Part shown: positions 1 through 42,163 of the stretch, piece by piece
Position numbering within the stretch: position 1 is the stretch's first letter
How the letters are laid out: every line of letters starts with the position of its first letter
Assembly (NCBI GenBank): GCA_030950365.1
Contig: JAUZRQ010000044.1
Location: 1 to 42,163, forward strand
Length of the DNA stretch: 42,163 nt
Direction: 5' to 3'
DNA from: Candidatus Zhuqueibacterota bacterium
GTDB taxonomy: Bacteria > Zhuqueibacterota > Zhuqueibacteria > Zhuqueibacterales > Geothermadaptataceae
Notes under the pieces: generated by a model
Told to the model about the DNA's origin: nothing
Seen by the model: only the letters and a program-made list of their open reading frames with translations
The model's database searches: none
Position numbers and translations under genes: made by a program

Positions 1-303
1 CGCAGGCTTGAAGTACCGATCCACAAGGGCGTCTATCTGGGCGTGAAAGGGCCGAGCTATGAAACAGCTGCCGAGATCCGTATGGCCGAACGCATCGGTG
101 CGGATGCGGTGGGCATGTCTACGGTGCCGGAAGTGATCACCGCTGCCTTCCGTGGCCTGCGGGTTCTCGGAATCTCGTTCATTTCCAATATGGCCACAGG
201 GATTTCAACACAGAAGCTGGATCATGAGGAGGTGACACGGATGGCTGAACAGGTCCAGGATCGGCTGAGCCTACTGGTAACGCGGATTTTGCAGCGCATT
301 TAA
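1..303 (+). CDS. punA: Purine nucleoside phosphorylase, trimeric type (C-terminal part)
   Basis: This is the C-terminal ~100 residues of a PNP-I family phosphorylase, which splits purine nucleosides with phosphate into base and (deoxy)ribose-1-phosphate. The frame is open from base 1, so the start lies outside the window. Family motifs seen are GPSYETAAE (the base-binding Tyr-Glu pair), GADAVGMSTVPEV, and ISNMATG. The Asn of the last motif (codon 187-189) corresponds to human PNP Asn243, which favours 6-oxopurines such as inosine and guanosine. Methylthioadenosine phosphorylases carry Asp there. The next gene is an MTA/SAH deaminase, so methylthioinosine is a plausible substrate (inference). 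Family assignment is sure; the exact substrate is not. Confidence 0.9.
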   Translation, partial: RRLEVPIHKGVYLGVKGPSYETAAEIRMAERIGADAVGMSTVPEVITAAFRGLRVLGISFISNMATGISTQKLDHEEVTRMAEQVQDRLSLLVTRILQRI

Positions 304-441
304 TCAGTTTATTTAGTCAGTCCATTCAGATACAGGCACATTTGCTCTTTTCAAAACGAGCACCGAATGTCGTGATTCCAATGAGCTGTTTTTGGATTCC
401 AGGTGTGCGAGTTTCGAGTTTAAGATAACCATGAAAAAGGA

Positions 442-1776
442 ATGATGCTGAAGCGCGAAGACATTCTCCTCCGAGGCGGCCTCGTGGTGACGATGAACCA
501 ACAGGGCGAGGTCTTTCGTGGAGATATCCTCATAAAGAACGGTCGGATTGCCGAAATTGGCAAGGTCAGTGCCGGAAAGGCCAGAGTTATTGATTGCCAC
601 CACTACCTGCTACTCCCCGGCTTTGTGCAGACCCATGTTCATCTTTGTCAGACGTTGTTCCGCGGCCAGGCCGATGATCTTACATTGTTGGATTGGCTAC
701 AGAAACGCATCTGGCCCATGGAGGGGGCTCTTGACCCGGCGGCCATGCGTATTTCCGCACGATTAGGGATCGCAGAACTGATCAAAAGCGGCACAACCAC
801 TATTCTGGACATGGGAAGCGTACGGTATTACGATGTTATTTTTGAAGAAGTCGAGCATGCTGGGCTGCGTGTTATTGGTGGCAAGTGCATGATGGATCAT
901 CCAGAGACCACCCCAAAATCGCTCCTGGAAAGCACACGGGAGAGTCTCGAGGAAACCGAGCGGCTGGCTAAACGATGGCATGGCCGTGAGGATGGCCGTA
1001 TCCTGTACGCCGTATCCCCCCGATTTGCCGTGTCTTGTACGCGCGAGCTGATGGAGCAGGCGGCACACCTGGCACGCGAGAATGGCTATCACTTGCATAC
1101 GCACGCATCCGAAAATCGGGATGAGATCGCGCTGATCGAAAAGCGAGAGAAGGTTAGCAACATTCACTTTTTGCATTACAGCGGTTTTACCGGTGAGGAT
1201 GTGACCCTGGCTCACTGCATCTGGCTGGGGGGCATGGAAAAACAGGTAATCGTCGAAACCAACACGGCAGTTGCGCACTGTCCATCTAGCAATTTAAAGC
1301 TGGCCTCCGGCATTGCCCCGTTGCTGGACTACCTCGCCCGCGGTGTGCGTGTCGGCCTGGGCGCAGATGGTGCGGCCTGTAACAACAATTTGGATATATT
1401 TCAGGAAATGCGCCTGGCCGCGCTGATTCACAAACCCCGTTACGGCGCCGATGCCATCAAAGCCGAAAAGGTCGTGCGGATGGCCACCATCGATGGTGCG
1501 AGGGCCCTGAATCTGGATCACGAGATCGGCTCCATTGAAGTGGGCAAACGCGCCGATATCATCGGCATCCAGGACCTCGCCGTGCACAGTCAGCCGCGCC
1601 ACAATGTGTATGGTCAGCTCGTGTATGCCACCAGCGGCCGGGATGTCATGCTGACCATCGTGGATGGCCGCATTCTCATGGACAACCGCGAGCTGATTCC
1701 CATCGATGAGGAGGCCACCGTGCAAACGGCTCGGGACGAGCTGAAAAAAGTGATTTTGAAATTGACACAGAAGTAG
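442..1776 (+). CDS. mtaD: 5-methylthioadenosine/S-adenosylhomocysteine deaminase (amidohydrolase)
   Basis: A 444-residue amidohydrolase of the TRZ/ATZ/MtaD group, which deaminates the adenine ring of 5'-methylthioadenosine and S-adenosylhomocysteine to inosine derivatives. The N-terminal part of the composite beta domain leads into the metal-binding H-x-H at H65/H67 (QTHVHLCQTL). The barrel then carries HTHASEN near residue 218, LAHC near 257 and GADGAACNN near 307, which supply the remaining metal and catalytic His/Asp. The C-terminus has the family signature GSIEVGKRADI. The start could be ATG 442 or ATG 445; AAAAAGG at 434-440 fits 445 slightly better. It lies 138 bp after the phosphorylase, and SAM-cycle genes metK and ahcY are elsewhere in the window. 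Other TRZ/ATZ deaminases (for example guanine deaminase) are possible but less likely. Confidence 0.85.
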   Translation: MMLKREDILLRGGLVVTMNQQGEVFRGDILIKNGRIAEIGKVSAGKARVIDCHHYLLLPGFVQTHVHLCQTLFRGQADDLTLLDWLQKRIWPMEGALDPAAMRISARLGIAELIKSGTTTILDMGSVRYYDVIFEEVEHAGLRVIGGKCMMDHPETTPKSLLESTRESLEETERLAKRWHGREDGRILYAVSPRFAVSCTRELMEQAAHLARENGYHLHTHASENRDEIALIEKREKVSNIHFLHYSGFTGEDVTLAHCIWLGGMEKQVIVETNTAVAHCPSSNLKLASGIAPLLDYLARGVRVGLGADGAACNNNLDIFQEMRLAALIHKPRYGADAIKAEKVVRMATIDGARALNLDHEIGSIEVGKRADIIGIQDLAVHSQPRHNVYGQLVYATSGRDVMLTIVDGRILMDNRELIPIDEEATVQTARDELKKVILKLTQK

Positions 1777-1799
1777 AAAGCCGCATCGCATTGAGCAGG

Positions 1800-2402
1800 A
1801 TGATCATTGCCATTGGGAGCACGCGCGCACCGAAAGTTCAGGCCGTGGAAACAGTGTTTCGGCAACTGGCGCCTGAGCTGGAGCTGGAACCGGAGGCCCT
1901 GGAATTTCGATCGCTATCGGCCTCGAGCGGCGTTTCCGAAATGCCCATGAGTCTGCAGGCATTGATGACGGGGGCCCGGAACCGCGCCATGCATGCACAG
2001 CAGTTGTTGCGGGAGGCCGGTAGGGAGCCGGCGTTTGCCGTCGGACTGGAAGGCGGGCTGTTCAGCGTTAGTCCGGAAACATCGCACTCGGACTATTTCT
2101 TGCAATCGTGGGTGTATGTTTTTGGCCGTGGGAGGGGCTATTTCGGCTGCTCTGCCGCCGTGCCCGTGCCTGCACCAATCGTGAGGGCCGTCCTCGAACA
2201 CCGCGCCGAGCTGGGCGTGATCATTGACGAATATGCGAATCAGAAAAACGTGCGCGACAAAGGCGGCGCTTTTGAGGTTTTTACACGCGGTCGGGTGGTG
2301 CGTCAGGCAAGTTACGAAATTGCGTTGATTTGTGCACTGGCACCGTTCTACAACGCCGGCCTATATCTCAACCATCAGGATGATGCAATGGAACATGATT
2401 AA
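1800..2402 (+). CDS. Inosine/xanthosine triphosphatase, DUF84 (YjjX-like)
   Basis: About 200 residues of the DUF84/NTPase family, which hydrolyses non-canonical ITP and XTP and so keeps deaminated purines out of nucleic acids. Seen in the sequence are the N-terminal IIAIGSTRAPKVQAV (phosphate-binding strand and helix), SGVSEMPMS, GARNRAMHA and VGLEGGLF, all typical of the family. The chosen start is ATG 1800, because family members begin directly with the IAIGS strand. A TTG at 1791 in the same frame would add three residues. It begins 23 bp after the deaminase gene and its end overlaps the following methyltransferase, so the three are probably co-transcribed. The link with purine deamination next door is suggestive only. 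Confidence 0.82.
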   Translation: MIIAIGSTRAPKVQAVETVFRQLAPELELEPEALEFRSLSASSGVSEMPMSLQALMTGARNRAMHAQQLLREAGREPAFAVGLEGGLFSVSPETSHSDYFLQSWVYVFGRGRGYFGCSAAVPVPAPIVRAVLEHRAELGVIIDEYANQKNVRDKGGAFEVFTRGRVVRQASYEIALICALAPFYNAGLYLNHQDDAMEHD

Positions 2403-2985
2403 TCTTTGGGATCAAAAAGCCAAATGGTATGACTTTGCCCGTCAGATTCCCGTCGTTCGAGCCCTGTATCAGACCGAATTGCGGTTACTGCAATCGCTGA
2501 TTCCAGAACAGCCCATCGATACCCATCTCGATATCGGTACCGGAACCGGATCGACGCTGGCCATTTTTCACCGTTCTAGAATGTTGATCCTGTCCGATCG
2601 TTCTTCACGCATGCTTCGCATTGCCATCCAACGTCATCCCGGGCCGGCCATTGTGCTCGATCTGGAGCAAGGCCTTCCTTTTCAGAATCAGAGTTTCGAT
2701 TTTTTAACTGCCGTGGGCGTGTTTGAATACCTTCGAGAACCAGAGTTTGTCCTGCGCGAATTGTACCGCGTGGCCAAGGTGCAGGCCTTTCTGCTTTTTA
2801 CCACGACGCCGATCGGTTGGTTTTCGTTATTGCGCTATTTTACCGGAAACCGCCCACGCATGTATCGTGAACAGGCCGTGCAGCGTATGCTACGTTCGGC
2901 CGGCTGGTCGAAAATCGATCAGCGCAAGTGCAAAACCCAGGATCAATGGTTGTGTCAGAAAAAAAGTGAGAAAACCCCGATATGA
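2395..2985 (+). CDS. Class I SAM-dependent methyltransferase, substrate unknown
   Basis: About 196 residues with a Rossmann methyltransferase fold. Motif I is LDIGTGTGS (residues ~45-53), followed by an acidic SDRSSRML segment for the SAM ribose, and a motif-IV-like stretch DFLTAVGVFEYL. The family is the broad Methyltransf_11/UbiE-like group, and nothing in the C-terminal part identifies the substrate. ATG 2395 gives MINLWDQKAKWYD, a common beginning in the group; ATG 2380 and 2383 in the same frame are alternatives with a somewhat better upstream CAGGA. The gene overlaps the end of the DUF84 gene by 8 nt and the next gene by a 4-nt ATGA, so it sits inside a tight operon with the two glgC paralogues. 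Confidence 0.8.
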   Translation: MINLWDQKAKWYDFARQIPVVRALYQTELRLLQSLIPEQPIDTHLDIGTGTGSTLAIFHRSRMLILSDRSSRMLRIAIQRHPGPAIVLDLEQGLPFQNQSFDFLTAVGVFEYLREPEFVLRELYRVAKVQAFLLFTTTPIGWFSLLRYFTGNRPRMYREQAVQRMLRSAGWSKIDQRKCKTQDQWLCQKKSEKTPI

Positions 2986-4265
2986 TGTATGGAGACAAGG
3001 TGTTGGCCATGATTCTGGCCGGCGGTCGCGTGGATGAATTGAGCGTTTTGACCATGAACAGGCCCAAGGCTGCCGTGCCCTTTGGCGGCCTGTACCGGGT
3101 CATCGATTTCCCTCTGAGCAATTTGATGCATTCTGGCATTGAGCGAGTGGGCATTCTTTCGCAATACCGTCCTTTTTCACTCATGAATCACATTGGCAAT
3201 GGCATGGCCTGGGACATGGTCGGCCGCAACCGTTATATCCATTTTCTGCCGCCGTTCAAAGGCTATAAGCCATCGGACTGGTACCGTGGCACCGCCGATG
3301 CTATCTATCAAAACCTGGATTACATTCAGCACGGCAATCCCTCTCTTGTGATGATCCTGTCCGGCGATCACATCTATAAGATGAATTATCTGGATTTGGT
3401 CCGCTTTCATATTGACAATGAAGCCGATGTCACCATTGTGTTCAAAGAGGTGCCGCCGGATCAGGCATCACGGTTCGGGCAGGGTATCATTGAGGGGCAG
3501 GACCAGCGAGGCGGCCCGCTGAAAGCGTATTCGGAGAAAGCACGCCGGCCCATCAGCAACTGGGCCTCGCTGACGATTTATCTGTTCAAAGCCGAAATCC
3601 TGTACGAAATCGTCGAGCAATTGGTAGGAAAACAACGGCTGTTTGAATTTGGCCGCGACATTTTGCCTCGGATTCTCGACGATTACCGGGTGTTCGGCTA
3701 CCAATTCCGCGGCTACTGGGGCTACACTCGCACCATCGTGGAATTTTACATGACCAACATGAGCCTTTTGGGTGATCAACCAGAGATCGATCCGGATGCG
3801 TGGATGGTGCGCACCAATTTGGAGCACCGCCGCATCCAGGACCGGCCGCCGGCGATCGTGGGCAAGGAGGCCGTGGTGGAGAATTCGCTCATTTATAATG
3901 GCTGCCGTGTGTATGGCCAGGTGCGCAACAGCATTTTGTTTCCAGGAGTGTATGTGGCGCCGGATGCGGTGGTGCAGGACTCGATCATTTTTTTCGATAG
4001 CCAGGTTCTGGAACGCGCCACCGTCATGCAGACGATCATCGACACTGATGCTATCATCGGGCAGGCAGCCATCATTGGGCGGGCCGGTCTGCCCCGGTTG
4101 GATGGCTTCCGCCCGCATGTCAAACAATCCGATCTGGTGTTGATCGGCCAGGAAGCCATCGTACCGGCAGGGATCACGCTGTCACCTGGTTGCCTTGTGT
4201 ATCCCGGCACGCCGGAACGGCATTTTACCAAATCGCAATACATGTCCGGAGAGGAAATCCAATGA
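2982..4265 (+). CDS. GlgC paralogue lacking catalytic residues (GlgD-like subunit)
   Basis: A 427-residue protein with the ADP-glucose pyrophosphorylase layout: an N-terminal nucleotidyltransferase domain (~1-280) and a C-terminal left-handed beta-helix (~290-427). It keeps KAAVPFGGLYRVIDFPLSN, WYRGTADA and SGDHIYKMNY, the last with the first metal-binding Asp. Two key sites differ from true GlgC. The GxGxRL loop reads GGRVDEL, so the Arg is Glu19, and the conserved YWRDVGT reads YWGYTRT, so the second metal Asp is Tyr248. The protein is therefore probably a non-catalytic or regulatory partner, as GlgD is to GlgC in Firmicutes (inference). It starts with ATGA on the methyltransferase stop and ends with ATGA on the intact glgC. 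Family membership is sure. Confidence 0.82.
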   Translation: MMYGDKVLAMILAGGRVDELSVLTMNRPKAAVPFGGLYRVIDFPLSNLMHSGIERVGILSQYRPFSLMNHIGNGMAWDMVGRNRYIHFLPPFKGYKPSDWYRGTADAIYQNLDYIQHGNPSLVMILSGDHIYKMNYLDLVRFHIDNEADVTIVFKEVPPDQASRFGQGIIEGQDQRGGPLKAYSEKARRPISNWASLTIYLFKAEILYEIVEQLVGKQRLFEFGRDILPRILDDYRVFGYQFRGYWGYTRTIVEFYMTNMSLLGDQPEIDPDAWMVRTNLEHRRIQDRPPAIVGKEAVVENSLIYNGCRVYGQVRNSILFPGVYVAPDAVVQDSIIFFDSQVLERATVMQTIIDTDAIIGQAAIIGRAGLPRLDGFRPHVKQSDLVLIGQEAIVPAGITLSPGCLVYPGTPERHFTKSQYMSGEEIQ

Positions 4266-5542
4266 AACAAACCATAGGACTGATTCTCGCAGGAGGAGAG
4301 GGAAGCCGGCTCAGTGTGCTGGCTCAGGCTCGCGCCAAGCCGGCCGTGCCGTTCGGCGGCATTTACCGCATCATCGATTTCACTCTGAGCAACGCCGCCA
4401 ACTCCGGAGTTCACCGCCTTGGAGTTCTGACTCAGTACAAGCCTCTGTCACTGATGGAGCACCTCGGCGCCGGCGATGCCTGGGGCTTTTTCGGGCGCAC
4501 GCGGCGCATCAAAATTCTGCCGCCGCGCACCGGTAAGAAGGACTCGGACTGGTATCGCGGTACAGCCGATGCCGTGCGGCAGAACATGGATTTTCTGGAA
4601 AGCTATCCGGAGTATGATACGCTACTCATTCTGTCCGGGGATCACATCTATCACATGAACTACAGCGAAATGGTCCAATTTCACCGAGAGCGGCATGCCG
4701 ACCTCACCATCGCCACCATGCGTGTGCCCATCGAGGAAGCTCGGCATTTCGGCATCGCACAGGTGGATCACGATTACCGGATCATCGACTGGGAAGAGAA
4801 ACCGGAAAAGCCGAAAAGCAATCTGGCGTCCATGGGCATTTACGTGTTTTCTCTGGCGTTTTTGCGGCGCGCATTCCAGGAAAATCCGGGCCCGGATTTT
4901 GGCAAGCACATCGTGCCATTTGCCTGCGAGCATGCCGATATCTATGCGTTTCCGTTCAATGGTTACTGGCGGGATGTGGGTACATTAAAATCCTACTGGC
5001 AGACCAATCTCGATTTATTGTCGCCGGAAACCGGTATTGATCCGGGCGGTTGGAAGATTTACCCCAACCTGGATGAGAAGCACCGCATCGGTGACCGGCC
5101 GCCGACCTTCATGGGCTCCAATGCCACGGTACGCAACAGTCTCATCAGTCACGGCTGCATTATCGAAGGTACGGTGATCAATTCGGTGCTGTCGCCGGGG
5201 GTTTACGTACAGCGCGATACAGTTATACAGGAAAGCATCATCATGAGCGGCTGCGAAATTGGCGAGGGTGCCTGGCTGGAGAGGGTCATTCTTGATAAGC
5301 AGGTCATCGTCGGTGACGGCGCCCGGATCGGTGAGGGTGAGCCGGTTCCGAATGAGGAAAAGCCGCAATTGCTGGAGGCCGGCCTGACCGTCATCGGTAA
5401 ACACGTGACTATTCCGAATAAAGCGCACATCGGCAAGCACTGCGTGATTTTTCCGCACGTGAAGGCCGAGGAATTCCCCGCCTCGATTATACCAAGTGGC
5501 ACCACATTGAAGAAGCTCGAAATGCTTGAGGAAGTGGAATGA
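4262..5542 (+). CDS. glgC: Glucose-1-phosphate adenylyltransferase
   Basis: A 426-residue ADP-glucose pyrophosphorylase, which makes ADP-glucose from ATP and glucose-1-phosphate for glycogen synthesis. All the usual elements are visible: LAGGEGSRL (Arg16) with KPAVPFGG, DWYRGTADA, LSGDHIYHMNY, the sugar-phosphate-binding EEKP segment followed by LASMGIYVF, and YWRDVGT with the second metal Asp (D238). A left-handed beta-helix follows (~residues 285-420). The start is ATG 4262, overlapping the previous stop as ATGA and preceded by GGAGAGGAAA. This copy keeps the residues its upstream paralogue has lost, so it is the predicted catalytic subunit of the pair. No glycogen synthase or branching enzyme is in the window. 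Confidence 0.93.
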   Translation: MKQTIGLILAGGEGSRLSVLAQARAKPAVPFGGIYRIIDFTLSNAANSGVHRLGVLTQYKPLSLMEHLGAGDAWGFFGRTRRIKILPPRTGKKDSDWYRGTADAVRQNMDFLESYPEYDTLLILSGDHIYHMNYSEMVQFHRERHADLTIATMRVPIEEARHFGIAQVDHDYRIIDWEEKPEKPKSNLASMGIYVFSLAFLRRAFQENPGPDFGKHIVPFACEHADIYAFPFNGYWRDVGTLKSYWQTNLDLLSPETGIDPGGWKIYPNLDEKHRIGDRPPTFMGSNATVRNSLISHGCIIEGTVINSVLSPGVYVQRDTVIQESIIMSGCEIGEGAWLERVILDKQVIVGDGARIGEGEPVPNEEKPQLLEAGLTVIGKHVTIPNKAHIGKHCVIFPHVKAEEFPASIIPSGTTLKKLEMLEEVE

Positions 5543-6002
5543 GGGCCGCATTGGGGTTTTGAACCTGTATTCCGATGCATAACTGGTTAAAAAATAATGA
5601 TGAAACGGCCATCCTGTAGGAGTTGCGGCAATATCTTGAATCTGGCTTCCCCTCTCCGCCCTCTCTGAATTCAACAGATAAATGTTGCCGCAACGCGACA
5701 TTGACACCGGCCATCCCGCCCACCTGTCGCGCCAGGGTCACTCCTTATCTGGAATAGGTGCTTTAAAAATCACAAATGGCCATTCGGCCGTGAGCCCACG
5801 TCGTCGTCTCGGCTTTTCGTAAGCGGCGATAGATGGGCTCCGGAATGCTGGTATAGCAAAGCGAACACTGAAATGGACATCGCGCCTGAATGGCTACGGG
5901 ACAATGCTTACTTTGCGGGATATTAACTTAACGCAGCTTTATTCGATGAGCCAATGGTCGTGGATGCGATGGCCGTTGAGCACAAGCCCCTTTGCTTTCA
6001 GC
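5543..6002. other. Non-coding stretch between glgC and the lysine module
   Basis: About 460 bases with no convincing gene on either strand. The stretch holds a long imperfect hairpin (5622-5694, listed separately), a shorter 7-bp inverted repeat (CGCGACA near 5694-5700 with TGTCGCG near 5731), and otherwise nothing I can recognise. Open frames inside it have no family resemblance and no ribosome binding site. It ends in the promoter for the aldehyde dehydrogenase gene. Confidence 0.6.
5622..5694. other. Long 73-nt stem-loop, possible structured RNA or decayed repeat
   Basis: GTTGCGGCAA at 5622-5631 pairs perfectly with TTGCCGCAAC at 5685-5694. The stem continues inwards: TATCT (5632-5636) with AGATA (5676-5680), leaving a 4-nt bulge, then TGAAT (5637-5641) with ATTCA (5669-5673), leaving a 2-nt bulge. 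This gives 20 base pairs in all around a pyrimidine-rich loop of 27 nt. There is no T-run after it, so it is not a normal intrinsic terminator for glgC, which ended 80 bp upstream. It could be a processing or 3'-end-stabilising element, a small RNA, or a remnant of a palindromic repeat. I found no second copy in the window. Confidence 0.5.
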
Positions 6003-6031
6003 TTGACTTTTGATAGCAATTTCACTAATAT
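6003..6031 (+). promoter_or_regulatory. Sigma70-type promoter for the aldehyde dehydrogenase gene
   Basis: TTGACT at 6003-6008 is followed by exactly 17 bases and then TAATAT at 6026-6031. This is close to consensus in both boxes, in an AT-rich stretch, 44 bases before the start codon. Transcription would begin near 6038, giving a short leader that includes the strong ribosome binding site GAGGAGAGGG (6063-6072). Confidence 0.65.
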
Positions 6032-6074
6032 TTAAAGTTTAAATATGATCATGCTAAACCATGAGGAGAGGGAA

Positions 6075-7562
6075 ATGGCTCGCGAATATAAGAACTATAT
6101 TGCAGGCGAATGGTGTGATTCGGTCACCGGGGAACGGTTTGAAAATCGCAATCCTGCCAACTGGGACGAAGTCATCGGTACGTTCCCGAATTCGAATGCC
6201 GAAGACGTCGATCGTGCCGTGCAGGCCGCCAAAGAGGCCTATGACGATTGGCGCCTGACTCCGGCGCCCATGCGAGGTGAGATTATTCGCAAGGTGGGCG
6301 ATCTGCTGACACAGTATAAAGAAGATATTGCCCGCACCATGACCCGCGAGATGGGCAAAGTGCTGGCCGAAACCCGTGGCGATGTGCAGGAAGGCATCGA
6401 CACCGCCTATTATGCGGCGACCGAGGGCCGGCGGCTGTTCGGCCATACAGTGCCATCGGAGCTACCCAACAAATTCAACCTGTCCATGCGCATTCCCATC
6501 GGGGTGGCGGGCATCATTACGCCGTGGAATTTCCCCATGGCCATCCCCACCTGGAAGATTTTTCCGGCGCTGGTGAGCGGCAATACGGTGGTGTTCAAGC
6601 CGGCCAGCGATACCCCTGCTACGGCAACGCGGCTGGTGGAAATTTTGCTAGAAGCGGGGGTTCCGCCTAAAGTGATTAACATCGTTCACGGTGGTGGAAC
6701 GCGCGTTGGCGTACCGATCGTGGAGCATCGCGATATTCGTCTGGTATCGTTCACGGGCTCTTCGGCCGTTGGCAAGCTGATTTCCGAGAAGGCGAGCAAG
6801 ACCCTCAAACGCGTGTCGCTAGAGCTCGGCGGCAAAAACGCGCAGATCGTCATGGATGACGCCGATTTGCATCTGGCGCTGGAAGGCGTGCTCTGGGGCG
6901 CCTTTGGCACCACCGGTCAGCGTTGCACGGCCACGAGCCGGTTGATTCTGCACGAAAAGATCTATGATCAATTTCTGGATATGCTGGTGCCAGCGGCGGA
7001 GAATTTGCGCCTCGGTGATGGGCTCGATGAAAACAATCAGGTCGGTCCGCTCATTAACGAGGGCCAGCTCGAGAAAGTCGATGAGTATGTGCAGATCGGC
7101 AAAAACGAGGGCGCGACCCTGGTCACCGGCGGCGAGCGCTATTCCGAAGGCGATTGCGCCAAAGGCTTTTTCTACAAGCCCACGATTTTCGTGGATGTGA
7201 AGCGCGACATGCGCATCGCCCGCGAGGAAATTTTTGGGCCGGTGCTGAGTGTGTTTAAAGTCTCGTCGTTTGATGAGGCCATCGATCTCATCAACGATTC
7301 CACTTACGGCCTGAGTTCGTCGATCTACACGCGCGATGTGAACATGGCCTTCAAAGCCATGCGTGACATCGAAGCCGGCATTACTTACATCAACGGCCCG
7401 ACGATCGGCGCCGAAGCGCACATGCCGTTCGGTGGCGTCAAAGAAACCGGCAACGGTCACCGCGAAGGCGGCTGGGAAGTGTTCGAATTCTACACCGAAA
7501 CCAAGGTGGTGTACGTCGATTATTCCGGCCGTCTGCAGCGGGCGCAGATCGACAACCGGTAA
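6075..7562 (+). CDS. NAD(P)-dependent aldehyde dehydrogenase, probably alpha-aminoadipate semialdehyde dehydrogenase
   Basis: A 495-residue member of the aldehyde dehydrogenase superfamily, complete at both ends. The cofactor-binding and catalytic parts are clear: TPWNFPMAIP, FKPASDTP, FTGSSAVGK, general base E250 in LELGGKN and catalytic C284 in GQRCTATSR (34 residues apart, as usual), then FGPVLSVFK and MPFGGVKETGNGHREGG near the C-terminus. The start is ATG 6075, since GAGGAGAGGG sits just upstream; ATG 6045 would place the start before that site. The next gene is a lysine 6-aminotransferase, whose product 2-aminoadipate 6-semialdehyde (cyclising to piperideine-6-carboxylate) would be oxidised here to 2-aminoadipate. 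That substrate is inferred from context. Other semialdehydes are possible from sequence alone. Confidence 0.88.
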   Translation: MAREYKNYIAGEWCDSVTGERFENRNPANWDEVIGTFPNSNAEDVDRAVQAAKEAYDDWRLTPAPMRGEIIRKVGDLLTQYKEDIARTMTREMGKVLAETRGDVQEGIDTAYYAATEGRRLFGHTVPSELPNKFNLSMRIPIGVAGIITPWNFPMAIPTWKIFPALVSGNTVVFKPASDTPATATRLVEILLEAGVPPKVINIVHGGGTRVGVPIVEHRDIRLVSFTGSSAVGKLISEKASKTLKRVSLELGGKNAQIVMDDADLHLALEGVLWGAFGTTGQRCTATSRLILHEKIYDQFLDMLVPAAENLRLGDGLDENNQVGPLINEGQLEKVDEYVQIGKNEGATLVTGGERYSEGDCAKGFFYKPTIFVDVKRDMRIAREEIFGPVLSVFKVSSFDEAIDLINDSTYGLSSSIYTRDVNMAFKAMRDIEAGITYINGPTIGAEAHMPFGGVKETGNGHREGGWEVFEFYTETKVVYVDYSGRLQRAQIDNR

Positions 7563-7590
7563 CCGATTTACATCGGAAATCCGGCAACAA

Positions 7591-7632
7591 TCGCCACGGT
7601 GGATGCCGACTGACAGGGTGCCACCGTGGCGA
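7591..7632. promoter_or_regulatory. Perfect 12-bp inverted repeat between ALDH and lat
   Basis: TCGCCACGGTGG at 7591-7602 is repeated inverted at 7621-7632 with an 18-nt loop. It begins 28 bases after the aldehyde dehydrogenase stop and ends 169 bases before the lat start. Only a weak T-cluster follows (ACTTTTCGG), so it may be a partial terminator, an mRNA-stabilising hairpin that sets the ratio of the two enzymes, or a protein-binding site. The remaining intergenic sequence to 7801 holds no gene. Confidence 0.45.
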
Positions 7633-7801
7633 ATCCATACTTTTCGGTGGTGAATTCGCCATTTCGGACGAAGTTGAAAATAGCGCGATGCATGTCATCG
7701 GAAACCATGGGGCGATAGGTGAAGATTTCAGTGAATGCCGTTGCGTAACGACCCCGTTGACTGAAATCGGTTCTGCAAGACATGAGAAAGGAGAAGACGC
7801 G

Positions 7802-9157
7802 GTGTCCAAGATAAGCACAGATCAGGTTCTGCCGATTCTGGAAACGCACATGCTGGTCGATGGCTATCGGATGGTCCTGGATCTGGAGAAGTCGCAGGGA
7901 CAGTATGTGTACGACGCGCTGAGCCAGCGTCGTTATCTCGATTTGTTTGGCTTTTTCGCAACCGCGCCGATCGGGCACAACCATCCGGCGCTGCAGGAGC
8001 CCGAGTTCGTGGAAAAATTGCTGCGCGTGGCGCGGATCAAGCCGTCAAATTCCGATTTTTATACCCGTGAGATGGCCGAGTTCGTGGATACGTTTTCGCG
8101 CGTGGCCATTCCGGACTATTTACCACATCTGTTTTTCATCAGCGGCGGCGCCCTGGCGGTGGAAAATGCCCTCAAAACCGCGTTCGACTGGAAGGTGCGC
8201 AAGAATTTCAAAAAGGGGTATCAAGAAGAGAAAGGCCATCAGGTCATCCATTTTCGCGAGGCGTTTCACGGCCGTTCGGGATACACATTGAGCCTCACCA
8301 ACACGGCCGATCCGCGCAAATACAAATATTTTCCGAAATTCGACTGGCCGCGGATCACCAATCCCAAAATCACCTTTCCGCTCAGTGCGGAGAACCTCGA
8401 AAAGGTCATTGCGCTGGAAAAGCAGGCCGAAGAAGAGATCAAACAGGCATTTGTGGAGCGCAAGGATGACATCGCCGCCATCATCATCGAGCCGATTCAG
8501 GGCGAGGGCGGCGACAATCATTTCCGGCCGGAGTTTTTCCAGCGGCTGCGCCAGCTTGCCGATGAGAACGAGGCCCTGCTGATTTTCGACGAGGTACAGA
8601 CCGGCGTTGGCCTGACGGGCGAGATGTGGGCGCACCAGGCGCTGGGCACGAAGCCGGATATCATGGCGTTCGGCAAAAAGACGCAGGTGTGCGGCATTCT
8701 GGCCGGTAAGCGCATCGACGAGGTGGAGGGCAACGTATTCGAAGAAAAGAGCCGCATCAATTCTACCTGGGGCGGCAATCTGGTGGACATGGTTCGGTTC
8801 CAGAAATACCTGGAAATCATCGAGCAGGAGAACCTGCTGGAGAACGTTCGCACCACCGGCCGGTATTTTCTGGAGCAGTTGCAGGCCATGGCCGGGCGGC
8901 ATGGCGAGGATGTGATTTCCAATGTGCGCGGTCGCGGCCTCATGCTGGCATTCGATTTACCGAACGAAAAAATCCGCGATCAATTTTTGAGCCGCTGCCA
9001 GCAGAACGGCCTGCTGGTGCTGCCGTGCGGCCACCGTTCGATTCGCGTGCGCCCGATGCTGGACATCCAGCGCGAGCATGTGGATGAAGCCATGGCCATT
9101 TTTGAAAAAAGCCTGAAGGAGGTTCTGGATAAAGCGGTGCACACCGACCGCGTTTAA
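7802..9157 (+). CDS. lat: L-lysine 6-transaminase
   Basis: A 451-residue class-III, PLP-dependent aminotransferase of the LAT family. It moves the epsilon-amino group of lysine to 2-oxoglutarate, giving 2-aminoadipate 6-semialdehyde. Features shared with mycobacterial LAT are NHPAL, KPSNSDFYT, FFISGGALAVENALK, EPIQGEGGDNHFR, LIFDEVQTGVG and FGKKTQVCG, where K292 or K293 is the Schiff-base lysine. GTG 7802 is chosen because AAAGGAGA lies about 8 bases upstream; an in-frame ATG at 7688 would add 38 residues unlike the family. With the upstream aldehyde dehydrogenase it forms a lysine-to-aminoadipate pathway. Assignment to the LAT family is strong. Whether the route is catabolic or feeds a product cannot be read here. 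Confidence 0.9.
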   Translation: MSKISTDQVLPILETHMLVDGYRMVLDLEKSQGQYVYDALSQRRYLDLFGFFATAPIGHNHPALQEPEFVEKLLRVARIKPSNSDFYTREMAEFVDTFSRVAIPDYLPHLFFISGGALAVENALKTAFDWKVRKNFKKGYQEEKGHQVIHFREAFHGRSGYTLSLTNTADPRKYKYFPKFDWPRITNPKITFPLSAENLEKVIALEKQAEEEIKQAFVERKDDIAAIIIEPIQGEGGDNHFRPEFFQRLRQLADENEALLIFDEVQTGVGLTGEMWAHQALGTKPDIMAFGKKTQVCGILAGKRIDEVEGNVFEEKSRINSTWGGNLVDMVRFQKYLEIIEQENLLENVRTTGRYFLEQLQAMAGRHGEDVISNVRGRGLMLAFDLPNEKIRDQFLSRCQQNGLLVLPCGHRSIRVRPMLDIQREHVDEAMAIFEKSLKEVLDKAVHTDRV

Positions 9158-9159
9158 GC

Positions 9160-9897
9160 ATGGCTGAAACGGACAAGGCACCGCCGAACTCGGCGGCGAA
9201 AGTGGAGCGAGCGACCCTGTATGTGGTGAGCACGCCCATCGGCAACCTGCGGGACATCACCCTGCGCGCCATCGATGTGCTGTCGGCCGTGGACCTGGTG
9301 GCGGCGGAGGACACGCGCCACAGCCGCAAGCTGTTCGGGGAATACGGTGTCCGGACGCCGATGATCAGCTTTCACGACTTCAATAAAGAGCGTCAGGCAC
9401 CGAAAATCATAAAAGAGCTGCAGTCCGGCAAGGCCGTAGCGCTAATTTCCGACGCCGGCACCCCGGGCATTTCCGATCCGGGTTTTTATCTGATTCGTGA
9501 GGCCATTCGTACCGGAATCCGGGTGCAGGCCATTCCCGGGCCCACGGCACTGATCCCCGCGCTGATTCTTTCCGGATTGCCGGTGCATCGATTCGTGTTT
9601 GAAGGTTTCCCGCCGCCGAAAAAAGGACGTCGGCGGTTTTTTGAGGCTCTGGCGGGTGAGGAGCGGACGATCATACTGTACGAATCACCGCACCGGTTGC
9701 AGCGCACGCTGGCGGATTTGCTCAGCGCCTGCGGAGATCGCAATGTGGCCATTGCCCGGGAGCTGACTAAAAAATTTGAGGAAATCCTCCGCGGGCGGCT
9801 GTCTGAGTTGATCAAGTCTGTCGAATCCAGACCTCTTAAAGGAGAAATTGTTTTAGTCGTAGAAGGTAAACAAAAGAAGGACAAAGAAAAGGCATGA
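9160..9897 (+). CDS. rsmI: 16S rRNA 2'-O-methyltransferase (C1402)
   Basis: A 245-residue tetrapyrrole-methylase-fold protein of the RsmI family, which methylates the ribose of 16S rRNA C1402 in the decoding centre. Diagnostic segments are LYVVSTPIGNLRDITLRA at the N-terminus, AAEDTRHSRKL, ISDAGTPGISDPG, IPGPTALIPALILSGLP, FEGFPPPKKGRR and LYESPHRL. It begins only 2 bases after the lat stop and overlaps the following phosphatidyltransferase gene by ATGA, so it sits in an operon of unrelated functions. It is somewhat shorter than the E. coli protein at the C-terminus, which is common. No unusual residue is seen. Confidence 0.95.
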   Translation: MAETDKAPPNSAAKVERATLYVVSTPIGNLRDITLRAIDVLSAVDLVAAEDTRHSRKLFGEYGVRTPMISFHDFNKERQAPKIIKELQSGKAVALISDAGTPGISDPGFYLIREAIRTGIRVQAIPGPTALIPALILSGLPVHRFVFEGFPPPKKGRRRFFEALAGEERTIILYESPHRLQRTLADLLSACGDRNVAIARELTKKFEEILRGRLSELIKSVESRPLKGEIVLVVEGKQKKDKEKA

Positions 9898-10520
9898 AAT
9901 CGAATCTGATTATTTTGCCCTCAAGTGTGAAATCCTGGTATCTCAATTTGATGAAACCGGTTTTCGATTTTTTTATTGAACTTGAGATAAACCCTAATTT
10001 TTTCACGACTATAGGGTTTGTTTTAAGCATCATTTCGGCCTATATGTTTGCAACCGGGAGTTTGCGAATGGCGGGGGCACTGGTGCTGCTGGCTGGTACG
10101 TTTGATATCATCGATGGCCGGGTGGCCCGTGCTACCAATCGCGTCACCAAATTTGGCGCGTTGTACGACTCCACCCTTGATCGATACTCAGAAGTGATCG
10201 TTTTTTTTGGCCTGGCCTACTATTTTGTTAGCCAGGGCATGCTGATTACGTCCACAGCCGTTTTCGTGGCCCTGGGCGGCTCGATCATGGTCAGTTATGT
10301 GCGAGCCCGGGCTGAAGGGCTGGGTTTTGAATGCAATGTTGGGCTTATGCAGCGCCCCGAGCGAATTGTTTATCTGGGAGTGAGTGCCCTCATTCATAAA
10401 TATTTGCTCATCATAGCCATTATGTTGATTGCCGTTCTGGCCAATTATACGGCCATCCAGCGATTGTATCATGTCTGGAAGAAGGAAAACGGTGCTAAAT
10501 TTGAAAAGCTCGAGGAGTAG
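9894..10520 (+). CDS. CDP-alcohol phosphatidyltransferase, probably phosphatidylinositol(-phosphate) synthase
   Basis: A 208-residue integral membrane enzyme with the complete family signature D-x2-D-G-x2-A-R-x8-G-x3-D-x3-D: D71, D74, G75, A78, R79, G88, D92 and D96. These residues bind the metals and the CDP-diacylglycerol pyrophosphate. Five or six hydrophobic helices are visible, for example TTIGFVLSIISAYMF and LLIIAIMLIAVLANY. The family joins CDP-diacylglycerol to an alcohol such as glycerol-3-phosphate, serine or inositol phosphate. The next gene makes inositol-3-phosphate, so the acceptor is inferred to be inositol phosphate. It overlaps rsmI by ATGA. Codon use at the 5' end is more AT-rich than in rsmI. 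The enzyme class is sure and the substrate is an inference. Confidence 0.85.
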   Translation: MKSNLIILPSSVKSWYLNLMKPVFDFFIELEINPNFFTTIGFVLSIISAYMFATGSLRMAGALVLLAGTFDIIDGRVARATNRVTKFGALYDSTLDRYSEVIVFFGLAYYFVSQGMLITSTAVFVALGGSIMVSYVRARAEGLGFECNVGLMQRPERIVYLGVSALIHKYLLIIAIMLIAVLANYTAIQRLYHVWKKENGAKFEKLEE

Positions 10521-10603
10521 TTTGTAAAGGCTTCGGATGGCAGATCGATGCTGATGGCTGTGTCATTTTGAACCCTAACAGCTAAGCGAAGGAGGGAAAA
10601 ACG

Positions 10604-11920
10604 GTGGTAGAAAAAGGTGTTGAGATAAAAGCGCCCGAAGGCAAATTAGGAATTTTGACCCCGGGCATGGGCGCCGTGGCAACCACGTTCATTGCCGGGG
10701 TGCTATCGATTCGCAAAGGTCACGGCAAGCCAATCGGTTCGCTCACCCAAATGGGCACCATCCGGCTGGGGAAACGCACGGAAAACCGTTCACCGAAAAT
10801 CAAAGATTTTGTGCCGCTGGCCGAACTGACTGATCTGGTGTTTGGCGGTTGGGATATTTTTGAAGACAATGCCTACGAGGCTGCGATGAAAGCCGGTGTG
10901 CTCGATAAAGATGATATAAACGTGGTCAAAGACGAGCTTCAGCAAATCAAGCCCATGCCAGCCGTGTTTGATCCCGAATATGTTAAAAAGCTGCATGGCA
11001 GCTATGTTAAACAGGGCAAAAACAAAATGGACCTCGCCGAGCAACTGCGTGAAGATATTCGCAATTTTATTAAGAAGAACGGTCTCTCTCGCGCGGTCAT
11101 GGTGTGGTGCGGTTCCACCGAGGTATATCTACAGCCGGATGAAGCGCACACCAGCATCGATAGATTCGAAAAGGCGATGATGGAGAATCATCCGGCCATC
11201 GCGCCGAGCATGCTGTATGCGTATGCGGCCATCAAAGAAGGCATCCCTTATGCCAACGGCGCCCCCAACTTGACCGTGGACATCCCGGCATTGCAGCAAC
11301 TGGCCAAAGACCTGAATGTGCCCATCGCAGGGAAAGATTTTAAAACCGGCCAAACGTTCATGAAAACCCTGCTGGCGCCAGGCTTGAAGGCGCGCTTGCT
11401 CGGGCTGCATGGCTGGTTCTCCACCAACATCCTTGGCAATCGCGATGGGGAGGTGCTGGATGATCCCATGTCGTTCAAGTCCAAAGAAGTAAGCAAGCTG
11501 GGCGTACTCGAGTACATTCTGCAGCCGGACCTGTATCCGGATCTGTACAACAACATTTATCATAAAGTGCGCATCAATTACTATCCACCGCGCGGGGACA
11601 ACAAAGAAGGCTGGGACAACATCGATATCTTTGGCTGGCTCGGCTATCCCATGCAGATTAAGATTGATTTTCTCTGCCGGGATAGCATTCTGGCCGCGCC
11701 CATCGTTCTAGACCTGGCGTTGTTTCTCGACCTGGCGCAGCGTTCCGGCATGCATGGAATCCAGGAATGGCTGTCGTTCTATTTCAAAAGCCCGATGGTC
11801 GCGCCGAACCTGTATCCTGAACATGATATTTTCATTCAACTGATGAAGCTCAAAAACACGTTGCGGCATTTGCGTGGCGAAGAGCTCATCACCCACCTTG
11901 GGCTGGAATACTACGATTAG
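10604..11920 (+). CDS. ino1: Inositol-3-phosphate synthase
   Basis: A 438-residue myo-inositol-1-phosphate synthase, which converts glucose-6-phosphate to inositol-3-phosphate in an NAD-dependent oxidation, cyclisation and reduction. Features are the N-terminal NAD-binding LGILTPGMGAVATTF, VMVWCGSTEVY, the active-site segment AGKDFKTGQT, GWFSTNILGNRDGEVLDDP, and a C-terminal DSILAAPIVLDLA, as in Bacteroidota-type enzymes. The start is GTG 10604, with AAGGAGGG 8 bases upstream. The 83-bp gap after the phosphatidyltransferase contains no obvious terminator. Its product is the head group for inositol phospholipids, which fits the preceding gene. A hairpin at 11961-11994 follows it. Confidence 0.93.
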   Translation: MVEKGVEIKAPEGKLGILTPGMGAVATTFIAGVLSIRKGHGKPIGSLTQMGTIRLGKRTENRSPKIKDFVPLAELTDLVFGGWDIFEDNAYEAAMKAGVLDKDDINVVKDELQQIKPMPAVFDPEYVKKLHGSYVKQGKNKMDLAEQLREDIRNFIKKNGLSRAVMVWCGSTEVYLQPDEAHTSIDRFEKAMMENHPAIAPSMLYAYAAIKEGIPYANGAPNLTVDIPALQQLAKDLNVPIAGKDFKTGQTFMKTLLAPGLKARLLGLHGWFSTNILGNRDGEVLDDPMSFKSKEVSKLGVLEYILQPDLYPDLYNNIYHKVRINYYPPRGDNKEGWDNIDIFGWLGYPMQIKIDFLCRDSILAAPIVLDLALFLDLAQRSGMHGIQEWLSFYFKSPMVAPNLYPEHDIFIQLMKLKNTLRHLRGEELITHLGLEYYD

Positions 11921-11960
11921 CGGTCGGGCAGCTACCGACTGATTTGCCTGAAAGACTCAC

Positions 11961-11994
11961 GAACGGGATTCGGCTAGCATGGCCGATCCCGTTC
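11961..11994 (+). terminator. Stem-loop after ino1 (weak terminator)
   Basis: GAACGGGATTCGGC (11961-11974) pairs with GCCGATCCCGTTC (11982-11994) around a 7-nt loop, with one bulged T. The stem is strong, but the bases after it (GAGATATTAATTTAAC) are A/T-mixed rather than a T-run, so termination may be partial or Rho-aided. Confidence 0.5.
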
Positions 11995-12130
11995 GAGATA
12001 TTAATTTAACAAGGGGCATTCTTGGCCCCACCGGTTCCACACGCTATGATTTGGGATAAACGCACTCGGCTTTCGGGGTTGTTCTGTTTGCCGATTCCTG
12101 AGGGGCCGATCTGAATCCACCAGAACAAGC

Positions 12131-13480
12131 TTGGATGCAGATTTGGGCGAAAAATCACCACTTAAATCGATATTAAAAACGTCCCTGCCAGCGGTTATCG
12201 ACCTGTCCTCCCAGACCATTATGTGGACCGTCGAGGCCATTCTCATCGGCAAGATCAGCGCAGCGGCGTTCGGAGGGGTGGGAATGGCCATTCAGGTCAT
12301 CGTGGTATTTTTGACCATCCTCCTAACCTTTATCGTTGGTTCCTCCCTGATCATCACTCGCTATCTGGGGGCTGGCAATCGCTGGGAAGCGAATCACATT
12401 TTGGGGCAAACGCTGATGCTGGGTATCGTATCGGCGTTTTTGTTGGGGTTTTTGTGGTATTTCGGCGCACCTGAAATCTTTATGCTGATTCGCGAAGCCA
12501 GCGGCGAGGCGCGTCAGGCCGGGATTACCTATTTGAGAACTGTGGCGCTATTTGCGCCGATCATTATAACCAACTTTATGGCCGTGGGCGTGATTCGGGG
12601 GGCAGGTGATACGCTTTATTCCATGTTCGTTAATCTGGGCATCAACACGCTGAATCTGATTTTGGCTCCAATCATGATATTCGGCCTGTTTGGCTTTCCG
12701 CGGCTGGAGGTGTTCGGTGCGGCGCTGGCCGTGGGCATATCGCATACCATTGGGTTCATGGCCACGTTTTACCTGTTGCGCAGCCAGAAGCTATCTTTGT
12801 TTCTGGCGTTTCGCGAAATCACCACCCCCAACTGGCAGACCATCAAGCGGCTGTTTCGGGCCGGCTTGCCAACCACGATCGAGCAGCTCGTCTGGGCGGT
12901 AGGGCAGTTAATTGTCACCAGCTATGCCGCAGTGATCGGCATCACCGTGCTGGCCGCGCATCAGGTGTTCCTGCGCATCCAGGCCATCCTGTCGATGGTG
13001 TACATGGGCTTTGGGCTCGGGGCCATGTCGCTCATGGGAAAAAACCTGGGGGCGGCTCAACGGCGGCTGGCGCAGCGCACGGCGGAAATGACCTCGTGGG
13101 TGGTGTTCGTGTTTGTGCTGCTGGTGGTGGCGGTGATTGTGCTGCTGTCCAAGCGGCTGGTCATGGTATTTACCAGCGATCCACAGGTGGTGCGATTGGG
13201 GGCTGCGGTGATCAAGGTCTTTGCCACGGCGCAAATCCCCAAAGCCGTGGACGGCGTGCTCATGGGCAATCTGCGCGGCGCCGGCGACCTGAAATGGCTG
13301 ATGTGGATCACCATTGCCAGTGTGCTGGTGTTTGAGGTGGGGCTCAACTGGATGATGGTCTTCGTGTTCAATCTTTCTCTCTGGGGCCTGTGGATGATTC
13401 ATATGGCCGATGAAACCATCCGTCTGATTTTAAATACATGGCGCTTTCGCGGCGGGAAATGGAAGTTTATTGATTTGTGA
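12131..13480 (+). CDS. MATE family multidrug/Na+ antiporter
   Basis: A 449-residue polytopic membrane protein of the MATE (NorM/DinF) family, which exports cationic drugs or metabolites in exchange for Na+ or H+. About twelve hydrophobic helices are arranged as two homologous halves. Family segments include SQTIMWTVEAILIGKIS and VGVIRGAGDTLYSM in the first half, with their counterparts AAVIGITVLAAHQVFLRIQ and GNLRGAGDLKW in the second. The start is uncertain: the frame has no ATG before the first helix, and TTG 12131 is the best candidate although no clear ribosome binding site precedes it. The substrate is unknown. The 3' end overlaps a convergent small gene by 14 nt. Confidence 0.88.
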   Translation: MDADLGEKSPLKSILKTSLPAVIDLSSQTIMWTVEAILIGKISAAAFGGVGMAIQVIVVFLTILLTFIVGSSLIITRYLGAGNRWEANHILGQTLMLGIVSAFLLGFLWYFGAPEIFMLIREASGEARQAGITYLRTVALFAPIIITNFMAVGVIRGAGDTLYSMFVNLGINTLNLILAPIMIFGLFGFPRLEVFGAALAVGISHTIGFMATFYLLRSQKLSLFLAFREITTPNWQTIKRLFRAGLPTTIEQLVWAVGQLIVTSYAAVIGITVLAAHQVFLRIQAILSMVYMGFGLGAMSLMGKNLGAAQRRLAQRTAEMTSWVVFVFVLLVVAVIVLLSKRLVMVFTSDPQVVRLGAAVIKVFATAQIPKAVDGVLMGNLRGAGDLKWLMWITIASVLVFEVGLNWMMVFVFNLSLWGLWMIHMADETIRLILNTWRFRGGKWKFIDL

Positions 13481-13739
13481 GGAAAAAAGCAGGCTTTGAA
13501 GCTGATATTTGAGATCGCTGGATAAGCTTTATTGATCGCGCAATTTTTTTTCTTTGTTTCATAGCCTTTTTGCTCAATTCTTCGATCGTGTCTGCCTCCC
13601 CCAGATGTTGTTCTCGCCATTTTGTATAATCGAAAGGTTCTCGTTGAATTCGGGCAATAAACCGCTCCGTCTCAAGCTCACCCAAATATTTGGACAAAAT
13701 TTGATAGCCCTTAATTTTAATTTCTGTGTCAGTCAGCAT
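13467..13739 (-). CDS. Small antitoxin-like protein paired with a PIN gene
   Basis: A 90-residue soluble, charged protein on the minus strand. The pattern TEIKIKGYQILSKYLG, then ERFIARIQREPFDYTKWREQ and a helix-rich basic tail is that of small proteins I recall next to PIN-domain genes in FCB and Chloroflexota genomes, presumed to be antitoxins (family knowledge, not proven here). ATG 13739 is chosen because it begins MLTDTEIKIKG; it overlaps the end of the PIN gene by 11 nt, indicating co-translation when the pair was intact. The surrounding sequence is AT-rich and of opposite strand to everything else, which suggests acquisition. The partner PIN gene is broken, so the gene may be a leftover. 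Confidence 0.6.
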   Translation of the reverse strand: MLTDTEIKIKGYQILSKYLGELETERFIARIQREPFDYTKWREQHLGEADTIEELSKKAMKQRKKIARSIKLIQRSQISASKPAFFLTNQ

Positions 13740-14167
13740 GATCAAACCTCTGAATGAAGTCAATGGGATCGCAAATTTGAATTTGTTTTATGGATTTGGC
13801 CTTCTTCAAAATGCCTTTATCGGTTGTGATGAAACAATCGCGTATTGCCTGAATAGCACAGGCAATATGCAAGGCATCCATTTTTCGAATTCCCAGGTCA
13901 TGCAATTGTTTGGCGGTGGCAATAATCGTTGAGTTTTCTTCGACATCTTCAATTGCCATGCGACGCCATTTGTGAATTCTCAGCATTTTTTCTTCAAAAG
14001 GATTTTGGCTGTTTTCAAAATCCAGAGTGTATGACCACACCAGTCGAATTTTGCCCTCTTTAATCAATGCCTGAATAAAGAGCTTAACATCCGTTTCCAT
14101 GCGAATGGTAATTTATCTCTGATCATCAATACGGACGGTTGAAGTAGCAAATGTCTAAATAGACTTT
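13729..14167 (-). pseudogene. Decayed PIN-domain ribonuclease (toxin-like) gene
   Basis: The readable part (14100 down to 13729, 123 residues) has PIN-domain features: KMDALHIACAIQA with the second-half acidic residue, and DCFITTDKGILKKAK, typical of the C-terminal active site. The N-terminal strand with the first catalytic Asp is missing from this frame but is found just upstream. Reading from 14167, KVYLDICYFNRPY is encoded, then the frame hits TGA. Skipping one T restores DDQR, followed by an in-frame TAA and then ITIRMETDVKLF, the beginning of the readable part. At least one frameshift and one stop have therefore broken the gene, and the expected start codon position reads TTA. A short protein from ATG 14100 would lack the catalytic N-terminus. 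Confidence 0.72.
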
Positions 14168-14583
14168 TAATATTGACTGGCCCCAATACAATCTTTAAAA
14201 AAATAGCATTAAGCACCCTGTATTCTGTTTTGTCTAAATAATAGTAAATTGGTTCAATGGAGTCAATTGTTTCGTCGTAGGTTAGTCGTTTCATATGGAG
14301 CTATACCAGCCACTGGGAATGGCCATCGGCTTGCTAAACATCTGAAATTCAATTTTATCCCCACAAATATTTTTGCTTGATATTCTAAGAAATTTGTGCT
14401 AATGTTAAATCTTTATGTGGATTCTGAATCCCGTTCATTGAGTGGAAAGAAAGCAACAGTTTGCCAGCTTCGATACGCACGTTGTCCTTCCGCGGAAGCC
14501 GCGGGAATGGAAAAACACCGGTTGATCGTTGAATCATTATTGGCTAACGCTCATCAGAACTTTTCCCGATCTGAGGGACGGCT
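14168..14583. other. AT-rich non-coding stretch upstream of tmk
   Basis: About 415 bases between the decayed PIN gene and tmk. The part up to ~14294 contains a minus-strand frame beginning MKRLTYDETIDSIEP; I do not recognise it, it lacks a ribosome binding site and it runs over the broken PIN sequence, so I do not call it. The part from 14370 holds the likely tmk promoter. The rest shows a CCGCGGAAGCCGCGG near-palindrome at ~14490-14510 and nothing else I can name. Confidence 0.5.
14377..14405 (+). promoter_or_regulatory. Probable sigma70-type promoter for tmk operon
   Basis: TTGATA at 14377-14382, a 17-base spacer and TAATGT at 14400-14405, in AT-rich sequence. It would give a leader of about 170 bases before tmk and could serve tmk, the processing protease and ppdK together, since the gaps between those genes are small. 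Confidence 0.45.
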
Positions 14584-15204
14584 TTGTTCATTACCTTTGA
14601 AGGCATCGATTTTTCCGGCAAAACAACGCAGGCCAAAAAGCTGATTCGCCGGCTGCAGAACATGCAGGTACCGGTAATGTATGTTCGCGAGCCCGGTGGC
14701 ACCAAAATCTCCGAGGCCATTCGCGATATTTTGTTGGACCGAAAGAATCTGGAAATGCATGCGAACACTGAGCTGTTGCTGTATATGGCCGCGCGTTCGC
14801 AGATCGTGCAGGAAATCATCAAGCCGGCGTTGCAGGCGGGAAACGTGGTCATTTGCGATCGCTACATCGATTCCAGTATGGCGTACCAGGGTTACGGCCG
14901 CGGACTCGATCTGGTTCTTGTCCGGCAACTCAACGATTTTGCCACTACACAACTGAAACCAGATATGACCTTTCTGCTCGATATTTCCCCGGACCTGGCC
15001 GCGCAGCGCCGGCAAAGAAAGGGACGCCAGCAGGATCGGATGGAAATCGAAACCCGGGAGTTTCATGCCAGAATTCGCGATGGATATCTCAAACTCGCCG
15101 AGGCGGAACCGCAGCGATTCGTTGTCCTGAATGGCGAGCTGGCTTCCGAAGAGATCCATCGCCTGATCTGGCAAAAGGTCGAACCCCAATTGAATCAGCG
15201 ATAA
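14584..15204 (+). CDS. tmk: Thymidylate kinase
   Basis: A 206-residue dTMP kinase, which phosphorylates dTMP to dTDP with ATP for DNA synthesis. The P-loop is FEGIDFSGKTT (residues ~4-14), the DR motif is ICDRYIDSSMAYQG with the substrate-binding Arg, and the LID region is RQRKGRQQDRME. VREPGGT, which contacts the nucleotide, is also present. The length is normal. The start is TTG 14584: the protein begins at the family's usual place (FITFEG) and GAGGGA lies 5 bases upstream, while no ATG or GTG is available. It is the first gene of an apparent tmk-protease-ppdK run. Confidence 0.95.
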   Translation: MFITFEGIDFSGKTTQAKKLIRRLQNMQVPVMYVREPGGTKISEAIRDILLDRKNLEMHANTELLLYMAARSQIVQEIIKPALQAGNVVICDRYIDSSMAYQGYGRGLDLVLVRQLNDFATTQLKPDMTFLLDISPDLAAQRRQRKGRQQDRMEIETREFHARIRDGYLKLAEAEPQRFVVLNGELASEEIHRLIWQKVEPQLNQR

Positions 15205-15225
15205 ATTGCACGGGAGGTTTTGCCT

Positions 15226-16932
15226 ATGGCAGGCCACAAACGAATTCTTCTCATCGCATTCATGCTCATCAGTCTTGCAGGCCTGACCGGATGGTTTACC
15301 AATTACGGTGTTCCTGAGGGCAAGGATTACCTTAGCGAAATTCAGAAAAACACCTACCTGTACGGACTGGTTTACCGCGAAATCGCGCAGAAATACGTCG
15401 AGTGGGTAGATCCGGCCAAGCTGATGCGCGTGGGCATCAACGCCATGCTGGATGCCATCGATCCGTATACGGTGTTGATTGAAAAAGAAGACAATGCTCA
15501 ACTCCAGATCATGACCACGGGCAAATATGGCGGACTGGGTATGCTCATCGGCATTCGCGATGGCTGGCCCACCATTGTGGAGCCGCCGTACGAAGATACC
15601 CCCGCCATGCGGGCCGGTTTGCGCGAGGGAGATCATATCATCGAAATCGATGGGGAATCGACCAAGGGGATGAGCGTGAACGAGGTGGCCTCCAGGCTGC
15701 GCGGACAGGTGGGCACAAGCGTGACCATCAAAATTTCGCGCGAAGGCGAGGACCGGCCCATTGAATTCAGGCTGATTCGTGCAGAAATCGTGGTCAAAGA
15801 TGTCGTGTATTCCGGGCTGCTGGAGGATGGCATCGGCTATATCAAGCTGACGCGGTTTTCGAAAAATGCGGGCCGGGAAGTGAAAGACGCCATTCGGCGG
15901 CTGCGCGAACAGGGGATGACCGCGCTGATTCTGGACCTGCGCAACAATCCTGGGGGCCTTCTGGAAGCGGCTGTGGATGTGGCCGATGCGCTGCTGCCGA
16001 AGGGCAAGCTCATCGTTTCGACACGCGGCCGTGTGGAAGGCACCGAGCAATCGTACTACTCCGAACACGAGCCGGTGCTGGGAAATCTGCCGCTGGCGGT
16101 GCTGGTGAATGAGGCCAGTGCCTCGGCATCGGAGATCGTCAGCGGAGCCATTCAGGACCTGGATCGCGGTGTGATCATTGGCCGGCGGACGTTCGGCAAG
16201 GGACTGGTGCAAAGCGTCATTGGCCTGACCCGCGACACCCGCATGAAACTCACCACCGCCAAGTATTATTTGCCCAGCGGCCGGTTGATTCAAAAAGAAC
16301 GCCGCAATAATGAGCCGTTTCATCTCGATATCCTCTATCACCCCGACGATGAAGGCGAAGTTGAAAAAAAGCAAAATTCCGCATATGTGACCGAAGGCGG
16401 ACGAAAAGTATTTGGAGGTGGCGGCATTTTTCCGGACCTGGTGGTGGAACGGGACACGCTGAACCAGTATCAGCAGGCGCTTATCCGCAAATCCATGATT
16501 TTTAATTACGCCGTGCTGTATGCCAATACGCATGAAAATCTGCAGCGCAATTTTGAAGTGACGGAAGAGATTCTGAACAATTTTCGCGAATTCTTGCAGG
16601 CCAAACAGTTTGATTATCAGCCGGTCAGTCAGGTGGAGCTGGAACGGTTCAAAAAGGCGCTGCAAATGGATGGGATTCTGGCCGGAGCACAGGACTGCCT
16701 CGATCAACTACAGGCCAAAATCGAAGCCATGAAGCAGCAGGCTTTTGACGCCAATCTGGATTTCATCAAACAGCAGTTGGCCATGGAGATCAGTGCCAAA
16801 CTGTGGGGCACGGCTGCCAAACTCGAAGTCAGTTTTAAAAACGACCGCGGTCTGCAAAAGGCGATCGACGTCCTGAAAAATCCAAAAACCTATTATTCGC
16901 TTTTAACAACCGATCATGAAATCAAAGGGTAA
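15226..16932 (+). CDS. C-terminal processing peptidase, S41 family (CtpA/Prc-like)
   Basis: A 568-residue envelope serine protease. An N-terminal hydrophobic segment (ILLIAFMLISLAGLTGWFT, residues ~7-25) is a signal anchor or signal peptide. A PDZ domain follows (~85-175, containing GDHIIEIDGESTKGMSV). The S41 domain has LILDLRNNPGGLLEAAV, nucleophile Ser300 in NEASASASEIVSG and general base Lys325 in TFGKGLVQ, the 25-residue spacing seen in Prc. A C-terminal helical extension of ~150 residues, rich in Gln and Lys, has no recognised domain. ATG 15226 is chosen because GGGAGG lies 8 bases upstream. Substrates are unknown; the family trims periplasmic or secreted proteins near their C-termini. 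Confidence 0.92.
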   Translation: MAGHKRILLIAFMLISLAGLTGWFTNYGVPEGKDYLSEIQKNTYLYGLVYREIAQKYVEWVDPAKLMRVGINAMLDAIDPYTVLIEKEDNAQLQIMTTGKYGGLGMLIGIRDGWPTIVEPPYEDTPAMRAGLREGDHIIEIDGESTKGMSVNEVASRLRGQVGTSVTIKISREGEDRPIEFRLIRAEIVVKDVVYSGLLEDGIGYIKLTRFSKNAGREVKDAIRRLREQGMTALILDLRNNPGGLLEAAVDVADALLPKGKLIVSTRGRVEGTEQSYYSEHEPVLGNLPLAVLVNEASASASEIVSGAIQDLDRGVIIGRRTFGKGLVQSVIGLTRDTRMKLTTAKYYLPSGRLIQKERRNNEPFHLDILYHPDDEGEVEKKQNSAYVTEGGRKVFGGGGIFPDLVVERDTLNQYQQALIRKSMIFNYAVLYANTHENLQRNFEVTEEILNNFREFLQAKQFDYQPVSQVELERFKKALQMDGILAGAQDCLDQLQAKIEAMKQQAFDANLDFIKQQLAMEISAKLWGTAAKLEVSFKNDRGLQKAIDVLKNPKTYYSLLTTDHEIKG

Positions 16933-16972
16933 AAGGTAAGGATGCTTAACTGCGAGAAGATGAGGAGGCATT

Positions 16973-19681
16973 ATGAAGAAGTATGTGTATAAGTTTGGTG
17001 GAGCCAAAGCCGAAGGCGAGGCTGGCATGAAAGAATTGCTTGGCGGTAAAGGCGCAAATCTTGCCGAAATGGCCAATCTGGGCCTGCCGGTTCCAGCCGG
17101 GTTTACCATAACGACCGAAGTCTGCAATATGTTTTACGAAAACAATCGCCAGTATCCTGAAGGTCTGAAAGAGCAGGTTGAAGAGGCGTTGCGGTTTGTG
17201 GAAGAAGTGATGCAGGCAAAGTTCGGCGATGAACAGAATCCACTGCTTGTGTCCGTACGCAGCGGCGCCCGAGTTTCCATGCCAGGCATGATGGATACGG
17301 TGCTCAACCTGGGGTTGAATGATGTGACGGTCAAAGGGCTGGCGGCCAAAACTAACAATCCACGCTTTGCCTACGACTGCTACCGCCGTTTCGTGCAGAT
17401 GTACGGCGATGTGGTGCTGGGATTGAAACCAGAATCGCAGGACGATATCGATCCGTTTGAGGAAATTCTGGAAAACAAGAAAAAGGCACGCGGTGTCACG
17501 TACGATACTGAATTGACCGCGGATGATTTGAAAGAACTGGTGAGTGAATTCAAGGCGGCCATCAAAGAACAGACCGGTCAGGATTTCCCGGAAGATCCTT
17601 TCGAGCAGCTCTGGGGAGCCATCGGGGCGGTTTTCGGATCCTGGAATAACGAGCGCGCTATCACTTATCGCAAGCTGAACGATATTCCCGATCACTGGGG
17701 CACGGCAGTCAACGTCGTCGCCATGGTGTACGGCAATATGGGCGAAGACAGCGGCACGGGCGTGGGCTTCACGCGCGATCCGGCAACCGGCGAAAAACGG
17801 CTGTATGGCGAATACCTGCTGAATGCCCAGGGCGAGGACGTGGTGGCGGGAATCCGTACGCCCGAACCCATCGAAACGCTGAAAGAGCGGATGCCGCAGG
17901 TGTATGATGAACTGGCCGACATTGCGCAAAAGCTGGAGCGTCACTATCGCGATATGCAGGATTTCGAGTTCACCATTCAGCAGGGCAAATTATGGATGCT
18001 GCAGACGCGTGTGGGCAAGCGCACTGGTTTCGCCGCCTTCCGCATCGCGGTGGATATGGAAGAAGAAGGCCTGATCAACCGCGATGAGGCGCTTTTGCGG
18101 CTGGAACCGAATCAGCTCAACCAGCTTTTGCGGCCGGTGTTTGACGCCAAAGAAAAGGCAGAGGCCATTAAAAACAACAAGCTGATTGCCAAAGGATTGA
18201 ATGCCGGGCCTGGCGCGGCGAGCGGCCGCATTGTGTTCAACGCGCCGGATGCCGTGGCCTGGGCGCAGAAAGGCGAAAAAGTGATCCTGGTGCGCATCGA
18301 AACCTCGCCAGAAGACATCAAGGGCATGAACGCGGCCGAGGGCATTCTGACCGCCCGTGGTGGCATGACCTCGCACGCGGCCCTGGTGGCCCGGCAAATG
18401 GGCAAGGTCTGCGTGGTCGGCTGCGAGGTACTGGAAATCGACTACCGCAAGCGCGAAATGCGCGTGGATGACAAAGTCATGCGCGAAGGCGACTGGATTT
18501 CCATCGATGGTTCTACCGGCGAGGTGATTGAAGGGCATTTAACCACCAAACCTTCGGAAGTGATTCAGGTTTTGATCGACAAAACCATGAAGCCGGAGGA
18601 ATCACAAACGTACCAGATTTACAGCAAAGTGATGAAATGGGCCGATGAAGTGCGGCGGCTGCGAGTGCGCACGAACGCCGATCAGCCAGATCAGGCCTCC
18701 AACGCCATTGCGTTTGGCGCCGAAGGTATCGGGTTGTGCCGCACTGAGCACATGTTCTTCGGCGGCGATCGCATCGATGCCGTGCGTGAGATGATTCTGG
18801 CCGAGGATGTCGAAGGCCGTCGCAAGGCGCTGGCCAAATTGCTTCCCATGCAGCGCGAGGATTTCTTCGGCATTTTCAAAGTCATGGACGGCAAGCCGGT
18901 GACAGTTCGCACGCTGGATCCGCCGTTGCATGAATTCCTGCCGCATACCGATCACGAAATCCAGGACCTGGCCCAGAAAATGGGCATTTCCGAAGATGCG
19001 CTGCGGGCGAAAATCGATGCTTTGCACGAAATGAACCCGATGCTCGGGCACCGTGGCTGTCGCCTGGGCGTCGTGTATCCGGAGATCACCGAGATGCAGG
19101 CGCGGGCTATTCTGGAAGCCGCCTGCGAGGCCAAGAAACAGGGCATTGAGGCGATCCCGGAGATCATGATCCCGCTGGTAAGCCACGTGAACGAGCTCCG
19201 CCGGCAAGAACAGGTGGTGCGCGAAACCGCCGAGAAGGTGTTTGAGGAGCAGGGCATCCGTGTTGATTACCTGGTTGGCACGATGATCGAGCTGCCGCGG
19301 GCGGCGGTAACGGCCGGACGTATCGCCGAAGTAGCCGAATTTTTCAGCTTCGGAACCAACGATTTGACACAAACCACCTTTGGCCTGTCGCGGGACGATG
19401 CCGGTAAGTTTCTGCCTTTCTACATCGAAGAAGAAATTTTCCCGGCCGATCCGTTCGAGACCGTCGATCAGGAAGGCGTCGGCGAATTGATGCGTTGGGG
19501 CGTGACCAGGGGCCGCGAGACCCGGCCGCAGTTGAAAGTCGGCATCTGTGGTGAGCATGGCGGTGAGCCCAAATCGGTGAAATTCTGCCACCGGCTGAAC
19601 ATGGATTACGTGAGCTGCTCGCCGTTCCGCGTGCCGATCGCGCGTCTGGCGGCGGCGCAGGCCGTGCTGGAAGAAAAGTAG
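16973..19681 (+). CDS. ppdK: Pyruvate, phosphate dikinase
   Basis: A 902-residue PPDK, which interconverts pyruvate + ATP + Pi and PEP + AMP + PPi. The three-domain layout is intact. The N-terminal ATP-grasp domain has [19 protein letters not shown] and [19 protein letters not shown]. The central phosphohistidine domain has [16 protein letters not shown] with H468. The C-terminal PEP/pyruvate barrel has [10 protein letters not shown] and [10 protein letters not shown] with catalytic C859. The start is ATG 16973 with GAGGAGG just upstream. It lies 40 bp after the processing-protease gene and is followed by a clear terminator, so it ends the transcription unit. Its reaction can run towards glycolysis with PPi or towards gluconeogenesis, and the sequence does not tell which. 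Confidence 0.97.
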
Positions 19682-19704
19682 CGTCTGATGCCAATGACAG
19701 TCGG

Positions 19705-19743
19705 AATCGCCCATGGTGATGGTTGCCGTGGGCGATTTTTTTT
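19705..19743 (+). terminator. Intrinsic terminator after ppdK
   Basis: AATCGCCCATGG (19705-19716) pairs with CCGTGGGCGATT (19726-19737), 12 bp including one G-U pair, around a 9-nt loop. A run of eight Ts (19736-19743) follows. This is the clearest Rho-independent terminator in the window. Confidence 0.9.
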
Positions 19744-19943
19744 GGCGTGCAGGATCACCAAGCATCTGGCCTGATTGAAAAAGTAAATAAAATATGGCAT
19801 TGATTCATCACCTAACATTGAATAAACCAAGGAGCGCCGTGTTATATCACGGAATGCGGCGCTGGTAGCGAACCGGCCTCGCTGTATCATCGTGAATGGT
19901 GTGCATGCACGAAGGCCCGGCACCGAAGAAAGGGTTGCAGCAA

Positions 19944-20600
19944 TTGAAACGGTTTCAGATTTTTTGCGATTTTGACGGTACTCTGGCAGAGAAGGATGTG
20001 GGACAACAGTTTTTTCTGACCTTTTCGGATCCGAAGGTCAGCGAAGAGGCGGTGACGGCATGGTTGAACGGCGAAATCTCCTCGGCAGAGATGTATCGCC
20101 GGGAGTTGGCTGTGACCCGGGCCACGCGGGATCAGATTCACCAGTTTACCATGTCACAGCGGTTGTCGGAAGGCGCGGTGGAATTGATTCGGCGCTGCCA
20201 GCAGGCCGGCGACGAAGTTTTTGTTGTCAGCGATGGATTTGCAGCATACATTAGGACGATACTGGATAAATTTGGCCTGCAGGCCTTGCCGCTGTTCGCC
20301 AATGATCTTACATTGGATGCAACCGGACAACTGCGGCCGGTATTTCCGTATCTGGAACATTCCTGCGGCCGCTGTGCCAATTGCAAGGGCTACCATGTCC
20401 GGCGATTGCGAAAAGAGGGCCTGCTGCAAGTGTACATCGGCGATGGTTTTTCGGACCGGTGTGCCGTGACACAGGTGGAAATCGTGTTCGCGAAGCGGGA
20501 TTTAGCGAAATTTTGCGACGAAAAGGGAATTGCCTATTATGCCTTCCAGAACTTTAAAGACATTCAGAGCATCCTCGAAAAAATCCGTCGTTCTGAGTGA
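19944..20600 (+). CDS. HAD-superfamily phosphatase, MtnX/SerB-like (subfamily IB)
   Basis: About 218 residues with the HAD phosphatase motifs: FCDFDGTLAEKDVG at the N-terminus (nucleophile Asp and acid/base Asp), VVSDGFAAYI as motif II, and YIGDGFSDRCAV as motifs III/IV. The insert SCGRCANCKGYHV resembles the CGNCK element of MtnX-like phosphatases, which act on a 1-phosphate intermediate of methionine salvage; phosphoserine phosphatase relatives share the fold. The three Cys in C-x2-C-x2-C could bind a metal. TTG 19944 is chosen since AGAAAGGG lies 9 bases upstream and it gives the usual short lead to DFDGT; ATG 19896 would add 16 residues with no ribosome site. Methionine-salvage use would fit the MTA deaminase in this window but is inference. 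Confidence 0.78.
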   Translation: MKRFQIFCDFDGTLAEKDVGQQFFLTFSDPKVSEEAVTAWLNGEISSAEMYRRELAVTRATRDQIHQFTMSQRLSEGAVELIRRCQQAGDEVFVVSDGFAAYIRTILDKFGLQALPLFANDLTLDATGQLRPVFPYLEHSCGRCANCKGYHVRRLRKEGLLQVYIGDGFSDRCAVTQVEIVFAKRDLAKFCDEKGIAYYAFQNFKDIQSILEKIRRSE

Positions 20601-22011
20601 TCTGGCCTCGCATCCGATTTTGCGGCAGATCGCCAGGATTGCCAGCGAAGCCGGCGTGGAGGTGTATGCGGTCGGCGGGTTCGTGCGTGATTATTTTTTG
20701 AAAAAGCAAGTCAAGGACATCGATTTTGTGGTTATCGGCGACGGCATTGCCTTTGCGAAGCTAGTGGCGCGCACCTTCAAATCAAAACGGCTGGCGGTGT
20801 ACCGAAAATTTGGCACGGCCATGGTGGGTTACCGTGGTTATCAGCTCGAGTTCGTGGGCGCCCGCAAGGAGAGCTACCGCGGCGATTCGCGCAAACCCGA
20901 TGTGGAGCCCGCCGATTTGCTCACGGACCTGGCCCGCCGGGATTTCACCATCAATGCGCTGGCGGTGTCGCTCAGCGAAGAAAAATTCCTGCATCTCATC
21001 GACCCGTTTAACGGCCGCAGCGATTTGCGCCGGAAAATCATCCGCACGCCGCTGGATCCGGCGCGCACCTTTCACGACGACCCGCTGCGGATTCTGCGCG
21101 GCATCCGGTTCGCCACCCAGTTGCAATTCAAGATCGATCCCGAGACGTATGCTGGCATGGCCGAAATGCGTGAGCGGCTGCGCATCATTTCGCAGGAGCG
21201 CATCACCGATGAGCTGCTGAAGATTCTGGCCGCGCCAAAGCCCAGCATCGGTTTCAAATTGATGGACGATGCCGGTATTCTGGAGATTGTTTTCCCGGAG
21301 CTGGTGCAGCTCAAGGGCGTGGAGGAAAAGGAAGGCTATCATCACAAGGATGTGTTCGATCACACCCTGCAGGTGCTGGATAACGTCGCGGAGCTGTCGG
21401 ATACCATCCCGCTGCGGCTGGTGGCATTGGTGCACGATATCGCCAAGCCGCAGACCAAAAAGTTCATCAAAGGCAAGGGCTGGACCTTCCACGGCCACGA
21501 TGAAATCGGCGCGCGCATGCTGCCGGCCATTTTCAAGCGGCTTCGGCTACCCAACGAGTGGCTGAAGTACGCGCAAAAGCTCACCCGGCTGCACCTGCGA
21601 CCGATTGCGCTCACCGAAGAAGAATGCACCGATTCGGCCTACCGCCGTCTCCTGGTTCAGGCCGGAGACGATCTCGACGATTTGCTCACCTTCTGCAAAG
21701 CCGATATCACCAGCCGCAATCCGTACCGCCGCCGGAAATACCTGCAGCGGTTTGAATTCGTCATTCAGCGGCTCCGGGAAGTGGAGGAAAAAGACAAGTT
21801 GCGCGCGTTTCAATCGCCGGTGCGTGGCGATGAAATTATGGAAATCTGCCAGATTCCGCCGGGCCCGCTGGTGGGCAAAATCAAGCGCCGCATCGAGGAA
21901 GCCATTCTGGAGGGGGAAATTCCAAATGAATACGAGGAGGCAAAAGCGTATCTGTTTCGCATTAAGGATGAGATGTTGCAGGAGGCCAACGGCCAGAGCC
22001 GCAAATCCTGA
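20539..22011 (+). CDS. cca: CCA tRNA nucleotidyltransferase / poly(A) polymerase family with HD domain
   Basis: About 490 residues of the class-II nucleotidyltransferase family, which adds CCA to tRNA 3' ends (or, in relatives, adds A-tails). Motifs: GGFVRDYFL and the metal-binding DIDFVV (residues ~35-60), RRDFTINAL, and DPLRILRGIRFA in the neck. An HD-type domain follows (HKDVFDHTLQVL and ALVHDIAKPQT), as in the long bacterial enzymes with phosphodiesterase activity. The best start, ATG 20539, lies 62 nt inside the HAD phosphatase gene in another frame; no later ATG, GTG or TTG comes before the conserved part. The overlap implies translational coupling. CCA versus poly(A) specificity is not decided by sequence reading. 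Confidence 0.88.
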   Translation: MPSRTLKTFRASSKKSVVLSDLASHPILRQIARIASEAGVEVYAVGGFVRDYFLKKQVKDIDFVVIGDGIAFAKLVARTFKSKRLAVYRKFGTAMVGYRGYQLEFVGARKESYRGDSRKPDVEPADLLTDLARRDFTINALAVSLSEEKFLHLIDPFNGRSDLRRKIIRTPLDPARTFHDDPLRILRGIRFATQLQFKIDPETYAGMAEMRERLRIISQERITDELLKILAAPKPSIGFKLMDDAGILEIVFPELVQLKGVEEKEGYHHKDVFDHTLQVLDNVAELSDTIPLRLVALVHDIAKPQTKKFIKGKGWTFHGHDEIGARMLPAIFKRLRLPNEWLKYAQKLTRLHLRPIALTEEECTDSAYRRLLVQAGDDLDDLLTFCKADITSRNPYRRRKYLQRFEFVIQRLREVEEKDKLRAFQSPVRGDEIMEICQIPPGPLVGKIKRRIEEAILEGEIPNEYEEAKAYLFRIKDEMLQEANGQSRKS

Positions 22012-22106
22012 GCCGTGGAAAATTATCGCAACTTTTTCGCACGTTTTGCCGTCTTAATAATCGGTTTTCTTTACGTATTCATCGCTATCCATGGGAGGAG
22101 AGGAAA

Positions 22107-22820
22107 ATGGCCGATTCGCAAAGCGTGCAGGCCGCTCAGCCGACCGATAAGCCAATGTCGGTATCCGGGCGATTTTTCGGTGTGATCGTATCTCCGCAAG
22201 CAACGTTTCAAAACATTGCCCGTTTTCCAAATTGGGTGGTACCGCTGATCGTGGTGGCCATTGCCGGCATGCTTTCTGGGTATTTTCTTCAGGATACCAT
22301 TGTGCAGATGGCGCGCGAACAAATTGCGCAAAATCCGAATCTCACGCCCGAGCAGGTTGAGCAGGCCGTCAGCCGGATGGAAGGCTTCACGCGGCTGAGC
22401 GCCTGGTTGATGCCGTTAATCACCACACCGATCATGTTTTTGATCATTGCCGGCATTCTAATGCTCACCGGCAATGTGTTCCTGGGCGCCGAAGCCACGT
22501 TCAGGCAGGTATTTTCTGTGGTTTCCTGGAGCGCCGTGATCACCGTTCTGAGCAGCATCATCAATGTGCCGTTCATGCGCTCGAGCGGGGAGCTGAATTC
22601 CCTGACCAATTTGACCTTTCTGGCGCCAAACGCAGACATGAAATCCGCCACCTTCTTTCTGCTCCAGCAACTGGATTTGTTCTATATCTGGTGGGTCGTG
22701 CTGATGGGAATGGGCATGGCCGCCGTGTATAATTTTACGGTGAAGAAAGGCATCACCATCGTGGTAAGCTGGTGGCTGGTGTATATTCTGGTCAGTTTAG
22801 GGCTCAAGAGTCTGTTTTAA
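22107..22820 (+). CDS. YIP1-family integral membrane protein
   Basis: A 237-residue membrane protein with a short polar N-terminus, then FFGVIVSPQATFQNI, the usual opening of bacterial YIP1-domain proteins, and five hydrophobic segments (~47-65, ~103-125, ~135-155, ~180-205, ~213-233). The function of bacterial YIP1 proteins is unknown; some sit beside ABC exporters. The ribosome site GGGAGGAGAGG precedes ATG 22107. The next genes, a TolC-like channel 240 bp downstream and an ABC ATPase, may belong to the same membrane machinery, but the gap makes a shared transcript uncertain. Confidence 0.72.
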   Translation: MADSQSVQAAQPTDKPMSVSGRFFGVIVSPQATFQNIARFPNWVVPLIVVAIAGMLSGYFLQDTIVQMAREQIAQNPNLTPEQVEQAVSRMEGFTRLSAWLMPLITTPIMFLIIAGILMLTGNVFLGAEATFRQVFSVVSWSAVITVLSSIINVPFMRSSGELNSLTNLTFLAPNADMKSATFFLLQQLDLFYIWWVVLMGMGMAAVYNFTVKKGITIVVSWWLVYILVSLGLKSLF

Positions 22821-23060
22821 GTGCCCGCCTCGTTCTCGGTTGAGATTCTCCGCGCTGGCCAGTATGGTAACCGGATCGATTAAGCATTTCAATCGTCGCG
22901 CGCTATGGCCGGCCAACGGTAGCCGAATTGCCGGCACGCGGCGACTTTTATAGAGCGAAAGCCGCAAGCGGTGAGGGGCAGGGCATATTTGCATGAAAAT
23001 CCGCGTTGCTTATTACGAAACGTCTTGTTAAACCCCAAAATCGGTTGAAGGAGAGAGGTT

Positions 23061-24425
23061 ATGAGCAAGGTTGGCAAAGTCATTTGCCTGGTGGCATTGT
23101 TTTGGATGATCGCCCCGGTGGCGCAGGCGCAGCAGAAGCCATTCACCCTGGAACAGTGCGTGCAAATCGCGCTGGAAAACAATGCCCAGGTGCTGATTGC
23201 CAAACGCCGGGTTGGCATTGCGCAGACCAACGTCGCATCGGCGCGTTCCACCATTCTGCCGCGATTGAGTTCCAGCGTTTCGTTGGGGCAGTTTCGTTCC
23301 GGGCCGCGTACCCTGCAGATGGACGTTCCGGTGGGCTTCGATCCGGAAACCGGTCGGGCGATTTTTGAGCAACGCGAGATCGTCCAGGAGGGCTTCCGCC
23401 GGGATAATTATTCCATGCGGTTTTCCCTGAATCAAACCCTTTTCGATTTTGGGCAGAGCATCAACAATATCAAAAGTGCCGCTGCCGCGCGGGATGCTAC
23501 GCGGTACAGTTTTGAGGACACGCGACAAAACACTATCTACCAGGTGCATTTGCGCTATTACCAGCTACTCAAGGACCTCCGTTTGCTGGAAGTATTCCGC
23601 GAGGCCGTGCGCTCAAGCGAGGAGCAATTGAAACGTACGCAGAGCATGTACGAAATTGGTTCGGTGGCGCAGGCCGACGTGTACCGCGCGCAAACCACTC
23701 TGGGACAGGATCGCATCAATTTGTTGCAGCAGGAGTTCAAGGTGCAAAACAGCCGCACGGCGTTGAACGTCATCCTGGGGCGGGAAGCCGATGCGCCGCT
23801 GGAGATCGTTGATATTGAAGAGGTTACGTTTGCGCAGGAATACACACTCGAAGAAGCGCTGCAGATTGCGCTGGAAAACAATCCGCTGATTCATCGTTAC
23901 AAAGCCGACATGATGGCAGCGTCGTATGGCGCCAAAGCGGCCAGGGCGCGTTATCTGCCTATCATAACCGGATCGCTTTCGTATTCACGCGATAATACGG
24001 ATATACAAAAAGTATATAGTGGATTCGACAAGAATTATAGTGTTTCATTCGGTATAAACTTGAGCCTTAACTTATTTAACGGATTTAATGATGCGGCTGC
24101 GGTTGAGCGAGAGTCATTGAATTACCGCATCGCGCTGGAAAACTTGAAGGAACAGGAGCGGCAACTGCGACAGCGAGTGCAGACAGCGCTGCAAAGTTTG
24201 GAAATGTGGAAGCAAATTTCCGAAATCAATCAGCTCAATTTGCGTTCGGCCGAAGAGGAGCTGCGCCTGGCGCAGGAACGCTACCGCGTGGGGGCGGGCA
24301 CGCTGTTGGAATTGATCACTGCGCAGGTGAACCTGACCCGAGCCCGGGCCACATTGGTGCAGGCAAAATACGACGCCAAGGTGGCCGAGGCGGAATTAAA
24401 AGCGGCCATGGGCATTCTGAAATAG
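23061..24425 (+). CDS. TolC-family outer membrane efflux protein
   Basis: A 454-residue outer-membrane channel subunit. A signal peptide is present (VICLVALFWMIAPVAQAQ, cleavage near residue 24). The mature part has two OEP repeats with the typical LEQCVQIALENNAQV and, about 230 residues later, LEEALQIALENNPLI. It has long coiled-coil helices rich in Gln, Glu and Arg and a C-terminal ERYRVGAGTLLELITAQ motif followed by the second helical hairpin. TolC proteins form trimeric ducts for tripartite exporters or type I secretion. The start is ATG 23061 with GAAGGAGAGAGG upstream. It is followed 18 bp later by an ABC ATPase, but no periplasmic adaptor gene is in the window. Confidence 0.9.
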   Translation: MSKVGKVICLVALFWMIAPVAQAQQKPFTLEQCVQIALENNAQVLIAKRRVGIAQTNVASARSTILPRLSSSVSLGQFRSGPRTLQMDVPVGFDPETGRAIFEQREIVQEGFRRDNYSMRFSLNQTLFDFGQSINNIKSAAAARDATRYSFEDTRQNTIYQVHLRYYQLLKDLRLLEVFREAVRSSEEQLKRTQSMYEIGSVAQADVYRAQTTLGQDRINLLQQEFKVQNSRTALNVILGREADAPLEIVDIEEVTFAQEYTLEEALQIALENNPLIHRYKADMMAASYGAKAARARYLPIITGSLSYSRDNTDIQKVYSGFDKNYSVSFGINLSLNLFNGFNDAAAVERESLNYRIALENLKEQERQLRQRVQTALQSLEMWKQISEINQLNLRSAEEELRLAQERYRVGAGTLLELITAQVNLTRARATLVQAKYDAKVAEAELKAAMGILK

Positions 24426-24443
24426 TCCGATGAGGAATGGGAA

Positions 24444-25139
24444 ATGATGATTGAAGTCCGCAATTTAACCAAGATTTACCAGATCGGAACCGTCGAAGTG
24501 GTTGCTCTGCGCGACATCGATTTAGACATCGATAAAAACGAATATGTGGCCATCATGGGGCCATCTGGCTCTGGCAAGTCCACTCTGATGAACATTCTTG
24601 GATGTCTGGATACACCCACCAGCGGCACCTACCGGCTGAACGGCACCCTGGTGAGCGAGCTCAACGACGATCAACTGGCGGATATTCGTAATCACGAAAT
24701 CGGTTTTGTGTTTCAAACGTTCAATTTACTGCCGCGCGCGACGGCGCTGCACAACGTGGAACTGCCGCTGGTGTATGCGGGGGTGCCAGCCGCCAAACGC
24801 CGCGAAATGGCCAAAATCGCCCTGGAGCGCGTGGGACTGGCCGACCGCATGCATCATAAGCCCAATGAGCTGTCCGGCGGCCAGCGGCAGCGCGTGGCCA
24901 TTGCCCGGGCTCTGGTCAACAATCCATCCATTATTCTCGCAGATGAGCCCACGGGCAACCTGGATACCAGAACCGGCGATGAAATCATGAAAATTTTCAC
25001 GGCGCTGCATGAGCAGGGCAATACGATCATTCTGGTTACGCACGAGGAGTACATCGCCGAGCACGCCCGGCGTATTGTGCGGCTGCGCGATGGCCGCATT
25101 GAAGTGGACGAGCGCTTCGAGGCTGCGGCAGAGGCATAG
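24444..25139 (+). CDS. ABC transporter ATP-binding protein, MacB/LolD type
   Basis: A 231-residue ABC ATPase complete in all motifs: Walker [10 protein letters not shown] (residues ~39-47), Q-loop [17 protein letters not shown], signature [15 protein letters not shown], Walker [13 protein letters not shown] and the switch His in VTHEE. The VFQ-FNLLP and GNLD features place it with the MacB/LolD/FtsE group, which pair with FtsX-like permeases and often work with TolC. ATG 24444 and 24447 are adjacent and either may start. The gene follows the TolC gene by 18 bp. No permease follows: the next 400 bases are non-coding and then an isoprenoid gene begins. The partner permease must be elsewhere, or the operon has lost it. 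Confidence 0.9.
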
Positions 25140-25541
25140 AATGGATGTTCATGGCCGACGAGCCGCCGCACTCGGTAACAGATGAGCCGCCTAATAGCTG
25201 GCATTTTCGGTCGGTTTCGATACGGTTGTCTGCGACGGTTTAGCTATGCATCTTTTTTACCATCCCGGCTTCCCGGCCACGGAGCGGTGCGCGAGGGTCT
25301 TCGCCAATCGCCGCTGGCATTGGATGAAAGACAGACCGACAGGCAGGGCTGACTTTTTTAAATGCAAGCCGTTTTCTGGGTTGAGTTGTAGCAAAAAAGA
25401 GATGGATTATTGCCAGGTTCAATGATTACTTACCAACCCGGGGGAATAGATGCCTACCGCTGATGCAATAACCGCAGCAATGGCGAATGCGGCTGTGGTT
25501 GCGGCGAGCCAGTCCGCGAAATCACGCCTTCGAACTTTCGC
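25140..25541. other. Non-coding stretch after the ABC ATPase gene
   Basis: About 400 bases in which I see no gene on either strand, no remnant of a permease, and no clear terminator (only CTTTTTTAC near 25250 without a stem). Short frames exist but have no ribosome binding site and no family resemblance. It ends at the promoter of the polyprenyl synthase gene. Confidence 0.5.
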
Positions 25542-25570
25542 TTGACTCTTGATCCAATTATATTTATTTT
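25542..25570 (+). promoter_or_regulatory. Probable promoter for the polyprenyl synthase gene
   Basis: TTGACT at 25542-25547, a 17-base spacer and TATTTT at 25565-25570, in an AT-rich stretch. The -35 box is the same as at 6003. Transcription would start near 25577, about 73 bases before the preferred start codon. Confidence 0.5.
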
Positions 25571-25649
25571 CAAAATTGTTTTGAACATGCTGGCGTGGAA
25601 TGACCACGAGCGCACGCGTTTGAGACCTTTGCCGACAACTTGTGTATCG

Positions 25650-26633
25650 ATGCCGACATTCGAAGAAAAGCTGTCCTTTTTTAAGCAACAGATCGTTGAG
25701 CGCATTGCCAGGGCGATTGACAGTGAAACCCCGGTTTCTCTGTATGAACCCATCAAATACACCATGCAAGGCGGCGGTAAGCGGTTGCGTCCGGTCCTGC
25801 TGCTACTGACGGTAGAGGCGCTGGGCGGCGACGTGCAGGCTGCGATGCCGGCTGCCGTGGCCGTGGAACTGTTGCATAATTTTACTCTAGTTCATGATGA
25901 TATCATGGACAACGACGCCACCCGGCGTGGCCGGGCGACGGTGCATGAAAAATGGGATACCAGTGTGGCGCTCCTCGCCGGTGATGGTCTGGTAGCACTG
26001 GCCTATCAGACTTTGCTCAGTACACAGAGCCCGCACACGCTGCGCATTTCGCGCCTGTTCACCACGGCGCTGATCGACCTGTGTAAGGGGCAGGCGCTTG
26101 ATCGTGAATTTGAAACGCGCGATGATGTGAGCATGGACGAATATCTCGATATGATCAGCAAGAAAACGGCGCGGCTGCTCAGCTTGTGCGCACAAATGGG
26201 TGCCATCCTGGCTAATGGAACTGAAGACCAGGTCCAGGCCTTGAAAGTATATGGTGAAAGCCTGGGCATGGCGTTTCAAATCCAGGACGATTTGCTGGAC
26301 ATCACCGCCGATCCTGAAAAACTAGGCAAAGATTTTGGCAGTGATATCCGACAAAAAAAGAAAACATTTTTGCTGGTGCATGCCCTTCGGCAGGCCAGCC
26401 CGAAACAAAAACAGCAATTGATGGATTATCTTGATCGCGAAGCGATCGACGATGCAGAGGTGATTCGGATTCGGGATTTGTTTGAAGACATCGGCACGTT
26501 AAGTGAGGCCAAAGCGGCTGTGCAGCGATATATAAAAATTGCAGAAGATTCTCTTACTCCGATTGAAAAAGTGCATGCGAGTACCGATTCTTTAAAAGAC
26601 TTGTTGAGATTGGTTCAGCAACGTCAGGCCTGA
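25650..26633 (+). CDS. Polyprenyl (probably geranylgeranyl/farnesyl) diphosphate synthase
   Basis: A 327-residue all-helical trans-isoprenyl synthase, which condenses isopentenyl diphosphate with allylic diphosphates. Seen are GGGKRLRPVL, the first Asp-rich motif VHDDIMDND (D83-D84-x2-D87), the region RRGRATVHEKW, and the second Asp-rich motif FQIQDDLLD (D213, D214). The first motif has the DDxxD form without the two-residue insertion of bacterial FPP synthases, and Phe78 is five residues before it, as in archaeal-type geranylgeranyl synthases; product length C20 is therefore suggested (inference). The start is uncertain: ATG 25650 matches the family's N-terminus but lacks a good ribosome site, and ATG 25587 is an alternative. 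HPr follows 29 bp later. Confidence 0.88.
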   Translation: MPTFEEKLSFFKQQIVERIARAIDSETPVSLYEPIKYTMQGGGKRLRPVLLLLTVEALGGDVQAAMPAAVAVELLHNFTLVHDDIMDNDATRRGRATVHEKWDTSVALLAGDGLVALAYQTLLSTQSPHTLRISRLFTTALIDLCKGQALDREFETRDDVSMDEYLDMISKKTARLLSLCAQMGAILANGTEDQVQALKVYGESLGMAFQIQDDLLDITADPEKLGKDFGSDIRQKKKTFLLVHALRQASPKQKQQLMDYLDREAIDDAEVIRIRDLFEDIGTLSEAKAAVQRYIKIAEDSLTPIEKVHASTDSLKDLLRLVQQRQA

Positions 26634-26662
26634 GGTGAACTTGAAGGTGGAGAGGGAATTAA

Positions 26663-26944
26663 ATGCGAGAAGCCAGCATGAAGGAAATCAAAGTCAAAAT
26701 TAAAAACAAATTGGGATTGCACGCGCGGCCAGCCGCGCAGTTGGTAAAAACCGCTGCCAAGTTCAAATCCGATATCTTCATCAGCCGCAACTCGCAGATC
26801 GTAAACGGAAAAAGCATCATGGGGGTGATGATGCTGGCGGCCGAAAACGGTGCTGAACTGACCATTCAGGCCAACGGCGAGGACGAGGACGCGGCCCTGA
26901 AAGCCCTGGCCGAATTGTTTGAAAAAAAATTTGACGAGGAATGA
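26663..26944 (+). CDS. ptsH: Phosphocarrier protein HPr
   Basis: A 93-residue HPr, which accepts phosphate from Enzyme I. The phosphorylated His is in LGLHARPAAQLV (H20), and a Ser lies in NGKSIMGVMML (S51), at the place where HPr kinase phosphorylates regulatory HPr. Counting from the internal ATG at 26678 these become H15 and S46, the numbering usual for the family, but the ribosome site GGAGAGGG (26648-26655) fits ATG 26663. The gene overlaps ptsI by ATGA. The conserved Ser suggests HPr-kinase-type regulation, as in Firmicutes and many FCB bacteria; no HPr kinase and no sugar-specific EII is in the window. Confidence 0.93.
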   Translation: MREASMKEIKVKIKNKLGLHARPAAQLVKTAAKFKSDIFISRNSQIVNGKSIMGVMMLAAENGAELTIQANGEDEDAALKALAELFEKKFDEE

Positions 26945-28716
26945 TCGAAACGAAAACCCCTACAACAAAATCGGGCTATTTTTTCAAAGGCATACCGGTC
27001 TCTCCTGGCGTGGCGATCGGTAAGGCGTTTGTTCTTTCCGGCGAAACGGTCAAAATTGAAATCGAACAGGTTCCCGCCAAAGACGTTGACAAAGAAATCA
27101 GACGGTTCGAAGACGCGCTCGAGAAAACCCGTGAGGAACTGAAAGCCGCCACCAGCACGACCCGCAGCCGCATCGGCAGTGAAAATGCCAAAATTTTCGA
27201 GATGCACAATCTCGTGCTGGATGATCCCGTTCTCAAACAAGAAACCATCCAAAAGATCCGCGATGAAAAGCTCTCAGCCGAGTACGCCTTCTATACCGTG
27301 ATGCAAAAGTACCAGGATCAGCTTGCTTCAGTCAAGGATGAATATTTCCAGATGCGGTCGGCTGACCTGCGGGATGTGAAGCGTCGAGTCATCCGCAACA
27401 TCCAGGGTGATCGCACGGATTTCCTACAAAAGCTGGAAGGCGCGGCCATTATCATCGCACGGGATTTGACACCCTCCGACACGGTGGCCCTGGATCGCCA
27501 TAAGATTCTGGGCTTTGCCACTGATATGGGCGGTAAAACCAGCCATTCGGCCATCATGGCGCGATCGTTCCGGGTACCGGCCGTGGTGGGCCTGCGCCAT
27601 CTTACCAAATATGTGAAGAACAACGACCGCATTGTCCTGGACGGCAACGAGGGTGTGGTTTATGTCAATCCCGACCGGAAAACCCTGCAATATTATCAAA
27701 AGTTACAGAAGAAAATCCATGAGATTAACCGCCAGCTTACGGTACTAAAAAGCCTGCCGGCGCGCACCCTGGACGGCCGCGAAATCGAGCTGGCGGCCAA
27801 TCTCGAATTCACCGATGAAGTCGAAACGGTGATCGAGTTCGGCGCGCGCGGCATCGGGCTATACCGCACCGATTATTTGTTCCTGGCACGAACCGATTTG
27901 CCGACCGAGGATGAGCAGTTCGAGGAATACAAGGCGGTGGTGGAACGGATGCGGCCGTATCCGGTGATCATCCGTACGCTGGACGTGGGCGGCGATAAAA
28001 ATCCGCAAAATATCAACATCCCGCCGGAGGCGAATCCCTATCTGGGCTATCGCGCCATTCGCATCTGCCTGGAACGGCCGGAAGTGTTTTTACCGCAATT
28101 GCGCGCCATCCTTCGTGCCAGCGCGTACGGGAACATCAAAATCCTGTTCCCGATGATTTCCAGCATCAAAGAGCTGCGCGAGGCCAAAATGCATCTGGAA
28201 AAGGCGCGCCGGGAGTTACGCAAGCGCAAAGTGCCCTTTTCCGATGACATCGAAGTTGGCGTGATGATCGAGGTGCCGTCCGCGGCGATCATTGCCGATT
28301 TGATCTCGCGCGAAGTGGATTTTCTCAGTATCGGCACCAACGATCTGGTGCAATATCTTTTGGCCGTGGATCGCGGCAATGAACGCATTGCCTATCTGTA
28401 TCAGGATTTGCATCCCGCGGTGCTGCGCACCATCCGCGACGTGGTGCAGGCGGCGCACCGCAACGGCACCTGGGTGGGCGTGTGCGGCGAAATGGGCGGT
28501 AATCCGCTGGCCACGCTGATTTTGCTCGGCCTCGGCATCGACGAGATCAGTGTCAGCCCGATTGTTCTGCCGGAAATCAAAAAAATCATCCGAAGCGTGA
28601 GCCATCCCGAATCGGAGCGCATAGCCGAAAAAGTGCTTTCCATGTCCACCGCCGAAGAAATCGAGAAATTCATGATGCGGTACATGCGCAGAAAATTCAA
28701 GGATTTGATTTTTTAG
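26941..28716 (+). CDS. ptsI: Phosphoenolpyruvate-protein phosphotransferase (Enzyme I)
   Basis: A 591-residue Enzyme I, which takes phosphate from PEP onto itself and passes it to HPr. It has the N-terminal swivel and HPr-binding region (GIPVSPGVAIGKAFVL, residues ~14-29), the phosphohistidine motif GGKTSHSAIMARSF with H202, and the PEP barrel with GARGIGLYRTDYLF, IRTLDVGGDK, FLSIGTNDLVQYLLAVDR and VCGEMGGNP with catalytic C515. The length is normal. The start overlaps the ptsH stop as ATGA. There is no crr or permease component nearby, so the phosphate may go to an EII elsewhere or to a regulatory branch. It is followed 17 bp later by a sugar-phosphate isomerase gene. Confidence 0.96.
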   Translation: MIETKTPTTKSGYFFKGIPVSPGVAIGKAFVLSGETVKIEIEQVPAKDVDKEIRRFEDALEKTREELKAATSTTRSRIGSENAKIFEMHNLVLDDPVLKQETIQKIRDEKLSAEYAFYTVMQKYQDQLASVKDEYFQMRSADLRDVKRRVIRNIQGDRTDFLQKLEGAAIIIARDLTPSDTVALDRHKILGFATDMGGKTSHSAIMARSFRVPAVVGLRHLTKYVKNNDRIVLDGNEGVVYVNPDRKTLQYYQKLQKKIHEINRQLTVLKSLPARTLDGREIELAANLEFTDEVETVIEFGARGIGLYRTDYLFLARTDLPTEDEQFEEYKAVVERMRPYPVIIRTLDVGGDKNPQNINIPPEANPYLGYRAIRICLERPEVFLPQLRAILRASAYGNIKILFPMISSIKELREAKMHLEKARRELRKRKVPFSDDIEVGVMIEVPSAAIIADLISREVDFLSIGTNDLVQYLLAVDRGNERIAYLYQDLHPAVLRTIRDVVQAAHRNGTWVGVCGEMGGNPLATLILLGLGIDEISVSPIVLPEIKKIIRSVSHPESERIAEKVLSMSTAEEIEKFMMRYMRRKFKDLIF

Positions 28717-28733
28717 CGGCAGGAGGCGAAAAC

Positions 28734-29792
28734 GTGAGCCTGAAAACAGCGATTCAAAAGGTGGATCGTAGCGGCATGTTGGTAAAGGTGCAAGACATGC
28801 CGTCTCATTTTGAAGATGCGTGGCAACAGAATCAGGATGTAAAACTTCCGTTTTCGCGCGATCAAATCCGCAATATTACCATTGCCGGAATGGGGGGGTC
28901 AGCCATCAGCGGCGATGTGGCTCGCTGCCTGTTGCAATCGCAATGTCCGGTGCCGATTCTGGTGAGCCGCCACTACGAGCTCGGCCAGTATGTGAACGAG
29001 CATTCGTTGGTATTCGTGTCCAGCTATTCCGGAAATACGGAGGAGACCCTGTCCGCACTGGCCGATGCTCGGGAGCGCTTTGCGAAGATCGTTTGTATTA
29101 CCAGCAATGGCAGAATCATGGAACAGGCCAGAGCGGCCGGCTATCCGCTTTACACCCTGCCCGCTGGATTTCCGCCGCGATCAGCGCTGGTGTATCTTGT
29201 TGTGCCGCTGCTGCAAAGCCTACATAAACTGGGGTTAGTCGAGGATCCATGGCCGGCGATTCAGGAAACGGTGCAGGTGCTGAAGCAGCTCAATGAAGCC
29301 TATCGGCCTGAGAACGAAACGCCCCAGAACATTCCGCTGACCGTGGCCCGGACCGTGCAGGGCAAAATCCCCGTCGTGTATTCCGGGTCAGGATTGCTCG
29401 AAGTGGCCGGGGTGCGCTGGCGAGGGCAGTTCTCCGAAAATGCCGAAATTCTGGCTTATAGCAACGTCTTCCCGGAGATGAATCATAACGAAATCGTTGG
29501 CTGGGGGCAGCAGGCCGAGCTGGACCGCCAATTGCAGGTGATTTACCTGCGCGATCGGCAGGACCATCCGCGCATCAAGCTACGCATGGATGTGCTGCGC
29601 GAGGTGATTGAAACGACGACCCATCCGATCCTGGAAATCTGGAGCGAGGGCGAGTCGGCACTGGCGCGATTGTTCAGCATAATTTTCACTGGAGACCTTG
29701 CCAGTGTTTATCTCGCGGCGCTGCTCGGTGTTGATCCGACACCGGTGAAAAAGATCGATTACCTGAAAGAGACCCTGGCGAAACATCGTTAA
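28734..29792 (+). CDS. Bifunctional phosphoglucose/phosphomannose isomerase
   Basis: A 352-residue SIS-domain isomerase of the bifunctional PGI/PMI family first described in archaea, which converts fructose-6-phosphate to glucose-6-phosphate or mannose-6-phosphate. Seen are the SIS phosphate-binding ITIAGMGGSAISGD, FVSSYSGNTEETLSA, LPAGFPPRSALVYL and the catalytic-region FPEMNHNEIVGW with conserved Glu and His. The start is GTG 28734 with GCAGGAGG upstream. It is 17 bp after ptsI and probably co-transcribed. It would supply glucose-6-phosphate to the inositol synthase and GlgC routes found elsewhere in the window, a metabolic rather than genetic link. Confidence 0.9.
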   Translation: MSLKTAIQKVDRSGMLVKVQDMPSHFEDAWQQNQDVKLPFSRDQIRNITIAGMGGSAISGDVARCLLQSQCPVPILVSRHYELGQYVNEHSLVFVSSYSGNTEETLSALADARERFAKIVCITSNGRIMEQARAAGYPLYTLPAGFPPRSALVYLVVPLLQSLHKLGLVEDPWPAIQETVQVLKQLNEAYRPENETPQNIPLTVARTVQGKIPVVYSGSGLLEVAGVRWRGQFSENAEILAYSNVFPEMNHNEIVGWGQQAELDRQLQVIYLRDRQDHPRIKLRMDVLREVIETTTHPILEIWSEGESALARLFSIIFTGDLASVYLAALLGVDPTPVKKIDYLKETLAKHR

Positions 29793-29947
29793 AGCCAGGC
29801 CGCGTTTTCTCAAGGATGCCGTCAGGCATGGTTTACCATTGGCCATAGCGGCCTTCTATTCGCTAATTGCCAAATGAAAAGAAAACCATAGATCCGCTAA
29901 GAGCGATTGATCTGTGAGCGTTCATCGAGAGAAAGGAGCAAAACAGA

Positions 29948-32382
<2,435 letters not shown>

Positions 32383-32694
32383 TGGCGCTGAAAAACCATT
32401 AAGGTGGTCTGCCAACACGAGCGTTCGGCTATAATATTATGGCAACAGGGCTGTTCCGGAAGTATGGCTGTGAGCGACAGGGGCGCTGAACGGGAGACAA
32501 AAAGCCGCCAAGGCTATGTATCATTCCGTTTGCCATGCGTTCAGAGTTTACTCTTGGACAGCCCTTGTCTTTTTGTCCTGTGCATGAGTTGCCGCTAATT
32601 ATTACAAAGATTTGACCGATGTTTAGGAACAGCGACTTTCGGTTTTGAAATCATCTCTATCGTCTCGCGTCATGTGCAAAATTTGAGGATTGCA
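32383..32694. other. Non-coding stretch between ahcY and the envelope gene cluster
   Basis: About 310 bases without a convincing gene. A perfect TATAAT stands at 32430-32435 but has no -35 partner at the right distance. GACA-N5-TGTC followed by TTTTT near 32560-32575 could be a weak terminator. Near 32612 a TTGACC lacks a good -10 box. Nothing else is recognised. Confidence 0.45.
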
Positions 32695-34734
32695 ATGCAT
32701 CCGAAATCCTTTCTCTTTGGCATCGCCGGTCTATTGGTCCTGATGTTTAACCTGCAATGTAAAATTTCGCCGCCCTCGGCCCCGAGCTGGGATGTCGAGG
32801 TGAATGTTCCGGTGATCAACAAGACATTTTACGTGAGTGACCTGATCGACGGCATCGATGGGCTGAAGGTGGATAGCCTGAATCAAATTTTTGTCGAATT
32901 CACAGCCGAGTTGGATACCTTTGATGCGCAAAATCAACTCACCCTCAACGGACTTTCGCAACGATTCACCAAGCAGCTCGGGCGGTTTAAAATCCCGTCA
33001 CCCGGCGAGCGTGACCTGACGATTCAATTGAAACAGATTTATCCGCCAGCAGACCAGATCAATGGGCTCAAAGTGCCGGTGCCACCGTTCAATTTTCAGG
33101 TGCCGCCTCAGGACCTGCCGCCGTTCGAGACCATCCAGTGGGTGGAAATCGATTCCGGCTATGTGGATCTGACTATCGAAAATTTTCTACCGGTGGACCT
33201 CGGCAAACCGATCACCATTGATCTGTTGGACGCCGTAGCCGATACAGTCATTGCGAACTGGGTGTTTTCGGATTTTATCAACAAGGGTGAAAGCCGAACC
33301 GAACGGCTACTACTGGCCGGTAAACGGTTGTCGGCAGGATTATCACTGCGGGTGGCCGGCGCTTCCCCAGGTAGCACCGATTCAGTACGCATCAACAGTG
33401 ATGACTATTTCCGCATTATCGTATTTCTCAGTGATTTGTATGTCAAGGGCGGCGCCGCCAGGCTTGAGCCGCAGCGCATCAATTTCGATGAAAATATCCA
33501 GATCGCCGATTCGATGATCATCGCATCGGCGCGCATCCGCCAGGGCCAGATGCGCATCGAAGTGTCCGGCAATCTGCCCATCGACGCCAGTGTGAATTTC
33601 AGCCTGCCGGATTTCATCGACGAAAAGGGCTCGCCTCTCACGGAAACCTTTTTCCTGCTCAAAGATCAGGTCAACCAGTTGGTGATCGATCTGTCCGGCT
33701 ATCACTTCCAGCCGGATAGTGGCGATTTTGCCCGGCAGGCCGTGCGCATTTCGGCCTCCGTAGCCACGCTGCAATCTCCGGACGAGCTCATTGAACTGTT
33801 CGCCACCGATTCCGTGTCGGCGCTGTTCGATATCAGTCCGATTTATTTTTCCGAAATCTCGGGCCGGTTTTACAGCAAGGACATTGAGGTGCCTGCCAGG
33901 ACGATCGAGGTGGACCTGCCCAGCAAGCTGGACAGCATCCGGCTGGATGCGGCGCAATTGCACCTGCGCCTGTTGAACAGCATTGGCTTCCCGGCACAGG
34001 TTCGGCTTTTGATCCGCGGCACCAACGATGCCGGTGAGCAGGCCGAAATTTTCATCGATCAGACCATCCAGCCTGGAAGAGGCCCGGATGGTCCGGAAGC
34101 TACGGAAATTGTGCTCAACCAGGAAAACAGCGGCATTCTTAATTTGCTGAATTTGTTGCCGTCGCAGATCGAGATCAGCGGTAAAGTGAATATCGGCCGG
34201 CCGGACTGGACCGGTACTATCCGTGAAGCCGATTTTGTGACCGGCGATATCACGTTCATGGCCCCGGCGGCGTTGGAACTCCCGGCCCAGGATTTCGAGT
34301 CCGAGGTGACCGATTTGAACCTGGAACAGGATGTGCGCAATACCATCGAAAAGCACCTCAACGAGGGCGAATTGATGGTGAAGACCGTCAGTCATCTGCC
34401 CATCGGGGCGCGGTTCTACATGAATTTTGCCCTGGCGGACAGCCTGGTATTCACCCGGCCCGCTTTGCGCATCGGCCCCATTAGCATTGAAAGCGGACAA
34501 GTCGATCCGGCCACTAAGATTGTGGTTTTGCCGAAAGAGAACATGATCGATATCAAATTGACTCGGGAGGAATTGCAGTTTTTTACCAATGCCCCCATTT
34601 TCACCGGCGTGCAAATTCAATTCCCGGGCACCCAGGGCCAAGTGGTGAAACTACTCAGCAGCGATTATCTGGATATCAAGGCCGTGGTGCGAATGCAGGT
34701 GAATGTGGGTGAATCGAAATCTGCCACGAATTGA
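32695..34734 (+). CDS. Large beta-rich envelope protein, possible lipoprotein, function unknown
   Basis: A 679-residue protein I cannot assign to a functional family. An N-terminal hydrophobic stretch (FLFGIAGLLVLMF) ends in NLQC, so Cys22 may be lipidated, although the residues before it do not match the usual L-[AS]-[GA]-C lipobox. The mature part starts with PSWDVEVNVPVINKTFYVSDLI, an opening I recall in uncharacterised FCB-group surface proteins. The rest is rich in short beta-strand patterns with many D, S and P turns and no Cys or catalytic signature. ATG 32695 is chosen because TGAGGA precedes it and the signal follows directly; an in-frame GTG lies at 32674. It is 12 bp ahead of an outer-membrane protein gene, so the two are likely co-expressed. 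Confidence 0.7.
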   Translation: MHPKSFLFGIAGLLVLMFNLQCKISPPSAPSWDVEVNVPVINKTFYVSDLIDGIDGLKVDSLNQIFVEFTAELDTFDAQNQLTLNGLSQRFTKQLGRFKIPSPGERDLTIQLKQIYPPADQINGLKVPVPPFNFQVPPQDLPPFETIQWVEIDSGYVDLTIENFLPVDLGKPITIDLLDAVADTVIANWVFSDFINKGESRTERLLLAGKRLSAGLSLRVAGASPGSTDSVRINSDDYFRIIVFLSDLYVKGGAARLEPQRINFDENIQIADSMIIASARIRQGQMRIEVSGNLPIDASVNFSLPDFIDEKGSPLTETFFLLKDQVNQLVIDLSGYHFQPDSGDFARQAVRISASVATLQSPDELIELFATDSVSALFDISPIYFSEISGRFYSKDIEVPARTIEVDLPSKLDSIRLDAAQLHLRLLNSIGFPAQVRLLIRGTNDAGEQAEIFIDQTIQPGRGPDGPEATEIVLNQENSGILNLLNLLPSQIEISGKVNIGRPDWTGTIREADFVTGDITFMAPAALELPAQDFESEVTDLNLEQDVRNTIEKHLNEGELMVKTVSHLPIGARFYMNFALADSLVFTRPALRIGPISIESGQVDPATKIVVLPKENMIDIKLTREELQFFTNAPIFTGVQIQFPGTQGQVVKLLSSDYLDIKAVVRMQVNVGESKSATN

Positions 34735-34746
34735 ACGGAGCGATCC

Positions 34747-36006
34747 ATGACCAGAAAGCGATACTTTCTGATTGGCTGCATGCTGCTGATACCGATTTCC
34801 ATGGCGTTGGCGCAGAGCCCTTTTTACAACGCGCGCGAGATGGGTATGGCTGGCGCGTATGGGGCGGTGGCCCACGGTGCAGATGCCGTGAACTGGAACC
34901 CGGCCAACCTCGGGCTGGTGCTGACTTCGGGTTTCACGCTGCAAATGCCGGGTATGGGTATGCGAGTTTTGAACACGTCCTTTGGCCTGGCTGATTACAA
35001 TCGTTACAATGGCGCCGTGCTGGCCCAGGAAGAAAAGGCTGAAATTCTCAGCAAAATTCCCGACGATGGCCTCAAGCTGGTTGGCAATGGCGGGGGGATG
35101 TTGCTGGGCGTATCCATTTCACGCCTGGCATTGGCCCTGCGGTTGCGCGGCTTATCGGACATGGTGATTTCCCGGGACTTCTTTGAACTGATCCTTAACG
35201 GCAACGAGTTGGGCCGCGAGTACGACTTTTCGCAAACAGCAGGAAGCGGCTGGGCCATGGCCGATGTGTCGATCAGCTACGGGCAGGCGTTTTATGTGCC
35301 CTATCTCAATGATTTTGCCGTTGGAGTCAGCCTGCACTGGCTGAAGGGCCTCGGGATGGCTGAAATCGTGGAATCGCGCGGCCGTGTGCTCAGCGACTTC
35401 GAGGGCCTTTCCGGCGACGGGTTCGCGAAGCTGCGCACGGCCAGCGGCGGCAATGGCTTTAGCATCGATATCGGACTGGCCGGTATCACCAAAAACAATG
35501 TGATCATCAGTCTGGCCGTGCACAACCTTGCCAGCCATATCCGCTGGGATCAGGAGGTGCAGATCTATGAATACGGCATCCGCACCGATAGTCTAACTGT
35601 AGAAGCGCTGGTGAATGAGGATTCCGACAGCCTGATCACCGACCTGCAAGAAGATTACCCCGGCGAGGCCTTCAGCGCCTATCTGCCGCTTGAGTTGAAA
35701 TTTGGTGCGGCTTATGCGTTTTCCGATTGGCTGCTGTCGGGGCAGCTCATCCAGGCATTGCAGAAAGCGCCAGGCATCAACCGGGTGCCGTACGTGGCAC
35801 TCGGCGCCGAATGGCGCAGGCTGAGCTTTTTGCCCTTACGATTCGGGCTGGCTTTTGGCGGCACGCATCGGTTCAGCACCTCGCTGGGATTCAGCCTCAA
35901 GATCGGCCCATTCTGTAGCAATTTCGCGTTTCAAACCATCAATCAGCTCCTGCCCAGCAGGGGCACCGGCTACGGATTGGCCATGGACATAAGTCTGGGC
36001 CTGTAG
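34747..36006 (+). CDS. Outer-membrane beta-barrel protein (DUF5723/PorV-like)
   Basis: A 419-residue secreted protein with a clear signal peptide (YFLIGCMLLIPISMALAQ, cleavage after AQ near residue 23). The start of the mature protein, NAREMGMAGAYGAVAHGADAVNWNPANLGL, has the MGGAG...A...NPA pattern of FadL/PorV/DUF5723 barrels in FCB bacteria. The rest alternates hydrophobic and polar residues in about fourteen strand-like stretches and ends in an aromatic-hydrophobic strand (YGLAMDISLGL). PorV-like proteins shuttle or anchor T9SS cargo, and a T9SS cargo lies 1.4 kb downstream, so a related role is possible but not shown. It follows the envelope protein gene by 12 bp. Confidence 0.75.
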   Translation: MTRKRYFLIGCMLLIPISMALAQSPFYNAREMGMAGAYGAVAHGADAVNWNPANLGLVLTSGFTLQMPGMGMRVLNTSFGLADYNRYNGAVLAQEEKAEILSKIPDDGLKLVGNGGGMLLGVSISRLALALRLRGLSDMVISRDFFELILNGNELGREYDFSQTAGSGWAMADVSISYGQAFYVPYLNDFAVGVSLHWLKGLGMAEIVESRGRVLSDFEGLSGDGFAKLRTASGGNGFSIDIGLAGITKNNVIISLAVHNLASHIRWDQEVQIYEYGIRTDSLTVEALVNEDSDSLITDLQEDYPGEAFSAYLPLELKFGAAYAFSDWLLSGQLIQALQKAPGINRVPYVALGAEWRRLSFLPLRFGLAFGGTHRFSTSLGFSLKIGPFCSNFAFQTINQLLPSRGTGYGLAMDISLGL

Positions 36007-36607
36007 CTGGCGTCGCGGCAGGGGGATCAGCCTTTCCGTCAGTAACCGGACAGTCCAATCTCGGCAACGGTCCGGCCACGGAATTCACTCCGCGGTGCTT
36101 CATACGGTTTCATCAGAATTTTAATTTTGCGAAATGGAATGAAAGCAGGTAATTACCAATAAAATTAACAAACTATTCTTAGCTACTCAATCTATGCAGG
36201 TATTGGGCATTCAGTCTTTCGCTGACACTCAGAAGGGGGACCTGGAAAGACCGGAGTCTCGTAACCGGTCTGTTGCTGTGAAGAAGATTCCGGCATTTTT
36301 CGTCGATCCTCCTGGGTCGAATGCAGAAAGGCCAGCATAACAAATAAAATAAATATCGAAATGGCCGGCATGGCTGAACCGTTATTTCCTGGTTGATTCA
36401 AATGCATGAATCTTGACAAAACGAATATGCTCATTTTTTGAAATTGCTTTTTTGTAAAATCAAGTTATATTTGTTTTAAATACGCGCGAGTCGGCTTCGT
36501 CGCGAGTGACCGGAAAGTGGCATGGCACCGGGCGCATCGCAGGCGATTGCTGTCTCTGAGTTCGGTCAATCCTGCGTAACGCGAATCTGCAATCTCAGGG
36601 ATGAAAT
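36007..36607. other. Non-coding stretch upstream of the CsgG-like gene
   Basis: About 600 bases. The first 100 contain CCGGAC and GTCCGG as a 6-bp inverted repeat (36051-36084 region) without a T-run. From ~36120 the sequence becomes AT-rich. A minus-strand frame (36434 down to 36192) encodes an 80-residue peptide with one hydrophobic segment, but it has no ribosome binding site and no known relatives, so it is not called. The AT-rich stretch 36435-36480 probably carries the promoter of the next two genes, yet I cannot pick convincing -35/-10 boxes. Confidence 0.45.
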
Positions 36608-37414
36608 ATGACAACAAGGGGATGGGGTGTTTCAGCATATCTGTGCGTGATCGCGGCCCTGTCGTTGTTTCCCGCCGATCCTGCTCTGGTTCAAGAAAAA
36701 TCCATGAAAACCCTTGCCGTTTTGCCCACTCAGGGGCCCGATTTGACCCCGGAGCAGCGCCAGCAGCTTAGCGCCGCTTTGCTGGATGCCGTGCAGCAGC
36801 GGGGCGATTACCTGGTTCTGGATGAAGCTGCTGTGGCGGAGTATATGCGCCCCCGGGAGTTCCGTGCCCATGCCGATGTGACTGAGCTGCGGGATATCGG
36901 CCAGGCCCTTCAGGTGGCCTATTTGTTACTGCCGGAATTAGCGCAGGACAACGGGCAGACGGTTTATAAACTGTATTTATTCAACGTCAAAGCGAACAAG
37001 GTTGCGAAAATCAGTCGCAGGAGCTGCGATTGTCAGATCAATCAGCCGGAGACATTTCCGTTCCAGGAATCGCTGAAAATCGTATTTGATGTGCCGGAAA
37101 TCATTCTGACGGCAGGGCTGGAGCAGGAGGAGCCGGTGTTGCCTCCTCCGCCGGTCATTCCGAACGTCGAACCGAAATCCGAAGAACCCGAGACCGAAAT
37201 CGAGCCGCAAGCGGCGGCGGATACATTGAGCGTTACTCAGGAATCCCTTCCACCGGCGATTCCTTCCAAACCCGGGTTGAAATGGAAACCCTATGCAGCC
37301 GGGGCGGTGCTTGTGGGCGGTGGCATACTCTATTTCCTCTCACGCGGCAAACCTGGTAGCGGCAACCAGGGCGGCCGCCTTCCCGACCCGCCGGGCACTC
37401 CGGATTCAAAATAG
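36608..37414 (+). CDS. Secreted/membrane protein with CsgG-like domain and C-terminal membrane segment
   Basis: A 268-residue protein of unknown function. A hydrophobic N-terminus (VSAYLCVIAALSLFPA) looks like a signal peptide. Residues ~32-165 resemble the alpha/beta domain of CsgG/FlgO/LpoB-type lipoproteins: a strand KTLAVLPTQG, a helix with DLTPEQRQQLSAALLDAV, then a second strand YLVLDEAAV and ALQVAYLLLPEL. A Pro/Glu-rich linker (~175-225) follows, then one membrane segment (YAAGAVLVGGGILYFL, ~236-251) and a short Gly/Pro tail. It lies 26 bp before the giant T9SS protein gene, so it may help assemble or anchor it. Resemblance to CsgG is by pattern only. Confidence 0.6.
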   Translation: MTTRGWGVSAYLCVIAALSLFPADPALVQEKSMKTLAVLPTQGPDLTPEQRQQLSAALLDAVQQRGDYLVLDEAAVAEYMRPREFRAHADVTELRDIGQALQVAYLLLPELAQDNGQTVYKLYLFNVKANKVAKISRRSCDCQINQPETFPFQESLKIVFDVPEIILTAGLEQEEPVLPPPPVIPNVEPKSEEPETEIEPQAAADTLSVTQESLPPAIPSKPGLKWKPYAAGAVLVGGGILYFLSRGKPGSGNQGGRLPDPPGTPDSK

Positions 37415-37440
37415 CGATCACCCGCAGTTGAGGATATTCG

Positions 37441-40400
37441 ATGAAACGGGATTGGCGTCAATATCTGGTTCTGGCATTATCCGGCCTGCTGACCTCGGCA
37501 GGCAATGGTTTCGGCCAGGAAGTGTACAATATTCCTCTTATTGAACAGCAGGGCAAACAATATTCGCCTCAGGTCGTCGCATCGGACGCTGCCAGAGGCT
37601 ATTTTGTTTTCTGGCTGAACGAAATTAGCGGCGTGCCCGAACTGTACGCGCAGTTCCTCACCGAAGAAGGCTACTCGCTTTGGGGGGCTGAAGGCCGGCG
37701 GCTGATTCCCCGAGATGTGCCGATTCTGGACTATGCCGTAGCGCCGGATGGCAAAGGCGGTGTATTTGTGGCCTGGGCCGAAAAAGCGCCTACGGGGATC
37801 GGCACCTCGTTGTTTCTCGGCCGTCTGGATGCCAAAGGCGAACCTGCGTGGACCGAAATAGTGAGCATCGGCCAGGTGGGGGTTCACAAACTCAACCTTC
37901 GTTGCGAATACGATCTCGATCAGGGAGTGTACGTCATCTGGGAACAGAGCATCAATCCGCTGGACGTCGACATATTTGCGCAGCATGTGGACGGTACCGG
38001 CCGGAAATACTGGCCATACGGCGGCATGCCGGTGATTCAGGCCGATAATGTGCAATTGCTTGAAGATACCGAGGCCCTGCCGGAAGGCCTGGTGGTGGCC
38101 TGGCAGGACCGCGCAAGCGTGCTGTTGCAAATTTTGAATTTTAAGACTGGCAAACCGGTCAAAACCAGCCCGCTGCGGCCCAGTATCATCAGCCTGACGC
38201 AGTCGCGGCCGCGGCTGGCGCGCCGTTATTCGTCCTCGGAATCGAGCGTGTTTGTGGTGTGGGAAGAAAGCACCAACATCCGGGCGCAACGGTTTTCGGC
38301 CTCGGGCGATCGCCTGTGGAGCGCTATTGGTGTCGATGTGATTCGCGCCACCGGCACGCAAAACCGGCATGAAATTCTCTCGGAAACGCGCGGCGGGCTG
38401 ATCGTCCTCTGGCAGGACAGCCGAGATTCCAGCACCGGCATCGATTTGCGAGCGCAGCGCCTGGATAAAAATGGCAATGCGCAATGGACCAGTACGGGCG
38501 TCATCGTCAACAAAGCGGCGGAGGTGCAGGCCGGTCAGAAACTGATTGCGGATACCAATGATGGTTTTGTGTGCCTGTGGGAAGACAACCGCGCGGCTGA
38601 GCTGAATCTTTATGGCCAGCGGGTAAACCGCAGCGGCCGGCTGAAGTGGGCGTCCGCGGGCGTGCCTGTTTCGGTGCAGCCCGGGGCGCAGCGTCAACTG
38701 CAACTGGCCAGCCTCGGCGACAAAGTGCTGGCTGTGTGGGAAGACCTGCGCCAGGATGAAGGCGATATTTTTGCGCAATTCATTTACTTCAATGGCAAGC
38801 TGCACAATGTGCTGCCGTATTTTACTTCCGAGCCGATGGATACCGCTTACGTGGGCAGCTATTACGAATATGTGCTGCAGGCCGAGGACGTGGACCGTGA
38901 CCTTCCGCTGACCTTCAATCCGGTGGTGTTGCCAGACTGGCTGGAATTCGATGAAAATAGCCACACGCTAAGCGGCATGGTGGTGGATATCAGCGGAGCC
39001 GTGTCGCTGGTTTCCGTCGAAGTGATCGATGCTCGCGGCGGCGTCGGCACGCAGACGTTCGAAATCCGCGTGGTGGGCGCCAATCATCCGCCTAAAATCC
39101 TCAGCCAGCCGGATACGCTGGCACTGGAGGACAGCCTGTATGTGTACCAGCTCGTCATCGAGGACCCGGACAGCAACGATGTTCACACCCTGGAGCTGAT
39201 CGAGCTGCCAGATTGGCTCGGGGTGGAAGAACAGGATTTTCGACTGGTTGGGGTGCCGGAAAACAAAGATGTGGGCCTGCATAAAGTTTCGCTGCTGGTC
39301 AAAGATCAGGCCGGTGAGGCTGCTCAGCAGGAGTTCACGATCCGCGTGCTGAATACCAACGATCCGCCTGAATTTCTGACCGCATCTGCGGCGGACACCG
39401 CCATCGAAGATGAGGAATACAGCTTTGAATTTCAGGTGCTGGACCCGGATGTGGGAGATGAGGTGACGCTGGAATTTTTGATCCAGCCATCCTGGCTGCA
39501 TCTGGATATCGAAAATTCAGCGCTGGTAGGCACGCCAACCAACGATCATCTGGGCGATACGCTGGCTGTGATTATGGCTCGAGACCTCGAGGGCGCTTCC
39601 GACACCCTGTCGCTACGCCTGTTCGTGAAAAATACCAACGATCCGCCGTTTTTTGTCAGTGTGCCGGATACCGAGGCCGTGGTCGATTCTCTGTACGAAT
39701 ATGCGGTGGTGGTGGATGATGTGGATCCGGATGACGAGCTGCGGCTGTTTTACCGCAACGGGCCATCATGGTTGAATTTGAACCCCACCCATTTTGTGCT
39801 ATCGGGCATTCCGCCGGCTTCGGCGGCCAACGATCGTTTCCTGGTGCGACTGGAAGTGGTGGATGCGGCCGGAGCCAGCAGCGAACAGGAGTTTTTCCTG
39901 TATGTCCGCGAGCAGGCCATCCCCGATTCGTTGCCGCCGCCCGGGCCCATCAATCCGACCATCACCCCGGATGAATGGACCGCGGCGGATTCGCTGACGC
40001 TGCGCTGGATCACCCCGGCCGATGAAACCGGCATCACGCGCATCTTTTTGAAATTTGTGACGCCGCCGCAAAACAATGATGATTACGAATTTTCCAGTGC
40101 CATTCGCACCGCGGCCGGCGCTGTGGACAGCATCCGCTTTCCGGTGCTGTTTGAGGGCGACAACAAGGTGTATGTGTGGTTCGCTGATCGCCAGGGCAAC
40201 ACCGATTTTAAAACCGCTGTACCGGTGCGGTACCGCAGCGATCGGTCGGTGCCCACACCGCCGCAGCCCATTTACCCGCAAGAATGGAGCCGTGGTGACA
40301 CGGTGCGGTTCGCCTGGCTGGCCGCCCGAGACAGCGTTTCCGGGATTAAGGGATATTTCATTGCCCTACAGCAGGGGAACCAGGTGGTTCATGTTCCCCA

Positions 40401-42144
40401 GTTCGATCCCACAGCGGATACCATTGAGGTTGCGCTGCCCCTGCATCTGAGCGAAAAGCTCGTGGACTGGTTTGTCATCGTTCTGGACAGTGCAAAGAAC
40501 GGCACCGAAAGCACGGTGAAGACTTTTTCGGTGGATAACGTCATGCCGCTGATCATCCACAAGCCCGTGGATACCTTGCAGGCCGGCCAGCCGGCCACCT
40601 TCCAGGCGCGGGTGACGGACATCGGTTCCGGCGTGAAAAGCGTGCATCTTCTATACCGTACGCCGGACCAGACGCAATTTTTCAGACAGCCAATGACGAC
40701 CAGCGATGGCATCAATTTCACAGCCAGTTTGCGCGGCGTTGATATCACCGCATTTGGCCTGGAATATGCCATCGTTGCTTCGGATTTTGCCGATAATCGC
40801 AAGTTCTGGAAGGCCAACGATCAAATTTCCATCTATCGCAGTCCGGTGGTTTTGGGAGCGTCCCTGCCTCTTCCGGTCGTGATCCAGCCGATGAAATACC
40901 AGATGTTCGGAGTGCCATTTTATCTGGTGCAGAACGATCCGAAGGCGTTTTTCGAAAGCCAGCTCGGACCGTATGACGATACCCGATGGCGTCTGTTGCG
41001 CTATCAAAACGGCGACTACGTGGAGCTCACTCAGGGACAGATCGACAGCCTGATGCCCGGCCGGGCCTATTGGCTCATCACACGCGAGTCGAGGCAGTTG
41101 CAAATTCTGGATATGGCCACGGTGCGTTCGGACCGCCCATTCCGGCTCACCTTGCAGCCCGGCTGGAACATGATTGCCTCGCCGTTCAATTTCACCATCC
41201 GGTTTGATCCGGCCTCCCTGCCCGATGGCATCGAGCCGGTGCTGTGGGGATACGACGGCAGTCAGTATCGCATGGAGACCCAGAAACTGGCGGCCTGGAA
41301 GGGCTATTTCATTAAAAACAACCAGGCAACGCCGGTGCATTGGGAAATACGGCCGGAAAAACCGGGCACGGCAAAGCAGGGCGAGCCCTGGGCCAGTGCG
41401 CTGTGGTATGCCCGCCTGCGCGTGCAGCAGGGCCAGCGCGCCGATGCGGAAAATGTTTTTGGCCAGGTGGCCGAACCGCAGCTCTTGCTCGACTGGTCCG
41501 ATCCGCCGGCCATCGGCGAGACGCCGCGGCTGTATTTTGTGGCAGCAGGCCCTGGAGCCAACGAGCGTTCGCTGGCGAGCGAGTTCCTCCCCGTGGATGC
41601 GGCTGAACCGGTCTGGCGGATGCGCGTCGAAAACCTGGCCAGAGGCTGGGTAGCATTGCATCTCGACATTGGCAAATCCTGGCCGGATTCGCTGGCATTG
41701 CTGCTGACCGATCGGACCACCGGAATCGAGCGCGAGCTGCAGGCGGATCAGCCGGTGACCTTCTGGAACGAGACGCCGGGAGGGAGCCGCGATTTTGAAC
41801 TGCGGCTATTGGCGAAATCGGATATCGAACGCCGGCGGAGTTTGCCCACAACCCTGAATTTGTATCCGATCCGGCCGAATCCGTTCCGGATCAACCAGAG
41901 CAGCCATGTCACCATTCGCTTTTCGTTGGTCGAGCCGGTGCGGGTACGGCTTACCGTGTACAACCTACTCGGCCAGGAAGTATGGTCAACGCCGGAGCTG
42001 GGTTACCGCGCCGGTGAGCATGCCATCACCTGGGATGGGCGAACGCAAAGCCGGCTGCTCGTATCCAGTGGCATTTATTTTGTCCATCTGGAGGTGGTGG
42101 GACAATCGCAGCGGCTGCGGCAGAAAATCGTGCTTCTGCACTAA
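37441..42144 (+). CDS. Giant secreted multidomain protein with T9SS type-A sorting domain
   Basis: A 1567-residue protein with an N-terminal signal peptide (YLVLALSGLLTSAGNGFGQ). Residues ~28-455 form repeats of about 50-60 residues with a VVWEDxR/VLWQDSRD core and a following G-x-LKW/AQW turn, suggesting a beta-propeller. Residues ~460-825 hold four Ig/cadherin-like (CADG/He_PIG) repeats with NxPP boundaries (NHPPKIL, NDPPEFL, NDPPFFV) and P-x-WL. Further Ig- or FN3-like domains fill ~840-1140, then a beta-rich part with LQPGWNMIASPF. The last ~100 residues (PNPF, VYNLLGQEV, WDG, SSGIYFV, ending KIVLLH) are a type-A C-terminal sorting domain recognised by the type IX secretion system. No catalytic site is seen, so adhesion or binding is likely. 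GAGGA precedes ATG 37441. Confidence 0.88.
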   Translation: MKRDWRQYLVLALSGLLTSAGNGFGQEVYNIPLIEQQGKQYSPQVVASDAARGYFVFWLNEISGVPELYAQFLTEEGYSLWGAEGRRLIPRDVPILDYAVAPDGKGGVFVAWAEKAPTGIGTSLFLGRLDAKGEPAWTEIVSIGQVGVHKLNLRCEYDLDQGVYVIWEQSINPLDVDIFAQHVDGTGRKYWPYGGMPVIQADNVQLLEDTEALPEGLVVAWQDRASVLLQILNFKTGKPVKTSPLRPSIISLTQSRPRLARRYSSSESSVFVVWEESTNIRAQRFSASGDRLWSAIGVDVIRATGTQNRHEILSETRGGLIVLWQDSRDSSTGIDLRAQRLDKNGNAQWTSTGVIVNKAAEVQAGQKLIADTNDGFVCLWEDNRAAELNLYGQRVNRSGRLKWASAGVPVSVQPGAQRQLQLASLGDKVLAVWEDLRQDEGDIFAQFIYFNGKLHNVLPYFTSEPMDTAYVGSYYEYVLQAEDVDRDLPLTFNPVVLPDWLEFDENSHTLSGMVVDISGAVSLVSVEVIDARGGVGTQTFEIRVVGANHPPKILSQPDTLALEDSLYVYQLVIEDPDSNDVHTLELIELPDWLGVEEQDFRLVGVPENKDVGLHKVSLLVKDQAGEAAQQEFTIRVLNTNDPPEFLTASAADTAIEDEEYSFEFQVLDPDVGDEVTLEFLIQPSWLHLDIENSALVGTPTNDHLGDTLAVIMARDLEGASDTLSLRLFVKNTNDPPFFVSVPDTEAVVDSLYEYAVVVDDVDPDDELRLFYRNGPSWLNLNPTHFVLSGIPPASAANDRFLVRLEVVDAAGASSEQEFFLYVREQAIPDSLPPPGPINPTITPDEWTAADSLTLRWITPADETGITRIFLKFVTPPQNNDDYEFSSAIRTAAGAVDSIRFPVLFEGDNKVYVWFADRQGNTDFKTAVPVRYRSDRSVPTPPQPIYPQEWSRGDTVRFAWLAARDSVSGIKGYFIALQQGNQVVHVPQFDPTADTIEVALPLHLSEKLVDWFVIVLDSAKNGTESTVKTFSVDNVMPLIIHKPVDTLQAGQPATFQARVTDIGSGVKSVHLLYRTPDQTQFFRQPMTTSDGINFTASLRGVDITAFGLEYAIVASDFADNRKFWKANDQISIYRSPVVLGASLPLPVVIQPMKYQMFGVPFYLVQNDPKAFFESQLGPYDDTRWRLLRYQNGDYVELTQGQIDSLMPGRAYWLITRESRQLQILDMATVRSDRPFRLTLQPGWNMIASPFNFTIRFDPASLPDGIEPVLWGYDGSQYRMETQKLAAWKGYFIKNNQATPVHWEIRPEKPGTAKQGEPWASALWYARLRVQQGQRADAENVFGQVAEPQLLLDWSDPPAIGETPRLYFVAAGPGANERSLASEFLPVDAAEPVWRMRVENLARGWVALHLDIGKSWPDSLALLLTDRTTGIERELQADQPVTFWNETPGGSRDFELRLLAKSDIERRRSLPTTLNLYPIRPNPFRINQSSHVTIRFSLVEPVRVRLTVYNLLGQEVWSTPELGYRAGEHAITWDGRTQSRLLVSSGIYFVHLEVVGQSQRLRQKIVLLH

Positions 42145-42163
42145 TGGCGCAGCATCTGCTTCG

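Follow-up and report, generated by a model that had tools for sequence, protein, structure and literature searches.

The window analysed here is a 42,163 bp stretch of DNA (positions 1 to 42,163 of contig JAUZRQ010000044.1, GenBank assembly GCA_030950365.1) from a Candidatus Zhuqueibacterota bacterium. It includes two adjacent genes for GlgC paralogues, here named S1 and S2, which lie on the forward strand, as do all features described below. S1 (positions 2982 to 4265; 427 aa) has a rebuilt active site and S2 (4262 to 5542; 426 aa) has canonical active-site residues. The S1 stop codon and the S2 start codon overlap in an ATGA (4262 to 4265), and both reading frames and this overlap are where an earlier sequence-only reading had placed them. 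A neighbouring ORF outside the pair (2332 to 2985), which contains a methyltransferase domain and whose true start is uncertain, ends in a second ATGA overlap with the start of S1 (2982 to 2985).

In a domain search, S1 and S2 both matched NTP_transferase (PF00483), and S1 combines this domain with a C-terminal hexapeptide (left-handed beta-helix) domain, giving the GlgC-like architecture of the AGPase fold. Structure models were built with A1 (22 rows) and A2 (24 rows). The AF2 models had pLDDT values of 71 for S1, where residues 15–33 were under 50, and 68 for S2, and the best structural match to the S1 model was the E. coli AGPase 6r8u (TM 0.69). Searching the window's genome with S1 at E 1e-20 gave S1 and S2 only. 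No glycogen genes were found among the eight neighbouring proteins scanned (positions 442 to 11920). In the window's phylum, 60 of 61 genomes have the glycogen-synthase-type domain PF08323, with two in the window's own genome. Alpha-amylase-family, GH57 and TreT-type genes are found near the pair in one relative (L064). The host had been suggested to be FCB-like, and this is very likely, as some relatives carry the name candidate division KSB1, placed in the FCB group by NCBI.

Distribution of the S1/S2 pair

S1 was present in 35 of the 61 genomes of the window's phylum, in 108 of 115 genomes of the class Desulfobulbia, and elsewhere. For these surveys S1 was called at >500 bits to A1, a line that misses the most diverged S1 (470 bits in L080 and 497 bits in G080), and 40 matches were fetched and checked for motifs. 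The pair is thus widespread, also in Desulfobacterota, and extends well beyond a single FCB genome. Of the 35 S1 genomes in the phylum, 33 yielded a full S2 match and two a piece of S2 at a contig end; in the Desulfobulbia sample, 106 of the 108 S1 genomes contained a second GlgC match. When S2 was sought in 28 S1 genomes, it was found whole or in part in 26, and in the remaining two a contig end is close to S1. Both genes have been retained though unlinked in 12 of these 28 genomes, and also in G008, G012, G013 and G067. S2 with no S1 in view was seen in G014, G016 and G084, and S2-level scores with no S1 in view, assigned by score and not checked for motifs, in G132, G149, G190 and G194. No published paper on the pair was found in a literature search that covered few subscription journals.

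Overlaps of 4 bases between S1 and S2 were counted in 27 of 43 S1 loci; the class is defined by length and the sequence may differ, as in L077 (GTGA). The 43 loci are those of 45 S1 rows that were recognised by motif, L033 and L070 having been missed. A further 22 of 40 stretches fell into the same class, assigned there by label and not base by base.

Active-site residues of S1 and S2

Residues were numbered by alignment to E. coli GlgC (5l6s), in which neither motif is gapped. Among the characterised enzymes covered by PMC5474683, Arg32 is critical and Asp142 and Asp276 chelate Mg. All five of Arg32, Lys42, Asp142, Lys195 and Asp276 are found in S2, where R16 (4307 to 4309) and D238 (4973 to 4975) occupy the Arg32 and Asp276 positions, and both are canonical, as had been proposed. 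S1 is without Arg32 and Asp276. Its G-loop, GGRVDEL (3021 to 3041), replaces GxGxRL, with V17 at Gly30, D18 at Thr31 and E19 (3036 to 3038) at Arg32. In the motif YWGYTRT, Y248-T249-R250 (3723 to 3731) place Tyr at the metal ligand Asp276 and Arg at Gly278. The replacement of these two residues by Glu19 and Tyr248 had been noted from the sequence and was borne out by the alignment. In the alignment, the missing Arg and Asp are not made up for by residues nearby, R16 of S1 falling on Arg29 and not Arg32, and misalignment is ruled out because the motifs are free of gaps.

Further changes in S1 are T198 at Gly214 (3573 to 3575), Pro in place of Ala41 in P28-K29 (3063 to 3068), and a Gly-Gly (G177-G178; 3510 to 3515) in the hairpin preceding YxEK. 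E254, six residues past Y248, is a new conserved acid. However, the earlier description of S1 as stripped of catalytic residues, correct for Arg32 and Asp276, was overstated. Lys42 (K29), Asp142 (D129; 3366 to 3368), Glu194 and Lys195 (E185-K186; 3534 to 3539) and Ser212 have been kept, residues that in GlgC act on the sugar phosphate and in catalysis.

The same residues were examined in 45 S1 rows and 40 further rows. At the Asp276 position, Tyr was found in 85 of 85 (45/45 and 40/40, and 25/25 in the first S1 set), and at the Gly214 position all 85 have Thr where 45 of 45 S2 rows have Gly. An acid occupies the Arg32 position in 81 of 84 S1 rows: Glu in 25/25 of the first set, 39 Glu, 4 Asp and 1 Lys in the 45 rows, one of which (L070) is without the N-terminus, and 36 Glu, 2 Asp, 1 Asn and 1 Lys in the 40 further rows. 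Lys42, Asp142, Glu194, Lys195 and Ser212 were retained in all S1 rows that have the column, Lys42 in 44/44 and 40/40. V17, D18, P28, T198 and R250 are additional nearly fixed changes, and S1 has gained three acids, D18, E19 and E254, that hardly vary. The Gly-Gly insert was present in 43 of 45 S1 rows, the other two being gapped, and absent from 45/45 S2, 15/15 GlgC and 15/15 GlgD rows. L040–L042 were dropped as duplicates from the first S1 and S2 residue sets and the truncated S2 rows L019, L022 and L039 from later sets; L020 and L063, which are the same contig, were both counted among the 45. As the replacements are fixed in relatives, they reflect neither chance nor sequencing error.

Eleven columns split S1 from S2 at 85%, and 8 of the 11 are within catalytic motif segments, compared with 28 of the remaining 128 columns conserved in S2 (Fisher p 9e-4, a value that is descriptive because the segments were set after the changed residues were already known). 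Positions 32 and 278 appear charge-swapped: 81 of 85 S1 rows combine an acid at 32 with R, K or Q at 278, and in the three rows where 32 is K, K and N, position 278 is always G. No row is mixed, and one does not include position 32. This covariation rests on three rows of a single lineage.

Comparison of the window with its nearest relative gave dN/dS values of 0.044 for S1 and 0.045 for S2, at dS >1.7, which is near saturation. Across S1 the range was 0.04–0.17, similar to S2.

A candidate non-catalytic subunit

We conclude that S1 and S2 probably form a heteromeric ADP-glucose pyrophosphorylase, with S1 modulating S2 and no longer performing nucleotidyl transfer itself. The two would be subunits of one enzyme supplying glycogen synthesis, with the ADP-glucose made by S2. 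S1 would be a GlgC-fold paralogue incapable of the usual Mg-dependent nucleotidyl transfer, because Tyr stands in for the metal ligand (D276Y), Glu for the critical Arg (R32E) and Val for a Gly of the G-loop (G30V). Its former active site seems to be under constraint in a new form, in which Lys195, Glu194, Ser212, Lys42 and Asp142 stay and the nucleotide-phosphate and metal side has been rebuilt with Val-Asp-Glu, Tyr, Arg and Thr. Most likely this pocket would bind a ligand, or an internal Glu19–Arg250 contact would lock S1; through subunit contacts, S1 would set the activity of S2 or its response to effectors. That contact may exist in S1, judging from the three rows of one lineage, and AF2 confidence is low in these loops. 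From the sequences we infer the loss of S1 activity, the complex, the ligand and the direction of regulation, and co-retention of the two genes does not prove contact.

Two-subunit designs are so far known chiefly from plants and Firmicutes. In potato, the large subunit is said to be modulatory and reportedly could be turned catalytic again. As described in PMC10461462, the plant enzyme is a heteromer of small and large subunits that share regulation, and Gram-negative ADP-Glc PPases are homotetramers. The likeness of S1/S2 to the plant enzyme is that of a heteromer of two subunit types, drawn without plant rows in the tree. The E. coli and Agrobacterium GlgC homotetramers differ in having a single subunit type, but share the fold of the S1 model, and S2 keeps their Arg32, Lys42, Asp142, Lys195 and Asp276. 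A non-catalytic paralogue that feeds back on a catalytic one is found in the animal GMPPA/GMPPB pair, where, in the account of PMC11228364, GMPPA has no activity of its own but binds GDP-mannose and inhibits GMPPB. However, GMPPA is only a distant relative of S1, and product binding is a property of GMPPA that would extend to S1 by analogy only.

Tentatively, S1 could be a metabolite sensor whose rebuilt pocket binds a specific ligand other than ATP, such as a sugar phosphate or ADP-glucose. That pocket, more than the classic effector site, would then control glycogen synthesis in Desulfobulbia and KSB1-type bacteria, and S1 would have originated independently of GlgD. The pocket so envisaged comprises the Val-Asp-Glu loop, Thr198, Tyr248, Arg250 and Glu254 together with the old sugar-phosphate contacts. 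At the positions of E. coli Arg386 and Arg419, both presumably effector-site residues, S1 has partly diverged. The former is Lys in 45/45 S2 rows and only 2/45 S1 rows, and the latter retains a basic residue in 27 of 45 S1 rows. The loss of part of the classic effector site argues against S1 as a simple effector-binding subunit.

The mostly lost Arg386 position also fits an alternative that we consider unlikely but worth weighing, in which S1 is purely structural, stabilising S2 or enabling assembly, and its old site is a plugged relic that binds nothing. A Glu19–Arg250 salt bridge, with Tyr248 filling the metal site, would form the plug, consistent with the charge-swapped pair at 32 and 278 and the absence of mixed rows. 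However, the swap traces to that single lineage, and Lys42, Asp142, Glu194, Lys195 and Ser212 are invariant when not all of them would be needed for a plug.

Relation to GlgD and remaining alternatives

In the Bacillota system treated in PMC9093745, GlgD is inactive and modulates GlgC. There, as here, GlgC paralogues are neighbours, with one site intact and one degenerate. The resemblance pointed out in the sequence-only reading holds as an analogy, in that a canonical and a non-catalytic-looking paralogue form a conserved pair that is often translationally coupled; it does not make S1 a GlgD. S1 scored 221.6 bits against the GlgD model TIGR02092, below the cut-off of 236.6, and S2 was close behind at 215.3. 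Both were also under the cut-offs of the GlgC models TIGR02091 and NF003670 (424.9 and 470), with 313.8 and 365 bits for S1 and 405.1 and 446.6 bits for S2. The maximum likelihood tree made S1 and S2 sisters (100/97), with Bacillota GlgD apart (100/100). The trees took in 9 of 17 third-type rows, leaving out 8 and many Bacillota loci, and contained no plant rows.

Residues and gene order differ as well. The new pocket is fixed in S1 and the corresponding positions are scattered in GlgD. The 15 GlgD rows examined have N (4), R (3), C (3), A (2), S (2) or G (1) at position 276 and never Tyr; at position 32, one has Glu and six still have Arg. Thr at 214 was seen in one and Pro at 41 in three, and none has Lys42, which, like Asp142 and Lys195, S1 keeps in all rows, or the Gly-Gly insert. 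The evolutionary rate of S1 is nearly as low as that of S2, with an S1/S2 mean distance ratio of 1.13 (39 matched loci) against 1.76 for GlgD/GlgC (15 loci). In Bacillota loci showing both genes, GlgD comes after GlgC, whereas S1 precedes the catalytic gene; GlgD is first in a Thermotogae locus (L116). Orthology of S1 with Bacillota GlgD, through a single ancient duplication and later transfer, is therefore improbable. The arrangement is similar, and AU tests did not reject S1 and GlgD as one clade (p 0.148 with 79 rows; p 0.072 with 55 rows, the longest GlgD rows having been removed). Orthology is thus disfavoured, with a common origin left formally open. S1 may work like GlgD, yet its score falls short of the GlgD model cut-off and Lys42 has not been lost.

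More doubtful still is that S1 is an active enzyme with an altered reaction or metal site, in which D18, E19, D129 or E254 replaces Asp276. A different activity is possible given that S1 retains Asp142, Lys195 and Lys42 and has gained the nearly invariant acids D18, E19 and E254, the last of which is an open alternative as metal ligand. Against this, Arg32 and Asp276 are critical in the characterised enzymes of PMC5474683, G30V sits in the triphosphate loop, and S1 was seen together with S2 or another GlgC match except where S1 is near a contig end. Decay of a duplicate that has lost two catalytic residues is ruled out by the S2-like dN/dS and rate, the fixation of the replacements in distant groups and the retention of S1 when unlinked.

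The preferred reading remains that of a regulatory partner. At least two distant groups of bacteria appear to make ADP-glucose with a normal-looking enzyme and a rebuilt sister protein, S1, whose changes are shared almost throughout these bacteria and whose role is probably to regulate S2. As the changed pocket is fixed and not scattered, S1 offers a clean, testable case of a catalytic site becoming something else. Both proteins are GlgC-like, and the pair could easily be misread as two copies of GlgC. If the reading is correct, a second subunit widely conserved among Desulfobulbia and KSB1-type members of the FCB group would extend the two-subunit design beyond its described range, and this design would probably have arisen anew.

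Active sites of the tandem GlgC paralogues

The sequence-only reading had described tandem GlgC-like genes, here named S1 and S2, and open reading frames and family matches bore out their positions in the window (S1, 2982–4265; S2, 4262–5542) and their ATGA overlap. Both products include PF00483 (NTP_transferase) and a hexapeptide C-terminal domain, and they share approximately 41% identity. A search of the window's genome with S1 at E 1e-20 matched these two alone. S2 falls just below the NCBIfam GlgC cut-offs (405.1 versus 424.9 and 446.6 versus 470). The region 5' of S1 (442–2985) contains an amidohydrolase gene, a DUF84/NTPase_I-T gene and a methyltransferase-domain gene that also has an ATGA overlap with S1.

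Arg32 (E. coli numbering) is described as critical and Mg as chelated by Asp142 and Asp276 (PMC5474683). Alignment with E. coli GlgC (5l6s) placed Glu19 of S1 at Arg32 and Tyr248 at Asp276, while S2 has Arg16 and Asp238 there, as had been read from the sequence. The description of S1 as stripped of catalytic residues holds for Arg32 and Asp276, which are replaced, but not for Lys29, Asp129, Glu185 and Lys186 (E. coli Lys42, Asp142, Glu194 and Lys195), which are retained.

The first set comprised 25 S1 rows, 27 S2 rows and 17 from a more distant, third type of GlgC; in it, every S1 row has Glu at Arg32, Tyr at Asp276 and Thr at Gly214. The third type (L046–L058 and L060–L062) has canonical residues, and was found in several genomes of the class that lack the pair and in some that carry it. 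When loci from a scan of genome contigs were added (45 S1 and 45 S2 rows), Tyr276, Thr214, Asp142, Glu194 and Lys195 were present in all 45 S1 rows, and position 32 was Glu in 39, Asp in four and Lys in one; the N-terminus is missing from the remaining row. Another 40 S1 stretches, forming a second set, have Tyr276, Thr214, Lys42, Asp142 and Lys195 throughout, with Glu (36), Asp (two), Asn (one) or Lys (one) at position 32.

At 85% conservation in each, 11 columns separate S1 from S2 (45 + 45 rows). Catalytic motif segments hold 8 of these 11, compared with 28 of the 128 remaining columns conserved in S2 (Fisher p 9e-4, a descriptive value because the segments were picked after the first set had revealed some of the changes). 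Two extra glycines (a Gly-Gly insert) precede the YxEK strand in 43/45 S1 rows and in none of 45 S2, 15 GlgC or 15 GlgD rows, and 43/45 S1 rows include a new acid, Glu254.

An acid at position 32 is accompanied by Arg, Lys or Gln at 278 in 81 of 85 S1 rows, and Gly at 278 is seen in each of the three whose residue 32 is Lys (two rows) or Asn (one). No mixed combination was seen among the 85 rows, one of which lacks position 32. This pattern suggests a Glu19–Arg250 contact in S1. As the three exceptional rows are each other's closest relatives (76–78% identity), the covariation may represent a single event.

At E. coli Arg386 and Arg419, which we take to be effector-site residues, Lys occupies the first in 45/45 S2 and 2/45 S1 rows; at the second, 43/45 S2 rows have Lys and 27/45 S1 rows have Arg or Lys. 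By these counts, the effector site of S1 would be lost only in part.

Descent and constraint

In an ML tree of 79 rows, S1 (100/99), S2 (100/91) and S1 plus S2 (100/97) each form a group, and Bacillota-type GlgD (100/100) and GlgC (100/99) are placed elsewhere. The best tree thus points to a duplication behind S1/S2 that is separate from GlgD, though placing S1 with GlgD was not rejected by AU tests (p 0.148; p 0.072 with 55 rows, the most divergent GlgD being left out). Further support for separateness comes from the GlgD model, with which S1 scores under the cut-off and barely above S2, and from residue differences: Tyr276, Lys42 and the Gly-Gly insert are absent from all 15 GlgD rows, and Thr214, Pro41 and Glu32 occur in one, three and one, respectively.

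S1 is constrained like S2. The dN/dS values in close pairs are 0.04–0.17 for S1 (nine pairs) and 0.05–0.19 for S2 (eight pairs; dS was saturated in a ninth, and several dS values exceed 1). The mean S1/S2 protein distance ratio is 1.13 (39 matched loci), and that for GlgD/GlgC is 1.76 (15 loci). Decay of S1 is ruled out by the S2-like dN/dS and the ratio of 1.13.

Another tandem GlgC pair was found in Chloroploca and an Armatimonadetes MAG (L092, 4689–5984 and 5920–7236; L087, 3908–5983 and 4708–7260). In its second copy, Arg32 is replaced by Ala or Ser and Lys42 by Glu, with Asp142 and Asp276 intact. As the degenerate copies form one group (100/99, ML tree), this looks like a further origin of a degenerate subunit.

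Distribution and linkage of S1 and S2

S1, assigned by score in genome searches with motifs checked on the fetched rows only (45 + 40), is in 35 of 61 genomes of the window's phylum that are ≥85% complete. A full S2 match is present in 33 of the 35, and the remaining two have S2 pieces ended by a contig end. S2 without S1 in view was seen in G016, at a contig start, and in G014, which is 79% complete. Some relatives are titled candidate division KSB1, which NCBI puts in the FCB group. In a second class, that of G068 (Desulfobulbia at NCBI; its locus L066 is titled Desulfocapsa), S1 is in 108 of 115 genomes drawn, and 106 of the 108 have a second GlgC match; among the other seven, four show just an S2-level match and three show none. 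In the phylum of G068, S1 was found in at least 38 of 297 genomes drawn, a lower bound as up to six candidates were scored per genome. S1 is also at loci named CSSED10-310 and in records titled Deltaproteobacteria. One Desulfobulbia genome, G135, has two S1 copies (C37 and C40; L178 and L179) among four matches, and probably carries two S1/S2 pairs. The Actinomycetota title of L070 (OTbin.62) is probably wrong; the match in its genome, G071, has the coordinates and score of G055:C236, from the window's class.

At 43 S1 loci recognised by motif, S1 and S2 share a 4-base overlap in 27 (ATGA; GTGA in L077) and another overlap in one, lie 0–30 bases apart in six and 31–400 in five, and in four S2 is not inside 400 bases. 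The 40 further stretches include 22 with the 4-base overlap, two with another overlap, one with a short gap, one running off and 14 without S2 in the stretch, two of them at a contig end (L153 and L168). When 28 S1 genomes (26 from the phylum draw outside the class draw, plus G175 and G183) were searched, S2 was found, whole or partial, in 26; in G332 and G175 it was not found, and S1 lies ≤0.4 kb from a contig end. S1 and S2 are clearly apart in 12 of the 28, all from the Desulfocapsa phylum (G222, G292, G319, G344, G345, G391, G392, G414, G433, G434, G454 and G473), for example by approximately 77 kb in G391 (one contig) and by 1.6 Mb in G292. Both are also present, unlinked, in G008, G012 and G013 (genus g5) and G067. 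Retention of both genes in the absence of linkage is the strongest sign in this analysis that S1 and S2 need each other; physical contact does not follow from it.

At two Desulfobulbales loci, a DHH-family gene (PF01368, ~340 aa) is 5' of S1 (L066, 4806–5849; L081, 4788–5810), and ORFs of similar length occupy this position in L068, L074, L076 and L083. A further nucleotidyltransferase-like ORF follows S2 in L063 (9019–11448, 810 aa), L038, L043, L044 and L045.

A putative two-subunit ADP-glucose pyrophosphorylase

Heteromeric ADP-glucose pyrophosphorylases are described from plants and Firmicutes, and Gram-negative enzymes as homotetramers (PMC10461462); a review places heterotetramers in 'some species', unnamed in the passage (PMC11046441). 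Extra GlgC copies are reported in gammaproteobacteria (PMC4301808), as with glgC1 and glgC2 of Vibrio (PMC11046441). Our literature search did not find a description of the S1/S2 pair.

PF08323, a glycogen-synthase-type domain, is found in 60 of the 61 phylum genomes, twice in the window's, and a reference title in PMC9764997 names Desulfovibrio and Desulfobulbus propionicus as organisms in which polyglucose occurs as a storage polymer. From these, and from S1 and S2 being the sole matches in the window's genome, we read S1 and S2 as the two putative subunits of ADP-glucose pyrophosphorylase in these bacteria. S2 is the predicted catalytic subunit. S1 would have lost the requirements for nucleotidyl transfer and kept residues that could hold a sugar phosphate; its AF2 model is consistent with an AGPase fold, 6r8u being the closest structure (TM 0.69), with low confidence in the active-site loops. 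Precedents for such a modulatory subunit are GlgD (PMC9093745) and GMPPA, the non-catalytic member of the animal GDP-mannose pyrophosphorylase pair (PMC11228364). S1 probably modulates S2, either by binding a ligand in its remodelled pocket or by acting as a partner held in a locked state.
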